A stretch of DNA of 64,000 nucleotides from Massilia sp. Root351 (GTDB taxonomy: Bacteria > Pseudomonadota > Gammaproteobacteria > Burkholderiales > Burkholderiaceae_D): contig NZ_LMDJ01000001.1 of the NCBI RefSeq assembly GCF_001425045.1, forward strand, positions 249,859 to 313,858, given 5' to 3'. The notes beneath the pieces are model-generated. The model had not been told where the DNA came from. It ran no database searches and saw nothing but the letters and a program-made list of their open reading frames with translations. Made by a program: the position numbers and the translations under genes. Positions 1 to 64,000 of this stretch are shown in pieces; the stretch's first letter is position 1, and each line of letters begins with the position of its first letter.

Positions 1-126
1 TGATCAATTTGGGATTTAAGGGGTCTTACGACAGGGTCGCGGCGTTCGCCAGACAGTGGAGGGAGGGTCAAACGGAGTGGGTCAATTCAGCGCGCAAACG
101 AACACCGCCGTGCCAAGCGGGCAAAC

Positions 127-155
127 TTGACGCCCCCTTGCCGGGGGTCTAATAT
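127..155 (+). promoter_or_regulatory. Sigma-70 type promoter of the TetR gene
   Basis: TTGACG (127-132) and TAATAT (150-155) are separated by 17 bases, close to the sigma-70 consensus. The spacer holds a CCCCC/GGGGG inverted repeat (133-137 and 143-147). Just downstream ATGACT (158-163) and AGTCAT (184-189) form an inverted repeat that could be the autoregulatory operator of the TetR protein. Promoter elements are seen directly; the operator is inference. Confidence 0.6.
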
Positions 156-199
156 AAATGACTCAAAAGTAAGTAAGATGGCAAGTCATCACTATCCCC

Positions 200-850
200 A
201 TGCAAGCTCCAACTGATATCAAACCGCGCTGGGAACGGCGCAAGGACGCGCGGCCGCAGGAACTGCTGGAGGCCGCGCTGGAGCTGTTCGTCGAGCGCGG
301 CTTCGCCGCCACCCGGCTGGAAGACGTGGCGCGCCGCGCCGGCGTCTCCAAGGGCACGCTGTATCTCTATTTCGAAAACAAGGAAGAACTGTTCAAGGCC
401 GTGGTGCGCGCCACCATCGGCCAGGCCATCGGCCAGGCCGAGCTGGACCTGGCCGCTTCCGACGCCCCCAGCGCCACGCTGCTGAAGGAAATGCTGATGC
501 GCTGGTGGGGCCAGGTCGGCGCCACCAAGCTGGCCGGCATCACCAAGCTGATGATGGCCGAGTCGGGCAATTTCCCGGAACTGGTGCGCTTCTATGAAGA
601 CGAGGTGGTGGCGCGCGGCAATGCGTTGCTGGTGCGCGTGCTCGAGCGCGGCCTGGCGCGCGGCGAGTTCCGCCCGCACGACCCGCAGGTGATGATGCCG
701 GTGCTGAGCGCCCCGGTGCTGATGCTGATGATGTGGAACAACGCCTTCCTGCCCTGTGGCGGCGGCAGCAGCATCGATCCGGAGCAGTACATGGCCGCCT
801 TCCTCGACCTGGCCGTGCGGGGGCTGGCCCCGGACGCCGCGGTGCCGTAA
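200..850 (+). CDS. TetR/AcrR family transcriptional regulator
   Basis: This is a 216-residue one-component repressor of the TetR/AcrR type. The N-terminal DNA-binding domain (about residues 18-65) has the typical pattern: LLEAALELFVERGFAATRLE, then the recognition helix around VSKGTLYLYFENKEELF. The C-terminal ligand domain is helical and not assignable to a ligand. Such genes often lie divergent to RND efflux genes; the divergent neighbour would be left of the window, and only 199 upstream bases are visible. The ATG follows a clear promoter, which supports this start. The regulated genes are unknown. Confidence 0.9.
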   Translation: MQAPTDIKPRWERRKDARPQELLEAALELFVERGFAATRLEDVARRAGVSKGTLYLYFENKEELFKAVVRATIGQAIGQAELDLAASDAPSATLLKEMLMRWWGQVGATKLAGITKLMMAESGNFPELVRFYEDEVVARGNALLVRVLERGLARGEFRPHDPQVMMPVLSAPVLMLMMWNNAFLPCGGGSSIDPEQYMAAFLDLAVRGLAPDAAVP

Positions 851-1004
851 AAATGGGCAGCGCGGGCGTTTTTTGCGCGTTCAGCCCCCCGAATCTGCAG
901 GCTGTCGCAATTTCCCTCAGTCCGTCGCCGATATCGTTAATATGCCGTCCTGACCAGTTCAACGATAAAATGACGGATTATTTAATCCTTCACCGAGTTT
1001 AAAG

Positions 1005-1655
1005 ATGAATATCGAACAAGCCCGCTTCAACATGATCGAACAGCAAATCCGTCCATGGGACGTCCTGGATGTGGACGTGCTGGAGGTGCTGAACGTGGTC
1101 AAGCGCGAGAACTTCGTCCCTGCCAGCCACAAGAACCTGGCCTTCGCCGATACCGAAATCCCGCTGGGCAATGGCTACACCATGCTGACCCCCAAGCTGG
1201 AAGCGCGCATCCTGCAGGACGTGCAGCTGAAAAAACATGAGAACGTGCTGGAAATCGGCACCGGCAGCGGCTACATGGCCGCCCTGCTGGCGCATCGCGG
1301 CCGCCACGTCACCACCGTCGAGATTGCGCCGGAACAGAAGGCGCAGGCCGAGCAGAGCCTGGCTGCCGCCGGCGTCACCAACGTCACCGTGGAACTGGGC
1401 GACGGCTCCCAGGGCTGGACCAACGGCGCCCCGTTCGACGTCATCGTGCTGTCGGGCGCGCTGCCCAAGCTGCCGGAAGCGTTCCTGCAGCAGGTCAAAG
1501 TGGGCGGCCGCATCTTCGCCCTGATCGGCGAGGCGCCGGTCATGTCGGGCGTGCTGATCACCCGCACCTCGGACGGCTACGAGCAGAAGAAACTGTTTGA
1601 AACCGACGTCAAGCCGCTGCAATCGGCCACCAAGCCGTCGCAGTTCACGTTCTAA
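1005..1655 (+). CDS. Protein-L-isoaspartate O-methyltransferase family protein
   Basis: This is a 216-residue SAM-dependent methyltransferase with motif I VLEIGTGSGY at residues 81-90, placed in the PCMT family by overall pattern. Classical Pcm enzymes carry a conserved block near residues 50-60 (consensus like GxGQTISQP) that helps bind isoaspartyl peptide. Here the matching stretch reads NGYTMLTPKLEARIL, so substrate specificity may differ. It starts a tight three-gene run with a rhodanese and tolC, an arrangement familiar from Burkholderiales. It could be a true isoaspartate repair enzyme or a specialised relative tied to envelope export; I cannot decide between these. Confidence 0.85.
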   Translation: MNIEQARFNMIEQQIRPWDVLDVDVLEVLNVVKRENFVPASHKNLAFADTEIPLGNGYTMLTPKLEARILQDVQLKKHENVLEIGTGSGYMAALLAHRGRHVTTVEIAPEQKAQAEQSLAAAGVTNVTVELGDGSQGWTNGAPFDVIVLSGALPKLPEAFLQQVKVGGRIFALIGEAPVMSGVLITRTSDGYEQKKLFETDVKPLQSATKPSQFTF

Positions 1656-1673
1656 GCGGAACGGGAGCGTCGC

Positions 1674-1997
1674 ATGCAACACATTACTGCGCTGGAACTG
1701 GCCGACTGGCTGGCCGACGACGCGCGCCCCAGCCCGTTTTTGCTGGACGTGCGCGAGAACTGGGAGTACGAGACCTGCCATATCGCCGGTTCCACGCTGA
1801 TGCCGATGAACTCCATCCCGGCCCGCATCGACGACCTCGATGAGGACGCGGCCATCGTCTGCATTTGCCACCACGGCGCGCGCAGCATGCAGGTGGCCGC
1901 TTTCCTGGAGCGCAACGGTTTCGGCAAGATCACGAATTTGACGGGCGGCATACATGCGTGGGCTGTTCAGGTCGACAGCACCATGCCAAAATACTAA
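1674..1997 (+). CDS. Rhodanese-like domain protein
   Basis: This 107-residue single-domain protein has a rhodanese active-site loop CHHGARS at residues 65-71, with the catalytic cysteine expected at Cys65, which would carry a persulfide. DVREN at 25-29 and the C-terminal GGIHAW are also typical. It starts 18 bases after the methyltransferase and ends 26 bases before tolC, so it is probably co-transcribed with both. It may handle sulfane sulfur in the cytoplasm; there is no signal peptide and the physiological acceptor is unknown. Confidence 0.88.
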   Translation: MQHITALELADWLADDARPSPFLLDVRENWEYETCHIAGSTLMPMNSIPARIDDLDEDAAIVCICHHGARSMQVAAFLERNGFGKITNLTGGIHAWAVQVDSTMPKY

Positions 1998-2023
1998 TTG
2001 TTATTGATTCCACGGAGAACGCA

Positions 2024-3343
2024 ATGCAGAAACCCTTAATCGCCTTGCTGATCAGCAGCGCACTGTTGACCATAAACGCACAGGCGGCCGACCTCATCCA
2101 AGTGTACCAGCAGGCGCTCGCCAACGACGCCACGTATGCCAGCGCGCGCGCTGCACTTGCTGCAGGTCAGGAAAGGACGACGCAAGGGCGCTCCGGTTTG
2201 CTGCCGGTGATTGGCCTGGGTGGTTCCAGCACCAAGATCACCGGCGACTTCGAATCGAAGGCCGACGACCCGTTCGGCGCCGGCAGCGGCCCGCGCGACA
2301 ACTCGCGCAACCAGTGGTCGCTGAGCCTGTCGCAGCCGCTGTTCCGCTGGGACCGCTGGGAAACCTACCAGCAGAGCAAACTGAGCCAGGCGTCCACGGA
2401 AGCCGTGTTCGCCCAGGCCCAGCAAGACCTGATCACCCGCGTGGCGCAAGCCTATTTCGACGTGCTGACCGCGCAGGACAACCTGTCGTCGATCCAGGCG
2501 CAGAAATCGGCCACCACCGAACAGCTGGCCTCGGCCAAGCGCAACTTCGAGGTCGGCACCCAGACCATCACCGACACGCACGAAGCGCAGGCGGCGTACG
2601 ACCTGGTGGTGGCGCAGGAGTTCGCCGCCATAAACGACCTGGAAGTCAAACGCAACGCGCTGCAGCAGATCATCGGCGCCGCGCCGGGCTCGCTGTCCAC
2701 GCTGCGCACCGGCGTGACCATCGCCGCGCCGCAGCCGGCCGCGATCGAACCGTGGATAGCGTCGGCCGAGCAGCAGAACTATTCCGTGGTGGGCGCACAG
2801 CTGAACCTGGAAATCGCCAAGCGCGACATCTCGCGCAACCGCGCCGGCCACCTGCCGACGCTGGACCTGGTGGCCAGCAAGGGCCGCGACAGCGTGACCG
2901 CCTCCGGCATCACCAAGACCAACGCGGTCGGCGTGCAGTGGAACGTGCCGCTGTTTAACGGCTTCGCCGTGACCAGCCGGGTGCGCGAATCGATCGCGCT
3001 GGAAGACAAGGCGCGCAACGACCTGGAGGCCACGCGCCGCGCCGCCGCGCAGAACGCGCGCACCGCTTTCCTGGGCATGAACAGCGGCCTGGCGCAGGTG
3101 CGCGCGCTGGAAGCGGCCGAAGTGTCGAGCAAGTCGGCGCTGGACTCGAACAAGCTGGGCTACCAGGTGGGCGTGCGCATCAACATCGACGTGCTGAACG
3201 CGCAGCGCCAGCTGTACTCCACCCAGCGCGACCTGTCGCGCGCACGCTACGACACCATCATGAACGGCCTGCGCCTGAAGTCGGCGGCCGGCACGCTGAA
3301 GGAAGCGGACCTGGCGCCGATCAACGAACTGCTGGTGAAGTAA
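2024..3343 (+). CDS. tolC: TolC family outer membrane efflux channel
   Basis: This is a 439-residue outer membrane channel of the TolC family. It would form the trimeric exit duct for RND, ABC or MFS drug pumps and type I secretion. The protein starts with a signal peptide (residues 1-22, ending NAQA), followed by ADLIQVYQQALANDATYASA, typical of mature TolC. The rest shows the two OEP repeats with long amphipathic helices. The ATG at 2024 follows a GGAG sequence and directly precedes the signal peptide; the open frame extends further upstream but without a better start. It is the last gene of the PCMT-rhodanese-tolC run and is followed by a strong terminator. Confidence 0.93.
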   Translation: MQKPLIALLISSALLTINAQAADLIQVYQQALANDATYASARAALAAGQERTTQGRSGLLPVIGLGGSSTKITGDFESKADDPFGAGSGPRDNSRNQWSLSLSQPLFRWDRWETYQQSKLSQASTEAVFAQAQQDLITRVAQAYFDVLTAQDNLSSIQAQKSATTEQLASAKRNFEVGTQTITDTHEAQAAYDLVVAQEFAAINDLEVKRNALQQIIGAAPGSLSTLRTGVTIAAPQPAAIEPWIASAEQQNYSVVGAQLNLEIAKRDISRNRAGHLPTLDLVASKGRDSVTASGITKTNAVGVQWNVPLFNGFAVTSRVRESIALEDKARNDLEATRRAAAQNARTAFLGMNSGLAQVRALEAAEVSSKSALDSNKLGYQVGVRINIDVLNAQRQLYSTQRDLSRARYDTIMNGLRLKSAAGTLKEADLAPINELLVK

Positions 3344-3370
3344 GCTGCGGCTTGCCTGTCCCGACACAAA

Positions 3371-3393
3371 CCCCGCATCTGCGGGGTTTTTTG
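3371..3393 (+). terminator. Rho-independent terminator after tolC
   Basis: CCCCGC-ATCT-GCGGGG followed by six T (3387-3392) is a classic intrinsic terminator 27 bases after the tolC stop. It separates the tolC operon from the iron-regulated genes that follow. Confidence 0.92.
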
Positions 3394-3398
3394 TTGTA

Positions 3399-3440
3399 TT
3401 GACATACAGTTTGATTAAGATAATAATGAGAATCATTCTT
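3399..3440 (+). promoter_or_regulatory. Fur-box-overlapped promoter of the FecI-type locus
   Basis: A TTGACA -35 element (3399-3404) is followed by AATAAT (3422-3427, 17-base spacer). The segment 3422-3440 matches the 19-bp Fur box consensus at 15 of 19 positions, with core TGAGAATCATT, and so covers the -10. Repression by iron-loaded Fur is the expected consequence. The elements are seen directly; regulation is inferred. Confidence 0.85.
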
Positions 3441-3494
3441 ATGTAGCCAGCCTGCCTGGGCAAGCCAACATTCCCCTCTGTTCCGGAGTCTGGC

Positions 3495-4001
3495 TTGGGC
3501 TTAGCCGCCGCACACGATCCTGTTGCCGATTTATATGCCCGCCACCACGGCTGGCTGAGCGGCTGGCTGCGCAAAAAAATGGGTTGCGCCGACAACGCCG
3601 CCGACCTTGCGCAGGACACTTTTGTGCGCATCCTCTGCCGTCCGCTCGACTGGAGCCAAGTGCGCGAACCGCGCGCCTTCCTGAGCACGGTGGCGCACGG
3701 CCTGATGGTCAACCAGCTGCGGCGCCAGGCCATGGAACGCGCCTACCTGGACGCGCTGGCCGCCCAGCCCGGCCAGTCCAGCCCTTGTCCCGAGAGCCGG
3801 GCGCTGGTGGTCGAGGCGCTGATGGAAATCGACGCGCTGCTCGACGGCCTGCCGCCCAAGGCGCGCCTGGCCTTCCTGCTGTCGCAGCTGGAAGGGCTGC
3901 CGTACGCGCAGATCGCGGAGCGGCTCCATGTGTCGCTGAGCATGGTGAAGAAATACATGCTGCAGGCGGTGACCCACTGCATGCGCATCGAGCGGGCCTG
4001 A
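3495..4001 (+). CDS. FecI-type ECF RNA polymerase sigma factor
   Basis: This 168-residue ECF sigma factor has region 2 near residues 10-75 (LYARHHGWLSGWLRKKMG, then DNAADLAQDTFVRIL) and region 4 near 105-160 (LPPKARLAFLLSQLEGLPYAQIAERLHVSLSMVKKYM). The only plausible start is TTG at 3495, seven bases after GGAG (3484-3487); the next methionine lies inside region 2. It lies behind a Fur box and is followed after three bases by its FecR-type regulator and then by a TonB receptor with a signalling domain, the standard surface-signalling arrangement. It should direct transcription of the receptor genes when the cognate siderophore binds. Confidence 0.92.
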   Translation: MGLAAAHDPVADLYARHHGWLSGWLRKKMGCADNAADLAQDTFVRILCRPLDWSQVREPRAFLSTVAHGLMVNQLRRQAMERAYLDALAAQPGQSSPCPESRALVVEALMEIDALLDGLPPKARLAFLLSQLEGLPYAQIAERLHVSLSMVKKYMLQAVTHCMRIERA

Positions 4002-4004
4002 ATC

Positions 4005-5048
4005 GTGGACGGCAAGCGTACGAAGGCGGGCGCCGTGGAGCAGGCCGCGCAGTGGTTCGTGGTGCTGGCGTCCGGCGAGGCCGGCGAGGCGGACCGCGTG
4101 TGCTGGCAGGCCTGGCGCGACGCGCATCCTGACCATGAACAGGCCTGGCAGCGGGTGGAGGGCAGCACCGCCCGCTTTGCCGCCATTCCGCAGGGGCATG
4201 CGGCCGCGTCGCTGCGCGCGCTGGCCGATCCCCGTTTGTCCAATCCCCTTCCCACTTTGCCTGCCGCCGCCGCGCCCCCGTCGCGCAGCCGCCGCAAGGG
4301 ACTGGCGCAGCTGGCGGTGCTGCTGGCCGTCGCGGCCGGCGGCATGCAGGCCTACCGCCTGAGCGACTGGTCGGCCGACTTCGTCACCGCCGCCGGCGAG
4401 CAGCGCGACACCACGCTGGCCGACGGCAGCCGCCTGCTGCTCGACACCGGCAGCGCCGTGGACGTGGCGTTTTCGTCCGGCAGCCGGGTGCTGCGGCTGC
4501 GGCGCGGCCGCATCCTGGTCGTCACGGCGGCCGATCCGGCGCCGCGCAAGCGTCCCTTCATGGTGGAGACGGCGGACGGCCGGGTGCAGGCGCTGGGCAC
4601 CCGCTTCACCGTGCGCAAGGACCCGGACAGCACGCTGGCCACCGTGCTGGCGGCGCGCGTGGCGCTGCATGCCGGCGGCATTGCCGGCGTCGCCGCCGCG
4701 CTGCCCGCCGACGGCCGGGCGCCCATCCTGGACGCGGGACAAGCCGCCCGCTTCAACCGCAACGGCCTGCTCGAACGGCACGCCGCGCCGCCCGCCGGCG
4801 AGGCCTGGGTCTCTGGCATGCTGGTGGCCGACGATATGCCGCTGGGCGAGCTGGTGGCCGAACTGGCGCGCTACCGCGCCGCGCCGCTGCTCTGCGACCC
4901 GTCCGCCGCCCGCTTGCGCATCTCCGGCGCCTTTCCGCTGCGCGACACCGAGCGCGCCCTGGCTGCTGTCGGCGCCACGCTGCCGGTGCGGGTGGAGCGC
5001 CGCGCCCAGCCCGGCGGGGAAAGCGACTTGCTGGTGCGCCGAAAATAA
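4005..5048 (+). CDS. FecR-type transmembrane sigma regulator
   Basis: This 347-residue regulator has an N-terminal DUF4880-like cytoplasmic part (about residues 10-50, with AAQWFVVLASGEA and the W-x-x-W rich stretch), one membrane helix near residues 100-116, and a periplasmic FecR domain beginning around GEQRDTTLADGSRLLLDTGS. The extreme C-terminus would contact the STN domain of the receptor. It starts with GTG only three bases after the sigma gene stop, so the two are translationally linked. Its role is to hold and then activate the ECF sigma factor in response to the TonB receptor. Confidence 0.92.
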   Translation: MDGKRTKAGAVEQAAQWFVVLASGEAGEADRVCWQAWRDAHPDHEQAWQRVEGSTARFAAIPQGHAAASLRALADPRLSNPLPTLPAAAAPPSRSRRKGLAQLAVLLAVAAGGMQAYRLSDWSADFVTAAGEQRDTTLADGSRLLLDTGSAVDVAFSSGSRVLRLRRGRILVVTAADPAPRKRPFMVETADGRVQALGTRFTVRKDPDSTLATVLAARVALHAGGIAGVAAALPADGRAPILDAGQAARFNRNGLLERHAAPPAGEAWVSGMLVADDMPLGELVAELARYRAAPLLCDPSAARLRISGAFPLRDTERALAAVGATLPVRVERRAQPGGESDLLVRRK

Positions 5049-5134
5049 ATGGCGATGCGGACTGTACTTTTTCCGGTTTCGATTGGCAAGCAGGGGATAG
5101 CACCATTACTCCAACCTTGCAAGGAACCCTTTTC

Positions 5135-7546
5135 ATGACACGCATACCATCCGGCCGCCGCGCCAGCCATCTGTTCGCCCTCCACCTTGCCGCCAGCGGC
5201 GTGCTGCTGGGCGGCGCCGGCCTGGCCGGCAGCGCCTACGCGCAGGCGGCCAGGCAGTACGCCATTCCCGCCGGTCCGTTGGGTCCAGCGCTGACCCGCT
5301 TTGCCGCCGAAGCCGGCGTGGTGCTGAGCTTTGCGCCAGCGGCCGTGGCCGGCAAGACCAGCCCCGGGCTGAACGGCAGCTTTAGCCCTGAAGACGGCTT
5401 GCGCGCGCTGCTGCGCGGCAGCGGCCGGCAGCTGGAAAAGACCGCCGCCGGCTACACCCTGGCCGTCGCGCCCGCAGCGGCGCAGCAAGCGGCTCCGCAG
5501 GAAGCCACGCTGGGCGAGGTGACGGTGCTGGCGCAGGCCGGGCAGGAAAGCGCCTGGGGCCCGGTCATCGGCTACGCGGCCAGGCGCAGCGCGGCCGGCA
5601 CCAAGACCGACACGCCGCTGCTGGAAACGCCGCAGGCGGTGTCGGTGGTGACGGCCGACCAGATGGCGGTGCTCAAGGTGCAGAGCCTGGGCGACGCGCT
5701 GGCCTACACGCCCGGCGTGATTGCCGTGGCCGGCTACAGCAAATCCTACGACAATTTCGTCAGCCGCGGCTTCGCGCTGCGCGACGACAGCGGCAGCCTG
5801 GTGCGCGACGGCCTGAAGCTGGGCGGTAGCGGCTGGGCGTCCGGCCAGCAGGAGCCGTACGGCCTGGAACGGGTGGAACTGCTGAAGGGCGCCGCCTCGG
5901 TGCTGTACGGCGCCAGCGCGCCGGGCGGCGTGCTCAACACCGTCAGCAAGCGGCCGGGGCCGGACATGCTGCGCGAAGTGCGCGCCGGGATCGGCAACCT
6001 GGGCCACCGTGAGGCCGCCTTCGACCTGGGCGGCGCCGTGGCGCCGGACAGCGCGTGGAGCTGGCGCCTGACCGGCCTGGCGCGCAACGGCGACACCCAT
6101 GTCGACCACACCCCCAGCAACGGCCGCTACATCGCGCCCGCCGCGACCTGGCGCCCCGACGCGGCCACCTCGCTGACCCTGCTCGGCTACCACCAGGAAC
6201 GGCGCACCGCCTATTACTACCCCTTGCCCGCCGAGGGCACGCTGGTGCCCGGCCGCTACGGCCGGCTGCCGCGTGAGCGCTTCGTCGGCGAGCCGGACTT
6301 CGACCGCGAGGACACGCGCCAGAGCGCCTTCGGCTGGCTGTTCGAGCACGCCTTCTCCGATACCGTGAAGCTGCGCCACGGCCTGCGCTGGATCAAGTCC
6401 TCCAACCGCGTGCGCTTCACCGGCCTGGACGGCTGGGTCGATCCGGCCGCGCCGCGCGCGCAGCACCGCACCGCGTACGACGAACTGGAGAGCACTTCCG
6501 GCGTGAGCACCGACACCAGCGTGGAATACCGGGTGCAGTCCGGCGGCGTGGCGCACACGCTGCTGGTGGGCCTGGACGCCAGCCGGCTGCGCCCGCACAG
6601 CCAGTGGTCCCTGGCCAGCTTGGCGCCGCTGGACCTGTACGCGCCGGTGTACGGCGCGCAGCCCGGCCCGATGACACTGGTGCCCAGCTATTCGCAGCGG
6701 ACGGTGCAGACCCGCAAGGGCCTGTACGCGCAGGACCAGATCAAGTTCGGCCAGCGCTGGGTGCTGCTGCTGGGCGGGCGCCAGGACTGGACGCGCGACG
6801 CCGCCTCGCCGCTGTTCGGCACGCCGGCCTGGAGCACGGAACGCGACAGCGCCTTCACCGGCCGCGCCGGCGGCGTCTACCTGGCCGACGGCGGCCTGGC
6901 GCCGTTCGTCAGCTTCAGCCAGTCCTTCCAGCCGCAGGCGGGCAGCGACCAGAGCGGCAAGCGCTTCAAGCCCACCGAAGGCGAACAGGCCGAGTTCGGC
7001 CTGCGCTGGCAGCTGGCGCCGGACGGCCTGCTGCTGTCGGTCAGCGCCTACCAGCTGGCCCAGCAGAACGTGGTGACGCGCGACCCGGCGCAGCCGCAGC
7101 TGCGGCGCCAGCTGGGCGAAGTGCGCGCGCGCGGCGTGGAGCTGGAAGCCAAGGGCCGCATCGGCGGGCACCTGAACCTGATCGCGTCCTATGCCTACAC
7201 GGATGCGCGCACCACCCGGAGCTTGAACACGGCCGAGGTCGGCAAGCGCACCGAGTACGTGCCCTACCACCAGGCGTCGGTGTGGGCGGACGGCGAGCTG
7301 GGCGGCGGTTTCCAGGCCGGCCTGGGCGCGCGCCACGTGGGCAGCTATGCGGATGTCAACGGCACCGGCGCGGGCGTGCCGGCGGTGAACGTGGTCGACG
7401 CCATGCTGGGTTACCGGACCGGCCCCTGGCTGCTGGCGCTGAACTTCTCCAACCTCGGCAACAAGCAGGCGCTGGCCTGCGGTTCCGGCAGCTGCAACTA
7501 CGGCGAAGGCCGCCGTGCCAGCGCCAGCCTGGCTTATCGCTGGTAA
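5135..7546 (+). CDS. TonB-dependent siderophore transducer with STN domain
   Basis: This is an 803-residue outer membrane ferric-siderophore receptor of the FpvA/FecA transducer class. A signal peptide (about 1-36, ending AYA) is followed by a secretin/TonB short N-terminal (STN) domain (about 41-110), a TonB-box region near 125-135, a plug (LLETPQAVSVVTADQM and on) and a beta-barrel ending in ASASLAYRW with a terminal aromatic residue. The ATG at 5135 has AAGGAA eight bases upstream and is preferred over an upstream TTG. The STN domain plus the FecI-FecR pair upstream implies substrate-induced signalling. The substrate cannot be read from the sequence. Confidence 0.93.
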   Translation: MTRIPSGRRASHLFALHLAASGVLLGGAGLAGSAYAQAARQYAIPAGPLGPALTRFAAEAGVVLSFAPAAVAGKTSPGLNGSFSPEDGLRALLRGSGRQLEKTAAGYTLAVAPAAAQQAAPQEATLGEVTVLAQAGQESAWGPVIGYAARRSAAGTKTDTPLLETPQAVSVVTADQMAVLKVQSLGDALAYTPGVIAVAGYSKSYDNFVSRGFALRDDSGSLVRDGLKLGGSGWASGQQEPYGLERVELLKGAASVLYGASAPGGVLNTVSKRPGPDMLREVRAGIGNLGHREAAFDLGGAVAPDSAWSWRLTGLARNGDTHVDHTPSNGRYIAPAATWRPDAATSLTLLGYHQERRTAYYYPLPAEGTLVPGRYGRLPRERFVGEPDFDREDTRQSAFGWLFEHAFSDTVKLRHGLRWIKSSNRVRFTGLDGWVDPAAPRAQHRTAYDELESTSGVSTDTSVEYRVQSGGVAHTLLVGLDASRLRPHSQWSLASLAPLDLYAPVYGAQPGPMTLVPSYSQRTVQTRKGLYAQDQIKFGQRWVLLLGGRQDWTRDAASPLFGTPAWSTERDSAFTGRAGGVYLADGGLAPFVSFSQSFQPQAGSDQSGKRFKPTEGEQAEFGLRWQLAPDGLLLSVSAYQLAQQNVVTRDPAQPQLRRQLGEVRARGVELEAKGRIGGHLNLIASYAYTDARTTRSLNTAEVGKRTEYVPYHQASVWADGELGGGFQAGLGARHVGSYADVNGTGAGVPAVNVVDAMLGYRTGPWLLALNFSNLGNKQALACGSGSCNYGEGRRASASLAYRW

Positions 7547-7570
7547 ACCCTGTTCTTTTTGGAGTGTGAT

Positions 7571-9694
7571 TTGCGCATCAATCTACTGTGCGGCCTGGCC
7601 GCCACGATGGCCCCGGCAACGGCGGCAATGGCCGCCGACCCCGCACCGGACAGCCGTATCCTGCCGCAGGTGACCGTTACCGCCGAGGCCGAAGGCCTGC
7701 TGCCGCAGGCGTACGCGGGCGGCCAGCTGGCGCGCGGCGGCCGCCTCGGCCTGCTGGGCAACGTCGACACCATGGACACGCCGTTCCAGCTCAGCAGTTT
7801 CACCGCCCAGGCCATTGCCGACCAGCAGGCCGCCACCGTGGCCGACATGGTGCGGCTGGACCCGTCGGTGCGCAGCACGGCGCCGGGCGGCGACGTGGCG
7901 GACGCCTTCTTCGTGCGCGGCTTTGCGCTGGGCGACAACAACATCGGCGAAATCGCCTTCGACGGCCTGTACGGCGTGGCGCCCAACTACCGCCTCATGG
8001 CCGACTACGCCGAGCGTATCGAGGTGCTGAAAGGCCCGGCGGCCATGCTGTACGGCATGTCGCCGAACAGCGGGGTGGGCGGCAGTATCAACCTGGTGCC
8101 CAAGCGCGCCGGTGCCGACCTGAGCCGCGTGCGGGCCGACTTGTCGTCGCGTTCGCAGCTGGGCGGGCACCTCGACCTGAGCCGCCGTTTCGGCGCGCAG
8201 CGCCAGTTCGGCGCGCGCTTCAACGCCACGCTGCAGGACGGCGACACCGCGCTTGACCAGCAGTCGCGCCGCGCGCGCATGGGCGCGCTGGCGCTGGACT
8301 ACGAGGACGCACGCCTGCGCGTCACGCTGGACGCCATCGACCAGCGCGAGCAGGTCGACGCGCCGACGCGGCGGCCGTTCCTGAGCGCCGGCCTGGCCGT
8401 GCCGCAGGCGCCCGGCGCCCGGCGCAACCTGACCCAGCGCTGGGAATGGTACGACAGCACCGAACGCTCGGCGCTGCTGCGCGCCGAGTACCAGGCGGCG
8501 CGCGCGCTGACGCTGTTCGCCAGCCACGGCGCGGCCAGCTCGGACGTGCAGCGCCTGTTCAACACGCCGTCCATCGTCAACGCCGCCGGCGACACCAGCG
8601 TGGCGCCGGCCCGGGCCGGCTTCGATATCGAGCGCGACGCCGGCGAAGCGGGGCTGCGCGCCGCTTTCGCCACTGGCGCCGTGCGGCACCGGCTTACGCT
8701 GCAATGGAGCCGCTACAACGACCGCTACGGCACCGGCTCGGTGGCCGGGCAGGCCTACGCGTCGAATATCCACCGGCCTGCCGAACGGCCGGCGCAGGCC
8801 GTGTCCGCGCCGGCCTCGCTGCCGCTGCGTTCCGCCAGCCGGCTGGACGGCGCCGCCGTGTCGGACACCCTGTCCCTGTTCGGCGAGCGCCTGCAACTGA
8901 TGCTGGGCTTGCGCAAGCAGGACGTGCGCTCCGACAACTTCTCCCCCGCCGGCGCCGTGACGGCGCGCTACGACGATAGCGCCGTCACGCCGATGGTGGC
9001 CGTGGTGATCCAGCCGGCACACGGGCTGGCGCTGTACGGTAACTATGTGGAAGGCTTGAGCAAGGGCGACATCGCGCCCGGCACGGCCAGCAACGCTGGC
9101 GAGGTGTTCGCGCCCTACAAGGCCAGGCAGCGCGAAGTGGGCGTCAAGGTCGACCATGGCCGGCTGATGACCAGCCTGAGTGTGTTCCAGATCACGCGCC
9201 CGAGCGGCTTCATGAGCGGCAACGTGTTCGGCGTGGAAGGCGAACAGCGCAACCGCGGCGTCGAGTTGAACGCCTACGGCGCGGTCGCGGGCGGCCTGCG
9301 CCTGCACGGCGGGCTGGCCTGGACAGACGCCAAGCTCGTCAAGACCGGCAATCCCGCCACGGCGGGAAAGACCGCCGTCGGCGTGCCGGATCTCCAGCTC
9401 AGCGCGCAAGCCGAGTGGGATGTGCCGCAGCTGGCGGGGCTGACCCTGACCGGCGGCGTGCTGCACAACAGCGCGCAGTACGCCAACCAGGCCAACAGCC
9501 AGCGCTTGCCGGCCTGGACCACTGTCGATGCCGGAGCCCGCTACCGCACGGTGGTGGGCGGCAAGCAGGTGGTGCTGCGCGCCACGCTGCGCAATGCCGG
9601 CGGCAAAGACTACTGGTCCGGCGCGTCCACCTGGGGCACGCTCACGGCGGGGGCGCCGCGCAGCCTGCTGCTCTCGGCCACCACCGACTTCTGA
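7571..9694 (+). CDS. TonB-dependent siderophore receptor without STN domain
   Basis: This is a second outer membrane receptor, about 707 residues. It has a short signal peptide (to about residue 21, ATAAMA), a plug with VDTMDTPFQLSSFTAQAIAD and a beta-barrel ending SLLLSATTDF with a terminal Phe. It resembles ferrichrome/coprogen-type receptors. It lacks an STN domain, so it should transport only. A TTG at 7571 sits six bases after GGAG (7561-7564) and is preferred over a TTG four codons earlier. The gene follows the transducer after about 24 bases and probably shares its operon. The substrate is unknown. Confidence 0.88.
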   Translation: MRINLLCGLAATMAPATAAMAADPAPDSRILPQVTVTAEAEGLLPQAYAGGQLARGGRLGLLGNVDTMDTPFQLSSFTAQAIADQQAATVADMVRLDPSVRSTAPGGDVADAFFVRGFALGDNNIGEIAFDGLYGVAPNYRLMADYAERIEVLKGPAAMLYGMSPNSGVGGSINLVPKRAGADLSRVRADLSSRSQLGGHLDLSRRFGAQRQFGARFNATLQDGDTALDQQSRRARMGALALDYEDARLRVTLDAIDQREQVDAPTRRPFLSAGLAVPQAPGARRNLTQRWEWYDSTERSALLRAEYQAARALTLFASHGAASSDVQRLFNTPSIVNAAGDTSVAPARAGFDIERDAGEAGLRAAFATGAVRHRLTLQWSRYNDRYGTGSVAGQAYASNIHRPAERPAQAVSAPASLPLRSASRLDGAAVSDTLSLFGERLQLMLGLRKQDVRSDNFSPAGAVTARYDDSAVTPMVAVVIQPAHGLALYGNYVEGLSKGDIAPGTASNAGEVFAPYKARQREVGVKVDHGRLMTSLSVFQITRPSGFMSGNVFGVEGEQRNRGVELNAYGAVAGGLRLHGGLAWTDAKLVKTGNPATAGKTAVGVPDLQLSAQAEWDVPQLAGLTLTGGVLHNSAQYANQANSQRLPAWTTVDAGARYRTVVGGKQVVLRATLRNAGGKDYWSGASTWGTLTAGAPRSLLLSATTDF

Positions 9695-9721
9695 GCGGGC
9701 CGCGCCGGGGCGGCCGCGCGC

Positions 9722-10135
9722 TTAGGCGTGCAGGCCGGCGCCGGCGGCGTCGAACTTGCGCTCGATCAGCTCGATCTTGTAGCCGTCCGGGTCGGTGACA
9801 AAGGCAATCACGGTGCTGCCGCCCTTGACCGGGCCCGGTTCGCGCGTCACGTTGCCGCCGTTGGCCTTGACGGCGGCGCAGGCGCTGACGATGTCGTCGG
9901 CCGAGATGGCCAGGTGGCCGTAGGCCGTGCCCTGCTCGTACTCGGTGACGCCGTAGTTATAGGTCAGTTCCAGTTCCGCGTGGTCGGGATTGGAACCGTA
10001 GCCGACGAAGGCCAGCGTGTACTGGTATTCGGGATTGTCGCTGGTGCGCAGCAAGTTCATGCCGAGCACCTTGGTGTAGAAATCGATGGAGCGTTGCAGG
10101 TCGCCGACCCGCAGCATGGTGTGCAGTATGCGCAT
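9722..10135 (-). CDS. gloA: Lactoylglutathione lyase (glyoxalase I)
   Basis: This 137-residue VOC-fold enzyme converts the methylglyoxal-glutathione hemithioacetal to S-lactoylglutathione. The four expected metal ligands of bacterial GlxI are present at the same numbering as in E. coli: His5, Glu56, His74 and Glu122. The start [10 protein letters not shown] at 10135 fits the family and has AGGA upstream; an ATG four codons earlier (10147) would add residues not found in relatives. It is convergent with the TonB receptor gene. Confidence 0.93.
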
Positions 10136-10209
10136 AGAAATCCTCATGTAAAAGCAGGATTCTATGCGCTTTGCCGCGATCGCGCTGGCGCTGCGGCCAG
10201 CGCCGGCGT

Positions 10210-10713
10210 TTAGCGGTTGCCGGGGTTGGTCGGGTTGTAGCCGCTGCCGCCCAGGTCGCTCTGCAGCGTGCTGCTGCCCGAGCCCATCACGCTGCCGCTG
10301 GCGGTGCGGTAGCCGGCGCCGGGCGTGGTGCCGTAGTAGCTGTGGATCTGGTTGCTGAACTCGGCGCTGGCCATGTCGGGCCAGTGGTCCTTGTCGAAGC
10401 CGGGGGCGTTTTCCAGGCGCTCCTTGCTCACATCCAGGATGAAGCGCTTGTTCACGGTGTCCAGTTCCAGCGCCTGGAAGGGTACGGCGAACAGCTTGTT
10501 GCCCATGCCCAGGATACCGCCGAAGGACAGCACCGCGTACGCCACTTGCCCGGTCTGCATGTCGAGCATGAACTCCTTGATGTCGCCCAGGTCCTCATCC
10601 ATGCGGTTGTACACGTCTTCACCCATCAGCGTGTCGGCCCCCATCAGGCGCGGGCCGGGGCCGCTGTCGGTGTCGCGGTAAATGCCAAAAGTGTCTCGGT
10701 CCAGATAGCTCAT
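10210..10713 (-). CDS. PRC-barrel domain protein
   Basis: This 167-residue cytoplasmic protein has a PRC-barrel-like domain (about residues 17-95, with [21 protein letters not shown] and [23 protein letters not shown]). The C-terminal quarter is Gly/Ser/Thr/Asn-rich and likely disordered. The ATG at 10713 follows GGAGACGACA. Such proteins are common stress- or envelope-linked accessory proteins in this group; no specific function can be assigned. Confidence 0.85.
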
Positions 10714-10794
10714 TGTCGTCTCCAATTCGAGTAAGGCCGGCCGGGCAAAAACCGGCAAAAGGTTGCCCGTCGTGCGTGCTCTTTCAGTTCCCTT

Positions 10795-12132
10795 TTAGTT
10801 TCCCTTGGGCGTGACGCGCCAGATGATGTTGCCGACATCGTCGGCCACCAGCAGCGCGCCGCCCTTATCTACCGCCACCCCCACCGGGCGGCCCTGCGCC
10901 TTGCCGTCCCGGTTCAGGAAGCCGGCCAGGAAATCTTGCGGCGGGCCGGACGGCTGGCCGTTGGCAAACGGCACGAACACCACTTTGTAGCCGCTGTGCG
11001 GCTTGCGGTTCCACGAGCCGTGCTGGCCGATGAAGGCGCCGTTCCGGTAGCGTTCGGGGAACAGCTGCCCTTCGTAGAACGCCAGGCCCAGCGAAGCGGT
11101 ATGGCCGCCCAGCGCGTAGTCGGGCGCGATCGCCGTGGCCACCAGTTCCGGCCTGGGCGGCTTGACGCGCGCGTCCACGTTCTGGCCGAAGTAGCTGTAG
11201 GGCCAGCCGTAGAAGCCGCCTTCCTTCACCGAGGTCAGGTAGTCCGGCACCAGGTCGTTGCCCAGCTCGTCGCGTTCGTTGACCACGGTCCATAGCGCCT
11301 TTGACTGCGGCTGCCAGGCCATGCCGTTCGGATTGCGCAGGCCGGTGGCGAACAGCCTGGCTTTATTGGTGGCCAGGTCCAGCTGCCAGATGGCGGCGCG
11401 GCCTTCCTCCTTGTCCATGCCGTTCTCGCCCACGTTGCTGTTCGAGCCCACCGTGGCGTACAGGTATTTGCCGTCCGGGCTGGCGATGATGTTCTTGGTC
11501 CAGTGGTGGTTCAGCGGGCCGCCCGGCAAGTCCATCACCTTCACCGGTGCGGCCGTGATCTCGGTCTGGCCTTCCTGGTAGGGGAACTTGACCACCGCGT
11601 CGGTGTTGGCCACGTACAGGTCCTGGCCCACCAGCGCCACGCCGAACGGCGAATGCAGGTTCTTCAGGAACACGCTGCGGGTTTTCGCCACGCCGTTGGC
11701 GTCGATGCCGCGCAGCAGCGTGATGCGGTTGGCCGATTGCGTGACGGCGCCGGCCTTCTTCATCTGCGACTTCATGATCTTGCCCTTGATGCCTTTGTCA
11801 TCCTCCGGCTTGGGCGGGGCGTTGCTTTCCACCACAAGCACGTCGCCGTTCGGCAATACATACACCCAGCGCGGATGGTCCAGGTCCCGCGCGTAGGCGC
11901 GCACCGAGAAGCCGGCCGCCGCCACCGGCGCGCCATTGGCGGCCCAGCGCGCCACCGGCGCCACGTTGACCGTGGGGATCAGCGAGCGCTCGGGCGCGGG
12001 CAGCACGGGTTGCGGTCCGAAACCGGGCGGATACTGCTGGGCTTCGGCTGCGCCGGTCATGACAACCAGCGCGGCAGCGGCAAAGGCGGCCAGGGCGAGT
12101 GCGGGGCGGATCGGTGCGGCGTTCGAGCTCAT
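10795..12132 (-). CDS. Secreted sorbosone dehydrogenase-like (PQQ-type beta-propeller) protein
   Basis: This 445-residue protein has a signal peptide (about 1-31, ending AEA) and a six-bladed beta-propeller of the glucose/sorbosone dehydrogenase class. Typical blade motifs are seen: [19 protein letters not shown] near the start, [22 protein letters not shown] in the middle, [10 protein letters not shown], and [18 protein letters not shown] near the end. Relatives are periplasmic soluble dehydrogenases, many of which bind PQQ. The true substrate is not evident, and the C-terminal end lacks a cytochrome domain. Confidence 0.87.
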
Positions 12133-12182
12133 GGGCGGCGTCTCTCGGTGGGTGGTCGTTCGGCTGGGGCGGTTGCGGCGCG

Positions 12183-12440
12183 TCAGTCCTGTTTCACTCC
12201 GGCTTGCGGCTGGGCCTTGCCGGGCGCGCGCGGTTGCACTTTTTCCACACCGCGCACGCCGTGCAGGTCGGTGTCCACCAGGCCTTGTTCAAGGTCGCTG
12301 GCGGCTTGCCGGATCACGCTGCGCGCTTTGGGCGGATGGCCGTCGGGCGACTCGTCGCGCTCGTGCGGCAGGCGTTTTTCATCGTCGCTGCGCACCGGCG
12401 TCTCGGTGTTGACCTGGCGGTCCTTGGCTTCGGTAACCAT
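12183..12440 (-). CDS. Small highly charged hypothetical protein
   Basis: This 85-residue protein is very hydrophilic, rich in Asp, Glu, Arg, Lys, Pro and Gln, with no hydrophobic segment. It is probably largely disordered. The ATG at 12440 ([10 protein letters not shown]) has GGGAGG eight bases upstream, which makes translation likely despite the lack of a recognised domain. It lies 50 bases upstream of the sorbosone-dehydrogenase-like gene and could be co-transcribed with it. Function unknown. Confidence 0.6.
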
Positions 12441-12590
12441 GATCGGCCTCCCTTGTCTGCATTGAGGAATCATCTTAGCGCCGCGAACGGTGCGCAGTCG
12501 CGCAATTGAACTTTATTGAAACAGTGCATCTTTTGCATGAACTCAGGTAACATTCCTGCTTGTGCCGTCAGCCCAGAAGAGAACTCAGCC

Positions 12591-13544
12591 GTGAAGCCCG
12601 AACTCGCCCAGCAGCAGGACCGTCCACCCGAACCGCACGATCAGCACGCCGCGCCCGCCAACTGCCTGAACTGCAACGCCGGCATCAGCGGCAATTACTG
12701 TCACAACTGCGGCCAGGAAACACGCACCCATGCGCCCAGCTTCATGGAATTTGCGCACGAGTTCGTCGGCCATTACGTGGCGCTGGAAGGGCGGCTGTGG
12801 GGCACCTTTACGCGCCTGCTGTTCCGCCCGGGCGCGCTCACCAATGAATACCTGGCCGGGCGCCGCAAGCGCTACGTGGAGCCGCTGCGCCTGTACCTGA
12901 CGCTGAGCATCCTGTTTTTCGCGCTGCTGAAATTCACCAATACCGAAGTGATCAACCTGGACGCCAAGACGCCGCAGCCGGCGGCCGAGGTGGCGCAGGC
13001 GGTCAAGCAGGAGGCGCAGGGCATACGCCGCGAGATCATCGCCAACGGCACGGTCAAGGACAAGGAAGGGCGCGACGTGATGCTGCAGGAGACCGTGCGC
13101 TCCAAATCGCCGCGCATGGCCGACGCCATCGAGAACTTCGACAAGCTGCCCGCCGAACGCAAGGGCCAGGCGCTGTCGGACGGCTTCTTCCGCTACGGGC
13201 CGTACGCCATGTTCGCGCTGATGCCGCTGTTCGCGCTGTACCTGAAGGTGTTGTACCTGGGATCGGGCCGGCGCTACGGCGAGCACCTGCTGTTCGCGCT
13301 GCACACCAGTTCGTTTGCCTTCGTCATGTTCGCGGCGATCAAGCTGATCCCGGAAGACAATTTCTTCACCTTCGTGCTGCTGTGCTGGCTGGTCGGCTAT
13401 CTGCCGTGGGCCATGCGCCGGGTGTACGGCGGCAGCCGGAGCGCGACGGCGCTGCGCTGGACGGTGCTGATGATGGCGCACGGCATTTCGCTGGCCATCG
13501 CCATCACCGTGGCCATGGGCGCCGGGGTGGCCACGGCGCACTAG
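12591..13544 (+). CDS. DUF3667-type membrane protein with zinc-ribbon
   Basis: This roughly 317-residue protein has an N-terminal zinc-ribbon CLNCNAGISGNYCHNC (CxxC-x8-CxxC), then a conserved block with FMEFAHEFVGHYVALEGRLWGTFTRLLFRPGALTNEYLAGRRKRYV, then about four membrane segments separated by a charged helical stretch. This matches DUF3667 proteins, whose role is unknown. I chose GTG at 12591 because AGAAGAGA lies eight bases upstream; an in-frame ATG at 12537 without a ribosome binding site is the alternative and would add 18 residues. Confidence 0.8.
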   Translation: MKPELAQQQDRPPEPHDQHAAPANCLNCNAGISGNYCHNCGQETRTHAPSFMEFAHEFVGHYVALEGRLWGTFTRLLFRPGALTNEYLAGRRKRYVEPLRLYLTLSILFFALLKFTNTEVINLDAKTPQPAAEVAQAVKQEAQGIRREIIANGTVKDKEGRDVMLQETVRSKSPRMADAIENFDKLPAERKGQALSDGFFRYGPYAMFALMPLFALYLKVLYLGSGRRYGEHLLFALHTSSFAFVMFAAIKLIPEDNFFTFVLLCWLVGYLPWAMRRVYGGSRSATALRWTVLMMAHGISLAIAITVAMGAGVATAH

Positions 13545-13558
13545 GCCGGCAGGACGGG

Positions 13559-13939
13559 CTACTCGGGCGCCACCGCCGGCTGCCACAGCTCGACCTTGTT
13601 GCCGTCCGGGTCCATGAACCAGCCGAAGCGGCCGTAGTCGAAGGTCTGCGGATCGCCCACCAGTTCGGCGCCGCCGGCCACCACCTGGGCCAATGCCTCG
13701 TCCAGGTTGTCCACCACCAGGTTGAACATGAACTCGCGCTTGGACGGCGCGAAGTAACCGGTGGTGTCCTTGAACGGGCTGAACACGGTGCAGCCGCCGG
13801 CCGGCATGGCGCCGGGGAAGAAGGACGCGTAGTCGGTGGATTCGCCGGGGAAGCCCAGGTGGGCCTGGTACCAGCTCATCAGCGCTTGCGGATTGCGCGA
13901 TTTGAAAAAGACGCCGCCCACGCCCAATGCTTTTGCCAT
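13559..13939 (-). CDS. VOC family (glyoxalase/bleomycin resistance-like) protein
   Basis: This 126-residue protein has one vicinal oxygen chelate domain: [23 protein letters not shown] at the start and [15 protein letters not shown] at the end. The metal-binding pattern is incomplete compared with glyoxalase I, so it may be a binding or lyase-type relative of unknown substrate. It is transcribed away from nadK, with a LexA box lying in the shared intergenic space about 90 bases upstream of its start. Confidence 0.82.
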
Positions 13940-14001
13940 GCTGTTCTCCCTGTGGTGATGACCGCTGTTGTCGCCGGTCGTTATCCTTGATGCAATCTTG
14001 C

Positions 14002-14046
14002 TTGCACTCCGCCGCCGGCCGTTTTATACTGTTTGCATATACAGTA
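14002..14046 (+). promoter_or_regulatory. SOS (LexA) box over the nadK-recN promoter
   Basis: TTGCAC (14002-14007), a 17-base spacer and TATACT (14025-14030) form a good sigma-70 promoter. The -10 is overlapped by a LexA box at 14027-14046 with perfect CTGT-N8-ACAG half-sites (14029-14032 and 14041-14044). This fits the known SOS control of recN; here nadK would be co-induced. Confidence 0.88.
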
Positions 14047-14145
14047 TTTGTGTGCGTTTGCTGCATGGCAGAAGGCTGCATTATCGGTTACTCTGACTGG
14101 TGTTGCCACCCCAAGTTGCTCCCCCCAATCAAGACCGAGAGATCT

Positions 14146-15048
14146 ATGCCCGCCACGCAAGCCCTATTCAACACCATCGCCCTGGTTGTCCGCCAAAACA
14201 CGGCCGGTATCGAAACGCCGGTCCGCAGCCTGCTGGCGTTCCTGCAGGAAGGCGGCCACCACATCGTGCTGGAGGCGGAAACGGCGGCCCACCTGGGCAT
14301 GCAGGATTACCCGGCCATGACGCCGGACGAGATCGGCCGGCACGCCAGCGCGGCCATCGTCATGGGCGGCGACGGCACCATGCTGGGCCTGGCGCGCCAG
14401 CTCGCGCCCTACGACGTGCCGCTGATCGGCATCAACCAGGGCCGGCTCGGCTTCATGACCGACATTCCGCTGGAAGGCATGCTGCCCATCCTGGCGCAGA
14501 TGCTGGCCGGCAGCTACCAGGCCGAGCGGCGCACCCTGCTGGAAGGCAGCGTGCTGCGCGACGGCAAGGAAATCCATGTCGGCCTGGCGGTCAACGACGT
14601 GGTGGTGTCGCGCGGCGCCGGCGCCGGCATGGCTGAGCTGCGGGTCGATGTCGATACCCACTTCATGTACAACCAGCGCTCGGACGGCCTGATCATCTCG
14701 ACCCCCACCGGCTCGACCGCCTACGCGCTGTCGGCCGGCGGGCCGCTGCTGCATCCCACGCTGGGCGGCATCGTGCTGGTGCCGATCGCGCCGCACGCGC
14801 TGTCGAACCGGCCCATCGTGCTGCCGGATTCGAGCGAGATCCAGATCGAGATCGTGCGCGGGCGCGACATCACCGTCAATTTCGACATGCAGACCTTCGC
14901 CAGCCTGCAGGCGCAGGACCGCATCATCATCAAGCGTTCGCCGCACGCCATCACCTTCCTGCACCCGGAAGGCTGGAGCTACTACAACACGCTGCGCGAA
15001 AAGCTGCACTGGAACGAATACCCGTCCACCGACGGCAAATTAGTCTGA
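14146..15048 (+). CDS. nadK: NAD kinase
   Basis: This 300-residue ATP-NAD kinase makes NADP from NAD in the cytoplasm. The GGDG signature lies at residues 74-77 and the second conserved block NDVVVSRG follows near 150; [17 protein letters not shown] is the typical nucleotide-binding strand-turn. The ATG at 14146 follows GAGAGA. The gene sits about 100 bases after a LexA-box promoter and 30 bases before recN, so it is probably part of an SOS-inducible operon. Confidence 0.95.
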
Positions 15049-15078
15049 CACTGGTCCAACTTCACTTTGCTATTGCCC

Positions 15079-16746
15079 ATGCTGCGTACCCTGTCCATCC
15101 GCGACTTCGTCATTGTCGACACCATCGAGCTTGAATTTTCCGCCGGCTTCACCGTCTTCACCGGCGAAACCGGCGCCGGCAAATCCATCCTGATCGACGC
15201 GCTGACCCTGGCGCTGGGCGGGCGCGGCGACGCCAGCGTGGTGCGCGAAGGCGCGGCCAAGGCCGACATCACGGCCGACTTCGCCGTGACCGAGCAGGCC
15301 GCCGCCTGGCTGGCCGCCAACGAGTTCGCCACCGACGAGGGCGGGGCGCTGCTGCGCCGCGTGATCGACAACGCCGGCCGTTCCAAGGCCTACATCAACG
15401 GCGTGGCCGCCACCGCCGCCCAGCTGCGCGAGCTGGGCGACCTGCTGGTCGACATCCACGGCCAGCACGCCCACCAGTCGCTGCTGAAAACGGACGCGCA
15501 GCGCGAGCTGCTGGACAACCAGGCCATCATCAAGGACGGCGCCGCCGCCGAGTCCCTGAAGGCGGTGGCCGCCGCGCACAAGGCCTGGCGCGCGCTGGCG
15601 CGCCAGCTGGAGGAATACGAAACCAACGCCGCCAACCTGGCCTACGAGCGCGAACGCCTGGAGTGGCAGGTGGGCGAACTGGACAAGCTGGCCGCCAAGC
15701 CCGGCGAGTGGCAGGACATCTCCAACGAGCACAGCCGCCTGTCGCACGCGGCCAGCCTGCTGGAAGGCGCGCAGGAAGCGCTGGCCGCCATCTCCGAAGC
15801 GGAAGACCATCCCATCGTCTCGCAGCTCGGTTCGCTGAGCCAGAAGCTGGGCAAGCTGGCCGCCATCGACACCGAGCTGCAGCCCACGGTGGACCTGATC
15901 GAATCGGCCCGCATCCAGCTGCAGGAATCGGTGTACGCGCTGAACACCTACCTGGACCGGGTGGAGCTGGACCCGGACCGCCTGCGCCAGGTGGACGCGC
16001 GCATGGAAGCGCTGCATTCGGCCGCGCGCAAGTTCCGTGTGGCGCCGGACGACCTGCCGGACGAGCACGCGCAGCTGTCGGCCAAGCTGCGCCAGCTGGC
16101 CGACGCCAGCGACCTGGACAGCCTGCGCCAGCAGGAAGAACAGCTGAAGGCGGCCTATATGGCGCTGGCGCGCCGGCTGTCCGCCACCCGCGCCGCCGCT
16201 GCCAGGGGCCTGGCTACCGCCGTCACGCAGGCCATGCAGGAACTGAACATGACCGGCGGCGCCTTCGACATTGCGCTCAACCCCTGCGAGCCGGGCGCGC
16301 GCGGGCTGGAGCAGGTGGAATTCCTGGTGGCCGGCCACGCCGGCGTAGCGCCGCGTCCGCTGGCCAAGGTCGCCTCCGGCGGCGAGCTGGCGCGCATCGC
16401 ACTGGCCATTTCCGTCATCACCTCCAACGCCACCGCCACGCCGACCCTGATTTTCGACGAAGTCGACAGCGGTATCGGCGGCGGCGTGGCCGAGGTGGTG
16501 GGGCGCCTGCTGAAGCGCCTGGGCCAGGCGCGCCAGGTGCTGTGCGTGACGCACTTGCCGCAGGTGGCCAGCCAGGCCAACCAGCACTTCCAGGTGGCCA
16601 AGGGCACGCTGGACAACGGCAAGACCGCTTCCCGCATCGACGTGCTCGACAGCAAGGCCCGCGTGGAAGAAGTGGCGCGCATGCTGGGCGGGCTGGAAAT
16701 CACCGCCACCACCCGCAAGCACGCCCGGGAGTTGTTGGCTTTATAA
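15079..16746 (+). CDS. recN: DNA repair protein RecN
   Basis: This 555-residue SMC-like ATPase takes part in double-strand break repair. It has Walker A GETGAGKS at residues 29-36, a central coiled-coil region rich in Ala, Gln and Glu, and near the C-terminus the ABC signature KVASGGELARIALAISV and Walker B PTLIFDEVDSGIGG. The ATG at 15079 gives the family start MLRTLSIRDFVIVD. It lies downstream of nadK behind a shared LexA box, as expected for an SOS gene. Confidence 0.96.
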   Translation: MLRTLSIRDFVIVDTIELEFSAGFTVFTGETGAGKSILIDALTLALGGRGDASVVREGAAKADITADFAVTEQAAAWLAANEFATDEGGALLRRVIDNAGRSKAYINGVAATAAQLRELGDLLVDIHGQHAHQSLLKTDAQRELLDNQAIIKDGAAAESLKAVAAAHKAWRALARQLEEYETNAANLAYERERLEWQVGELDKLAAKPGEWQDISNEHSRLSHAASLLEGAQEALAAISEAEDHPIVSQLGSLSQKLGKLAAIDTELQPTVDLIESARIQLQESVYALNTYLDRVELDPDRLRQVDARMEALHSAARKFRVAPDDLPDEHAQLSAKLRQLADASDLDSLRQQEEQLKAAYMALARRLSATRAAAARGLATAVTQAMQELNMTGGAFDIALNPCEPGARGLEQVEFLVAGHAGVAPRPLAKVASGGELARIALAISVITSNATATPTLIFDEVDSGIGGGVAEVVGRLLKRLGQARQVLCVTHLPQVASQANQHFQVAKGTLDNGKTASRIDVLDSKARVEEVARMLGGLEITATTRKHARELLAL

Positions 16747-16776
16747 TGTCGGGTCTTCCTCCCGTCATTGCGATCC

Positions 16777-17886
16777 ATGGCCTTCCTCAAAGAACCACCC
16801 CACACCCACGGCAGTCCCGGCGGCAGCGCCGTGGTGCTGGTCAACCTCGGCACGCCGGATGCGCCCACGCGCTCGGCGGTACGGCGCTACCTGAAACAGT
16901 TCCTGTCCGACCCGCGCGTGGTGGAGATTCCGCGCGCGCTGTGGTGGTTCATTCTCAACCTCATCATCCTGCCTTTCCGTTCCGGCCAGTCCGCCAAAAA
17001 ATACGCGTCGATCTGGACCCGCGAGGGCTCGCCGCTCAAGGTCAACACCCAGGAGCAGGCGCTGCTGCTGCGCGCCGCGCTGGGCGAGCGCGGCCATGAC
17101 CACGTCACCGTCGCCATGGCCATGCGCTACGGTTCGCCGTCGCTGCCGGACGTGCTGGCGCGCCTGAAGGCGGACGGCTGCGAGCGCGTGCTGCTGCTGC
17201 CGGCCTATCCGCAGTATTCGGGCACCACCACCGGCTCCATCTACGACGCCGTGTTCGCCCATTACAAACAGATCCGCAACGTGCCGGAACTGCGCTTCAT
17301 CCGCAATTACCACGACCATGAGGGCTATATCCACGCGCTGCAGGAGTCCATCCTGGCGCACTGGGAGGCGCACGGCCGTCCGGAAAAACTGGTGCTGAGC
17401 TTCCACGGCGTGCCCAAGCGCACCCTGCTGCTGGGCGACCCCTACCACTGCGAATGCCTGAAAACGGCGCGCCTGCTGGCCGCCAGGCTGAAGTTGACGC
17501 CGGAGCAATACGTGGTCACTTTCCAGTCCCGCTTCGGCAAGGCCGAGTGGCTGCAGCCCTACACGGCGCCCACCGTGCAGCAGCTGGCGCGCGACGGCGT
17601 GCGCCGGGTGGACGTGATCTGCCCCGGCTTCACCAGCGACTGCCTGGAAACCCTGGAAGAAATCGCCATGGAAGTGCGGCACGACTTCATGGCCGCCGGC
17701 GGCAAGGAATTCCACTACATCCCCTGCCTGAACGCCACCGCCGGCTGGATCGCCGCGCTGGCCGAGATCGCCGAACAGCACATGATAGGCTGGCCGACCA
17801 TGGTGGCCCAGCCCCAGCGCGATGCTCTCAAGAAAGAGGGCGAAGCCGCGCGCGCGGCCGCCCTCAAGCTTGGTGCGGAAAACTGA
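16777..17886 (+). CDS. hemH: Ferrochelatase
   Basis: This 369-residue enzyme inserts Fe2+ into protoporphyrin IX, the last step of heme synthesis. The conserved N-terminal [11 protein letters not shown] and the active-site histidine in LSFHGVPKR (near residue 210) are present, as is the acidic stretch [15 protein letters not shown]. The start at 16777 gives [12 protein letters not shown]. It follows recN after 30 bases, an arrangement common in Burkholderiales. A long near-perfect hairpin at 17894-17931 follows the stop. Confidence 0.95.
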
Positions 17887-17893
17887 CGCTCGC

Positions 17894-17931
17894 CCGGCAA
17901 TGCTGTCCAAGTGATAATCAGCACTTGCCGG
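17894..17931 (+). terminator. Hairpin after hemH, possible terminator
   Basis: CCGGCAATGCTG (17894-17905) pairs with CAGCA-C-TTGCCGG (17919-17931), giving a 12-bp stem with one bulged C. There is no T run, so it may be a Rho-dependent end or an RNA-stabilising hairpin. Confidence 0.4.
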
Positions 17932-17975
17932 TGGTGAGTGCCAGCCTGTTACAATACCCGGTCTTCGGGCGGCAA

Positions 17976-18062
17976 CTACTGTAGTAATTCGGAGTAGCAG
18001 ATCCAGGCGACGGCCAGAACGATGTAGGCCACGATGGACGCTGCGATGAGTGGCAACTTCAT
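17976..18062 (-). CDS. Small single-span membrane protein, 28 residues
   Basis: This short frame encodes 28 residues: MKLPLIAASIVAYIVLAVAW, then ICYSELLQ. Residues 4-23 form one clear hydrophobic membrane helix. The ATG is preceded by GGGGAG six bases upstream, a strong ribosome binding site. It is transcribed away from the grpE heat-shock promoter and lies between hemH and grpE in an otherwise empty 410-base gap. The rest of that gap holds the hairpin after hemH, a possible weak hairpin at its 3' side and the grpE promoter. Its function is unknown; I infer a real microprotein from the helix and ribosome binding site. Confidence 0.6.
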   Translation of the reverse strand: MKLPLIAASIVAYIVLAVAWICYSELLQ

Positions 18063-18213
18063 GATGCGCTCCCCACGCTGTACGGTTGGCTGGACGGCGG
18101 CGCCGTGCTCGCCTTCCATTACATAGTAGCTGCTGCGGTGCAAAAAAATATCTCTCTTGTGAGTCAGTTTGTAACGGCGCTGTTACGCAAAGTGCAACGC
18201 CGCGCGAATACCC

Positions 18214-18241
18214 CTTGAAAAGGTAGGTTATAGCCCCACTT
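18214..18241 (+). promoter_or_regulatory. Sigma-32 heat-shock promoter of grpE
   Basis: CTTGAAA (18214-18220) and CCCCACTT (18234-18241), separated by 13 bases, match the RpoH consensus CTTGAAA-N11-16-CCCCATNT nearly perfectly. The likely transcript start lies about 50 bases before the grpE ATG. Confidence 0.9.
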
Positions 18242-18296
18242 GCTGCCCGTGCCGTACCAAGTAATGTCTAACACACGATTTGTAGGAGTCTTTCAG

Positions 18297-18842
18297 ATGC
18301 AAGATCAGGAAAATCAAGCAGTCCCGAATCCCGAGGCGGAAGCAGCGCCAGCGCAGCCATCGACTCCCGCCGACGGCGCCGCTCCTACGCTGGAAGAGCA
18401 GCTGGCCAGCACCGAAGCGCGCCTGGCTGAAATGCACGACGCCTTCATGCGCGCCAAGGCCGACGGTGAAAACATCCGCCGCCGCGCCCAGGAAGACGTT
18501 GCGAAAGCGCACAAATTCGCCGTTGAGAGCTTCGCCGAGGCCATGGTGCCGGTGAAGGACAGCCTGGAAATGGCGCTGAAGGTGGAAGCGCCGACGCTGG
18601 AATCGCTGAAGGAAGGCGTGGAAATGACGCTGAAACAGCTCAATTCGGCCTTCGAGAAGAACCGCCTGCTGGAAATCATGCCGGCCCAGGGCGACAAGCT
18701 GGACCCGAACAAGCACCAGGCCGTGGCCGTGGTGCCTGCCGAGCAGGAAGCGAACACCGTGGTATCGGTGCTGCAGAAGGGGTATATGATCGCCGACCGC
18801 CTGCTGCGCCCGGCCATCGTGACCGCTGCGCAGGCAAAATAA
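18297..18842 (+). CDS. grpE: Nucleotide exchange factor GrpE
   Basis: This 181-residue cochaperone releases ADP from DnaK. It has an acidic, Ala/Pro-rich N-terminus (to about residue 35), a long dimerising helix around [32 protein letters not shown], and the C-terminal beta domain with [11 protein letters not shown] and [16 protein letters not shown]. The ATG at 18297 follows TAGGAGTC. Transcription is expected from the sigma-32 promoter just upstream. Confidence 0.95.
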
Positions 18843-18868
18843 ATAGTAAGAGTTGCTCAGCGCAAGCA

Positions 18869-18895
18869 CTTGAAATCACACAGCATTTCCCACAT
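18869..18895 (+). promoter_or_regulatory. Second sigma-32 type promoter, in front of dnaK
   Basis: CTTGAAA (18869-18875) and TCCCACAT (18888-18895), 12 bases apart, match the RpoH consensus well (all seven -35 bases, about six of eight -10 bases). dnaK can thus be transcribed on its own as well as by read-through from grpE. Confidence 0.75.
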
Positions 18896-18936
18896 ATAAG
18901 AAGCATCTGAAACTTAGCAAACAAGGAAAATAAATC

Positions 18937-20886
<1,950 letters not shown>

Positions 20887-20917
20887 TTGGTTTTTCGGCT
20901 GCGGCCGCAAGACTGAC

Positions 20918-20959
20918 GCCGAGCCGTGCATCCCTGCAAAGGGGCCGGCTCGGCTTTTT
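20918..20959 (+). terminator. Terminator between dnaK and dnaJ
   Basis: GCCGAGCC (20918-20925) pairs with GGCTCGGC (20947-20954), followed by TTTTT; a small inner CCCT/AGGG pairing is possible. This should lower dnaJ transcription relative to dnaK. Confidence 0.88.
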
Positions 20960-20999
20960 CGCATAATCAGTACCAGTAAATAAGCAAGGTGCCTACAAC

Positions 21000-22130
21000 A
21001 TGGCAAAGCGTGATTTTTACGAGATCCTCGGCGTCGCGAAGAATGCGTCCGAAGACGAGATCAAGAAGTCCTATCGCAAGCTGGCGATGAAATACCATCC
21101 GGACCGCAATCCGGACAGCAAGGAATCGGAAGAGAAGTTCAAGGAGGTCAAAGAGGCCTACGAGATGCTGACCAATCCGGAAAAACGCGAAGCGTATGAC
21201 CGCTACGGTCACGCCGGCGTGGACCCGAACATGGGCGGCGGCGGGGGCGGCGGTTTCGGCGCGGGCGGCTTCGGCGATGCCTTCGGCGACATCTTCGGCG
21301 ACATTTTCGGCGGCGGCGGCCGTGGCCGCAGCTCCGGCCCGCAGGTCTACCGCGGCGCGGACCTGCGCTACAACCTGGAAATCACGCTGGAACAGGCGGC
21401 GCACGGCTTCGACACCACCATCCGCGTACCGTCCTGGGACAAGTGCGACACTTGCCACGGTTCCGGCGCCAAGCCCGGCACCGCGCCGGTCACGTGCTCC
21501 ACGTGCGGCGGCCACGGCCAGGTGCGCATGCAGCAGGGCTTCTTCAGCATCCAGCAGACCTGCCCGAAATGCCATGGCACCGGCAAGATCATCACCGATC
21601 CTTGCTCGCCTTGCGGCGGCGCGGGCCGCATCAAGCGCAACAAGACGCTGGAAGTGAAGATCCCGGTCGGCATCGACAACGGCATGCGCATCCGCTCGTC
21701 GGGCAACGGCGAACCGGGCACCAACGGCGGGCCGCCGGGCGACTTGTACGTGGAAATCCACATCAAGCAGCACGCGGTGTTCCAGCGTGAAGGCGACGAC
21801 CTGCATTGCGAAATGCCGATCTCGTTCGCGCGCGCGGCGCTGGGCGGCGAAATCGAAGTGCCTACGCTGTCGGGCAAGGTGTCGTTCACCATTCCCGAAG
21901 GCACCCAGTCGGGCAAGACTTTCCGCCTGAAGGGCAAAGGCATCAAGGGCGTGCGTTCGGGTTACCCGGGCGACCTGTTCTGCCACGTGGCCGTGGAAAC
22001 GCCGGTCAAGCTGACCGACAAGCAGAAGGAACTGCTGCGCGAGTTCGACCGCGCCACCGTGGAAGGCGGTTCCAAGCACAGCCCGCAGAGCAAGACCTGG
22101 CGCGACAAGGTGAAGGACTTCTTCGAATAG
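21000..22130 (+). CDS. dnaJ: Chaperone protein DnaJ
   Basis: This 376-residue class A Hsp40 has the J domain at about residues 5-70 with the HPD motif (YHPDRNP), a Gly/Phe-rich linker (about 75-115), four zinc-binding CxxCxGxG repeats ([32 protein letters not shown]) and the C-terminal substrate-binding domain. It stimulates the DnaK ATPase. A terminator sits between it and dnaK, so it depends on read-through or an unseen promoter. Confidence 0.96.
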
Positions 22131-22191
22131 CAGCCATTGTTCGGCGCAGATGATGCGCCGCACCAAATCAGGTAACATAGCGTTATTCCCG

Positions 22192-22225
22192 GACCGCCCC
22201 TTGCCACCCCGGCAAACGGGCGGTC
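22192..22225 (+). promoter_or_regulatory. Long hairpin in the carbonic anhydrase leader
   Basis: GACCGCCC (22192-22199) pairs with GGGCGGTC (22218-22225), with nested TTGCC/GGCAA pairs, giving 13 paired bases just 20 bases before the start codon. A separate CGGCGCA/TGCGCCG hairpin lies at 22142-22160. Neither has a T run; either could shape mRNA stability or end dnaJ transcription. Confidence 0.4.
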
Positions 22226-22246
22226 TTCGCACGTTTGAGAGGACAT

Positions 22247-22921
22247 ATGAGCGAACAAAACGTAAGCAATTCGCCGCTGGCAGACCTGCTGGTCAACAAC
22301 CGCGCCTGGGCCGATTCCATGGTTCAGCGCGATCCTGAATTCTTCAAGCGCCTGGAGCAGCAGGCCTCGCCCGAATACCTGTGGATAGGCTGTTCCGACA
22401 GCCGCGTGCCCGCAAACGAGCTGCTGGGCCTGGCTCCCGGCGACGTGTTCGTCCACCGCAACATCGCCAACGTGGTGGTGCACTCGGACCTCAATTGCCT
22501 GTCGGTGCTGCAGTTCGCCATCGAAGTGCTGAAGGTCAAGCACGTGATCGTGGTCGGCCACTATGGCTGCAAGGGCGTGCACGCCGCCATGACCGGCACC
22601 CGCGTCGGCCTGGTCGACAACTGGCTGCGCCATGTCAACGACGTGGCGCAGAAGCACGAGCGCTACCTGGGCGACGTGCTGCCGTCGCGCGAACGTGCCG
22701 AGCGCATGTGCGAGCTGAACGTGGTGGAGCAAGTGGTCAACGTGTGCCAGACCACCATCGTGCAGGACGCGTGGGACCGCGGCCAGCCGCTGACCGTGCA
22801 CGGCTGGGTGTACGGCCTGAAGGACGGCCATCTGCACGACCTGGAAATGACGGTCAGCGCCGGGCACGAACTGGCCGCCCGCCTGGGAAGCCGCCTCGGC
22901 AAATACGACGCCACCGCCTAA
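22247..22921 (+). CDS. can: Beta-class carbonic anhydrase
   Basis: This 224-residue zinc enzyme interconverts CO2 and bicarbonate in the cytoplasm. Zinc ligands are Cys49, His105 and Cys108 (in CSDSRVP and VVGHYGC), with the Asp51-Arg53 dyad. The start at 22247 (MSEQNVSN) follows GAGAGGAC. It matches the Can/CynT clade by length and motifs. The leader contains a long hairpin. Confidence 0.94.
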   Translation: MSEQNVSNSPLADLLVNNRAWADSMVQRDPEFFKRLEQQASPEYLWIGCSDSRVPANELLGLAPGDVFVHRNIANVVVHSDLNCLSVLQFAIEVLKVKHVIVVGHYGCKGVHAAMTGTRVGLVDNWLRHVNDVAQKHERYLGDVLPSRERAERMCELNVVEQVVNVCQTTIVQDAWDRGQPLTVHGWVYGLKDGHLHDLEMTVSAGHELAARLGSRLGKYDATA

Positions 22922-23046
22922 GCGCCGCGGCGCCCCGGGTCCTGGGCGCTGGCCGGAGGGCGGCTTGGCGCTGCAAGCGCCGCACCCGCCAGGCTGACCC
23001 GCCCCTGACCCGCTAATTTTCGGTAGCTCCCCGCCTGCCTGCGATA

Positions 23047-23066
23047 TACTGTTTATATATACAGTA
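23047..23066 (+). promoter_or_regulatory. LexA (SOS) box before the radical SAM-UdgX operon
   Basis: CTGT (23049-23052), eight A/T bases and ACAG (23061-23064) form a perfect LexA box with extended TA flanks, 12 bases before the start codon. It overlaps a TATACT that could be the -10. The layout closely copies the nadK-recN box at 14027-14046. Confidence 0.88.
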
Positions 23067-23078
23067 TCGAGGCAATCA

Positions 23079-24320
23079 ATGGAGCTCACCGACAAGCTGG
23101 AAATCCTGGCCGACGCCGCGAAGTACGACGCCTCCTGCGCCAGCAGCGGCGCGCCCCGGCGTCACTCCATCGGCAAGGACGGCCTGGGCGCCAGCACCGG
23201 CATGGGCATCTGCCATAGCTACACGCCGGACGGCCGCTGCGTGTCGCTGCTGAAAATCCTGCTCACCAATTTCTGCATCTACGACTGCCAGTACTGCGTC
23301 AACCGCCGCACCTCCAACGTGCCGCGCGCCCGCTTCACGGTGCAGGAGGTGGTCAAGCTGACGGTCGACTTCTACCTGCGCAACTACATCGACGGCCTGT
23401 TCCTCAGCAGCGGCATCATCCAGTCTGCCGACTACACCATGGAACAGCTGGTCGCCATCGCCCGCGAGCTGCGCGAAACGCACCAGTTCCGCGGCTACAT
23501 CCACTTGAAGACCATTCCCGACGCCGATCCCGCGCTGATCGCCGCCGCCGGCCGCTATGCCGACCGGCTCAGCGTGAACATCGAGCTGCCGTCTCAGGAC
23601 AGCATCGCGCGCCTGGCGCCGGAGAAGAACGTGCACACCATCAAGCTGGCCATGGGCGCCATCCGCCTGCGGCTGGACGAAAAAGCCGAGGAACCGAAGG
23701 CGCCCGCCTTCGCCCCTGCCGGCCAGAGCACGCAAATGATCGTCGGCGCCGACGCCAGCGACGACAAGCACATCCTGGGCACGGCTGAAACGCTGTACAG
23801 CAGCTACAAGCTCAAGCGCGTGTACTACTCGGCCTTCAGCCCGATCCCGGACAGTCCGAAAAGCGTGCCGCTGGCGCCGCCGCCCATGCAGCGCGAGCAC
23901 CGCCTGTACCAGGCCGACTTCCTGCTGCGCAGCTACGGCTTCCGGGTCAGCGAACTGCTGCCGGGCGACGGCACGCAACCCGGCAACCTGGCGCTGGACA
24001 TCGACCCCAAGCTGGCCTGGGCGCTGGCCAACCGCGAGCATTTCCCGATGGATCTGAACCGCGCCGACGCGGCCATGATCGCGCGCGTGCCCGGCATCGG
24101 CCTGCGCAACGCGCAGCGCATCGTCGAGCTGCGGCGCCTGCGGCGGGTGCGCTACGCCGACCTGTCGCGCCTGCGCTGCAGCATGAAGAAGATCGCCCCC
24201 TTCATCATCGTGGCCGATTACGCGCCCGCGAGCGACACCACGCCGTCCGACACGCTGCGCCGCGCCATGGCCGATGCGCCGCAGCAGATGAACTTGTGGC
24301 CGGAGTTGCGGGCGGCGTAA
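23079..24320 (+). CDS. Radical SAM putative DNA modification/repair protein (UDG-linked)
   Basis: This 413-residue protein is a radical SAM enzyme. The [4Fe-4S] cysteines are Cys66, Cys70 and Cys73 in CIYDCQYC. Near residues 330-370 a helix-hairpin-helix stretch (VPGIGLRNAQRIVELRRLRR) suggests DNA binding. The family is known from genome surveys as a radical SAM protein linked to a uracil-DNA glycosylase-like partner, and the partner gene follows directly with its ATG overlapping this stop (TAATG). A perfect LexA box precedes it. Its chemistry on DNA is not established. Confidence 0.88.
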   Translation: MELTDKLEILADAAKYDASCASSGAPRRHSIGKDGLGASTGMGICHSYTPDGRCVSLLKILLTNFCIYDCQYCVNRRTSNVPRARFTVQEVVKLTVDFYLRNYIDGLFLSSGIIQSADYTMEQLVAIARELRETHQFRGYIHLKTIPDADPALIAAAGRYADRLSVNIELPSQDSIARLAPEKNVHTIKLAMGAIRLRLDEKAEEPKAPAFAPAGQSTQMIVGADASDDKHILGTAETLYSSYKLKRVYYSAFSPIPDSPKSVPLAPPPMQREHRLYQADFLLRSYGFRVSELLPGDGTQPGNLALDIDPKLAWALANREHFPMDLNRADAAMIARVPGIGLRNAQRIVELRRLRRVRYADLSRLRCSMKKIAPFIIVADYAPASDTTPSDTLRRAMADAPQQMNLWPELRAA

Positions 24321-25873
24321 TGGCCGGGCTCGTTCACTCCATTGCCGTGGCCGGCTTCGACGACTGGCGCGCGGCTGCGCGCGGACTGATCGTGCGCCGC
24401 GTGCCGCCTGAATCCGTACAATGGAGCGCACCTGGAGGCGGCGGCGACTTGTTCGGCGCCGTGGCCGGCCCGGCTCCCGTGCCCGGTACTGCCGCTCAGC
24501 CCGCTTCGCCCGCGATACCGCGTGCAGCTGTTGGCGTGGCCGCCGCCTCGGTTAGCGCAGCGTCCCTGGGCAGCGCAGCGTCCGTCGCGCCGGCAATGCC
24601 TGCGGCGTCCGCCATGCGCATTCCGCGCGAGCTGATGGCGCTGCTGCAAGGGGCCGCCTGCTACCGTGCTGAAGACCGTTGGGCCTTCCTGTACAAGATC
24701 CTGTGGCGCTGGCAGCAAGGCCAGCGGGAGGTGATGTCGATGGCGGACGAAGACGGCAACCGCTTGCACGGCATGGTCCGCGCCGTGCGCCGCGAAGAAC
24801 ACGACATGCACGCCTATTTGCGCTTCCGCGAACGGCCTGCGGGCGAGGGTGCGCCGCGCTTCGTGGCCTGGTTCGAGCCCGCGCACGACGTGCTGCCGCA
24901 AGTGGCGCAGCACTTCGCCGCCCGCATGGGCCGCGCCACCTGGCTTATCGCCACGCCGGAGGCCACCGTGCTGTGGGACGGCGCCGCGCTGCACGCCACC
25001 GGCCCGCTCGCGCGCGGCCCTGCCGACATCGAGGACGCCGGCGAAGCGCTGTGGCTCACCTACTACCGCAGCATCTTCAACCCCGCGCGCCTGAACCCGG
25101 ACGTGATGCACAGCCACGTGCGCTCGCGCTTCTGGAAGCATATGCCCGAAGCGGCGCTGGTGCCGGAGATGGTGTCGCAAGCGGCGGCCGGCGCGCGCCG
25201 CGTGGGCCAGGCCAGCGCCGTTGGCCGCCGCAGCGGCACCACGATTCCCATCGCGCCCGAGAAAGCGCAGCCCGAGCGCCAGCAGCCGCACACGCTGGAC
25301 GAATGCCGCCGCTGCGAACTGTGGCAGCACGCCACGCAAGCCGTGCCGGGCGAGGGCGCGCGGAAGGCGCGCATCATGCTGGTGGGCGAGCAGCCCGGCG
25401 ACCAGGAAGACCTGCAAGGCCATCCCTTCGTCGGCCCCGCCGGCGCGCTGCTCGACCGCGCCCTCGCGCAGGCCGGCGTGGACCGCGCCACAGTCTACGT
25501 CACCAACGCAGTGAAGCATTTCAAATGGGAACCGCGCGGCAAGCGCCGCCTGCACAAGACCCCCGCGCAGAAGGAGATCCTGGCCTGCCACTACTGGCTG
25601 GAGGGCGAACTGGAGCAGGTCGCCCCGCAAGTGGTGGTCGCACTCGGCAGCACCGCGCTGAAGGCCATCCTCGAAGACAGCCACGCCGCGCTGAAAGACT
25701 ATATGGAGCAGCCGGTGCAGCACGCCGGCCGCTGGGTGGTGGCCACCTACCATCCCGCCTACGTGCTGCGCGTGCCCGGCGCCGACGAAAAATCCCGCGC
25801 CCTTGCCGCCATGGTCGCCGCGCTGCGCAAAGCGCGCGAGATTATTGATGCACAGCAGAGGACCGGGCGGTAG
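24320..25873 (+). CDS. DUF4130-UdgX fusion, uracil-DNA binding/glycosylase-like repair protein
   Basis: This 517-residue protein has an N-terminal DUF4130-type domain (about 1-260) interrupted by an Ala/Pro-rich insert (about 46-100), and a C-terminal uracil-DNA glycosylase domain of the UdgX class (about 320-515). Motif A GEQPGDQEDLQGHPFVGPAG, ALGSTALKAIL and VATYHPAYVLR are present. KRRLH at 408-412 matches the UdgX KRRIH loop, whose histidine bonds covalently to the abasic sugar after uracil release; His412 is the equivalent. CRRC near residue 330 and a later Cys may bind an iron-sulfur cluster. The gene is translationally coupled to the radical SAM gene. Confidence 0.88.
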   Translation: MAGLVHSIAVAGFDDWRAAARGLIVRRVPPESVQWSAPGGGGDLFGAVAGPAPVPGTAAQPASPAIPRAAVGVAAASVSAASLGSAASVAPAMPAASAMRIPRELMALLQGAACYRAEDRWAFLYKILWRWQQGQREVMSMADEDGNRLHGMVRAVRREEHDMHAYLRFRERPAGEGAPRFVAWFEPAHDVLPQVAQHFAARMGRATWLIATPEATVLWDGAALHATGPLARGPADIEDAGEALWLTYYRSIFNPARLNPDVMHSHVRSRFWKHMPEAALVPEMVSQAAAGARRVGQASAVGRRSGTTIPIAPEKAQPERQQPHTLDECRRCELWQHATQAVPGEGARKARIMLVGEQPGDQEDLQGHPFVGPAGALLDRALAQAGVDRATVYVTNAVKHFKWEPRGKRRLHKTPAQKEILACHYWLEGELEQVAPQVVVALGSTALKAILEDSHAALKDYMEQPVQHAGRWVVATYHPAYVLRVPGADEKSRALAAMVAALRKAREIIDAQQRTGR

Positions 25874-25929
25874 TTTGGGGAGAGACCTGAAGCGGAGGTA
25901 TGATTATCCAGGCTGAAGAGGAGCACCGA

Positions 25930-26154
25930 ATGCAAACGAAACTTGAACTATTGGCAGCAGAGGCATTGAAGCTATCGCAGGGAGAGCGCGAGGCATTCGT
26001 GCAATTGCTAGTCGCCAGTTTGGATACGGAAGCTGGCAATGAAGACGCGCTTGCGGCCGAAGTCGAGCGTCGTATCGACGAAGTCGAAAGCGGGAAGACG
26101 AAGGTTATCCCCATGGCGGATGCCTTGGCGCTGGTGCGTGCGGGCTTGAAGTGA
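25930..26154 (+). CDS. Addiction module antitoxin (Unstab_antitox type)
   Basis: This 74-residue acidic helical protein has the pattern LLAAEALKLSQGEREAFVQLLVASLD followed by a Glu/Lys-rich second half. That pattern is typical of the PF09720-like antitoxins paired with ParE/RelE toxins. The ATG at 25930 has GAGGAG upstream. The stop overlaps the GTG of the toxin gene (GTGA). The toxin gene is frameshifted, so this antitoxin may now be an orphan. Confidence 0.8.
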   Translation: MQTKLELLAAEALKLSQGEREAFVQLLVASLDTEAGNEDALAAEVERRIDEVESGKTKVIPMADALALVRAGLK

Positions 26155-26443
26155 AACTGGTGATCGTTCCTGCGGCCCTCGTGGAATTGCAGGATGCGGC
26201 CGCTTTCTATACTGTGCAAGCGAATGCTGAGTTGGGGCGTGCGTTTGTGGCCGAGTTTGAGCGGGTCGTGAATCTTGTCTTTTCAGCCCCCAATTGGGCG
26301 CCGTTTTTCGCGGTGCCCGTCGCCGCTACTTTCTTCGCAGATTTCCTTATAGCGTCATCTATCAAGTGGCTCCAGAGGAACTGCGTGTGGTTGCGCTTGC
26401 TCATCAAAGGCGCCGGCCGGCCTACTGGGCTGGGCGGAAATAG
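26151..26443 (+). pseudogene. ParE/RelE toxin gene, frameshifted
   Basis: The frame starts well as a ParE/RelE toxin (VIVPAALVELQDAAAFYTVQ), but after APN at about 26292 the family pattern continues in a different frame: LGAVFRGARRRYFLRRFPY, then SVIYQVAPEELRVVALAHQR, to TAG at 26443. Adding one T in AATTGGGC (26292-26299) restores a 97-residue toxin of normal length. As it stands, translation would run off-frame to 26477. A loss-of-function mutation or a sequencing error explains this. Confidence 0.85.
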
Positions 26444-26542
26444 TATGCGACAAGAATCGCATATGAATAGCCGATAAGCTTCGTTTTCTTCATGAGGGGA
26501 GCGGCATAGACTGGGGGCATATTCAACGCAAGGACCAGTCCC

Positions 26543-27418
26543 ATGTCTGCCGTGCTCAGTCCTGTTCAATCTTTCGATATCAAGGTTTTCGACGCGCCGC
26601 TCGGCGCGGAAGTGACGGACCTCGACCTGTCGCAGCCGCTCGGCAACCGCGACTTCCAGCGCCTGCACCGCGCGCACCTGGACCACCACGTGCTGGTGTT
26701 CCGCGACCAGCGCATCACGCCGCAGCAGCAAGTGGCGTTCAGCCGCCGCTTCGGCCCCTTGCAGATCCACGTGCTGCGCAATTTCCAGCTGGCCGAGGCG
26801 CCCGAGGTGCTGATCATTTCCAACATCATCGAGAACGGCCAGCCCACCGGCCTGGGGGACGCCGGCCACTTCTGGCACTCGGACCTGTCGTACAAGGACA
26901 AGCCCAGCCTGGGTTCCATGCTGCACGCGCAGGAGCTGCCGGAGCAGGGCGGCGATACGCTGTTCGCCAATATGCACCTGGCCTACGAAACATTGCCGGT
27001 GGCGCTGCGCCGCGCCGTGCAGGGGCTGCGTGCGGAGCACAGCTACCTTGCGCAGTACGAGCAACTGCGGCGCCGCAATCCTTTCCGCCCGCCGCTGACG
27101 CAGGAGCAGATCGATGAAGTCAAGCCGGTGCTGCAGCCGGTGGTGCGCGTGCATCCGGAAACGGGGCGCCGCGCGCTGTTCGTCAGCGAGCATTTCACCA
27201 CGCGCATCGCGGGTTTGCCGGAAGACGAGAGCACCGCCCTGCTGGCGGAACTGTTCGCGCACAGCGTCAAGCCCGAGCACATCTACCGCCACCAGTGGCG
27301 CCCGCGTGACATGGTGTTCTGGGATAACCGCTCGTTGATGCATCTGGCGGCCGGCTGTCCGCCCCACATGCGCCGCAAGCTGTACCGCACCACCATCGAG
27401 GGCGACGTCCCGTTCTGA
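26543..27418 (+). CDS. tauD: TauD/TfdA family alpha-ketoglutarate dioxygenase
   Basis: This 291-residue non-heme Fe(II) dioxygenase would oxidise a sulfonate or similar substrate with 2-oxoglutarate, releasing sulfite in the taurine case. The iron ligands are His112 and Asp114 (WHSD) and the distal His267 (LMHLAAG); RRKLYRTT near the C-terminus supplies the 2-oxoglutarate arginine. It opens a tauD-A-B-C-like run with a NitT/TauT ABC transporter. The substrate is inferred from context; taurine itself is not proved, so the symbol is provisional. Confidence 0.85.
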   Translation: MSAVLSPVQSFDIKVFDAPLGAEVTDLDLSQPLGNRDFQRLHRAHLDHHVLVFRDQRITPQQQVAFSRRFGPLQIHVLRNFQLAEAPEVLIISNIIENGQPTGLGDAGHFWHSDLSYKDKPSLGSMLHAQELPEQGGDTLFANMHLAYETLPVALRRAVQGLRAEHSYLAQYEQLRRRNPFRPPLTQEQIDEVKPVLQPVVRVHPETGRRALFVSEHFTTRIAGLPEDESTALLAELFAHSVKPEHIYRHQWRPRDMVFWDNRSLMHLAAGCPPHMRRKLYRTTIEGDVPF

Positions 27419-27435
27419 ACATATCTGGAGCAAGC

Positions 27436-28440
27436 ATGAGTAAACTGAAGTTCATCGCCGCCGCCGTGGCTGCCGCCGCGCTCGGCCTGAGCGCGCAGGC
27501 GCGAGCCGAAGGCCGCATCCGCATCGCCGAGCAGTACGGCGTCACCTATCTGCTGCTGAACATTGCGCAGGACCACAAGCTGATTGAAAAGCATGGCAAG
27601 CAGCAGGGCATCGATATCGCTGTCGAGCGCACGCAGCTCTCGGGCGGCGCCGCCATCAACGACGCGCTGCTGTCCGGCAGCATCGATATCGCCAGCGCGG
27701 GAGTCGGCCCGCTGCTGACGATATGGGACCGCACCAACGGCAAGCAGAATGTGCGCGGCGTGGCCTCGCTCGGAAACTTCCCCTACTACCTGGTCAGCAA
27801 CAACCCCAAGGTGAAGACCATCGCCGACTTCACCGAGAAGGACCGCATCGGCCTGCCGGCGGCGGGCGTGTCGGTGCAGTCGCGCATCCTGCAGATGGCG
27901 GTGGCCAGGCAGTGGGGCGACAAGGAGTTCAACCGCCTGGACAAGCTCACGCAAACGCTGCCGCATCCTGATGCCGCCGCGGCGGTGATCGCGGGCGGCA
28001 CGGAGATCAATGCGCACTTCGGCAATTCGCCTTACCAGGAGCAGGAGCTGGCGCAGAATCCGAACGCGCGCATCGTGCTCAATTCCTACGATGTGCTGGG
28101 CGGGCCGAGTTCGTCGACGGTGCTGTACGCCACCGAGAAGTACCGCAACGAGAACCCCAGGACCTACCGCGCCTTCACGGCCGCGCTGGCGGAGGCGGCG
28201 CAGTTCGCGACCGCCAATCCCGAGGGCGCGGCCGATGCGTATCTGCGCGTGAGCAAGAGCAAGGTGGACCGCGCGCTGCTGCTGAAGATCATCAAGAACC
28301 CGCAGGTGCAGTTCAAGGTGGCGCCGCAGAACACCTTCGGGCTGGCGCAGTTCCTGCACCGCGTGGGCGTGCTGAAGAACCAGCCCGCCAGCTGGCGCGA
28401 TTACTTCTTTGAAGACCCGGCCATTGGCCAGGGCGGATAG
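27436..28440 (+). CDS. ABC transporter substrate-binding protein, NitT/TauT type
   Basis: This 334-residue periplasmic binding protein has a signal peptide of about 25 residues (ending ARA). The mature part shows the SsuA/TauA-like fold: TYLLLNIAQDHKLIEKHG, AINDALLSGSIDIASAGVGPLLTI and VRGVASLGNFPYYLVSNN. It starts 17 bases after the dioxygenase gene and is followed by its ATPase and permease. It likely binds a sulfonate or related organosulfur compound. Confidence 0.87.
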   Translation: MSKLKFIAAAVAAAALGLSAQARAEGRIRIAEQYGVTYLLLNIAQDHKLIEKHGKQQGIDIAVERTQLSGGAAINDALLSGSIDIASAGVGPLLTIWDRTNGKQNVRGVASLGNFPYYLVSNNPKVKTIADFTEKDRIGLPAAGVSVQSRILQMAVARQWGDKEFNRLDKLTQTLPHPDAAAAVIAGGTEINAHFGNSPYQEQELAQNPNARIVLNSYDVLGGPSSSTVLYATEKYRNENPRTYRAFTAALAEAAQFATANPEGAADAYLRVSKSKVDRALLLKIIKNPQVQFKVAPQNTFGLAQFLHRVGVLKNQPASWRDYFFEDPAIGQGG

Positions 28441-28447
28441 GACGATC

Positions 28448-29551
28448 ATGAGCCAGCAGTCGCGACAGCATCCGACGCCACATGCGCCATTGCACGCCGT
28501 GCCGAAATGGCACACGCTCCCCAACGGCGCGGCGCAGGCGGCCGTGCAGCCGCTGCTGCGCGCCGAGGGCGTGAGCCTCGAATACCGCAGCCGGGCGCAC
28601 ACGGTGCGCGCCACGCATGACGTGAGCTTCGATGTCTATCGCGGCGACCGCTTTGTGCTGCTTGGACCTTCGGGCTGCGGCAAGTCGTCGCTGCTGAAGG
28701 CGGCGGGCGGCTTCCTCGCGCCGAGTGCCGGCAGCATCAGCCTGAACGGGCAGGCGGTGCATGGACCGGGACCGGACCGCGTGGCCGTGTTCCAGGAGTT
28801 CGACCAGCTGCCGCCGTGGAAGACTGTGAAGCAGAACGTCATGTTCCCGCTGCTGGCTTCCCGCAAGCTGAAGCGCGGCGAGGCCGAGGAACGCGCCATG
28901 CACTGGATCGGCAAGGTAGGCTTGGCCGGCTTTGCGGACGCGTATCCGCACACGCTGTCGGGCGGCATGAAGCAGCGCGTGGCGATTGCGCGCGCGCTCG
29001 CCATGCAGCCGGAAGTGCTGCTGATGGACGAGCCCTTTGCCGCGCTGGACGCGCTCACGCGCCGCAAGATGCAAGAGGAGCTGGGCCGCCTGTGGGAGGA
29101 GGCGCGCTTCACGCTGCTGTTCGTCACGCACTCGATAGAAGAGGCGCTGGTGGTCGGCAACCGCATCCTGCTGCTGTCGCCGCACCCGGGTCGCGTGCGG
29201 GCCGAGCTGAACAGCCACCAGTTTGGCCTGCACAGCACCGGCAGCCCCGAGTTCCAGGCCGCTGCCAATCGCATCCACCGCTTGCTGTTCGACGAGGATG
29301 TATCCGCCGCGCCCGACAGCGACGCTGCCAGCGCTGCATCGGCCACCGTCACGCCCGCATCCGCAACGGCATCCGCCTCCGCCAGGGATGCCAGGACCGC
29401 CGCTGCTCCGGCCGAAGCCTCCATCTCTGCCGCCGCGATTGCAATCGCCAGTGCGGCTGGCCTGCCGGTGCCGGTCCCGGCATCAACGCCTGCTTTGCCG
29501 CTGGGCCGCTATGATGCCGTGGATGCCATCGGCCGGAGGCTCGCGTTATGA
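28448..29551 (+). CDS. ABC transporter ATP-binding protein, NitT/TauT type, with long Ala-rich tail
   Basis: This 367-residue ATPase has Walker A GPSGCGKS at 73-80, Q-loop VFQEFDQLPPW, signature LSGGMKQR near 170-177 and Walker B LLMDEP near 191-196. A normal TauB/SsuB ends near residue 285. Here about 80 more residues follow that are almost all Ala, Ser, Thr and Pro and end in LGRYDAVDAIGRRLAL. The tail is probably disordered. The stop overlaps the permease start (ATGA). Confidence 0.88.
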   Translation: MSQQSRQHPTPHAPLHAVPKWHTLPNGAAQAAVQPLLRAEGVSLEYRSRAHTVRATHDVSFDVYRGDRFVLLGPSGCGKSSLLKAAGGFLAPSAGSISLNGQAVHGPGPDRVAVFQEFDQLPPWKTVKQNVMFPLLASRKLKRGEAEERAMHWIGKVGLAGFADAYPHTLSGGMKQRVAIARALAMQPEVLLMDEPFAALDALTRRKMQEELGRLWEEARFTLLFVTHSIEEALVVGNRILLLSPHPGRVRAELNSHQFGLHSTGSPEFQAAANRIHRLLFDEDVSAAPDSDAASAASATVTPASATASASARDARTAAAPAEASISAAAIAIASAAGLPVPVPASTPALPLGRYDAVDAIGRRLAL

Positions 29552-30420
29552 ACCTGCTGCTCGAACCGCCGATCCGCCAGGAATTCGAATACGCCGCCGC
29601 GCCGCCGGCGCCGGCCAGCGTCACGCGTCCGCTACCGCTCGCGCAGCGCGTATGGCAGCAGGACTGGCTGCGCAAGGCGTTGATCCTGCTGGCGCTGGCC
29701 GCCGGATGGGAAGCCATCGCGCGCTGGCAGAACAACGACCTGCTGCTGCCCACCTTCCTGCAAACCGCAAGCGCCTTCGCGGCAGGCGTCGCCAGCGGCG
29801 AACTGCTGGAGCGCGTGCGTGTCTCGCTCAGTATCCTGCTGCAAGGCTATGTGCTGGGCGTAGTCGCTGCTTTCGCGCTCACCGCGCTGGCCGTCACCAC
29901 CCGCCTCGGGCGCGACCTGCTGGAAACACTGGTCGCCATGTTCAACCCCTTGCCCGCCATCGCGCTGTTGCCGCTCGCGCTGCTGTGGTTCGGCCTGGGC
30001 AACGGCAGCCTGCTGTTCGTCATCGTGCACGCGGTGCTTTGGCCGCTGGCGCTGGGCGCCTACGCCGGCTTCCAGGGCGTTCCCGAAACGCTGCGCATGG
30101 CCGGCCGCAACTACGGCCTGCGCGGCCTGCCGCTGGTGGTGCAGATCCTCGTCCCCGCCGCGCTGCCCGCGATAGTCTCCGGCCTCAAGATCGGCTGGGC
30201 CTTTGCCTGGCGCACGCTGATCGCCGCCGAGCTGGTGTTCGGCGTCTCGTCCGGCAAGGGAGGTCTGGGCTGGTACATCTTCCAGAACCGCAATGAGCTC
30301 TACACCGACAAAGTCTTCGCCGGCCTGGCCGCCGTGATCCTGATCGGCCTGCTGGTCGACAGCCTGGTGTTCCGCACCCTCGAACGCGCCACCATCCGCC
30401 GCTGGGGTATGCAACGCTGA
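29548..30420 (+). CDS. ABC transporter permease, NitT/TauT type
   Basis: This 290-residue inner membrane permease of the SsuC/TauC class has about six membrane segments after a Pro/Ala-rich N-terminus. The EAA loop region reads ETLRMAGRNYGLRGLPLVVQILVPAALPAIVSGLKIG. It overlaps the ATPase stop and ends the sulfonate-type cassette. The tail end faces the decayed DUF2442 gene, whose stop lies seven bases away on the other strand. Confidence 0.88.
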   Translation: MNLLLEPPIRQEFEYAAAPPAPASVTRPLPLAQRVWQQDWLRKALILLALAAGWEAIARWQNNDLLLPTFLQTASAFAAGVASGELLERVRVSLSILLQGYVLGVVAAFALTALAVTTRLGRDLLETLVAMFNPLPAIALLPLALLWFGLGNGSLLFVIVHAVLWPLALGAYAGFQGVPETLRMAGRNYGLRGLPLVVQILVPAALPAIVSGLKIGWAFAWRTLIAAELVFGVSSGKGGLGWYIFQNRNELYTDKVFAGLAAVILIGLLVDSLVFRTLERATIRRWGMQR

Positions 30421-30426
30421 TGCGGC

Positions 30427-30535
30427 CTATTCCAGAACCCAGCGTCCGTTGCGTTGAATCTGCTCATGCATGGCGTCGGGAGCGAGGTCGCGTGGAATTG
30501 TCCTGCAGCCTGACTTCGATAACCTCCCAGTGCAT
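30427..30535 (-). pseudogene. DUF2442 gene remnant with internal deletion
   Basis: The start MHWEVIEVRLQD (ATG at 30535, after GGGAG) is a normal DUF2442 N-terminus. The same frame then stops at 30464. In the shifted frame the typical DUF2442 C-terminus appears: DLAPDAMHEQIQRNGRWVLE, ending with TAG at 30427. About 45 central codons are missing. The remnant starts two bases after the stop of the DUF4160 remnant, the usual order of this toxin-antitoxin-like pair. Confidence 0.75.
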
Positions 30536-30537
30536 TT

Positions 30538-30684
30538 TTACTCCCAAGGCGGTATGGGATTTGGGCGCTGCAACGTCTGGCACCACTGCCAGTTGGTGAG
30601 CAGTTCGTTCTGATGTAGCTTAGCCCAGCCAAGCACGAGGCTCAAGGCGCGAAGCGTCTCATGGAACGAGCGAATCGTGGGCAT
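30538..30684 (-). pseudogene. DUF4160 gene remnant with internal deletion
   Basis: This 48-codon frame starts MPTI with GGAG six bases upstream and ends ALSLVLGWAKLHQNELLTNW, WQWCQTLQRPNPIPPWE-like. The end matches the C-terminus of DUF4160 proteins, and MPTI their first residues; the central core with the usual DHxPxHxH histidines is absent, about 35-40 codons. It may still be translated as a 48-residue peptide but is probably inactive. Its partner DUF2442 remnant follows directly. Nothing else coding is seen in 30421-30797. Confidence 0.7.
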
Positions 30685-30797
30685 CAGTTACTCCGGCGTT
30701 CACGGGGGGCAGCCAGCGTACTGCCGCGTGTGCGCTACGGTTTGTGCTATGTCATGCTTGAGCAGAAAAATGGTTAAGATGGCTGTCTTGCCAATTC

Positions 30798-32045
30798 ATG
30801 AAAGCCATACTCATGCGTCATGCATATGCTTTTTTGCTCGCCTTCGGACTCACCGCCGCCCACGCCGCCGAAGCGCCTGCCGAGGCGGCGCTCAAGCACG
30901 CCAAGGCGCTGCTGGACAAGGTGCCGCTGGTGGACGGCCATAACGACCTGCCGTGGACCATACGTGAGGACAAGGCCCATCCGATGGATGTGGATGCCTA
31001 CGACCTGCGCAAGCTGAACGGCCAGCAGACCGACTTGCCGCGCCTGAAGGAAGGCCGCGTGGCGGTGCAGTTCTGGAGCGTGTTCGTGCCCGGCGAACTG
31101 AAACAGGGCTGGGCGCGCACCCAGCTGGAGCAGATCGACCTGGCCAAGCGCATGATCGCGCGCTACCCGGAACGCCTGGTGCTGGCCACCCGCAGCACCG
31201 ACATCGCCAAGGCCCGCAAGGCCGGCAAGCTGGCCAGCTTCATCGGCATGGAGGGGGGCCACGTCATCGAAAACAGCCTGGGCGCGCTGCGCGCCTATTA
31301 CGACCTGGGCGCCCGCTACATGACCTTGACCCACAACGTGACCCTGGACTGGGCCGACGCCGCCCTCGACCTGCCGCGCAACAAGGGCCTGAGCAACTTC
31401 GGCAAGGAAGTGGTGCGCGAGATGAACCGCCTCGGCATGCTGGTGGACCTGAGCCACACCAGCCCGGACGTGATGCGCCAGGCGCTCGACACCAGCGCAG
31501 CGCCGGTCATCTTCTCCCACTCCAGCGCCCGCGCGCTGGTGGACCATCCGCGCAACGTGCCGGACGACGTGCTGGCCCGCATGGCGGCCAACGGCGGCGT
31601 GGTGATGGTGACCTTCGTGCCGGCCTTCGTCTCCACCGACTACATGCGCTGGAAGGACGGCCTGATCGCCCGCACCCGCACCATGGAGCGCGACAGCCCC
31701 GCCTACAAGGTGGTGGAAGCGGCCTATATCAGGCAGGCCGGCCCCGCGCCCAAGACCACCTTGCAGCAGGTGGCCGACCATATCGATCACGTGGCCAAGG
31801 TGGCCGGCATGGACCATGTGGGCCTCGCCGCCGATTTCGACGGCGGCGCCACCACCGAGGGCTTGAATGACGTGTCCACCTACCCGGCGCTGTTCGCCGA
31901 ACTGATACAGCGCGGCTGGAAGGACGCCGACCTGGCCAAGCTGGCCGGCGGCAACATCATCCGCGCGCTGGCCAAGGCCGAACAGGTCGCCGCCCGCCTG
32001 CAGAAAGAGCGCGCGCCCTCCATCGCCGGGCTGCCGGCAAAATAG
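30798..32045 (+). CDS. Membrane dipeptidase (peptidase M19, renal dipeptidase family)
   Basis: This 415-residue zinc dipeptidase has a signal peptide (to about residue 23, AHAA). Metal-binding and family motifs are DGHNDLPW near residue 47 (HxD), the bridging Glu in IGMEGGHVIENSLGALR, LVDLSHTS, and FSHSSARALVDHPRNVPDD. It hydrolyses dipeptides, often with a D-residue, in the periplasm. An ATG 15 bases downstream (30813) is an alternative start. It is a single gene upstream of the nitrate locus. Confidence 0.93.
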   Translation: MKAILMRHAYAFLLAFGLTAAHAAEAPAEAALKHAKALLDKVPLVDGHNDLPWTIREDKAHPMDVDAYDLRKLNGQQTDLPRLKEGRVAVQFWSVFVPGELKQGWARTQLEQIDLAKRMIARYPERLVLATRSTDIAKARKAGKLASFIGMEGGHVIENSLGALRAYYDLGARYMTLTHNVTLDWADAALDLPRNKGLSNFGKEVVREMNRLGMLVDLSHTSPDVMRQALDTSAAPVIFSHSSARALVDHPRNVPDDVLARMAANGGVVMVTFVPAFVSTDYMRWKDGLIARTRTMERDSPAYKVVEAAYIRQAGPAPKTTLQQVADHIDHVAKVAGMDHVGLAADFDGGATTEGLNDVSTYPALFAELIQRGWKDADLAKLAGGNIIRALAKAEQVAARLQKERAPSIAGLPAK

Positions 32046-32059
32046 TGATCGTTCGGGGG

Positions 32060-32075
32060 TGGTTTGATTCTTGCT
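32060..32075 (+). promoter_or_regulatory. Sigma-54 type promoter candidate of nasT
   Basis: TGGTTTG-ATTC-TTGCT keeps the invariant GG (32061-32062) and GC (32073-32074) with the required 10 bases between them and a perfect TTGCT. Three bases of the -24 box differ from TGGCACG. Transcription would start near 32086, about 22 bases before nasT. An inverted repeat GATTC/GAATC flanks it (32066-32070 and 32090-32094). Confidence 0.5.
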
Positions 32076-32107
32076 AGTAACCCAGTATTGAATCAGAGCA
32101 CCCCAAG

Positions 32108-32725
32108 ATGGCATCCAAGCGACAATCAGCGCCCCCGGCGCGCAATCTACGTATCGTGGTGGTCCAGGCGGCCGACGCGGCAACGCGCGCGCACGCCCTG
32201 AACGCCGGCCTGCAGGAGGCGGGCTACGAGATCGTCGCCTCCCTTCCCGCCGACATGCATCTGCCCGAGCAGATCGCCCTGCTGCAGCCCGACATGATCA
32301 TCATCGACGCCGAATCGGACGCGCGCGACGTGCTGGAGCACATCGTCATCGCCACCCGCGACGAGCGCCGCCCCATCGTCATGTTTACCGAGGACGACGC
32401 TCCTTCCAGCATGGAAGCGGCGATGGCGGCCGGCGTGTCCGCGTACATCGTGGCGGGCCTGCAGGCCGAGCGCATCAAGCCGGTGCTGAACGTGGCGCTG
32501 GCGCGCTTCAAGCAGGAGCAGAAGCTGCTGGCCGAACTGGACGACACCCGCCACAAACTGGCCGAACGCAAGGTGATTGACCGTGCCAAGGGCCTGCTGA
32601 TGACGCGCCACGGCATGACCGAGGACGCGGCCTACCAGAAGCTGCGCAGCATGGCCATGAACAAGAATTTGAAGCTTGCCGAGATCGCCCAGCGCATCCT
32701 CGACGTCGAGGATTTACTGGGCTGA
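32108..32725 (+). CDS. nasT: NasT, ANTAR-domain RNA-binding antiterminator
   Basis: This 205-residue protein has an N-terminal receiver-like domain (about 14-130, with DMIIIDAES) and a C-terminal ANTAR domain (about 146-200: LAERKVIDRAKGLLMTRHGMTEDAAYQKLRSMAM). In known systems NasT binds a two-hairpin leader RNA and prevents termination before nitrate assimilation genes, and is held inactive by NasS without nitrate. Both the NasS partner (just downstream) and a matching leader (35523-35630) are present here. Confidence 0.9.
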   Translation: MASKRQSAPPARNLRIVVVQAADAATRAHALNAGLQEAGYEIVASLPADMHLPEQIALLQPDMIIIDAESDARDVLEHIVIATRDERRPIVMFTEDDAPSSMEAAMAAGVSAYIVAGLQAERIKPVLNVALARFKQEQKLLAELDDTRHKLAERKVIDRAKGLLMTRHGMTEDAAYQKLRSMAMNKNLKLAEIAQRILDVEDLLG

Positions 32726-32734
32726 TTTTGGTGC

Positions 32735-32757
32735 ATGCACCATTATGGTGCATTTTT
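32735..32757 (+). terminator. Palindrome between nasT and nasS: terminator-like and NtrC-site-like
   Basis: ATGCACCA-TTA-TGGTGCAT followed by five T is an 8-bp perfect hairpin with T run, fitting an intrinsic terminator. The core TGCACCA-N3-TGGTGCA (32736-32752) is also a perfect NtrC site as known from glnA. A third GGTGCA copy (32730-32735) allows an alternative pairing. Which role applies cannot be decided from sequence. Confidence 0.65.
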
Positions 32758-32773
32758 GTAGAGGAAAAGAGCG

Positions 32774-33916
32774 ATGACGAAGCATGCGGCACCGGAAAAG
32801 CAAGTGGTCAGGATCGGGTTCAACCCGCTGACCGACTGCGCCTCCGTGATCATGGCTGCGGTGCTGGGCTTTGATGAGAAATACGGCATCAAGATCGTGC
32901 CGAGCAAGGAGTCGTCGTGGGCCGGCGTGCGCGACAAGCTGCTCACCGGGGAACTGGACGCGGCGCACTCGCTGTACGGCATGGTGTACGGCACCCAACT
33001 GGGCATCGGCTGGCAAAAGCGCGACATGGCCATCCTGATGAATCTGAACCGCAACGGCCAGGCCATCACCTTGTCGCGCCGCCTGGCCGAGCAGGGCGCG
33101 GTGGACGGCGCTTCGCTGGCCGCGCTGATGAAAAGCGCGCCGCGCACCTACACCTTCGCGCAGACCTTCCCCACCGGCACCCACGCCATGTGGCTGTACT
33201 ACTGGATGGCGGCGCACGGCATCGATCCGATGCGCCATGCGCGCGTGATCACGGTGCCGCCGGCGCAGATGGTGTCCAACCTGGGCGCCGGCCACATGGA
33301 CGGCTTTTGCGCCGGCGAGCCCTGGGGCCATCGCGCCGTGATGGACGGCATCGGCATTACCGCCGCCACCAGCCAGCAGATCTGGCCCGAGCATCCGGAA
33401 AAGGTGCTGGCCGCGTCGGCCGAATTCGCGCGCACGCATCCCAACACCTGCCGCGCGGTGATTGCCGCCGTGCTGGAGGCCAGCCGCTGGATAGACGCCA
33501 GCGCCGCCAACCGCATGGCCATGGCCGAGATCATTTCGGCCGTGCCCTACGTGAACACCAGCAAGGACGTGATCTGCCAGCGCATCCTGGGCCACTACCA
33601 GGACGGCCTGGGCAAGAGCTGGGAAGACCCGCACCCGCTGCGCTTCCACCACGAAGGCGCGGTGAATTTCCCTTACCTGTCGGACGGCATGTGGTTCATG
33701 ACCCAGCAACGGCGCTGGGGCCTGCTCAAGGCCGATCCCGACTACCTGGCCGTGGCCAGTTCGGTACACCAGATAAACCTATACCGCGAAGCAGCGGAAA
33801 TGACGGAGACACCCGTGCCGCAAAGCGTCCTGCGCAGTTCCACGCTGATGGATGGCAAACAGTGGAACGGCAGCGACCCGGAACGCTATGCGGCGTCCTT
33901 CAGCATCAGGCAGTAG
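32774..33916 (+). CDS. nasS: NasS-type nitrate sensor (NrtA-like, no signal peptide)
   Basis: This 380-residue protein is related to the periplasmic nitrate-binding protein NrtA, but it begins directly MTKHAAPEKQVVRIGFNPLT with no signal peptide. That marks it as the cytoplasmic nitrate/nitrite sensor NasS, which binds NasT and releases it when nitrate is present. Typical stretches are GVRDKLLTGELDAAHSLYGM and GHMDGFCAGEPWGHRAV. It lies 48 bases after nasT. Confidence 0.87.
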   Translation: MTKHAAPEKQVVRIGFNPLTDCASVIMAAVLGFDEKYGIKIVPSKESSWAGVRDKLLTGELDAAHSLYGMVYGTQLGIGWQKRDMAILMNLNRNGQAITLSRRLAEQGAVDGASLAALMKSAPRTYTFAQTFPTGTHAMWLYYWMAAHGIDPMRHARVITVPPAQMVSNLGAGHMDGFCAGEPWGHRAVMDGIGITAATSQQIWPEHPEKVLAASAEFARTHPNTCRAVIAAVLEASRWIDASAANRMAMAEIISAVPYVNTSKDVICQRILGHYQDGLGKSWEDPHPLRFHHEGAVNFPYLSDGMWFMTQQRRWGLLKADPDYLAVASSVHQINLYREAAEMTETPVPQSVLRSSTLMDGKQWNGSDPERYAASFSIRQ

Positions 33917-33940
33917 TAGAAACCCACCAAGAGGGTGCAG

Positions 33941-34615
33941 ATGGCAAATTACGGAGCGGCCGCACTGGCCACCAAGAACGAAGCGCCCGCGCTGTCGGGC
34001 GAAGTATTTGGCGCATTGATCAATCTTTCCGGCCGGCGGCGCTTCACGTCGCAGCGCCTGGTGCTGTACGCGGTGCTGGCCGGCCAAGGCCAGGAAAACG
34101 CCGCCGCCACCGCGCGCGAGGCGCTGGCGCTGTTCCGCGGCGCCCACCACGCGCTGGTGGAGGGCAGCGATACCGTGCCGGGCATCTTCTGCCCCGAGCT
34201 GGAGGAGGTCTACTTCGGCCGCCCCGGCGGCGATCGCCAGATCCGGGACTTCATGGACCTGGCCGAGCGCACCCTGCGGGCCTGCGAGGACGAGTCGCGC
34301 GGCGCGCAGGCGCTGCTGGCCCAGCTGGTCGAGATGACAACGCCGGTGCTGGCGCTGCTGAACCAGATCACCGCCATCTATGAAGAGCAGTCCAAAAAGC
34401 ACGCGCTGCTGATGAAAAAGCAGCTGCGCGGGGTGATCACGGAAATCGAAACCATTGCCAAGCAGGCCAAGATGGTGGCCTTCAACGCGCGCATCGTGGC
34501 GGCGCGGGCCGGTTTCGCCGGGCGCGAATTCGCCGTGGTGGCGGGCGTGCTGTCGAACATCACCGGCGAAATCGACGACATGGTGAAAACGGCCCTGAAC
34601 ACGGCCAATGCATAG
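33941..34615 (+). CDS. Soluble MCP-tip-like protein in the nas locus
   Basis: This 224-residue protein has no membrane helix. The last 60 residues (EIETIAKQAKMVAFNARIV, AARAGFAGREFAVVAGVLSNI) match the signalling hairpin tip of methyl-accepting chemotaxis proteins, but the long coiled-coil arms and a receptor part are missing. The N-terminal 130 residues are helical and unrecognised. The ATG at 33941 follows GAGGG. It lies between nasS and cobA with short gaps, so it is likely co-expressed with the nitrate genes. Its role is unknown. Confidence 0.7.
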   Translation: MANYGAAALATKNEAPALSGEVFGALINLSGRRRFTSQRLVLYAVLAGQGQENAAATAREALALFRGAHHALVEGSDTVPGIFCPELEEVYFGRPGGDRQIRDFMDLAERTLRACEDESRGAQALLAQLVEMTTPVLALLNQITAIYEEQSKKHALLMKKQLRGVITEIETIAKQAKMVAFNARIVAARAGFAGREFAVVAGVLSNITGEIDDMVKTALNTANA

Positions 34616-34624
34616 GAGCGTAGC

Positions 34625-35437
34625 ATGAACCAGCAAGGCAAAGTCACCCTGGTGGGCGCCGGTCCCGGCGACCCGGACCTGCTCACCCTCAAGGCCGCCA
34701 AGGCCATCGCCGCCGCCGACGTGCTGCTGGTGGACGACCTGGTGAACCCGGACATCCTGGCCTGCGCATCGCCGCGGGCGCGCGTAGTCCAGGTCGGCAA
34801 GCGCGGCGGCTGCCAGTCCACGCCGCAGGAATTCATCGAGCGGCTGATGATCGCCGAAGCGCGCGCCGGCCAGCATGTGGTGCGCCTGAAGGGCGGCGAC
34901 CCCTACCTGTTCGGGCGCGGCGGCGAAGAGCGCGCGCAGCTGCTGGCGCACGGCATACAAGTGGAGGTGGTGCCCGGCATCAGCAGCGGCCTGGCAGCGC
35001 CGTCCAGCATCGGCATCCCGCTCACGCACCGCAGCTGGAGCCAGGGTGCGGTGTTCGTCACCGGCCACGGCAAGGACGCCGGCTCGGAGCCGAACTGGCC
35101 GGCGCTGGCGCAAAGCGGGCTGACCCTGGTGATCTATATGGGCGTGGCGCGCTGCGCCGCAATACAGGCCGGCCTGCTGGCCGGCGGCGCGCGCCCGGAC
35201 ACGCCGGTGGCGGTGGTGCAATCGGCCACCCGTGACGCGCAGCGCCAGCTGATCACCACGCTGGGCGAACTGCCCCAGGCGCTGGCCGCCAGCGGCCTGG
35301 GCAGCCCCAGCATCATCGTGGTGGGCGACGTGGTGCGCTGCGCGGACGCATGGGGCGGTGCACACGATGGTGCACCCGCATACGCACCATCGGAGTGCGC
35401 TGTTGCACCGCAATATGCCACCGGCACCCTGAATTAA
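34625..35437 (+). CDS. cobA: Uroporphyrinogen-III C-methyltransferase
   Basis: This 270-residue SUMT makes precorrin-2 on the way to siroheme, the cofactor of NirB. Family motifs are VTLVGAGPGDPDLLTLKA at the start, VRLKGGDPYLFGRGGEE near residue 90, and VVPGISSGLAAPSSIGIPLTHR. The last 25 residues (after GDVVRCADAWG) extend beyond the catalytic domain and coincide with DNA that carries NtrC-like sites for the next promoter. It is a stand-alone CobA-type enzyme, not a CysG fusion. Confidence 0.93.
   Translation: MNQQGKVTLVGAGPGDPDLLTLKAAKAIAAADVLLVDDLVNPDILACASPRARVVQVGKRGGCQSTPQEFIERLMIAEARAGQHVVRLKGGDPYLFGRGGEERAQLLAHGIQVEVVPGISSGLAAPSSIGIPLTHRSWSQGAVFVTGHGKDAGSEPNWPALAQSGLTLVIYMGVARCAAIQAGLLAGGARPDTPVAVVQSATRDAQRQLITTLGELPQALAASGLGSPSIIVVGDVVRCADAWGGAHDGAPAYAPSECAVAPQYATGTLN
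35359..35399 (+). promoter_or_regulatory. NtrC-type enhancer sites inside the end of cobA
   Basis: TGCAC-N6-GTGCA (35359-35374) and CGCAC-N7-GTGCG (35383-35399) resemble NtrC binding sites (TGCACC-N5-GGTGCA). They lie about 100-130 bases before the sigma-54 promoter at 35494, the usual enhancer distance. The same DNA forms a 9-bp stem (35365-35373 with 35384-35392). The sites are seen; NtrC binding is inferred. Confidence 0.55.
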
Positions 35438-35493
35438 GTTCGTTGAAGTAACAATATCGGCCGCTCCCCCCTGTAAACCGCACTGCGCCTGTC

Positions 35494-35509
35494 TGGCACG
35501 CCTCTTGCA
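35494..35509 (+). promoter_or_regulatory. Sigma-54 promoter of the nitrate assimilation operon
   Basis: TGGCACG-CCTC-TTGCA matches the sigma-54 consensus TGGCACG-N4-TTGCW at every position. The transcript should start near 35520, three bases before the first leader hairpin, giving a leader of about 133 bases before the transporter gene. Confidence 0.9.
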
Positions 35510-35522
35510 AAGGATAAGGACA

Positions 35523-35588
35523 GGATCAATGGCGATCCCCCAAACAAATGCGCTGGTCTAACGACGGACTGGCAGGACAACGGCGTCC
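35523..35588 (+). promoter_or_regulatory. ANTAR-type leader RNA hairpins (NasT target)
   Basis: Three hairpins with six-base loops follow the sigma-54 start: GGATC-AATGGC-GATCC (35523-35538), a wobble-containing 8-bp stem around loop AACGAC (35552-35573), and GGAC-AACGGC-GTCC (35575-35588). Each loop has A at position 1 and G at position 4, the known signature for ANTAR proteins such as NasR and NasT. The third hairpin shares bases with the 5' arm of the terminator, so the two exclude each other. Confidence 0.85.
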
Positions 35589-35630
35589 GCCCAGCTTGAT
35601 GTTAGATCAAGGCTGCGCGGACGCTTTTTT
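35583..35630 (+). terminator. Regulated intrinsic terminator in the nas leader
   Basis: GCGTCCGC (35583-35590) pairs with GCGGACGC (35617-35624), with inner CTTGAT/ATCAAG pairs, and is followed by six T. It lies 23 bases before the transporter ATG, so by default transcription should stop. Binding of NasT to the leader hairpins should favour read-through. Confidence 0.9.
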
Positions 35631-35652
35631 GTTTTCTAGACGGGATAAAAAA

Positions 35653-36951
35653 ATGGCCAGCAAAGCTACCAGCATCAAGCTCTTCACCATCTCCACGCCG
35701 CCGATGCGTGCCTTCCACCTGACCTGGATGGCGTTCTTCATCTGTTTCTTCGCCTGGTTCGCCTGCGCGCCGCTGATGCCGGTGATTAAGGGAGAGTTCG
35801 GCCTGACGATGGCGCAGATCGCCAACATCAATATCGCCGCAGTAGCCATCACCATCGTCGTGCGCCTGATCATCGGCCCGCTGTGCGACCATTTCGGCCC
35901 GCGCAAGGCCTATACCGGCCTGCTGCTGCTGGGCGCGATCCCGGTGCTGGGCGTGGCCGCCGCGCAGAGCTACGAAAGCTTTTTATTTTTCCGCCTGCTG
36001 ATCGGCGCGGTCGGCGCCAGCTTTGTCATCACCCAGTACCACACCTCGGTGATGTTCGGGCCGAACGTGGTGGGCACGGCCAACGCGGCAGCCGCGGGCT
36101 GGGGCAACGCCGGCGGCGGTGCGGCGCAGGCGCTGATGCCGCTGCTGATGGCCGCCATGATCATGCTGGGCGTGGGCGAGAAGTTCGGCTGGCGCGCGGC
36201 ACTGGTGGTGCCGGGCGTGCTGATGCTGGTCATGGCCGTGGTGTACTACCAATTCACGCAGGACTGCCCGCAAGGTAACTACAGCGAGCTGCGCGCGGCC
36301 GGCATCGCCATCGAAGGCGGTAAGAAAGGCGGCTGGGACAGCTTCAAGCTGGCCGCCACCAACTACCGCGTGTGGCTGCTGTTCGTCACCTACGGCGCCT
36401 GCTTCGGGGTGGAGATCTTCATCCACAACATCGCCGCCGTCTACTACGTGGACCACTTCAAATTGTCGCTGGGCCAGGCCGGCATGGCCGCCGGCAGCTT
36501 CGGCCTGCTGGCGCTGTTCGCCCGCGCCCTGGGCGGCTGGGTATCCGACAAGGCCGCCATGCGCGGCACCCTGAACAGCCGCGTCACGCTGCTGTTCATC
36601 ATGATGATCGGCGAAGGCGTGGGCCTGCTGTGGTTCGCCAACGCCGACAGCGTCGCCTTCGCGGTGATCGCCATGCTGGTGTTCGGCCTGTTCACCCACA
36701 TGGCTTGCGGCGCCACCTACGCGCTGGTGCCGTTCGTCGACAAGCGCGCCCTGGGCGGCGTGGCCGGCATCATCGGCGCGGGCGGCAACGTCGGCGCGGT
36801 GGCGGCGGGCTTCCTCATGAAGGGCATGGGCGGCGACGTGCAGCAAACCCTGAGCATCCTCGGCGTGCTGGTCGCGGCATCGGCGGTATGCGCCATCGCA
36901 GCGCGCTTCAGCAGCGCGGCGGTTGAAGAGTCGGCCCTGGCCGCAGCTTAA
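35653..36951 (+). CDS. Nitrate/nitrite transporter, NarK/NrtP (MFS) family
   Basis: This 432-residue protein has 12 predicted membrane segments and the two nitrate signature stretches of the nitrate-nitrite porter family: GWGNAGGGAAQALMPL in TM5 and GAGGNVGAVAAGFL in TM11. FGPRKA after TM2 is the MFS loop. It imports nitrate, or exchanges nitrate and nitrite, for the reductases encoded downstream. The ATG at 35653 follows GGGA and comes right after the regulated terminator; the frame is open further upstream but through leader RNA structure. Confidence 0.92.
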   Translation: MASKATSIKLFTISTPPMRAFHLTWMAFFICFFAWFACAPLMPVIKGEFGLTMAQIANINIAAVAITIVVRLIIGPLCDHFGPRKAYTGLLLLGAIPVLGVAAAQSYESFLFFRLLIGAVGASFVITQYHTSVMFGPNVVGTANAAAAGWGNAGGGAAQALMPLLMAAMIMLGVGEKFGWRAALVVPGVLMLVMAVVYYQFTQDCPQGNYSELRAAGIAIEGGKKGGWDSFKLAATNYRVWLLFVTYGACFGVEIFIHNIAAVYYVDHFKLSLGQAGMAAGSFGLLALFARALGGWVSDKAAMRGTLNSRVTLLFIMMIGEGVGLLWFANADSVAFAVIAMLVFGLFTHMACGATYALVPFVDKRALGGVAGIIGAGGNVGAVAAGFLMKGMGGDVQQTLSILGVLVAASAVCAIAARFSSAAVEESALAAA

Positions 36952-36969
36952 GAATCTAGGAGCAAAGCA

Positions 36970-39501
36970 ATGAACATCATCGTCATCGGCCACGGCATGG
37001 TAGGCCACAAATTCCTCGAAAGCCTGGCCACCCACGGCGGCAACGCCAGGCTGAACGTGACCATCCTGTGCGAAGAACCGCGTCCGGCCTACGACCGCGT
37101 GCACCTGTCCGAGTTCTTCGCAGGGAAAAGCGCCGAGGACCTGTCGCTGGTCAAGCCCGGCTTCTTCGACCGCGACGACATGGTGCTGCGCCTGAACGCC
37201 CGCGCCACGGCCATCGATGCTGCCGCCAAGACCGTCACCACCAGCGACGGCGAAGTGCTCAGCTACGACAAGCTGGTGATGGCCACCGGCTCCTTCCCCT
37301 TCGTGCCGCCGCTGCCGGGCAAGGAACGCAAGGACTGCTTCGTCTACCGCACCATCGAAGACCTGGAAGCCATGCTCGAATGCGGCAAGCGCTCCAAGAC
37401 CGGCGTGGTGATCGGCGGCGGCCTGCTGGGCCTGGAATGCGCCAAGGCGCTGCGCGACATGAACCTGGACACCCACGTGGTCGAGTTCTCGCCGCGCCTG
37501 ATGGCGGTGCAGGTCGATGACGGCGGCGCGCGCGTGCTGCGCTCCAAGATCGAAGCGCTGGGCGTGACCGTGCACACGGCGAAGAACACCACCGCCATCG
37601 TCGACGGCGTGGACGGCACCCACCGCATGCAGTTCGCCGACGGCAGCCACCTGGACGCCGACATGATCGTGTTCTCGGCCGGCATCCGCCCGCGCGACAT
37701 GCTGGCCAAGGAAAGCGGCCTGGAAGTGGGGCCGCGCGGCGGCATCGTCATCGACAACAACTGCATGACCTCGGACCGCGACATCTACGCCATCGGCGAA
37801 TGCGCGCTGTGGGGCGGCATGATCTACGGCCTGGTGGCGCCCGGCTACGAAATGGCGCGCGTGGCGGCCAAGCACCTGCTGGGCGAAGCGGCCGAATTCA
37901 ACGGCGCGGACATGAGCACCAAGCTGAAACTGATGGGCGTGGACGTGGCCTCCATCGGCGACCCGCACGGCAAGGAAGAAGGCAGCCGCGTGTACCAGTT
38001 CATGGACGAGCGCAAGCAGATCTACAAGAAGATCGTGGTGTCGAGCTGCGGCCGCTACCTGCTGGGCGGCGTGATGGTGGGCGACGCCAGCGAGTACGGC
38101 ACCCTGCTGCAAATGATGCTCAACAAGATCGAACTGCCGGAGTCGCCCGAGTTCCTGATCCTGCCGCAGTCGGACGGCAAGGCCAAGCCGGGGCTGGGCG
38201 TGGACGCGCTGCCCGAAGGCGCCCAGATCTGCTCCTGCAACGACGTGTCGAAAGGCGCCATCTGCGCCGCCGTCGGCGACGGCGCCACCAGCATCGGCGC
38301 GCTCAAGTCCTGCACCAAGGCCGGCACCGCCTGCGGCGGCTGCGTGCCGCTGGTGACCCAGGTGATGAAGGCCGAGATGAAGAAGCTGGGCATGGACGTC
38401 AACAACCATGTCTGCGAACACTTCGCCTACTCGCGCCAGGAACTGTACCACCTGATCCGCGTCGGCCAGATCCGCACCTTCGACGCGCTGCTGGCGCAGC
38501 ACGGCAAGGGCCTGGGCTGCGACGTGTGCAAGCCGCTGGCCGCCAGCATCCTGGCCTCCTGCTGGAACGACTTCGTGCTGAAGAAGGAACACGCCAGCCT
38601 GCAGGACACCAACGACTACTTCCTGGGCAATATCCAGAAGGACGGCACCTACTCGGTGGTGCCGCGCATGCCGGGCGGGGAAGTGACCGCCGACGGCCTG
38701 ATCGCGGTCGGCACCGTGGCCAAGAAATACGGCCTGTACACCAAGATCACCGGCGGCCAGCGCGTCGACCTGTTCGGCGCGCGCGTCGAGCAGCTGCCGC
38801 TGATCTGGGAAGAGCTGATTGCCGCCGGCTTCGAAACCGGCCACGCCTACGGCAAGTCGCTGCGTACCGTGAAGTCCTGCGTCGGCTCCACCTGGTGCCG
38901 CTACGGCGTGGACGACAGCGTGGGCCTGGCCATCGAGCTGGAAAACCGCTACAAGGGCCTGCGCACGCCGCACAAGATCAAATTCGGCGTGTCCGGCTGC
39001 ACCCGCGAGTGCGCCGAAGCGCAGGGCAAGGACGTCGGCATCATCGCCACCGAAAAAGGCTGGAACCTGTACGTGTGCGGCAACGGCGGCATGAAGCCGC
39101 GCCACGCCGAACTGATCGCCTCCGACCTGGACAAGGCCACGCTGGTGCAGTACATCGACCGCTTCCTGATGTTCTACACCCGCACCGCCGACCGCCTGCA
39201 GCGCACCAGCACCTGGCGCGACAACCTGGAAGGCGGCCTGGACTACCTGAAGGACGTGGTCATCAAGGACAAGCTGAACATCGCCGCCGAGCTGGAAGCC
39301 GAAATGCAGAACGTCGTCGACACCTACGAGTGCGAGTGGAAGGTGGCCGTTACCGACCCTGAGACGCGCAAGCGCTTCCGCCACTTCGTCAACAGCGAGC
39401 AGGCCGACCCGAACGTCATCTTCATGGAAGAACGCGGCCAGATCCGCCCGGCCACGCTGGAAGAGCGCAAGGCCGTCGTCATCCCGATCAAAGTAGCTTG
39501 A
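36970..39501 (+). CDS. nirB: Nitrite reductase [NAD(P)H] large subunit
   Basis: This 843-residue cytoplasmic enzyme reduces nitrite to ammonium with NADH. The N-terminal FAD/NAD domain (about 1-330) has GHGMVGHKFLE and GGGLLGLECAKAL. A BFD-type [2Fe-2S] domain follows (CSCNDVSKGAICAAV, then CTKAGTACGGC, about 420-460). The siroheme/[4Fe-4S] domain carries Cys637, Cys643, Cys677 and Cys681 (CVGSTWC and GVSGCTREC). The small subunit nirD follows 11 bases after. Confidence 0.96.
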   Translation: MNIIVIGHGMVGHKFLESLATHGGNARLNVTILCEEPRPAYDRVHLSEFFAGKSAEDLSLVKPGFFDRDDMVLRLNARATAIDAAAKTVTTSDGEVLSYDKLVMATGSFPFVPPLPGKERKDCFVYRTIEDLEAMLECGKRSKTGVVIGGGLLGLECAKALRDMNLDTHVVEFSPRLMAVQVDDGGARVLRSKIEALGVTVHTAKNTTAIVDGVDGTHRMQFADGSHLDADMIVFSAGIRPRDMLAKESGLEVGPRGGIVIDNNCMTSDRDIYAIGECALWGGMIYGLVAPGYEMARVAAKHLLGEAAEFNGADMSTKLKLMGVDVASIGDPHGKEEGSRVYQFMDERKQIYKKIVVSSCGRYLLGGVMVGDASEYGTLLQMMLNKIELPESPEFLILPQSDGKAKPGLGVDALPEGAQICSCNDVSKGAICAAVGDGATSIGALKSCTKAGTACGGCVPLVTQVMKAEMKKLGMDVNNHVCEHFAYSRQELYHLIRVGQIRTFDALLAQHGKGLGCDVCKPLAASILASCWNDFVLKKEHASLQDTNDYFLGNIQKDGTYSVVPRMPGGEVTADGLIAVGTVAKKYGLYTKITGGQRVDLFGARVEQLPLIWEELIAAGFETGHAYGKSLRTVKSCVGSTWCRYGVDDSVGLAIELENRYKGLRTPHKIKFGVSGCTRECAEAQGKDVGIIATEKGWNLYVCGNGGMKPRHAELIASDLDKATLVQYIDRFLMFYTRTADRLQRTSTWRDNLEGGLDYLKDVVIKDKLNIAAELEAEMQNVVDTYECEWKVAVTDPETRKRFRHFVNSEQADPNVIFMEERGQIRPATLEERKAVVIPIKVA

Positions 39502-39512
39502 GGAGAAGCACC

Positions 39513-39860
39513 ATGCACCGCGATATCCAAAACGACCGCTGGACCGCCATCTGCGCGCTGGAAGACATCGTCCCGAACACCGGCGTGTGCGCGCTGCTGC
39601 AGGGCGAGCACGTGGCCGTGTTCCACGTGAACGACGGCGAGCAGCGCGTGTTCGCCATCCACAACTACGACCCCAACTCGCACGCGTCGGTGCTCTCGCG
39701 CGGCCTGGTGGGCAATCTGGGCGAACGCATCGTGGTCGCCTCGCCCATCTACAAGCACCATTTCGACCTGCAGACCGGCGAATGCCTGGAAGCGCCGGAA
39801 CACTCGGTGGCGACCTATCCGGCCCGCATCGACGGCGGCAAAGTCTGGGTGGGTGCGTAA
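39513..39860 (+). CDS. nirD: Nitrite reductase [NAD(P)H] small subunit
   Basis: This 115-residue Rieske-fold subunit partners NirB. Stretches such as VAVFHVNDGEQRVFAIHNYDP and GERIVVASPIYKHHFDLQTGECLEAPE match NirD; cluster-binding Cys-His pairs of true Rieske proteins are absent, as usual for NirD. The ATG at 39513 follows AGGAG. Its stop overlaps the next ATG (TAATG). Confidence 0.94.
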   Translation: MHRDIQNDRWTAICALEDIVPNTGVCALLQGEHVAVFHVNDGEQRVFAIHNYDPNSHASVLSRGLVGNLGERIVVASPIYKHHFDLQTGECLEAPEHSVATYPARIDGGKVWVGA

Positions 39861-41068
39861 TGAAACCGGCACTGGTCGTCATCGGCAACGGCATGGCGGG
39901 CATGCGCACCGTCGAGGAGCTGCACAAGCTGGCGCCGGACCTGTACGACATTACCGTGTTCGGCGCCGAGCCATACGGTAACTACAACCGCATCCTGCTG
40001 TCGCCGGTGCTGGCGGGCGAGAAGACGGTCGACGACATCATGCTGCACACCCGCGAGTGGTACGAGAGCCACAACATCACGCTGCACGCGGGCGACCCGG
40101 TGGTGCACATCGACCGCCGCAAGCGCATCGTGCGCGCGCAGTCCGGCAAGGAAGTGCGTTACGACCGCCTGCTGCTGGCCACCGGCTCCAAGCCCTTCAT
40201 TATCCCGGTGCCCGGCCACCAGCTGCCCGGCGTGATCGCCTTCCGCGACATCCAGGACGTGGAGACCATGCTGGAGGCGTCGCGCAACCACAAGCACGCG
40301 GTGGTCATCGGCGGCGGCCTGCTCGGGCTGGAAGCGGCCAACGGCCTGCTGCGCCAGGGTATGCAGGTGACCGTGGTGCACGTCACCGATGCGCTGATGA
40401 ACCAGCAGCTCGACAAGCCGGCCGCCCAGCTGCTGCAGAAGGCGCTGGAAAACAAGGGCCTGAACTTCATGCTGAACGCACAGACCGCAGAAATAGCGGG
40501 CCCGGACCGTGTAACGTCGGTGCGCTTCAAGGACGGCAGCGAAATACCGGCCGACCTGGTGGTGATGACCGCCGGCGTGCGCCCCAACATCGCGCTGGCC
40601 AAGGAAGCCGGCCTGCACTGCGACCGCGCCATCGTGGTCGACGACACGCTGCAAACCTACGACCCGCGCGTCTATGCCGTGGGTGAATGCGTGCAGCACC
40701 GCAGCGCCACGTTCGGCCTGGTGGCCCCGATCTGGGAGCAGGCGCGCGTGTGCGGCGCCCACCTGGCCGGCGCCGGCCACCGCCGCTACGTGCAGCAGAC
40801 ATCCCCCACCCGGCTGAAAGTGACGGGCGTGGACCTGTACTCGGTGGGCGACTTCATCGGCGGCGAAGGCAGCGAAGACCTGGTGCTGCGCGACGCCAAG
40901 CGCGGCGTGTACAAGCGCCTGGTGCTGAAGAACGGCTGCATCACCGGCGCCGTGCTGTACGGCGACGTGCAGGACGGCCCGTGGTACTACGACCTGATCC
41001 AGAACCGCACCGACATCACCCCGATACGCCAGCACCTGCTGTTCGGCCAGGCCCTGTGCGCCGCGTAA
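39860..41068 (+). CDS. NAD(P)/FAD-dependent oxidoreductase of the nitrate reductase (NasB-like)
   Basis: This 402-residue flavoprotein has two dinucleotide-binding motifs: VVIGNGMAGMRTVEEL at the N-terminus and VVIGGGLLGLEAANGL near residue 150. It resembles the FAD half of NirB and of the NADH-dependent electron donor to assimilatory nitrate reductase. It lacks the BFD and siroheme domains. It is translationally coupled to nirD and followed by the catalytic nitrate reductase, so it most likely passes electrons from NADH to NasA. Confidence 0.85.
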   Translation: MKPALVVIGNGMAGMRTVEELHKLAPDLYDITVFGAEPYGNYNRILLSPVLAGEKTVDDIMLHTREWYESHNITLHAGDPVVHIDRRKRIVRAQSGKEVRYDRLLLATGSKPFIIPVPGHQLPGVIAFRDIQDVETMLEASRNHKHAVVIGGGLLGLEAANGLLRQGMQVTVVHVTDALMNQQLDKPAAQLLQKALENKGLNFMLNAQTAEIAGPDRVTSVRFKDGSEIPADLVVMTAGVRPNIALAKEAGLHCDRAIVVDDTLQTYDPRVYAVGECVQHRSATFGLVAPIWEQARVCGAHLAGAGHRRYVQQTSPTRLKVTGVDLYSVGDFIGGEGSEDLVLRDAKRGVYKRLVLKNGCITGAVLYGDVQDGPWYYDLIQNRTDITPIRQHLLFGQALCAA

Positions 41069-41087
41069 AAATTGAGTGAGAACCATC

Positions 41088-43820
41088 GTGAACCTGTCCC
41101 AAGATAATCTGTCGGTACAAACCACTTGCGCATACTGCGGCGTCGGCTGCGGCGTGAAGGCCACTCCGCAGGGCGACGGCACGGTTGCCGTGGCCGGCGA
41201 CCAGGACCACCCCGCCAACCTGGGCAAGCTGTGCGTCAAGGGTTCCGCGCTGGGCGAGACGGTAAGCCTGGACGGCCGCCTGCTGTATCCGCAGGTGAGG
41301 GATGAACGCGGTTCTGCCGCCTTGCGCCGGGTCTCCTGGGACGAAGCGCTCGGCAAGGTGGCCGGCAAATGGCAGGCCGTCATCGCCGAACACGGCCCGG
41401 ACGCGGTGGCGCTGTACGTCTCCGGCCAGCTGCTGACGGAAGACTACTACGTCGCCAACAAGCTGATGAAGGGCTACGTCGGCAGCGCCAATATCGACAC
41501 CAACTCGCGCCTGTGCATGTCGTCGGCCGTGGCCGGCCACAAGCGCGCCTTTGGCGAAGACCTGGTGCCGGTCTGCTACGAAGACCTGGAACTGGCCGAC
41601 ATGATCGTGCTGGTGGGCTCCAACATGGCCTGGTGCCATCCCATCCTGTTCCAGCGCATCGCCCGCGAACGCGAGAAGCGCCCCAATCTGAAGCTGGTGG
41701 TGGTCGACCCGCGCCGCACCGCCACCTGCGAACTGGCCGACCTGCACCTGCCGGTCAAGCCGGGCACCGACGTGTGGCTGTTCAACGGCCTGCTCAGCTA
41801 TCTGTCGCGCATCGGCGCGGTCGATCCCGAATACGTGGCGGCGCACACCAACGGCTTCGAGGCCGCGCTGGCCGCCGCCGAAGTCGATTGCGCCGATCCG
41901 GCCGCCGTCGCCAAGGCCTGCAAGATCAGCCTGGGCGCGCTGATGGAATTCTACGAATCGTTCGCCGCCACCGCCAAGGTCATCACCGCCTTCTCGATGG
42001 GCGTGAACCAGTCCTCGGCCGGCACCGACAAGGCCAACAGCATCATCAACTGCCACCTGGTCGGCGGCCGCATCGGCAAGCCGGGCATGGGCCCGTTCTC
42101 CATCACCGGCCAGCCGAACGCCATGGGCGGGCGCGAAGTGGGCGGCCTGGCCAATATGCTGGCCGCGCACATGGACCTGGACAACTGCGCCCACCGCGAC
42201 GCGGTGCAGACCTTCTGGGACTCGCCGCGCATGGCGGACAAGCCCGGCCTGAAAGCGGTGGACCTGTTCGAGGCCATTGAAGCCGGCCGCGTGAAGGCGG
42301 TGTGGATCATGGCCACCAATCCGGTGGTGAGCCTGCCGAACGCGGACCAGGTCAAGCGCGCGCTGGCCAAGTGCGAGCTGGTGGTGGCCTCCGACATCGT
42401 CCTCGGCACCGACACCAACGCCTACGCAGACGTGCTGCTGCCGGCCCTGGGCTGGGGCGAGAAGGACGGCACGGTCACCAATTCCGAACGCCGCATCTCG
42501 CGCCAGCGCGCCTTCCTGCCGGCGCCGGGCGAAGCGCGCGGCGACTGGTGGATCATCTCGCAGTTCGCCCAGCGCATGGGCTACGCCGGCTTCGATTTCG
42601 GCGCCGTGCACGAAGTGTTCGACGAACACGCGCGCCTGAGCGCCTGGCGCAACAGCGCCGACGACCTGCCGCGCGTGTTCAACATCGGCGGCCTGGCGAA
42701 CATGAACCATAGCGCTTTCGACACCATGTCGCCTGTCCAGTGGCCGGTGCGCGAGCACGTCGGCGTGGACGGCGGCACGGCGCGCCTGTTCGAGGATGGA
42801 CGCTATTCGCACCCGGACGGCAAGGCGCGCTTCATCGCCACCTTGCCGCGCCTGCCGGCACACCAGATCGACGAGGACTTCCCGCTGGCGCTGAACACCG
42901 GCCGCGTGCGCGACCAGTGGCACACCATGACGCGCACCGGCCGCTCGGCCAGGCTGGCGGACCACGTTCCGGAATCGTTCATCGACATGCATCCGCAGGA
43001 CGCGCTGATCCACGGTGTGCGCGAAGGCGAGCTGGCGCGCGTGACCAGCCAGTGGGGTTCGATGGTGGCGCGCGTGCAGCACGGCGGCGGCATCGCGCGC
43101 GGCGGCGTGTTCATTCCCATCCACTGGAGCGGCCAGACTTCGTCGGACGCGCGCGTGGGCGGGGTGGTCAACCCGGTGGTCGATCCGGTGTCGGGCGAGC
43201 CTGAGTTCAAGCACACGCCGGTGCGCATCGAGCAGTTCCGCGTGAGCTGGCATGCCTTCATCCTGAGCCGCAGCGAGCTCGGCCTGGACAGCGTGGCGCA
43301 CTGGACCCGCATCCAGGGCAAGGAATTCGCGCGCTACGAACTGGCCGGCCGCAACAGCATCGCCGACTTCAGCGGCTGGGCGCGCGAACTGCTGGGCGTG
43401 CAGGATCCTGACGCGGACTGGCTGGAATACGCCGACCGCACCGAGGGCATGTACCGCGCGGTGCACGTGGTGGACGACCGCATCGAGCAGTGCATCTTCC
43501 TGTCGCCGCGCCTGGACCTGCCGGCGCGCAGCTGGCTGGCCGGCCTGTTCGCCGAGGAGGCACTGGCCGACGCCGACCGCGCCAGCCTGCTGATCGGCCG
43601 TCCGCTGAAGAAGGGCGTGGATGTGGGGCCCACCGTGTGCTCCTGCTTCGGCGTGGGCCGCAACACGATCTGCTCGGCCATCCGCGAGCAGGACCTGAAG
43701 TCGGTGCCGGAAGTGACCGCCTGCGTCAAGGCCGGCGGCAACTGCGGCTCCTGCGTGCCGGAGCTGAAAAAACTGCTGGCGGAAACGCGGCTGGAAATCG
43801 CCGCCGATGCGCCGGCCTGA
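41088..43820 (+). CDS. nasA: Assimilatory nitrate reductase, molybdenum subunit
   Basis: This 910-residue molybdoenzyme reduces nitrate to nitrite in the cytoplasm. An N-terminal [4Fe-4S] motif (CAYCGVGCGV, Cys14, Cys17 and Cys21, with a later Cys in GKLCVKG) precedes the Mo-bisMGD domains. The last 65 residues form a BFD-type [2Fe-2S] domain (CSCFGVGRNTICSAI, CVKAGGNCGSCVPELKKLL), the presumed electron entry point. GTG at 41088 is preferred because GAGTGAGA lies upstream; GTG at 41076 is possible. It ends the nitrate operon. Confidence 0.93.
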   Translation: MNLSQDNLSVQTTCAYCGVGCGVKATPQGDGTVAVAGDQDHPANLGKLCVKGSALGETVSLDGRLLYPQVRDERGSAALRRVSWDEALGKVAGKWQAVIAEHGPDAVALYVSGQLLTEDYYVANKLMKGYVGSANIDTNSRLCMSSAVAGHKRAFGEDLVPVCYEDLELADMIVLVGSNMAWCHPILFQRIAREREKRPNLKLVVVDPRRTATCELADLHLPVKPGTDVWLFNGLLSYLSRIGAVDPEYVAAHTNGFEAALAAAEVDCADPAAVAKACKISLGALMEFYESFAATAKVITAFSMGVNQSSAGTDKANSIINCHLVGGRIGKPGMGPFSITGQPNAMGGREVGGLANMLAAHMDLDNCAHRDAVQTFWDSPRMADKPGLKAVDLFEAIEAGRVKAVWIMATNPVVSLPNADQVKRALAKCELVVASDIVLGTDTNAYADVLLPALGWGEKDGTVTNSERRISRQRAFLPAPGEARGDWWIISQFAQRMGYAGFDFGAVHEVFDEHARLSAWRNSADDLPRVFNIGGLANMNHSAFDTMSPVQWPVREHVGVDGGTARLFEDGRYSHPDGKARFIATLPRLPAHQIDEDFPLALNTGRVRDQWHTMTRTGRSARLADHVPESFIDMHPQDALIHGVREGELARVTSQWGSMVARVQHGGGIARGGVFIPIHWSGQTSSDARVGGVVNPVVDPVSGEPEFKHTPVRIEQFRVSWHAFILSRSELGLDSVAHWTRIQGKEFARYELAGRNSIADFSGWARELLGVQDPDADWLEYADRTEGMYRAVHVVDDRIEQCIFLSPRLDLPARSWLAGLFAEEALADADRASLLIGRPLKKGVDVGPTVCSCFGVGRNTICSAIREQDLKSVPEVTACVKAGGNCGSCVPELKKLLAETRLEIAADAPA

Positions 43821-43855
43821 GGCGGATACGCCTCAGAACACGCGGCGTATCCGCC
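43821..43855. terminator. Twelve-bp perfect inverted repeat between convergent genes
   Basis: GGCGGATACGCC (43821-43832) and GGCGTATCCGCC (43844-43855) pair perfectly around an 11-base loop. It starts right after the nasA stop and runs into the 3' end of the opposing lipoprotein gene. There is no T run, so it may work as a weak two-way terminator or a 3' stabilising hairpin. Confidence 0.5.
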
Positions 43856-45731
43856 CGCGCAGGGCGCTGCTGCCGCCCTCGCAGTGCTGTTCGAAGCGGG
43901 CGTCGAGTTCTTTCACGTTGCCGTTTTCGTAGCTGATCTTGTCGATCACGAACCAGCCGGTCAGCGTATTGCAGCCGCGTCCGTTGCCACCCCACGACAT
44001 GCCGCCTTTGACGGCGTTGTGGAAGGGGTAGCGCTGCAGTCCGCCGTAGTAGCCCGGTTTGAGCTCGCTGAGCGAATTCATGCCCACGAACTCGCCGCTC
44101 CAGCGGTCGCCGTTGCTGTTGACGCTGACGGTAAAGCTGTTGCCGGTAACGCTGACGGTGGCAGCGCTCTCCAGATAGAGGTATTTCTTGCCGCCGCCGA
44201 TGTAGTCGCCCGCCGTGCTTTCCAGGTAGACCGAATTGCCGGCCGGGTTCACCGTAGGCGTCCACAGACCCGCGGGCACCGGCAGTACCGGGCCTGGCGC
44301 GCCGGTGTTGTCGGCCGCGTTCCAGTGCACCTGCCCGCGCAGCGCCGAGCTGCCGCCTTCGCAGTGCTGCTCGAAGCGCAGGTCGATTGCCGACAGCTTG
44401 GCGCCGGCGTATTCCACCTTGTCCACCACGAACCAGCCGCGCAGCGTGTTGCAGCCGCGTCCTTCACCGGACCAGTCGAGGCCGCCCATATTCGCGTTCT
44501 GGAAGGGATAGCGCGTCAGGTCGCCGTAGTAGCCGGGCGAGAGCCTGGCGCCGCTGCCCGATTGCTTGAAGTCGCCCGTCCAGTCCTGGTCGCCCGCCAC
44601 CCGCAGCGACAGGTAGTTGTCGCTGGCCGACAGGGTAAACGCGGCATCGCTCTGGCGGTACAGATAACTGCGGTTGCCGACGATGTAGTCGCCGCCCGAA
44701 CCTTGCAGGTACACGTAGTTGCCGGCCGCCGGCAATGCGCTGGCGTCCGGCTTCCACAGTTCCGGTATCACCTTGGCCACCACCAGCAAGGACACTTCCT
44801 TGCTGCGCGTGGCGCCGGTGCGCACCGTCAGCGTCACCAGGTATTGGCCGGCAACGTCGGGGGTGAACGTGGGCGTGCCGCCCTGGGTGTTGGCCAATAC
44901 CGCCTGGCTGCCGCCGGGACGCATCAGCATGGCCCACTCATAGGTCAGCGGTCCATTGGCCGTGCTGGCCGTGCCGTCCAGCTGCACCTGCGAGCCGGCC
45001 AGTACCTCTTGCGAGCCGCCGGTGCGCGCCACCGGGGTGTAGCTGACGCCGCGCTCGAAGATGGCAATGCCTTGTTGCATGGCGGCCTTCACGCCCAGGC
45101 GGTTTTCGTCGCTTTCGCTGAACCCCATCAGCACTTGCGGCGGCGTGGCGACGCCGCGAATCAGGGCGGTGAGCCAGAAGGCGACGCCGTCCGGATCGCC
45201 ATCGCGGTGCAGGATGTTCCGATACAGCTTGCTGACGAAGTCGTTCGGTGCGGGGGCCGGACCGTACAGGCGGCGGAATTCGTCGGAGTCGATGAAATTG
45301 CCGGCAATGGTTTCCAGCGAATAGCCGCTGTCCAGCGCATTGGTCCAGAAGGTCAGGCCGCCAATGGCGGGGGCGCGGCCGAACGCCGCCTGGTACAGGC
45401 GGTAGACCACCGCAGGTGTGCCGTCCGTGCCCAGCACCAGGGAGCTGTCGGAGAAGCGCAGCGTGCTGTTGACCGGTACGCTGACCTGCACGCCGCTCTT
45501 GTTGGTGACCGTGGCATAGCTGCCGGAGTTGTAGACGGTGTAGTCCGAGCGCAGGCCTTCGAAGCGGCGCACCTCGGTGCCGGCGCTGACGGCGGCAGCG
45601 GCGCTGGCGACGGCGCCGCCGCTCAGCAGCTTGGGCTGCATGGCTGCCGCTGGTTCGGCAGGCTGTTCGCCGCCGCATCCGGCCAGCATGCTGGCCAGCA
45701 GCAGCGCGCCAAATAGTAGTCTTGCGTTCAT
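43833..45731 (-). CDS. DUF4214/PKD lipoprotein with a duplicated C-terminal domain
   Basis: This 632-residue lipoprotein has a lipobox LAGC at Cys19. A DUF4214-like domain lies at about 103-225 (VVYRLYQAAFGRAPAIGGLTFW and FVSKLYRNILHRDGDPDGVAFW), a PKD-like domain at about 240-320, and then two copies of a domain of about 130 residues (338-469 and 498-629). Each copy ends with PGYYG-L-RYPF, GRGCNTL-GWFV-DK and RFEQHCEGGSSALRG. The paired Cys in each copy suggests a disulfide. The start is the ATG at 45731. DUF4214 occurs in many secreted or S-layer-like proteins; the role here is unknown. Confidence 0.85.
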   Translation of the reverse strand: MNARLLFGALLLASMLAGCGGEQPAEPAAAMQPKLLSGGAVASAAAAVSAGTEVRRFEGLRSDYTVYNSGSYATVTNKSGVQVSVPVNSTLRFSDSSLVLGTDGTPAVVYRLYQAAFGRAPAIGGLTFWTNALDSGYSLETIAGNFIDSDEFRRLYGPAPAPNDFVSKLYRNILHRDGDPDGVAFWLTALIRGVATPPQVLMGFSESDENRLGVKAAMQQGIAIFERGVSYTPVARTGGSQEVLAGSQVQLDGTASTANGPLTYEWAMLMRPGGSQAVLANTQGGTPTFTPDVAGQYLVTLTVRTGATRSKEVSLLVVAKVIPELWKPDASALPAAGNYVYLQGSGGDYIVGNRSYLYRQSDAAFTLSASDNYLSLRVAGDQDWTGDFKQSGSGARLSPGYYGDLTRYPFQNANMGGLDWSGEGRGCNTLRGWFVVDKVEYAGAKLSAIDLRFEQHCEGGSSALRGQVHWNAADNTGAPGPVLPVPAGLWTPTVNPAGNSVYLESTAGDYIGGGKKYLYLESAATVSVTGNSFTVSVNSNGDRWSGEFVGMNSLSELKPGYYGGLQRYPFHNAVKGGMSWGGNGRGCNTLTGWFVIDKISYENGNVKELDARFEQHCEGGSSALRGRIRRVF

Positions 45732-45814
45732 TGATTGAGCTGGAGGAGAAAAAGGAGCGCTAGCGTAGCATGGCGGCCTGTGTCCAAATGTCACCAATTT
45801 CCACGCCGGCGCGC

Positions 45815-47017
45815 TCAGGGAGTGCTGCGCGCGGGGGCCAGGCCGCGCTGCCGTTCCCACCACGCGCTGGCCAGGAACAGCGCGCAGCCCGCGAACAGCA
45901 CGGCGGGCAGCGCCTGGATGCCGGCGCTCTGCATCAGCACCCCCGTGACCAGCGGACCGCCCGCGCTGGCCACGCCCCACGAGGCATTGACCACCGCGCT
46001 GGCCGTGGTGAGCGACGGCCCGGAGAATTTCTCTCCGCATGCCACCAGCGACAGCATGTAGATGGCGCCGGCCGCCGCGCCCAGCGCCACCAGCAGCGTC
46101 CACCATAGCCACGGCGTGCCGGCGGCGAACGGCAGCAGCGGCAGCAGCAGGCACACCGCCACGCCGCAGGCGACGTGCACGCGCCGGCGGCCGTAGCGGT
46201 CCGCCAGCCAGCCCATGGCGAACTGCAGCGCCGTATCGCCCACCAGCACCACGGTGGCCGACAGCAGCGCCAGCTCCGTTACGATGCCCTGGCGGATCGC
46301 ATACACTGGCAGGAAGCTCAGGATCAACGTGTCGAACAGCGCGAAGAAGGCCGCGCCCATCACGATCATCGGCATTTTCGGCAGCACGCTCTGCCAGCGC
46401 GGATGCGGCTCATCGCTGTCCGGCAGGCGCGCCCCGTTGATCAGTCCCAGGCCCGGCAGCGCGAGCAGGAACAGGCCGCCGCAGGCCGCAAAGCTCCACG
46501 CCACCTTGCCGTTCAGCGCCGCCACCAGCGCCGGACCGGCCAGCTGGAACAGCGTAAAGCTGGTGGTGTAGATGGCCACCACGCGCCCGCGCGAGTTGTC
46601 CGGCGCCAGCCGGTTCACCCATGCCTCGCCCACCGTAAACAGCACGCCCATGGCGGCGCCGAACACGAAGCGCAGCACGCCCCACAGCCACACGTTGTCC
46701 GTGATCTGCATCAGGGCGGTGGACAGCGCCGCCGCCCATACCGCGCCGATCATGGTGCCGCGCGGCCCGAAACGCGCCACCCAGCCGGTGACGAAAGGCG
46801 CCGAGCCGAGGATGCCGAGCGCACTGGCCGCCGTCACCAGGCCGATCAAGTGCGCGCCCGCGCCGCGCTGGTCCAGCGTGAGCGCGGCGAGGGGAATGGT
46901 GGCGCCGAGCCCGAGGCCGACGACGCCGATACTGAGGATGAGGGCGAAGAAGTCGCGCCAGGGAAGATGTTTCAATGTGTGGCTTTGCAGCAAAAGTGTT
47001 GTGCGTGATGATAGCAA
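45815..47017 (-). CDS. MFS transporter (YcaD-like/DHA family)
   Basis: This protein of up to 400 residues has 12 membrane segments and the MFS loop GWLADRYGRRRVHVA between the halves. LRFVFGAAMGVLFTVGEAWVNRLAPDNSRGRVVAIYTTSF resembles the YcaD family. The start is uncertain: TTG at 47017 is the longest frame, and an internal TTG or CTG near 46990 may be used; no good ribosome binding site is seen. It is divergent from puuD. The substrate is unknown. Confidence 0.85.
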   Translation of the reverse strand: MLSSRTTLLLQSHTLKHLPWRDFFALILSIGVVGLGLGATIPLAALTLDQRGAGAHLIGLVTAASALGILGSAPFVTGWVARFGPRGTMIGAVWAAALSTALMQITDNVWLWGVLRFVFGAAMGVLFTVGEAWVNRLAPDNSRGRVVAIYTTSFTLFQLAGPALVAALNGKVAWSFAACGGLFLLALPGLGLINGARLPDSDEPHPRWQSVLPKMPMIVMGAAFFALFDTLILSFLPVYAIRQGIVTELALLSATVVLVGDTALQFAMGWLADRYGRRRVHVACGVAVCLLLPLLPFAAGTPWLWWTLLVALGAAAGAIYMLSLVACGEKFSGPSLTTASAVVNASWGVASAGGPLVTGVLMQSAGIQALPAVLFAGCALFLASAWWERQRGLAPARSTP

Positions 47018-47080
47018 ATCTGGAAATGTGATAAATTGGCTTATCGCTTAAACGGAGGCCTCTGCACAGAGACTGAAGCC

Positions 47081-47836
47081 ATGCGCCGACCATTAGTTAT
47101 CGTCCCCGCCTGCACCCGGCATATAGGCTCGCATCCCGACCACGCCGTGCATTCCAAGTACATCGACGCCGTTGTACAGGGAGCCCGCTGCATGCCGCTG
47201 ATCCTGCCTGCGCTGGGCGCGCAGACCGATTTCGAAGCCGTGCTCTCGGCCGCCGACGGCATCATGCTCACCGGCTCGGCCTCCAATCTGCAAGCCATCC
47301 TGTACGGCCAGGAAGTACTCAACCTCGAACTGCCGCAGGACCATGCGCGCGACGCCACCACGCTGCCGCTGATACGCGCCGCCCTCAAGCGCGGCATCCC
47401 GCTGATGGCGATCTGCCGCGGCTTCCAGGAACTGAACGTGGCGCTGGGCGGCACCCTGCACCAGGCGGTGCAGGAAGTGCCGGGCATGCTGGACCACCGC
47501 GACAGTCCGCTGGATACGCTTGAAAAACAGTATGGCCCGGCGCACCGCGTCCAAATCGCGCCGGGCGGAAAACTCGCGCACATCCTCGATGGCGCGCGCG
47601 AGATCATGGTCAATTCCCTGCACGGGCAGGGTATCGACCGTCTCGCGCCGGGGCTGGTGGCGGAAGCCACCGCCGACGACGGGCTGGTGGAAGCCTGCAC
47701 CGTCGCCACGGCGCCCGGCTTCACGCTGGCGGTGCAGTGGCACCCTGAGTGGCAGGCCACCGCCAACCAGGATTCAATGAAAATGTTCCAAGCCTTCGGG
47801 CAGGCATGCCGTACCTACCAGGAACGCATTCCTTAG
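47081..47836 (+). CDS. puuD: Gamma-glutamyl-GABA hydrolase (peptidase C26)
   Basis: This 251-residue class I glutamine amidotransferase-like hydrolase frees GABA from gamma-glutamyl-GABA, the last step of the Puu polyamine route. The nucleophile elbow is AICRGFQELNVALGG and the catalytic His-Glu pair sits in VQWHPEW. The ATG at 47081 gives MRRPLVIVPACTRHIG. It begins the polyamine cluster and is divergent from the MFS gene. Confidence 0.88.
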   Translation: MRRPLVIVPACTRHIGSHPDHAVHSKYIDAVVQGARCMPLILPALGAQTDFEAVLSAADGIMLTGSASNLQAILYGQEVLNLELPQDHARDATTLPLIRAALKRGIPLMAICRGFQELNVALGGTLHQAVQEVPGMLDHRDSPLDTLEKQYGPAHRVQIAPGGKLAHILDGAREIMVNSLHGQGIDRLAPGLVAEATADDGLVEACTVATAPGFTLAVQWHPEWQATANQDSMKMFQAFGQACRTYQERIP

Positions 47837-47929
47837 CTGCGCTCTCATTGCAGCCACGCTGCAGTCCCGCGTACACGGCCCGCAAGCGATACCCGGCCGT
47901 GTCAGATCAAGACTTTTAGAGAGCTCATC

Positions 47930-49300
47930 ATGGCAATTCGCGAAAACTTTACGTACACAGATATGGATTTGTGGCTCAATGAAAAACGGGTCACCGAAAT
48001 TGAATGCCTGGTCCCCGACCTGACCGGCGTCGCCCGTGGAAAGATCCTGCCGCGCGGGAAATTCACGCAGGAGCGCGGCATGCGCATCCCTGAAGCGGTG
48101 CTGGGCATGACCGTCACCGGCAACTATCCGACCGACGACGCGGCCTACGACCGCGCCATCTCGGCCACCGACCGCGACATGATCCTCAAGGCCGACCCCA
48201 CTACCATCACCATGGTGCCGTGGGCCACCGACCCCACCGCGCAGGTGATCCACGATTGCTATTTCGCCGACGGCGCGCTGGTGGACTTCGCGCCGCGCAC
48301 CGTGCTGCGGCGCGTGCTCAAGCTGTACGCGGAGCGCGGCTGGAAGCCGGTGGTGGCGCCCGAGCTGGAGTTTTACCTGACCGCCAAGAATATCGATCCC
48401 GACCTGCCGCTCAAGGCGCCCATCGGCCGCAGCGGCCGCGCCGAGACCAGCCGCCAGATCTACAGCATCGACGCGGTCAACGAGTTCGATCCGCTGTTCG
48501 AGGACATCTACGACTACTGCGACCTGATGGGCCTGGACGTGGACACGCTGATCCACGAAATCGGCGCCGGCCAGATGGAGATCAATTTCCTGCACGGCGA
48601 CCCGCTCGGCCTGGCCGACAAGGTGTTCTTCTTCAAGCGCACCCTGCGCGAAGCGGCGCTCAAGCACGACATGTACGCCACCTTCATGGCCAAGCCCATG
48701 GCGGGCGAACCCGGATCGGCCATGCACGTGCACCAGAGCGTGGTGGACGTGAAGAGCGGCCGCAACATCTTCAGCAACGAGGACGGCTCGCCGGCCGCCG
48801 TGTTCAAGCACTACATCGGCGGCCTGCAGCGCTACATGCCCGCCGCCATGGCCATCGTGGCGCCGTACGTGAACTCCTACCGCCGCCTGGTGCGCCACAC
48901 CGCCGCGCCGATCAACATCCAGTGGGGCGTGGACAACCGCACCGTGGGCTTCCGCGTGCCCGAATCCGGCGTGCAGGACCGCCGCGTGGAAAACCGCATC
49001 ATCGGCGCGGACGCCAATCCCTACCTGGCGCTGGCCGTCACGCTGGCCTGCGGCTACCTCGGCATGACCGAGCAGCTCGAACCGACGCCGGCCACCACCG
49101 GCAGCGCCTACGACATGAAATACGAGCTGCCGCAAGGCCTGCCGGAAGCGCTGGCCGCGCTGCGCAAGGAGGACAAGCTGCGCGCCGTGCTGGGCGACCG
49201 CTTCATCGACGTCTACGCCGCCATCAAGGACGTGGAGCACCAGGAGTTCATGAAGGTCATCAGCCCCTGGGAACGCGAACATTTGCTGCTGCACGTTTGA
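47930..49300 (+). CDS. puuA: Gamma-glutamylpolyamine synthetase (glutamine synthetase family)
   Basis: This 456-residue member of the glutamine synthetase superfamily has a short N-terminal beta-grasp domain and the catalytic domain. Metal and nucleotide motifs are VAPELEFYL, GAGQMEINFLHGD, GSAMHVHQSV and NRIIGADANPYLALAV. The position next to puuD, an SpuC-like transaminase and polyamine transport genes points to glutamylation of putrescine or another polyamine, not to nitrogen assimilation. A hairpin ACACGGCC/GGCCGTGT (47873-47902) lies in its leader; AGAGAG precedes the ATG. Confidence 0.9.
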   Translation: MAIRENFTYTDMDLWLNEKRVTEIECLVPDLTGVARGKILPRGKFTQERGMRIPEAVLGMTVTGNYPTDDAAYDRAISATDRDMILKADPTTITMVPWATDPTAQVIHDCYFADGALVDFAPRTVLRRVLKLYAERGWKPVVAPELEFYLTAKNIDPDLPLKAPIGRSGRAETSRQIYSIDAVNEFDPLFEDIYDYCDLMGLDVDTLIHEIGAGQMEINFLHGDPLGLADKVFFFKRTLREAALKHDMYATFMAKPMAGEPGSAMHVHQSVVDVKSGRNIFSNEDGSPAAVFKHYIGGLQRYMPAAMAIVAPYVNSYRRLVRHTAAPINIQWGVDNRTVGFRVPESGVQDRRVENRIIGADANPYLALAVTLACGYLGMTEQLEPTPATTGSAYDMKYELPQGLPEALAALRKEDKLRAVLGDRFIDVYAAIKDVEHQEFMKVISPWEREHLLLHV

Positions 49301-49313
49301 CAGGGGCGCCATC

Positions 49314-50690
49314 ATGACGGACACCAAAACCATCCAGCAGCAGGACCATGCGCACTACCTGCATCCCTTCACCGACCACAAGGCGCTGGGCGAGAAGGGC
49401 GTGCGCGTGATGGTGCGCGGCGAGGGCATCTACCTGTGGGACTCGGAAGGCAACAAGATTTTGGACGGCATGTCCGGCCTGTGGTGCGTGGCGGTGGGCT
49501 ACGGCCGCACCAGCATCTCCAGGGCCGTGTACGAGCAGATGGAGACGCTGCCGTTCTATAACAGCTTCTTCAACACCACCAACGTGCCGGCGGTGCAGCT
49601 GGCGGCGCGCCTGGCGCAGCTGGCGCCGGCGGGCTTCAACCGCGTGTTCTTTACCGGCTCCGGCTCGGAAGCGAACGACACCAATGTGCGCATGGTGCGG
49701 CGCTACTGGGACCTGCTGGGCTTCAAGGAGCGCCACGTCATCATCAGCCGCCACAACTCCTACCACGGCAGCACCATGGCGGGCGCCTCGCTGGGCGGCA
49801 TGAGCGGCATGCACGAGCAGGGCGGCTTGCCGATTCCCGGCATCGTCCACATCGGCCAGCCGAATTACTACGACGACGGCGCCGGCCTCACGCCCGACGA
49901 ATTCGGCCTGCGCTCGGCATCCTGGCTGGAAGCGAAAATCCTGGAAGTGGGACCGGACAAGGTGGCCGCCTTCATCGGCGAGCCGGTGCAGGGCGCCGGC
50001 GGGGTGATCATCCCGCCGGACACTTACTGGCCCGAGATCCGCCGCATCTGCGACAAGTACGGCATCCTGCTGATCGCCGACGAGGTCATCACCGGCTTCG
50101 GGCGGCTGGGGCGCTGGTTCGCCTCCGAGCCCTTCAGGCCGGATTTGATCACCTTCGCCAAGGGCGTCACCTCCGGCTACGTGCCGCTGGGCGGCGTGCT
50201 GGTGAGCGACCGCGTGGCCGACGTGCTGATCGCGCAGGGCGGCGACTTCAACCACGGCTTCACCTATTCCGGCCACCCGGTGGCCTGCGCGGCGGCGCTG
50301 GAAAACCTGCGCATCCTCGAAGAGGAGGGGCTGGTCGGACGCGTGGCGAACGACACCGGCCCCTATCTGAAGCGGGCTTTCCTCACGCTGGCCGAGCACC
50401 CGCTGGTCGGCAGCGCGGAGAGCTGCGGCTTCGTGGCCGGGCTCAACCTGGTCAAGCGCAAGGCGGAAAACGTGCACTACCAGGTGCGGTTCGACCCGGC
50501 GCTGGGCGTGGGCATGCTGTGCCGCGCCCACATGTTCAACACCGGCATCATCATGCGCGCCGTGGGCGAGCGCATGATCATTGCCCCGCCGCTGGTGATG
50601 ACGCACGCGCAAATCGACGAGATGGTGTCGCTGATCCGCCGCGCGCTGGACCTGACGCTGGAAGAAGTGCGCCAAAGAGGGCTGTTGTAA
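49314..50690 (+). CDS. spuC: Polyamine (putrescine)-pyruvate aminotransferase, class III
   Basis: This 458-residue PLP enzyme belongs to the omega-amine transaminases. The PLP lysine lies in TFAKGVTSGYVPLGG; the aspartate motif is ADEVITGFGRLGRWF. SpuC-type enzymes convert putrescine to 4-aminobutanal. It starts 13 bases after puuA and is followed by the Pot transporter genes. The substrate assignment is by similarity and neighbours. Confidence 0.87.
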   Translation: MTDTKTIQQQDHAHYLHPFTDHKALGEKGVRVMVRGEGIYLWDSEGNKILDGMSGLWCVAVGYGRTSISRAVYEQMETLPFYNSFFNTTNVPAVQLAARLAQLAPAGFNRVFFTGSGSEANDTNVRMVRRYWDLLGFKERHVIISRHNSYHGSTMAGASLGGMSGMHEQGGLPIPGIVHIGQPNYYDDGAGLTPDEFGLRSASWLEAKILEVGPDKVAAFIGEPVQGAGGVIIPPDTYWPEIRRICDKYGILLIADEVITGFGRLGRWFASEPFRPDLITFAKGVTSGYVPLGGVLVSDRVADVLIAQGGDFNHGFTYSGHPVACAAALENLRILEEEGLVGRVANDTGPYLKRAFLTLAEHPLVGSAESCGFVAGLNLVKRKAENVHYQVRFDPALGVGMLCRAHMFNTGIIMRAVGERMIIAPPLVMTHAQIDEMVSLIRRALDLTLEEVRQRGLL

Positions 50691-50796
50691 CCGCATTTTG
50701 GTAGTCTTCCTCGATATGCTGCATTTATAATCACGTCTCTTGCCGTGCGGCCTCGCCGCGCGCGTGCATCCCGATTAAGCTTATCAATTCGCCAAT

Positions 50797-51933
50797 ATGA
50801 CGACAGTCCAACCCGCCGACGCTGGCCAGCCTTTCCTGTTAATCCGCAATCTGGTCAAGGATTTTGACGGCGTGCGCGCCGTCAATGATGTGTCGGTGAC
50901 GATCAACAAGGGCGAGATTTTCGCCCTGCTGGGCAGTTCGGGCTGCGGCAAGTCGACCCTGCTGCGCATGCTGGCCGGTTTCGAAACGCCCACCTCCGGC
51001 GCCATTACCCTGGGCGGCAAGGACATCATCAGCACCCCGCCGTACGAGCGCCCCATCAACATGATGTTCCAGTCCTACGCGCTGTTTCCGCACCTGTCGG
51101 TGTGGGACAACATCGCCTTCGGCCTGCGCCGCGACGGGTTGCCGGCGCAGGAAGTGGCCGCGCGCGTGGACCACATGCTGTCGCTGGTGCAGCTCACGGC
51201 CTACGGCAAGCGCAAGCCGCACCAGCTGTCCGGCGGCCAGCAGCAGCGCGTGGCGCTGGCGCGCAGCCTGGCCAAGCGCCCGCAGCTGCTGCTGCTGGAC
51301 GAACCGCTCGGCGCGCTGGACAAGAAACTGCGCGAGCAGACCCAGGTCGAGCTGGTCAACATCATCGAACAGGTCGGCGTGACCTGCGTGATGGTCACCC
51401 ACGACCAGGACGAGGCGATGAGCATGGCCACCCGCATTGCCATCATGAGCGAGGGCCGCATCCTGCAGGTGGGCGCGCCGGGCGAAATCTATGAAACCCC
51501 GAACTGCCGCTTCGTGGCCGACTTCATCGGCTCGGTCAACCTGTTCGAAGGCCGGGTCACCGAAGACCAGCCCAGCTACGTGGTGATCGAATCGGACGAA
51601 ACCAGCCACTACGTCAGCCACGGCATCACCGGCACCGACGACATGGAAGTGAGCGTGGCGGTGCGCCCGGAGAAGATCGTGCTGCAGCCGAACGCGCCCA
51701 CCATGTCGCAGCGCGCCAAGGTGGAAGAGCACGGCCACAACTGCGTGCAGGGCGTGATCGCGGCGGTGTCCTACTTCGGCAACGAAACCCACTACCAGGT
51801 CAGGCTGGACAGCGGCATGCGGCTCAAGGTGGCGCGCACCAACTCGGCGCGCCATGCCGAAGCACCCCTGCAGCGCGAGCAGCGCGTGCACGCGTGGTGG
51901 GACGGCAGCGACGTTGTCGTGCTGACCCGTTGA
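50797..51933 (+). CDS. potA: Polyamine ABC transporter ATP-binding protein
   Basis: This 378-residue ATPase has Walker A GSSGCGKST, Q-loop MFQSYALFPHL, signature LSGGQQQR and Walker B LLLLDEP, followed by a C-terminal TOBE regulatory domain (about 290-378). This fits PotA/PotG/SpuF. A TATAAT at 50726-50731 may mark its own promoter in the 106-base gap after spuC. No periplasmic binding protein gene lies in that gap, unlike in spuCDEFGH or potFGHI clusters. No clear ribosome binding site is seen before the ATG. Confidence 0.92.
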   Translation: MTTVQPADAGQPFLLIRNLVKDFDGVRAVNDVSVTINKGEIFALLGSSGCGKSTLLRMLAGFETPTSGAITLGGKDIISTPPYERPINMMFQSYALFPHLSVWDNIAFGLRRDGLPAQEVAARVDHMLSLVQLTAYGKRKPHQLSGGQQQRVALARSLAKRPQLLLLDEPLGALDKKLREQTQVELVNIIEQVGVTCVMVTHDQDEAMSMATRIAIMSEGRILQVGAPGEIYETPNCRFVADFIGSVNLFEGRVTEDQPSYVVIESDETSHYVSHGITGTDDMEVSVAVRPEKIVLQPNAPTMSQRAKVEEHGHNCVQGVIAAVSYFGNETHYQVRLDSGMRLKVARTNSARHAEAPLQREQRVHAWWDGSDVVVLTR

Positions 51934-51949
51934 GCGGCAGGGGCTTTCC

Positions 51950-52867
51950 ATGTTCACATTCTTCAAAGACCTGCTGACGCTGCGCTGGCTGAGCGGCCGC
52001 AGCGCCGTCATCGCCGTGCCCTACCTGTGGCTGATCGGCGCCTTCCTGATCCCCTTCCTGATCGTGGCGCGCATCAGCTTCACCGAGGTCGATGCCGGCA
52101 ATCCCTTCGGCACCCTGGTGACCTATGCCGAGGGCATCGTCGATATCAAGATCAAGGTATCGAACTACCTGTTCATCGCGGCCGACGAGCTGTATGTGCT
52201 GACCTATCTGAGCTCGCTCAAGTACGCCGCCATCACCACCGCCTGCTGCCTGCTGATCGGCTACCCGTTCGCCTATTTCATGGCGCGCGCGCGGCCCTCG
52301 CTGCGCCCGGTGCTGCTGATGATGGTGATGCTGCCGTTCTGGACTTCCTTCCTGCTGCGCATCTACGCCTGGAAGGGCATCCTGGCCAACCAGGGCATCC
52401 TGAACAACTTCCTCATCTCCATCGGCGCCATCCAGGAACCGCTGCACATGATGAACACCTCGTTTTCGCTGGTGCTCGGCATGGTGTACGCCTACCTGCC
52501 GTTCATGATACTGCCGCTGTACACCAACCTGGCCAAGATGGACCTGCGTTACCTGGAAGCGGCGGCCGACCTGGGCGCCACCCCGTGGCAGGCGTTCTGG
52601 CGCATCACGGTGCCGCTGTCGAAGTCCGGCATCATCGCCGGCTCCATGCTGGTGTTCATTCCCGCCGTGGGCGAATACGTCATCCCCGAGCTGCTGGGCG
52701 GCCCGGAAACGCTGATGATAGGGCGCGTGCTGTGGGACGAATTCTTTACCAATAACGACTGGCCGATGGCGTCCTCCGTCACCGTGGTGGTCATTCTGCT
52801 GATCCTGGTGCCGATGGCGATCCTTAACAAATACCAGGCCGAACAAAGCGAAGGAGGGCGCAAATGA
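51950..52867 (+). CDS. Polyamine ABC transporter permease (PotH/PotB-like)
   Basis: This 305-residue permease has about six membrane helices. The conserved EAA loop reads LEAAADLGATPWQAFWRITVPLSKSGIIAG. The N-terminal part IPYLWLIGAFLIPFLIV matches PotH/SpuG. It starts 16 bases after potA, and its stop overlaps the next permease start by four bases (ATGA). Confidence 0.9.
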   Translation: MFTFFKDLLTLRWLSGRSAVIAVPYLWLIGAFLIPFLIVARISFTEVDAGNPFGTLVTYAEGIVDIKIKVSNYLFIAADELYVLTYLSSLKYAAITTACCLLIGYPFAYFMARARPSLRPVLLMMVMLPFWTSFLLRIYAWKGILANQGILNNFLISIGAIQEPLHMMNTSFSLVLGMVYAYLPFMILPLYTNLAKMDLRYLEAAADLGATPWQAFWRITVPLSKSGIIAGSMLVFIPAVGEYVIPELLGGPETLMIGRVLWDEFFTNNDWPMASSVTVVVILLILVPMAILNKYQAEQSEGGRK

Positions 52868-53703
52868 AGGGCTCCCTGATCCCGCGCTGGTTCGGCCGCG
52901 GCTGGCTTTCGCTCGGCTACATCTTCCTCTACCTGCCGATCATCGTGCTGGTGGTGTTCTCGTTTAACAGTTCGCGCCAGGACATGGTGTGGAGCGGCTT
53001 CTCCACCCAGTGGTACGGCGAGTTGATGCACGACAGCGAGATCATTTCCGGTTTCGGCCTGTCCTTGCGCATTGCCTTCCTGACGGCCTGCTCATCGGTG
53101 GTGCTGGGCACCTTCGCCGCCTTCGTGCTGAACCGCTACCGCCGCTTCGCCGGCCGTACCCTGTTCTCGGCCATGACCAGCGCGCCGCTGGTGATGCCGG
53201 AAGTGATCATCGGCCTGTCGCTGCTGCTGATGCTGGTGTCGGCGCAGAAGATGTTCGGTTTCCCGGAGCGCGGCCTGAACACCATCTGGATCGGCCACAC
53301 GCTGCTCGGCATGGCCTACGCCACCGTGGTGGTGCAGTCGCGCCTGCAGGAGATGAGCAAGTCGCTGGAAGAGGCGGCCATGGACCTGGGCTGCCGTCCC
53401 TACCAGGTGTTCTTCCTGGTCACGCTGCCCAACATCAAGCAGGCGCTGGCCTCGGCCTGGCTGCTGACGTTCACGCTGTCGCTGGACGATGTGGTGCTGT
53501 CGGCCTTCCTGTCCGGGCCAGGCTCGACCACCATGCCGCTGGTGATCTTCTCGCGCGCCCGCCTCGGGCTGGACCCGCGTGTGAACGCGGTGGCAGCCAT
53601 CACCATCCTGGTGGTGACGGTGGCGGTGATCGCCTCCAGCGTCTACATGGCGCGCACCCAGCGCGCACGAATGAAACAAGTCTCCGCCGCCGGCAAGGCG
53701 TAA
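52864..53703 (+). CDS. Polyamine ABC transporter permease (PotI/PotC-like)
   Basis: This 279-residue permease has about six membrane helices. The EAA loop reads LEEAAMDLGCRPYQVFFLVTLPNIKQALASAWLLTFTLSLDDVVL. The stretch LPIIVLVVFSFNSSRQ near the N-terminus is typical of PotI/PotC. It pairs with the preceding permease to form the channel. Confidence 0.9.
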   Translation: MKGSLIPRWFGRGWLSLGYIFLYLPIIVLVVFSFNSSRQDMVWSGFSTQWYGELMHDSEIISGFGLSLRIAFLTACSSVVLGTFAAFVLNRYRRFAGRTLFSAMTSAPLVMPEVIIGLSLLLMLVSAQKMFGFPERGLNTIWIGHTLLGMAYATVVVQSRLQEMSKSLEEAAMDLGCRPYQVFFLVTLPNIKQALASAWLLTFTLSLDDVVLSAFLSGPGSTTMPLVIFSRARLGLDPRVNAVAAITILVVTVAVIASSVYMARTQRARMKQVSAAGKA

Positions 53704-53744
53704 AATGATCTGGCGGGCGCCTGCCCGCCAATCAAGGAGCAAGC

Positions 53745-55232
53745 ATGGCAGACGCACTTTGGCACGAGCGCGCACTTGCGCTGAACATCGACGGCCGCGC
53801 CTTCATCAACGGTGAGCGCGCCTGGTCCCGCACCGAACAGCAGTTCGACAAACATTCCCCCATCGATGGCCGCAAGCTGGCCGCCGTGGCCCGCTGCGGC
53901 GCGCCCGACGTGGACGCGGCCGTGCAAGCCGCCCGCGCCGCCTTCGAGGATGGCCGCTGGGCCGGCATGCCGCCCGCCAAACGCAAGCGCGTGCTGATCC
54001 GCTTTGCGGACCTGATCCAGCAAAACGCCGCCGACCTGGCGCTGCTGGAAACCCTGGACATGGGCAAGCCGATCAAATACAGTCAGAGCGTGGACGTGGG
54101 CGCGGCCGCCAACTGCATGCGCTGGTACGGCGAAGCGGTGGACAAGGTGTACGGCGAAATCGCCCCCACCGCCAGCAACAGCCTGGCGCTGATTACGCGC
54201 GAACCGGTGGGCGTGGTGGGCGCCATCATTCCGTGGAACTACCCGATGATCATGGCCGCGTGGAAGATCGCCCCGGCGCTCGCGGCGGGCAACAGCGTGG
54301 TGCTCAAGCCGTCCGAAAAGGCGCCGCTGACTTCATTGCGGCTGGCCGAGCTGGCGCTGCAGGCGGGCATTCCGGCCGGCGTGTTCAGCGTGCTGCCGGG
54401 CTACGGTAACGAAGCGGGCAGCGCGCTGGCGCTGCACATGGACGTCGACTGCATCGCCTTCACCGGCTCCACCCGGGTGGGCAAGCAGATCATGCAGATG
54501 GCGGGGCAGTCGAACCTGAAGCGCGCCTGGACTGAATTGGGCGGCAAGTCCGCCAACATTGTCTGCGCCGACTGCCCGGACCTGGACGCGGCGGTGGCGG
54601 CGGCGGTGGGCTCGATCTATTTCAACCAGGGCGAAAGCTGCAACGCGCCGTCGCGCCTGTTCGTGGAAGAGTCGATCAAGGACGCCTTCATCGAAAAGGC
54701 GCTGGCCATGGTGCCGCGCTACCAGCCGGGCGATCCGCTGGACGAAGCCACCGTGATGGGGGCCATCGTGGACGAAGTGCAGATGAAAACGGTGCTGGGC
54801 TATATCGAGGCGGGCAAGGCAGGCGGCGCGCGGCTGCTGGCGGGCGGCGCGCAGGAGCGCGCGCAAAGCGGCGGCTATTACGTCGCGCCGACCTTGTTCG
54901 ACCAGGTCGACAGCGGCATGAGGATCGCGCAGGAAGAGATATTCGGACCGGTACTGTCGGTGCTCAGCTTCACGGATGTGCAGGACGCGGTGAAGCAGGC
55001 CAACGCCACGCCGTACGGCTTGCAGGCGGCGGTGTGGAGCGCCAACATGAGCAAGGCGATCCAGGTGGCGCGGGCCTTGAGGGCCGGCACGGTGCACGTG
55101 AACCAGTACGACGGCGACGACATCACCGTGCCTTTCGGCGGCTACAAGCAGTCCGGCAACGGGCGCGACAAATCGCTGCACGCCTTCGACAAGTACACCG
55201 AGCTGAAGACGACCTGGATACAGATCGGCTGA
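53745..55232 (+). CDS. puuC: Gamma-glutamyl-gamma-aminobutyraldehyde dehydrogenase
   Basis: This 495-residue aldehyde dehydrogenase has NAD-binding and catalytic motifs IIPWNYPM, ELGGKSANIV with the general base Glu, and NQGESCNAPSRL with the catalytic Cys. It fits PuuC by length and neighbours and would oxidise gamma-glutamyl-aminobutanal, or aminobutanal made by the transaminase. It ends the polyamine cluster. GGCGGGT/ACCCGCC (55238-55269) form a hairpin between it and the convergent panB. Confidence 0.9.
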   Translation: MADALWHERALALNIDGRAFINGERAWSRTEQQFDKHSPIDGRKLAAVARCGAPDVDAAVQAARAAFEDGRWAGMPPAKRKRVLIRFADLIQQNAADLALLETLDMGKPIKYSQSVDVGAAANCMRWYGEAVDKVYGEIAPTASNSLALITREPVGVVGAIIPWNYPMIMAAWKIAPALAAGNSVVLKPSEKAPLTSLRLAELALQAGIPAGVFSVLPGYGNEAGSALALHMDVDCIAFTGSTRVGKQIMQMAGQSNLKRAWTELGGKSANIVCADCPDLDAAVAAAVGSIYFNQGESCNAPSRLFVEESIKDAFIEKALAMVPRYQPGDPLDEATVMGAIVDEVQMKTVLGYIEAGKAGGARLLAGGAQERAQSGGYYVAPTLFDQVDSGMRIAQEEIFGPVLSVLSFTDVQDAVKQANATPYGLQAAVWSANMSKAIQVARALRAGTVHVNQYDGDDITVPFGGYKQSGNGRDKSLHAFDKYTELKTTWIQIG

Positions 55233-55276
55233 CGATGGGCGGGTGACGCGCCCGAGGCGCCAACCCGCCGTTGCGC

Positions 55277-56176
55277 CTAGAAGCAGTGTTCCTGGGCCGG
55301 GAAGGAACCATCCTTGACGGCGGCCACATAGGCGCTGACGGCCGCGTCGATGCTGGTCTGCCCTTCCATGAAGTTCTTCACGAAGCGTGCCTTGCGGCCA
55401 GGGAACACGCCCAGCAGGTCGTGCATCACCAGCACCTGGCCGGAGCAGTCCGGACCGGCGCCGATGCCGATGGTCGGCATGGCCAGCAGCTCGGTCACTT
55501 CCTTGCCCAGCTGGGTGGGAATCGCCTCCAGCACCACCATCGCGGCGCCGGCGGCCTGCAGCTTCAGCGCGTCCGACTTCAGCAGCTCGGCGCTCTCGAT
55601 GGTCTTGCCCTGCACCTTGTAGCCGCCCAGCTGGTGCACCGACTGCGGCGTCAGGCCCAGGTGCGCGCATACCGGCACCGAGCGCTCGGTCAGGAACTTC
55701 ACGGTCTCGGCCAGCCAGGCGCCGCCCTCGATCTTCACCATGTGCGCGCCGGCCTGCATCAGCTTGACCGCGTTGTCGAACGCCTGCTGCGGGTTGGCGT
55801 AGGTACCGAACGGCATATCGGCCAGCACCAGCGCAGACTTGTTGCCACGCGCGACCGCCCGGGTGTGGTAAGCCACTTCGTCCAGCGTCACCGGCAGCGT
55901 CGAGTCCAGGCCATTGCAGACCATGCCCAGCGAATCGCCGATCAGCAGCACTTCCACGCCGCAGCGGTCCATCAGCGAGGCGAAGCTCGCGTCATAGCAG
56001 GTGAGCATGGTGATCTTGTCGCCGGCGGCTTTGCGCGCGTTCAGCGCTGGGATGGTGACCGCCTTGTGCGCCACGGGTTTTGCCGGCGCCGCGGCCGGAG
56101 CGGCGGCAGCGCTTGCACCAGCGGCCGGCACAGGAGCGCTGCCCGCCATTTCGTTACCTTGCAAATAACCAGACAT
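55277..56176 (-). CDS. panB: 3-methyl-2-oxobutanoate hydroxymethyltransferase
   Basis: This 299-residue enzyme makes ketopantoate from alpha-ketoisovalerate, the first step of pantothenate synthesis. Core motifs are [31 protein letters not shown] and [23 protein letters not shown]. The first 40 residues are an Ala/Pro-rich extension not found in the usual 264-residue PanB. The ATG at 56176 follows GAGGAAC, so the extension seems translated. A start at 56149 is possible but also inside the extension. Confidence 0.94.
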
Positions 56177-56296
56177 GGATGTTCCTCAAGTAGTGTGATC
56201 CCGGTGGCGCCAGTGTAATGCCTGCCGCCAAACCGCGTATTCTACCTGCGAAAGAACTTTCTTTTCAGCGTGGGGATCCGAAATAGACGGCGGCCA

Positions 56297-56632
56297 CTAT
56301 TTGCCCACAAAGAGGAAGGCTACGGCCGCCATGATGCAGCCGAACGCCGCCAGGTGCCGCCAGCTCACCGGCTCGCCCAGCACGGTCACCATGAACACGC
56401 CGAACACGATCAGCGCGATGGCCTCCTGCGTCACCTTCAGCTGCCCGGCGCTCCAGCCGCTGGCAAAGCCGATCCGGTTGGCCGGCACCGCCAGGCAGTA
56501 CTCCACGAACGCGATGGCCCAGCTGATCATGATGACCGTGAACAGCGGCTTGTTCATGCCGCCCTTCAGGTGCCAGTACCATGCAATGGTCATGAAGATG
56601 TTGGAGGCGGCGAGCAGAAGGAGGGTTTGCAT
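56297..56632 (-). CDS. DUF486 (DMT-type) small membrane protein
   Basis: This 111-residue protein has four membrane helices and matches the DUF486 family: LLLLAASNIFMTIAWYWHLK, ISWAIAFVEYCLAVPANRIG and FMVTVLGEPVSWRHLAAFGCI. These resemble half-size drug/metabolite transporters; the function is unknown. It follows folK after six bases and is probably in the hda-HAD-pcnB-folK run. Confidence 0.85.
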   Translation of the reverse strand: MQTLLLLAASNIFMTIAWYWHLKGGMNKPLFTVIMISWAIAFVEYCLAVPANRIGFASGWSAGQLKVTQEAIALIVFGVFMVTVLGEPVSWRHLAAFGCIMAAVAFLFVGK

Positions 56633-56638
56633 GGGCGC

Positions 56639-57136
56639 TTACAGCTTGGTGATGGCCTGGCCGGCGACGGCCGATTCGAAGCAGCGCGCGGGGACGCGGC
56701 CGGGGATGGCGATGTTGCCGGCGATTTCCAGCAGCGGCACGATGACGAAGGCGCGCTCGCACATGCGCGGGTGCGGCACGGTCAGCTCGGGGCTGTTGAT
56801 CTGTTGCCGGCCGTAGAGCAGCAGGTCCAGGTCCAGCGTGCGCGGGGCGTTGTGGTAGGGGCGCTCGCGGCCGTGCGCCTGCTCGATGCCCTGCAGCGCC
56901 TGCAGCAGCGCTTGCGCACCCAGTTCCGTTTCCAGGCAGGCCACGGCGTTGATGTAGTCGTCGCCGCTGGAGTCGATCGGGGCGGTGCGGTACAGCGAGG
57001 AGACGGCGCTCACGGTGCAGCCGGGCAGGGCGCGCAGGCGCGCGATGGCGTCCTGCACGTTGGCCTGTGCGTCGCCCAGGTTGGCGCCGATGCCGATGTA
57101 GGCGGTGGTGCCCATGGCGTTCAGCACCGCGCTCAT
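56639..57136 (-). CDS. folK: 2-amino-4-hydroxy-6-hydroxymethyldihydropteridine diphosphokinase
   Basis: This 165-residue HPPK transfers pyrophosphate from ATP in folate synthesis. YIGIGANLGD, SSLYRTAPI, GRERPYHNAPRTLDLDLLLYG and VPHPRMCERAFVIVPLLEI are diagnostic. The ATG at 57136 overlaps the pcnB stop (ATGA), which supports this start; a second Met seven codons later is possible. Confidence 0.94.
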   Translation of the reverse strand: MSAVLNAMGTTAYIGIGANLGDAQANVQDAIARLRALPGCTVSAVSSLYRTAPIDSSGDDYINAVACLETELGAQALLQALQGIEQAHGRERPYHNAPRTLDLDLLLYGRQQINSPELTVPHPRMCERAFVIVPLLEIAGNIAIPGRVPARCFESAVAGQAITKL

Positions 57137-58731
57137 TGGCCGTCGTTGCCGCCGCCGTTGCCGGTGTCGGCGCTGGCAGGGGCGCGTTTGCGGGGCGCGC
57201 GCGGTGCACGCGAGCGCGGCGGACGCGGTTCGCGCGGCGCGGCGTCGGCGCCTGCTTCCGCGTGCGCATTGCCCCCCGCTGTGCGGCCGCCGGCCTGGCC
57301 CGCGTCGGCGCGGCTGCCGCCGCTGTAGTCGCTGTCGCCGTCCTGGCTGCCTTGGCCGGCATCGCCGCCTTCGCCGCCTTCGCCGCCTTCGCCTTTGCTG
57401 CGGCCGCCGCGGCGCGGAGGACGCTTGCGCTTCGCACCGCCGGCAGCGCCGCCGCCGTGGCTCAAGCCGGCCACCAGCTGTTCGCGTTCGGTTTCGTCGC
57501 CGTCGTAGAAGGCGGTCCACCATTCGCCCAGCTCGGCGTCGATCTCGCCCGAGGCGCAGCGCAGCAGCAGGAAGTCATAGCCGGCGCGGAAGCGCAGGTG
57601 TTCCAGCAGCTTGTACGGGTTCTTGCCGGTGCGGCGTTCGAAGCGCGGCTGCATCGACCAGATGTCGCGCATGTCCGAACCGATCTTGCGCTGCAGGGCC
57701 AGTTTTTCGGTTTGCGAATCGAGCACGTCGTCCGCCGCCAGGTGCAGCGCGGGGATCGGGAATTCGCTGGCGGCCTTGTAGGCGTTCCACTTCTCCAGCA
57801 CCTGGTGCCACAGCAGCGACGCGAACAGGAAGCCCGGCGAGACGGTCTTGCCGGCGTGGATGCGCTTGTCGGTCGAGTCCAGCGCCAGGGTCACGAACTT
57901 CACGCCCAGCGGCTGCTCCAGCACCACGTCGAGCAGCGGCAGCAGGCCGTGATGCAGGCCTTCCTTGCGCAGCTGCAGCAGGCAGGCCAGCGCCTGGCCC
58001 GACATCAGGAGCTTGAGCATCTCGTCGAACACGCGCGCCGGGGGCACGTTGTTGATCAGCGGCGCCATGATGGTGATCGGCTCGCGCGTGCCCGGCTCGA
58101 TCTGGAAGCCCAGCTTGGCCGCGAAGCGCGTCACGCGCAGCATGCGCACCGGGTCTTCGCGGTAGCGCGCTTCGGGCACGCCGATGATGCGCAGCGTCCT
58201 GGCGCGGATGTCCTCGATGCCGCCGTGGTAGTCCCACACTTCCTCGTTGGCCGGGTTGTAGTACATGGCGTTGATGGTGAAGTCGCGCCGCTCGGCGTCC
58301 TCGGCCATGCTGCCGAAGGTGTTGTCGCGCAGGACGCGGCCGTGTTCATCCTTGGGCGCGTTCTCGATCGAGGGGCCGCGGAAGGTGGTCACCTCCAGCA
58401 GGTCCTGGCCGAACATCACGTGCACGATCTGGAAGCGCTTGCCGATGATGAAGGCGCGCCGGAACAGGCGCTTGACCTGCTCGGGCGTGGCGTCGGTGGC
58501 GATGTCGAAGTCTTTCGGCTTCACGCCCAGCAGCAGGTCGCGCACGGCACCGCCGACCACGAAGGCCTGGTAGCCCGCTTCCTGCAGGGTGCTGGTGACG
58601 CGCACGGCGTTCGAGGACAGCAGGCGCGGGTCGATGCCGTGCTGGTTGGCGCCAAGTACCACCGGGACACTGGTGTCTCGCACGGGGGCTTCTTTGACAC
58701 CGAGGATTTTGCGGATCAATTTCTTAATCAT
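57133..58731 (-). CDS. pcnB: Poly(A) polymerase I
   Basis: This 532-residue nucleotidyltransferase adds 3' poly(A) tails that promote RNA decay. The catalytic head has VGGAVRDLLLGVKPKDFDIATDA and RRDFTINAMYYNP, followed by the RNA-binding region RILRVTRFAAKLGF-like and a C-terminal tail. The last 90 residues are Lys/Arg/Gly-rich with repeated GGEGG units, a disordered basic tail. The start overlaps the HAD phosphatase stop by eight bases. Confidence 0.94.
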   Translation of the reverse strand: MIKKLIRKILGVKEAPVRDTSVPVVLGANQHGIDPRLLSSNAVRVTSTLQEAGYQAFVVGGAVRDLLLGVKPKDFDIATDATPEQVKRLFRRAFIIGKRFQIVHVMFGQDLLEVTTFRGPSIENAPKDEHGRVLRDNTFGSMAEDAERRDFTINAMYYNPANEEVWDYHGGIEDIRARTLRIIGVPEARYREDPVRMLRVTRFAAKLGFQIEPGTREPITIMAPLINNVPPARVFDEMLKLLMSGQALACLLQLRKEGLHHGLLPLLDVVLEQPLGVKFVTLALDSTDKRIHAGKTVSPGFLFASLLWHQVLEKWNAYKAASEFPIPALHLAADDVLDSQTEKLALQRKIGSDMRDIWSMQPRFERRTGKNPYKLLEHLRFRAGYDFLLLRCASGEIDAELGEWWTAFYDGDETEREQLVAGLSHGGGAAGGAKRKRPPRRGGRSKGEGGEGGEGGDAGQGSQDGDSDYSGGSRADAGQAGGRTAGGNAHAEAGADAAPREPRPPRSRAPRAPRKRAPASADTGNGGGNDGQ

Positions 58732-59398
58732 TGAATATATTTATCGTTGGCCAGCCTTTTTCGGCGGCGTGGCTGGTCAGTGCGGCGTTCGGATTGGTGG
58801 CCACCGGGTGGGTGACGACCGACATCAGCGGGATGTCGTTGTGCGAGTCGCTGTAGAAATGCACGGTCTCGAAGTCTTCCAGGCGCTTGCCCAGTTTCTC
58901 GAGCCAGGCCTTGGTGTGCACCACTTTGCCGTGGCCCTGGGTCGGCGTGCCCACCAGCTTGCCGGTGATGCTGCCGTCGGCCGCCACTTCCGGCATGGCC
59001 GCGATCAGGTGCTCGATACCCAGCGCCTCGGCGATGGGCGCGGTGATGAAGTGGTTGGTGGCGGTGACGATGGCCACCAGGTCGCCGGCGTCCAGGTGCT
59101 TTTGCAGCAGCGCGCGCGCGGTCGGGCGGATGGCCGGGGCGATCACTTCGCGCATGAACTGCGCGTGCATCTGGTCCAGTCTGGCGCGCGGGAAGCCGGC
59201 CAGGGTGCCGAGCGAAAACTCCAGGTACTCCACCGGGTCCAGCGTGCCGGCCTGGTACTGCTCGAAGAAGGCCTGGTTGCGGGCCGCGAAGGCCTGCGCG
59301 TCGACGGCGCCGATGCGGCACAGGAATTGGCCCCATTCGTAGTCCGAATCGATGGGCAGGAGGGTGTGGTCGAGGTCAAACAGGGCCAGGTTCATCAT
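58724..59398 (-). CDS. HAD-IB family phosphatase (SerB-like)
   Basis: This 224-residue HAD hydrolase has the nucleophile motif LALFDLDHTLLP, with the two expected Asp residues, motif II IVTATN and motif IV YSDSHNDIPLM. It belongs to the SerB/CicA-like IB subfamily; the substrate is unknown. The first ATG overlaps the hda stop (ATGA); the second Met (59395) is an equal alternative. Its stop overlaps the pcnB start. Confidence 0.9.
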   Translation of the reverse strand: MMNLALFDLDHTLLPIDSDYEWGQFLCRIGAVDAQAFAARNQAFFEQYQAGTLDPVEYLEFSLGTLAGFPRARLDQMHAQFMREVIAPAIRPTARALLQKHLDAGDLVAIVTATNHFITAPIAEALGIEHLIAAMPEVAADGSITGKLVGTPTQGHGKVVHTKAWLEKLGKRLEDFETVHFYSDSHNDIPLMSVVTHPVATNPNAALTSHAAEKGWPTINIFND

Positions 59399-60063
59399 TC
59401 TTTCGCTTCCGCCTGCAGCCATTCGCGCAGCAGCGGCAGGGTAATGGGACGTTGGGTTTCAAGGGAATATTGGTCGAGCGCGTCCAGCATTTCCGACAGC
59501 GAGCGCATGTCGCGCCGGTAATGCGAAAGCAAATAGGGTAACACGCCGGGCGACAGCGTCAAGCCGCGGGCCGCCGCCGCCGTGGTCAATGCGGCAACCT
59601 TTTCATCGTCGGTCAGGCCGTGCAGGCGGTAGATCAGGCCCCAGCCCATGCGCGTGCGCAAGTCCTCGCGCACCGGCAGCACGGCCGGCGCCACCGCGCC
59701 GCTGCACACCATGAAGGCGTTGTTGGCGCGGATCTCGTTGAACAGGGCGAAGGCGTCGATCTGCGCCAGCGGCGACAGCTTCTCGCAGTCGTCGAGCAGG
59801 TACAGGTCCACCTCCGGCGAATAGACGAATTCGGATTCGATCGAGAACGGCGAGATGTAGCGCGCCCCTTCCAGGGCGCCGAGTGCCTTCAGGATGTGGC
59901 TCTTGCCGGCGCCGGTGTCGCCCCACAGGTAGGCGAAATGCTCGCGCGAGGTGCGGCCGGCGAACTCGCGCATCAGCGCGGCCACCTCGGCGTTCTGGCC
60001 CACCTCGAAGGAGTCGAGGGTGAGCACAGGCTCGGCGCCTAAATCCAGCACCAGTTGCTTCAT
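59395..60063 (-). CDS. hda: DnaA regulatory inactivator Hda
   Basis: This 222-residue AAA+ protein has Walker A GDTGAGKSH, Walker B LYLLDDCE and a short C-terminal lid. It lacks the DNA-binding domain of DnaA. It is expected to stimulate ATP hydrolysis on DnaA with the sliding clamp; the N-terminal MKQLVLDLGAEP contains the clamp-binding QLVLDL motif. It is followed directly by the HAD phosphatase gene. Confidence 0.93.
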   Translation of the reverse strand: MKQLVLDLGAEPVLTLDSFEVGQNAEVAALMREFAGRTSREHFAYLWGDTGAGKSHILKALGALEGARYISPFSIESEFVYSPEVDLYLLDDCEKLSPLAQIDAFALFNEIRANNAFMVCSGAVAPAVLPVREDLRTRMGWGLIYRLHGLTDDEKVAALTTAAAARGLTLSPGVLPYLLSHYRRDMRSLSEMLDALDQYSLETQRPITLPLLREWLQAEAKE

Positions 60064-60099
60064 GGCTCCCGCCCCGCAGTTTGCATATTCGTCTTCACA

Positions 60100-61182
60100 C
60101 TACGCATTATAAAAGCTGCTGCGCAAGTAGTGGCCGCGAAGATGCTTGAAGGCCACCATCAGGATGGCCGAGGCGGGCAGGGCCAGCAGCACGCCGACGA
60201 AGCCGAACAGCTGGCCGAAGGCCAGCAGCGCGAAGATCACCGCCAGCGGGTTGAGGCCGATGCGCTCGCCCACCAGGCGCGGCGTGAGGAAAAAGCCTTC
60301 GATGACCTGGCCGGCGCCGTAGATCACGGCCACCGCGATCACGCCGCTCCAGTCGGTGAACTGCAGCACGGCGGCGATCAGCGCCAGCACCAGACCCAGG
60401 CCGAAGCCCAGGTAGGGGATGAACACCAGCAGGCCGGTCAGGATGCCCACCGGCAGCGCCACGTCGAAGCCGGCGATGGCCAGGCAGCTCGAGTAGTACA
60501 CGGCCAGCACCACCATCACCAGCAGCTGGCCGCGCAGGTACTGCGCCAGCAGGGTGTCGACCTCCTCGGCCATGGCCACGGTGGCGCCGATATAGCGGCG
60601 CGGCACGGCGCCGGCGATGCGCGCCATCATCTGGTGCCAGTCCAGCAGCAGGTAGAACAGCAGCACCGGCACCAGCACCAGGGTGGCGATCCAGCCCAGT
60701 ACGGCGGTGCCGCCCACGCGCGCCGAGGCCAGCACGGCGGTCCAGATTTCGTCGCCGCTGGCGACCATCTGCTGCGAGACGAGTTTTTTGATGCCGGCCG
60801 AATCGAGCTGCACCTTGATGCCCATTTCGCGCAGGCGCGGGCTCAGCAGGTCGTTGGCCTTGGCCAGGAAAGCGGGAATCTGCGCCTGCAGCAGCGGGAT
60901 CTCGGTTTGCAGCACGGGTACCACGATCAGCACCATCGACAGCACCGCGCACAGGAACAGCAGCACCACCGCCACCACCGCGATCGGGCGCGGCACGTCG
61001 AAGCGGCCCACGCGCAGGCGGTCGATGCGGTCCACGCCGGGATTGAGGGCGTAGGCGATGATGGCCGCCGCCAGGAATGGTGTCAGGACAGGGCCCAGCG
61101 CCACCAGCAGGACGCCGAATGCCAGCCACAATGCTACCCAGAATGCCGTTTGTTTTTGTTCGACCGAGAGGGGGAATGGCAT
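60100..61182 (-). CDS. AI-2E family transporter (PerM/YdiK-like)
   Basis: This 360-residue protein has about eight membrane helices and the family pattern FLAAAIIAYALNPGVDRID near the start and GQVIEGFFLTPRLVGERIGLNPLAVIFALLAFGQLFGFVGVLLALP near the end. Members are poorly understood exporters or Na+/H+ antiporter-like proteins. The start MPFPLSVEQKQ at 61182 is preferred; the frame is open 34 codons further. It is divergent from purM. Confidence 0.88.
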   Translation of the reverse strand: MPFPLSVEQKQTAFWVALWLAFGVLLVALGPVLTPFLAAAIIAYALNPGVDRIDRLRVGRFDVPRPIAVVAVVLLFLCAVLSMVLIVVPVLQTEIPLLQAQIPAFLAKANDLLSPRLREMGIKVQLDSAGIKKLVSQQMVASGDEIWTAVLASARVGGTAVLGWIATLVLVPVLLFYLLLDWHQMMARIAGAVPRRYIGATVAMAEEVDTLLAQYLRGQLLVMVVLAVYYSSCLAIAGFDVALPVGILTGLLVFIPYLGFGLGLVLALIAAVLQFTDWSGVIAVAVIYGAGQVIEGFFLTPRLVGERIGLNPLAVIFALLAFGQLFGFVGVLLALPASAILMVAFKHLRGHYLRSSFYNA

Positions 61183-61321
61183 GTGGGGAAGATGTTTTTC
61201 GTAAAAACGGCAGGTTGACGGGGCATTTTGATAAAATAGCGGACTTGCCGGGTTTTGCGTCACAAATGCACGAATTCCGGCCACCGCCTTCTATTTTACC
61301 GCCTCCGCTGCGAAATACACC

Positions 61322-62365
61322 ATGAGCCAACCTTCTAATGTTTCCCTGTCCTACCGTGACGCCGGCGTCGATATCGACGCTGGTGATGCTTTAGTCGAAG
61401 CGATCAAGCCGTTTGCCAAGCGCACCATGCGCGAAGGCGTCATGGCCGGCATCGGCGGCTTCGGCGCGCTGTTCGAGATCAGCAAGAAGTACCAGGAGCC
61501 GGTGCTGGTGTCCGGCACGGACGGCGTCGGCACCAAGCTGAAGCTGGCCTTCGAACTGAACCGCCACGACACGGTGGGCATCGACCTGGTGGCCATGAGC
61601 GTCAACGACATCCTGGTGCAGGGCGCCGAGCCGCTGTTCTTCCTGGACTACTTCGCGTGCGGCAAGCTGGACGTGCCGCAGGCGACCGACGTCATCAAGG
61701 GCATCGCCAAGGGCTGCGAGCAGTCCGGCGCGGCGCTGATCGGCGGCGAGACGGCGGAAATGCCGAGCATGTACCCGGCCGGCGAGTACGACCTGGCCGG
61801 TTTCGCGGTGGGCGTGGTGGAAAAATCGAAAATCATCGACGGCACCAAGATCGCCCCGGGCGACGTGGTGCTGGGCCTGGCCTCGTCGGGCGCGCACTCG
61901 AACGGTTACTCGCTGGTGCGCAAGATCATCGAAGTGGCCAAGCCGGACCTGGAAGGCGACTTCCACGGCCGCAAGCTGGCCGACGTGCTGATGGAGCCGA
62001 CCCGCATCTACGTCAAGCCGCTGCTGGCGCTGATGGCCTCGATGGAAGTGAAGGGCCTGGTGCACATCACCGGCGGCGGCCTGGTGGAAAACATCCCGCG
62101 CGTGCTGCAGCCCGGCCTGACGGCCGAGCTGGACGGCAAGTCGTGGACCCTGCCGCCGCTGTTCCAGTGGCTGCAACAGCACGGCGGCGTGGCCGACGCT
62201 GAAATGCACCGCGTGTTCAACTGCGGCATCGGCATGACCGTGATCGTCTCGGCCGACAACGCCGACGCCGCCATGGCCCAGCTGCAAGCGGCCGGCGAAA
62301 CCGTCTACCGCATCGGCGCCATCCGCGCGTCGGCGGCAGGCGAACACCAGTGCGTGGTGGTCTAA
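61322..62365 (+). CDS. purM: Phosphoribosylformylglycinamidine cyclo-ligase
   Basis: This 347-residue AIR synthetase closes the imidazole ring in purine synthesis. [35 protein letters not shown] and [19 protein letters not shown] are characteristic. The terminator at 62409-62433 follows. Confidence 0.96.
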
Positions 62366-62408
62366 TGGCCAAGGCGCGGACCTGATCCGCGCCGCAGCAC
62401 ACCATCCC

Positions 62409-62433
62409 AGGCATGCTGCGGCATGCCTTTTTT
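62409..62433 (+). terminator. Rho-independent terminator after purM
   Basis: AGGCATGC-TGCG-GCATGCCT, followed by a run of T (62428-62433), is a strong intrinsic terminator 44 bases after the purM stop. Confidence 0.93.
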
Positions 62434-62497
62434 ACGTCTTTATTGGTTACATGATGTATCAAATGAATTGCTGATTGTGGGATTTATGTTCGCCTTG

Positions 62498-62517
62498 GGA
62501 ACAACTATAGTGGTTCC
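62498..62517 (+). promoter_or_regulatory. Palindromic operator-like site before the flavodoxin gene
   Basis: GGAACAACTATAGTGGTTCC is an 18-of-20 palindrome that contains TATAGT (62506-62511), a likely -10. A LysR- or TetR-type regulator could bind here; no regulator gene lies next to it in the window. Confidence 0.45.
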
Positions 62518-62580
62518 ATGCCGAACGGAAACGACGGCAGCAGCTAAGGAAACCCCACCATCACAACCTGGAGAACCATC

Positions 62581-63135
62581 ATGAACTCGCACATCGTCAT
62601 CGTGTACCACAGCGGCTACGGCCACACCGCCAGGATCGCCGAGGCAGTTGCCGAAGGCAGCGGCGCCACCTTGCTGGCCATCGACGCCGAAGGCCAGCTG
62701 CCTGAAGCGGGCTGGGACTTGCTGGCCAAGGCGCAAACCATCATCTTCGGCTCGCCCACCTACATGGGCAACGTGAGCTGGCAGTTCAAGCGCTTTGCCG
62801 ACACCGCCTCGTCGGTGTGGTTCAAGCAGGGCTGGAAGGACAAGCTGGCGGCCGGCTTCACCAACTCGGCCTCGGTGGCGGGCGACAAGCAGACCACGCT
62901 GTACACCCTGTTCACCCTGGCGCAGCAGCACGGCATGCTGTGGGCCGGTACCGGCATGATGCCGAGCAACGCCAAGAGCGCGCACCGCGACGACGTCAAC
63001 TACCTGTCCTCCTTTGCCGGCCTGGCCACCGCCACCCCGTCCGACGCCGCGGTGGACGAAATCCCCGCCGGCGACCTGAAGACCGCGCGCCTGTTCGGCG
63101 AACGCATCCGCCAAGTCACGGCACGCCTGGCCTGA
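62581..63135 (+). CDS. WrbA-like flavodoxin family protein
   Basis: This 184-residue FMN-binding protein starts IVIVYHSGYGHTARIAEAVAEG, the phosphate-binding loop of WrbA/flavodoxin-type quinone reductases, and has FGSPTYMGNVSWQFKRFAD for the isoalloxazine ring. The HRDDVNYLSSFAGL end matches NAD(P)H:quinone reductase relatives. The ATG follows GGAGAACCATC. A palindrome upstream may control it. It is 10 bases before the crotonase-like gene and likely in one operon with it. Confidence 0.88.
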   Translation: MNSHIVIVYHSGYGHTARIAEAVAEGSGATLLAIDAEGQLPEAGWDLLAKAQTIIFGSPTYMGNVSWQFKRFADTASSVWFKQGWKDKLAAGFTNSASVAGDKQTTLYTLFTLAQQHGMLWAGTGMMPSNAKSAHRDDVNYLSSFAGLATATPSDAAVDEIPAGDLKTARLFGERIRQVTARLA

Positions 63136-63145
63136 GGAGACCATC

Positions 63146-64000
63146 ATGACCTTCGCCATCAAACGCATCGCCGGTGCGCTGGCGGCCGCCTTCGCCGCCG
63201 CCACCCTTGCCGCGAGCTTCGCCGGCGCCGCCCAGGCTGCCGCACCGAAGGCGCCTGCCGCCAGCGCCGCCCCGATCAGCGCCGCCCCGATTGGCGCCGA
63301 AGCGCCGGACGCCAAGATCCGCCTGACCCGTGTCACGCCGGCATACTGGAAAGTGACCTTCGCCAACGCGCCGCTGAACATCGTCGGCCCGAAGGAAGTA
63401 CGCGAACTGGTCCGGATCGTGGAAGCCATCGAAGCCGACCAGCAGGTGCAGGTGGTGGTGTTCGACAGCGCCATCCCCGGCAGTTTCATCGCCCACTACG
63501 ACCTGCTTACCCCGCTGGAAGAATCGACCGGCATGGCGCCCGGCCCCACCGGCATGCACCCGGTGCCGGACCTCATGGTGCGCATCGCCCGCCTGCCGAT
63601 CGTCACCATCTCGGCAATCCGCGGCCGCGCCACCGGCATCGGCAGCGAGCTGATACTGGCCACCGACATGCGCTTCGCCAGCCGCGAAAAAGCCGTGCTG
63701 TCGCAGTGGGAGGTGGGCGCCGGCCTGGTGGCGGGCGGCGGCCCGATGGCGCGCCTGCCGCGCCTGGTGGGACGCGGCCGCGCGCTGGAAATCCTGGTGG
63801 CTTCGGACGACATCAACGGCGACGTGGCCGAGCGCTACGGCTACGTGAACCGTTCGCTGCCGGATGCCGAGCTGGACGGTTTCGTCGACACCATGGCGCG
63901 CCGCATCGCCTCCTTCGAGCGCGCCGCCATCGTCGACACCAAGGCGCTGGTGAACCTGGCCAGCCTGCCGCCGGACGCCGAAATGCAGCCGGGCTGGGAC
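63146..64000 (+). CDS. Crotonase-fold (enoyl-CoA hydratase/isomerase-like) protein with signal peptide, partial
   Basis: The frame is open from the ATG at 63146 (after GAGGAGACC) to the window end, 285 codons with no stop. The first 31 residues form a clear signal peptide (hydrophobic Ala/Phe stretch ending AQAA), followed by an Ala/Pro linker. A crotonase-like domain follows: YWKVTFANAPLNIVG, VVVFDSAIPGSFIAHYDL, ISAIRGRATGIGSELILATDMRFAS and GLVAGGGPMARLPRLVGRGRALEILV. The usual catalytic Glu positions are partly changed (WEVGAG). A periplasmic location is inferred; the substrate is unknown. Confidence 0.85.
   Translation, partial: MTFAIKRIAGALAAAFAAATLAASFAGAAQAAAPKAPAASAAPISAAPIGAEAPDAKIRLTRVTPAYWKVTFANAPLNIVGPKEVRELVRIVEAIEADQQVQVVVFDSAIPGSFIAHYDLLTPLEESTGMAPGPTGMHPVPDLMVRIARLPIVTISAIRGRATGIGSELILATDMRFASREKAVLSQWEVGAGLVAGGGPMARLPRLVGRGRALEILVASDDINGDVAERYGYVNRSLPDAELDGFVDTMARRIASFERAAIVDTKALVNLASLPPDAEMQPGWD

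What the first reader, a model, noticed from the sequence alone, without database searches (positions are those of the whole stretch)
23047..25873. Radical SAM plus DUF4130-UdgX operon under direct LexA control
A perfect CTGT-N8-ACAG LexA box lies 12 bases before the first gene, and the two genes are coupled (TAATG). The second protein carries the UdgX KRRLH loop, whose His makes a covalent link to uracil-derived abasic DNA. This puts a little-understood radical SAM/UdgX DNA repair pair into the SOS regulon and suggests that the radical SAM enzyme acts on, or resolves, damage-induced base lesions or the covalent UdgX-DNA adduct.
Basis: partly seen in the sequence, partly recalled or inferred. 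Interest (0 to 1): 0.75.

Follow-up and report, generated by a model that had tools for sequence, protein, structure and literature searches.

The report
SOS-controlled radical SAM–DUF4130–UdgX repair operon

Summary
lexA, recN, imuA and dnaE2 of the same genome have boxes of this type. 86 of 89 family loci keep a perfect CTGT-N8-ACAG (gene-body controls 0 of 267). In the phylum sample 48 of 53 loci have a perfect box of their clade's type: CTGT-N8-ACAG in 13 of 18 same-class loci, GTTC-N7-GTTC in 35 of 35 presumed alphaproteobacteria. So SOS control survives operator turnover. It is not new in kind: reported or predicted for Alphaproteobacteria, Verrucomicrobia and Bacteroidetes. The proposed function (radical SAM acting on the UdgX-DNA adduct) is disfavoured: all 53 radical-SAM genomes have DUF4130, but 13 lack UdgX, and 12 of those keep a box (9 perfect, 3 one-mismatch); 12 of 52 UdgX genomes lack the radical SAM gene; 0 of 12 stand-alone UdgX genes has a perfect box. 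The core is radical SAM + DUF4130; UdgX is an add-on. In some Alphaproteobacteria the operon adjoins or lies inside imuA-imuB-dnaE2. Most likely function: radical-based processing of damaged DNA beside translesion synthesis. Substrate unknown.

The parts
23047..23066 (.). LexA operator TACTGT-N8-ACAGTA
   Evidence: conserved in orthologues
23045..23050 (+). possible -10 element TATACT overlapping the operator's left edge (by eye only; the promoter scan listed no site)
   Evidence: negative scan
23079..24320 (+). radical SAM protein, TIGR03916 (rSAM_link_UDG), 413 aa
23136..23240 (+). residues 20-54: loop with C20, C45, H46, C54 invariant in 47 of 47 aligned proteins, modelled with pLDDT under 50; candidate auxiliary metal/Fe-S site (inference)
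23274..23297 (+). radical SAM cluster motif CX3CX2C (C66, C70, C73), invariant in 47 of 47
24000..24137 (+). helix-hairpin-helix region, residues 308-353 (scores just under the Pfam cut-offs)
24318..24322 (+). TAATG stop/start overlap coupling the two genes
24320..25873 (+). DUF4130-UdgX fusion protein, 517 aa
24356..25153 (+). DUF4130 part (TIGR03915), residues 13-278
25169..25831 (+). UdgX domain (TIGR03914), residues 284-504
25385..25399 (+). UdgX motif A, GEQPG
25541..25555 (+). UdgX signature loop KRRLH with the nucleophilic His
   Evidence: role of the His from PMC10359453 (passages)
14027..14046 (.). comparison site: LexA box of the same extended type upstream of NAD kinase-recN in the same window

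Best explanation
A LexA-repressed, damage-induced DNA-repair operon. LexA covers the promoter; RecA-triggered LexA cleavage would release a coupled two-gene message (operator shown; induction inferred from established SOS biology). The functional core is the radical SAM enzyme plus DUF4130: DUF4130 is its constant partner and probably binds the damaged DNA or nucleotide, while the radical SAM barrel with its HhH region generates a 5'-deoxyadenosyl radical that processes a damaged base or end (inferred). The fused UdgX domain is a facultative add-on that would cap uracil or abasic sites near these lesions (inferred from its motifs). The operon probably works alongside ImuA-ImuB-DnaE2 translesion synthesis (inferred from neighbours in some clades).
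For: Operator: of 89 family loci, 86 perfect CTGT-N8-ACAG, 1 with one mismatch, 2 without (L115, L116); gene-body windows 0 of 267 perfect, 3 of 267 with one mismatch. Phylum sample: 48 of 53 perfect for the clade's motif, 3 with one mismatch, 2 without; gene-body windows 0 of 159 perfect. Boxes of this type in the same genome: recN, two imuA genes, a DnaE2-type polymerase, uvrA (the second imuA and uvrA sites have one mismatch), lexA. Core pair: DUF4130 over cut-off in 53 of 53 radical-SAM genomes. UdgX facultative: 13 of 53 without it, 12 of those 13 with a box (9 perfect, 3 one-mismatch); 0 of 12 stand-alone UdgX genes with a perfect box. imu link: beside or inside imuA-imuB-dnaE2 in 7 of 80 named loci; imu genes beside it in 6 of 53 phylum loci. 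Enzyme class: CX3CX2C and radical SAM fold.
Against: No expression or binding data for this organism. The gene is patchy: 92 of 294 family genomes and 53 of 299 phylum genomes. No substrate is known to me, and no solved relative of the radical SAM protein or of DUF4130 was found by sequence. DUF4130 could be a scaffold or an enzyme rather than a DNA binder. UdgX is present in 40 of the 53 genomes, so it is a frequent companion. The three one-mismatch boxes of UdgX-less operons are reached by 6-12% of shuffles.
Confidence: 0.68

Rival explanations
1. One reading: the radical SAM enzyme acts on, or resolves, the covalent UdgX-DNA adduct.
For: In this window UdgX is fused to DUF4130 and coupled to the radical SAM gene; 40 of 53 radical-SAM genomes also carry UdgX over cut-off.
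Against: 13 of 53 radical-SAM genomes have no UdgX over cut-off; 12 of 52 UdgX genomes have no radical SAM gene; stand-alone UdgX genes exist.
Confidence: 0.08
2. A base-excision system in which UdgX is the main actor, dealing with uracil or misincorporated nucleotides left by SOS polymerases, with the radical SAM enzyme as helper; close to what PMC8565304 suggests.
For: Published suggestion (passages); UdgX motifs intact; operon beside imuA-imuB-dnaE2 in some Alphaproteobacteria.
Against: 12 of 13 UdgX-less operons keep a LexA box, 9 of them perfect, whereas 0 of 12 stand-alone UdgX genes has a perfect one.
Confidence: 0.15
3. A nucleic-acid modification rather than repair system (the family is named 'DNA modification/repair'), for example radical alkylation or thiolation of DNA, tRNA or nucleotides under stress.
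For: Best fold matches include lipoyl synthase, HydE and MiaB; invariant C20/C45/C54 outside the radical SAM motif.
Against: SOS operator kept across clades, HhH region, UdgX fusion and imu neighbours point to DNA damage; fold similarity does not show the reaction.
Confidence: 0.15

Closest known systems
SOS-regulated COG1573-COG4277 operon (PMC8565304: predicted in Bacteroidetes; says it was reported in Verrucomicrobia and Alphaproteobacteria, citing Erill 2016 and da Rocha 2008, which are not held here)
   Same: Same kind of gene pair under a LexA-type regulator.
   Different: Here the canonical CTGT-N8-ACAG operator in a betaproteobacterium close to Massilia/Duganella (named relatives); the published passages treat the UDG as the working part and do not separate the radical SAM-DUF4130 core from UdgX.
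UdgX of Mycobacterium smegmatis (PDB 6ajo)
   Same: GEQPG, TNAV and KRR[I/L]H aligned.
   Different: Here a C-terminal domain behind DUF4130, not a stand-alone protein; mycobacterial regulation was not examined.
SplB / spore photoproduct lyase and PA0069-type radical SAM proteins
   Same: Radical SAM enzymes tied to DNA damage; a PA0069-family gene in this genome has a one-mismatch LexA-like box beside it.
   Different: The window protein belongs to TIGR03916, with an invariant C20/C45/H46/C54 loop, an HhH region and a DUF4130 partner; no photoproduct lyase is among the 50 best fold rows shown, which does not exclude it.
Lipoyl synthase / HydE radical SAM fold group
   Same: Best structural rows (4u0o Z 18.4, rmsd 3.2, 229 aligned; HydE 7o1o Z 18.0, rmsd 3.2, 213 aligned).
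   Different: Sequence identity 12-17% in those rows; the extra cysteines are spaced C-X24-C-X8-C, not the CX4CX5C that I recall for lipoyl synthase.

Membership tests
TIGR03916 radical SAM (rSAM_link_UDG) | Score over curated cut-off across the model | tested here: met
   546.9 bits against 343.5, model positions 1-401 of 415
TIGR03916 radical SAM (rSAM_link_UDG) | CX3CX2C cluster motif | tested here: met
   C66, C70, C73 invariant in 47 of 47
TIGR03916 radical SAM (rSAM_link_UDG) | SAM cleavage activity | not testable with these tools
   needs protein
UdgX | Model TIGR03914 over cut-off; GEQPG motif A and KRR[I/L]H loop | tested here: met
   253.3 bits against 189.95; alignment to 6ajo and 6iod
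UdgX | Covalent His-AP-DNA adduct | not testable with these tools
   chemistry known for M. smegmatis UdgX (PMC10359453, passages)
DUF4130 / TIGR03915 | Curated cut-offs | tested here: met
   DUF4130 123.9 bits against 27; TIGR03915 185.2 against 112.25
LexA (SOS) regulon | Operator of the genome's own LexA type at the promoter, conserved in orthologues | tested here: met
LexA (SOS) regulon | LexA binding and damage induction | not testable with these tools
   no expression or binding data for this organism
Lipoyl synthase | N-terminal CX4CX5C auxiliary cluster motif (spacing recalled) | tested here: not met
   the extra invariant cysteines are C20, C45, C54
Spore photoproduct lyase (SplB) | SPL fold and active-site residues | tested here: inconclusive
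   radical SAM fold group found, SPL not among the 50 rows shown; residues not compared
DHH/DHHA1 phosphoesterase superfamily (for DUF4130) | DHHA1-like fold | tested here: inconclusive
   RecJ 5f56 Z 7.3, rmsd 5.2, 193 aligned; AlaRS C-Ala 6nly Z 5.3, rmsd 2.7, 69 aligned; no profile support, and the positive control also failed

The most novel reading that the evidence does not exclude
Radical SAM-DUF4130 is an undescribed kind of DNA-damage enzyme: an SOS-core radical enzyme with a second metal site (C20/C45/C54) and a DNA-holding partner, which reverses or trims a lesion that stalls translesion synthesis. Its SOS control has been kept or regained through at least three operator types (CTGT-N8-ACAG, GTTC-N7-GTTC, TGTTC-N4-GAACA), and in Xanthomonadaceae it has moved to a different regulon marked by GTCTCA-N5-TGAGAC together with a DEAD/DEAH helicase and uvrA.
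Probability: 0.3. Interest if true: 0.75.

Novelty: new member of a known kind. Interest (0 to 1): 0.45.

Why it matters
If the radical SAM-DUF4130 pair is the real SOS function, a widespread damage-induced enzyme with unknown chemistry has been filed under its optional UdgX partner. Genomes without UdgX, many Pseudomonas among them, let the core be tested cleanly. Keeping one operon under damage control while the operator changes is a strong sign that its product matters when DNA is damaged.

Tried and rejected
Adduct-resolution hypothesis: tested by co-occurrence in the same 299 genomes and disfavoured.

SOS control as a property of UdgX: rejected after comparing UdgX-less operons (12 of 13 with box, 9 perfect) with stand-alone UdgX genes (0 of 12 perfect; one-mismatch hits in L195, L202 and L203). 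Caveats: L192 and L193 have long N-terminal extensions, and L193 also a DUF4130 hit, so they may be remnants of fusions; 3 of the 12 (L201-L203) are second copies in genomes that have the operon; my pattern for the KRR-x-H loop did not match L197, L199 and L200, although all 12 score over the TIGR03914 cut-off.

SOS control tracking DUF4130 when the radical SAM gene is missing: L178, L204, L205 and the remnant L206 all have a perfect GTTC-N7-GTTC box, but L178, L204 and L205 have a divergent imuA next door that may own it, so this proves little.

A gene replacing UdgX in the 13 UdgX-less genomes and in G116, G072, G025: reading-frame lists of the neighbourhoods looked over by eye; none recognised, no family search of neighbours was run.

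DUF4130 as a diverged DHH/DHHA1 protein: the best structural rows are nearly all of that superfamily, but Z is under 8 and Foldseek has no match with E up to 0.001; hhalign gave nothing and its positive control failed too, so it stays a lead. SplB-like fold: not among the rows shown.

Promoter and terminator scan: no site. Phage origin: of 10 phage records with a match, one was read (an 'Acinetobacter phage' record); it carries glyS and glyQ and looks like a mislabelled bacterial contig. The 8 'Bacteriophage sp.' records from faecal samples were not examined.

Literature: ten searches. PMC4951493 and PMC2238201 are not held. In PMC10776899, PMC12700426, PMC12907096, PMC13384398 and PMC8102061 my terms had no occurrence.
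Full report
What is there. The window carries a perfect TACTGT-N8-ACAGTA palindrome at 23047-23066, twelve bases before the ATG of a 413-residue radical SAM gene (23079-24320), which overlaps by TAATG a second gene (24320-25873, 517 residues). The first is TIGR03916, the second TIGR03915/DUF4130 followed by TIGR03914 UdgX, all over curated cut-offs. The UdgX domain keeps GEQPG, TNAV and KRRLH when aligned with PDB 6ajo, which PMC10359453 gives as M. smegmatis UdgX; the covalent chemistry of that loop is taken from the same paper (passages).

Is the box real? The bare CTGT-N8-ACAG core with up to one mismatch is not enriched in the window (16 against 17.8 expected), so the core alone would not convince. 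The extended form does better: 15 sites with at most one mismatch in the 7.2-Mb genome, 3 for the reversed pattern. Seven of the 15 lie beside repair-type genes: NAD kinase-recN, this operon, two imuA genes, a DnaE2-type error-prone polymerase, uvrA and a PA0069-family radical SAM gene (the polymerase and UvrA were cut by the locus ends and score under their cut-offs). The other eight (L015, L016, L017, L021, L023, L024, L025, L027), three of them perfect sites, have no evident repair gene beside them. The genome's lexA has two CTGT-N8-ACAG cores in tandem just upstream, which shows that this is the operator type in use.

Conservation in the family. Of 294 sampled genomes of the same family, 92 hold the radical SAM gene. 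89 loci were examined (L028-L116, the window's own genome included); left out were the G260 fragment, the contig-edge G329, and G056, which is counted in the phylum set below. L114 has a disrupted reading frame but was kept. 86 have a perfect CTGT-N8-ACAG within -200 to +15 of the expected start, one has one mismatch, two (L115, L116, 60-62% identical proteins from one genus) have none; of 267 equal-sized gene-body windows 0 are perfect and 3 have one mismatch. The 89 loci show 87 distinct 60-base upstream sequences.

Conservation across the phylum. In 299 sampled genomes, 53 have the radical SAM gene over cut-off. For the 18 in the same class, CTGT-N8-ACAG is perfect in 13, one mismatch in 3 (reached by 6-12% of single-base shuffles), absent in 2 (G511, G530). 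For the 35 in other classes, a perfect GTTC-N7-GTTC (or its complement) is present in 35; 159 gene-body windows have 0 perfect matches to the class's motif. Gene starts were extrapolated from the alignment, so distances are approximate. In the 80 named loci kept, 59 have a perfect box (15 CTGT, 44 GTTC), 13 one mismatch, 8 none; gene-body controls 0 of 240 perfect. Of 5 verrucomicrobial loci, 4 have TGTTC-N4-GAACA at -13 to -16 with at most one mismatch (L242 perfect; L233, L241, L262 one; L231 has two). That this is the verrucomicrobial LexA motif is recalled; the paper is not held.

Which gene carries the SOS link? DUF4130 is over cut-off in all 53 radical-SAM genomes and in 3 others. UdgX is over cut-off in 52 genomes but missing from 13 of the 53 (G093, G133, G654, G460, G483, G511, G622, G666, G689, G713, G724, G535, G615: five family groups), and present in 12 genomes without the radical SAM gene. 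Of the 13 UdgX-less operons, 9 have a perfect box, 3 a one-mismatch box and 1 none. Of 12 stand-alone UdgX genes none has a perfect box. In 11 named Pseudomonas loci (L215-L217, L219-L226) no UdgX was found within the stretch held (L224 is cut before the second gene, and for L220, L222 and L223 no start for the second gene was set). So the regulated unit is radical SAM + DUF4130, and UdgX rides along where it is fused.

Genomic company. In 7 of 80 named loci the operon adjoins imuA-imuB-dnaE2: divergent in three Bradyrhizobium, Henriciella and Methylopila; lying between imuB and dnaE2 on the same strand in a Sphingomonadales MAG (L281) and Alteraurantiacibacter (L286). In the phylum sample 6 of 53 loci show imu genes beside it (L145, L146, L148, L149 imuA and imuB; L143, L147 an imuB end), a lower bound because most flanks held were 1.5 kb or less. 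In the Bradyrhizobium cases the single box lies between the two transcription units and may serve both.

Structure. The radical SAM model (pLDDT 83.2, pTM 0.81) matches many radical SAM enzymes (best Foldseek E 4.4e-7, for a methyl-coenzyme M reductase glutamine methylase; best Z 18.4 for lipoyl synthase, HydE and MqnE within 1). Residues 20-54, modelled under pLDDT 50, hold C20, C45, H46 and C54, invariant in 47 of 47; a missing metal cluster would look like this, but that is an inference. The HhH region scores just below Pfam cut-offs. DUF4130 (pLDDT 82.5, pTM 0.75) has no significant fold match; its weak best rows are mostly DHH/DHHA1 proteins such as RecJ, unsupported by profiles. No solved relative of either was found by sequence.

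Mechanism. Shown: operator, gene coupling, families, motifs, conservation, co-occurrence. Inferred: LexA repression and damage induction here; DNA as substrate; DUF4130 as lesion-binding partner; UdgX as cap for uracil or abasic sites; co-operation with translesion synthesis. The adduct-resolving role is not excluded for fused forms but cannot be the general function.

Novelty. PMC8565304 (passages) already predicts SOS control of the COG1573-COG4277 operon in Bacteroidetes and cites reports of it for Verrucomicrobia and Alphaproteobacteria; PMC3765255 (passages) calls DUF4130 a predicted mutagenesis-related enzyme associated with SplB-like radical SAM proteins and uracil DNA glycosylases. The window is therefore a new betaproteobacterial member. 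I did not find in the held library a statement that the radical SAM-DUF4130 core is SOS-controlled without UdgX; most hits were seen only as listings.

Side result. L228-L230 (Xanthomonas, Stenotrophomonas, Pseudoxanthomonas) and G530 lack the usual boxes and instead carry GTCTCA-N5-TGAGAC 22 bases before the radical SAM gene. In 40 genomes of G530's family the exact palindrome occurs in 26, one to three times each, and the reversed pattern never. Of 52 sites read (9, 43), 16 precede a DEAD/DEAH helicase, 11 the radical SAM gene (4 of these are the loci from which the motif was read), 2 uvrA, and 23 something else, including one recA. How many of the 40 genomes hold the radical SAM gene was not counted. 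The regulator is unknown; the one paper search on it listed, among its 12 rows, no paper holding TGAGAC together with Xanthomonas.

Noticed in passing
L318-L369 (Xanthomonadaceae and the family of G530): Rare palindrome GTCTCA-N5-TGAGAC, 1-3 per genome where present with 0 reversed-pattern controls, upstream of a DEAD/DEAH helicase (16 of 52 sites), the TIGR03916 radical SAM gene (11), uvrA (2) and once recA: a candidate second DNA-repair regulon with unknown regulator.
   Followed up: partly
L327, L330, L349, L363: The same palindrome lies roughly 140-200 bases before MraZ-like reading frames in these loci (family checked for L330 only; the rest by eye); meaning unknown.
   Followed up: no
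L231, L233, L241, L242, L262 (Verrucomicrobia): TGTTC-N4-GAACA with at most one mismatch at -13 to -16 of the radical SAM gene in 4 of 5 loci: a third operator type for the same operon.
   Followed up: partly
L281, L286: The radical SAM-DUF4130-UdgX genes lie between imuB and dnaE2 on the same strand.
   Followed up: partly
window 14027-14046: Second perfect extended LexA box in the window, upstream of NAD kinase-recN.
   Followed up: yes
L022 (G000:C12:590693): One-mismatch LexA-like box next to a PA0069-family radical SAM gene, a second radical SAM protein possibly under SOS control.
   Followed up: no
window 25930-26477: Unstab_antitox (PF09720) antitoxin gene and a following ORF without Pfam match that looks, by eye, like a frame-disrupted RelE/ParE-type partner.
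   Followed up: no
L287 (CAKLQH020000003.1): Record labelled 'Acinetobacter phage' holds glyS, glyQ and a radical SAM gene followed by a 'probable DNA metabolism protein' of DUF4130-only size: probably a mislabelled bacterial contig.
   Followed up: partly
plasmid records H11-H30 and others: 158 of 72,556 plasmid records hold the radical SAM gene (Phaeobacter 58, Paracoccus 15, Azospirillum 11 and others; 142 predicted non-mobilizable), so the operon often sits on second replicons; one (Phaeobacter inhibens) was read and has a UdgX-family second gene.
   Followed up: partly
L178, L204, L205: DUF4130 (with or without UdgX) divergent from imuA in genomes where no radical SAM gene was found: apparent loss of the core enzyme in some members of one genus group.
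   Followed up: partly
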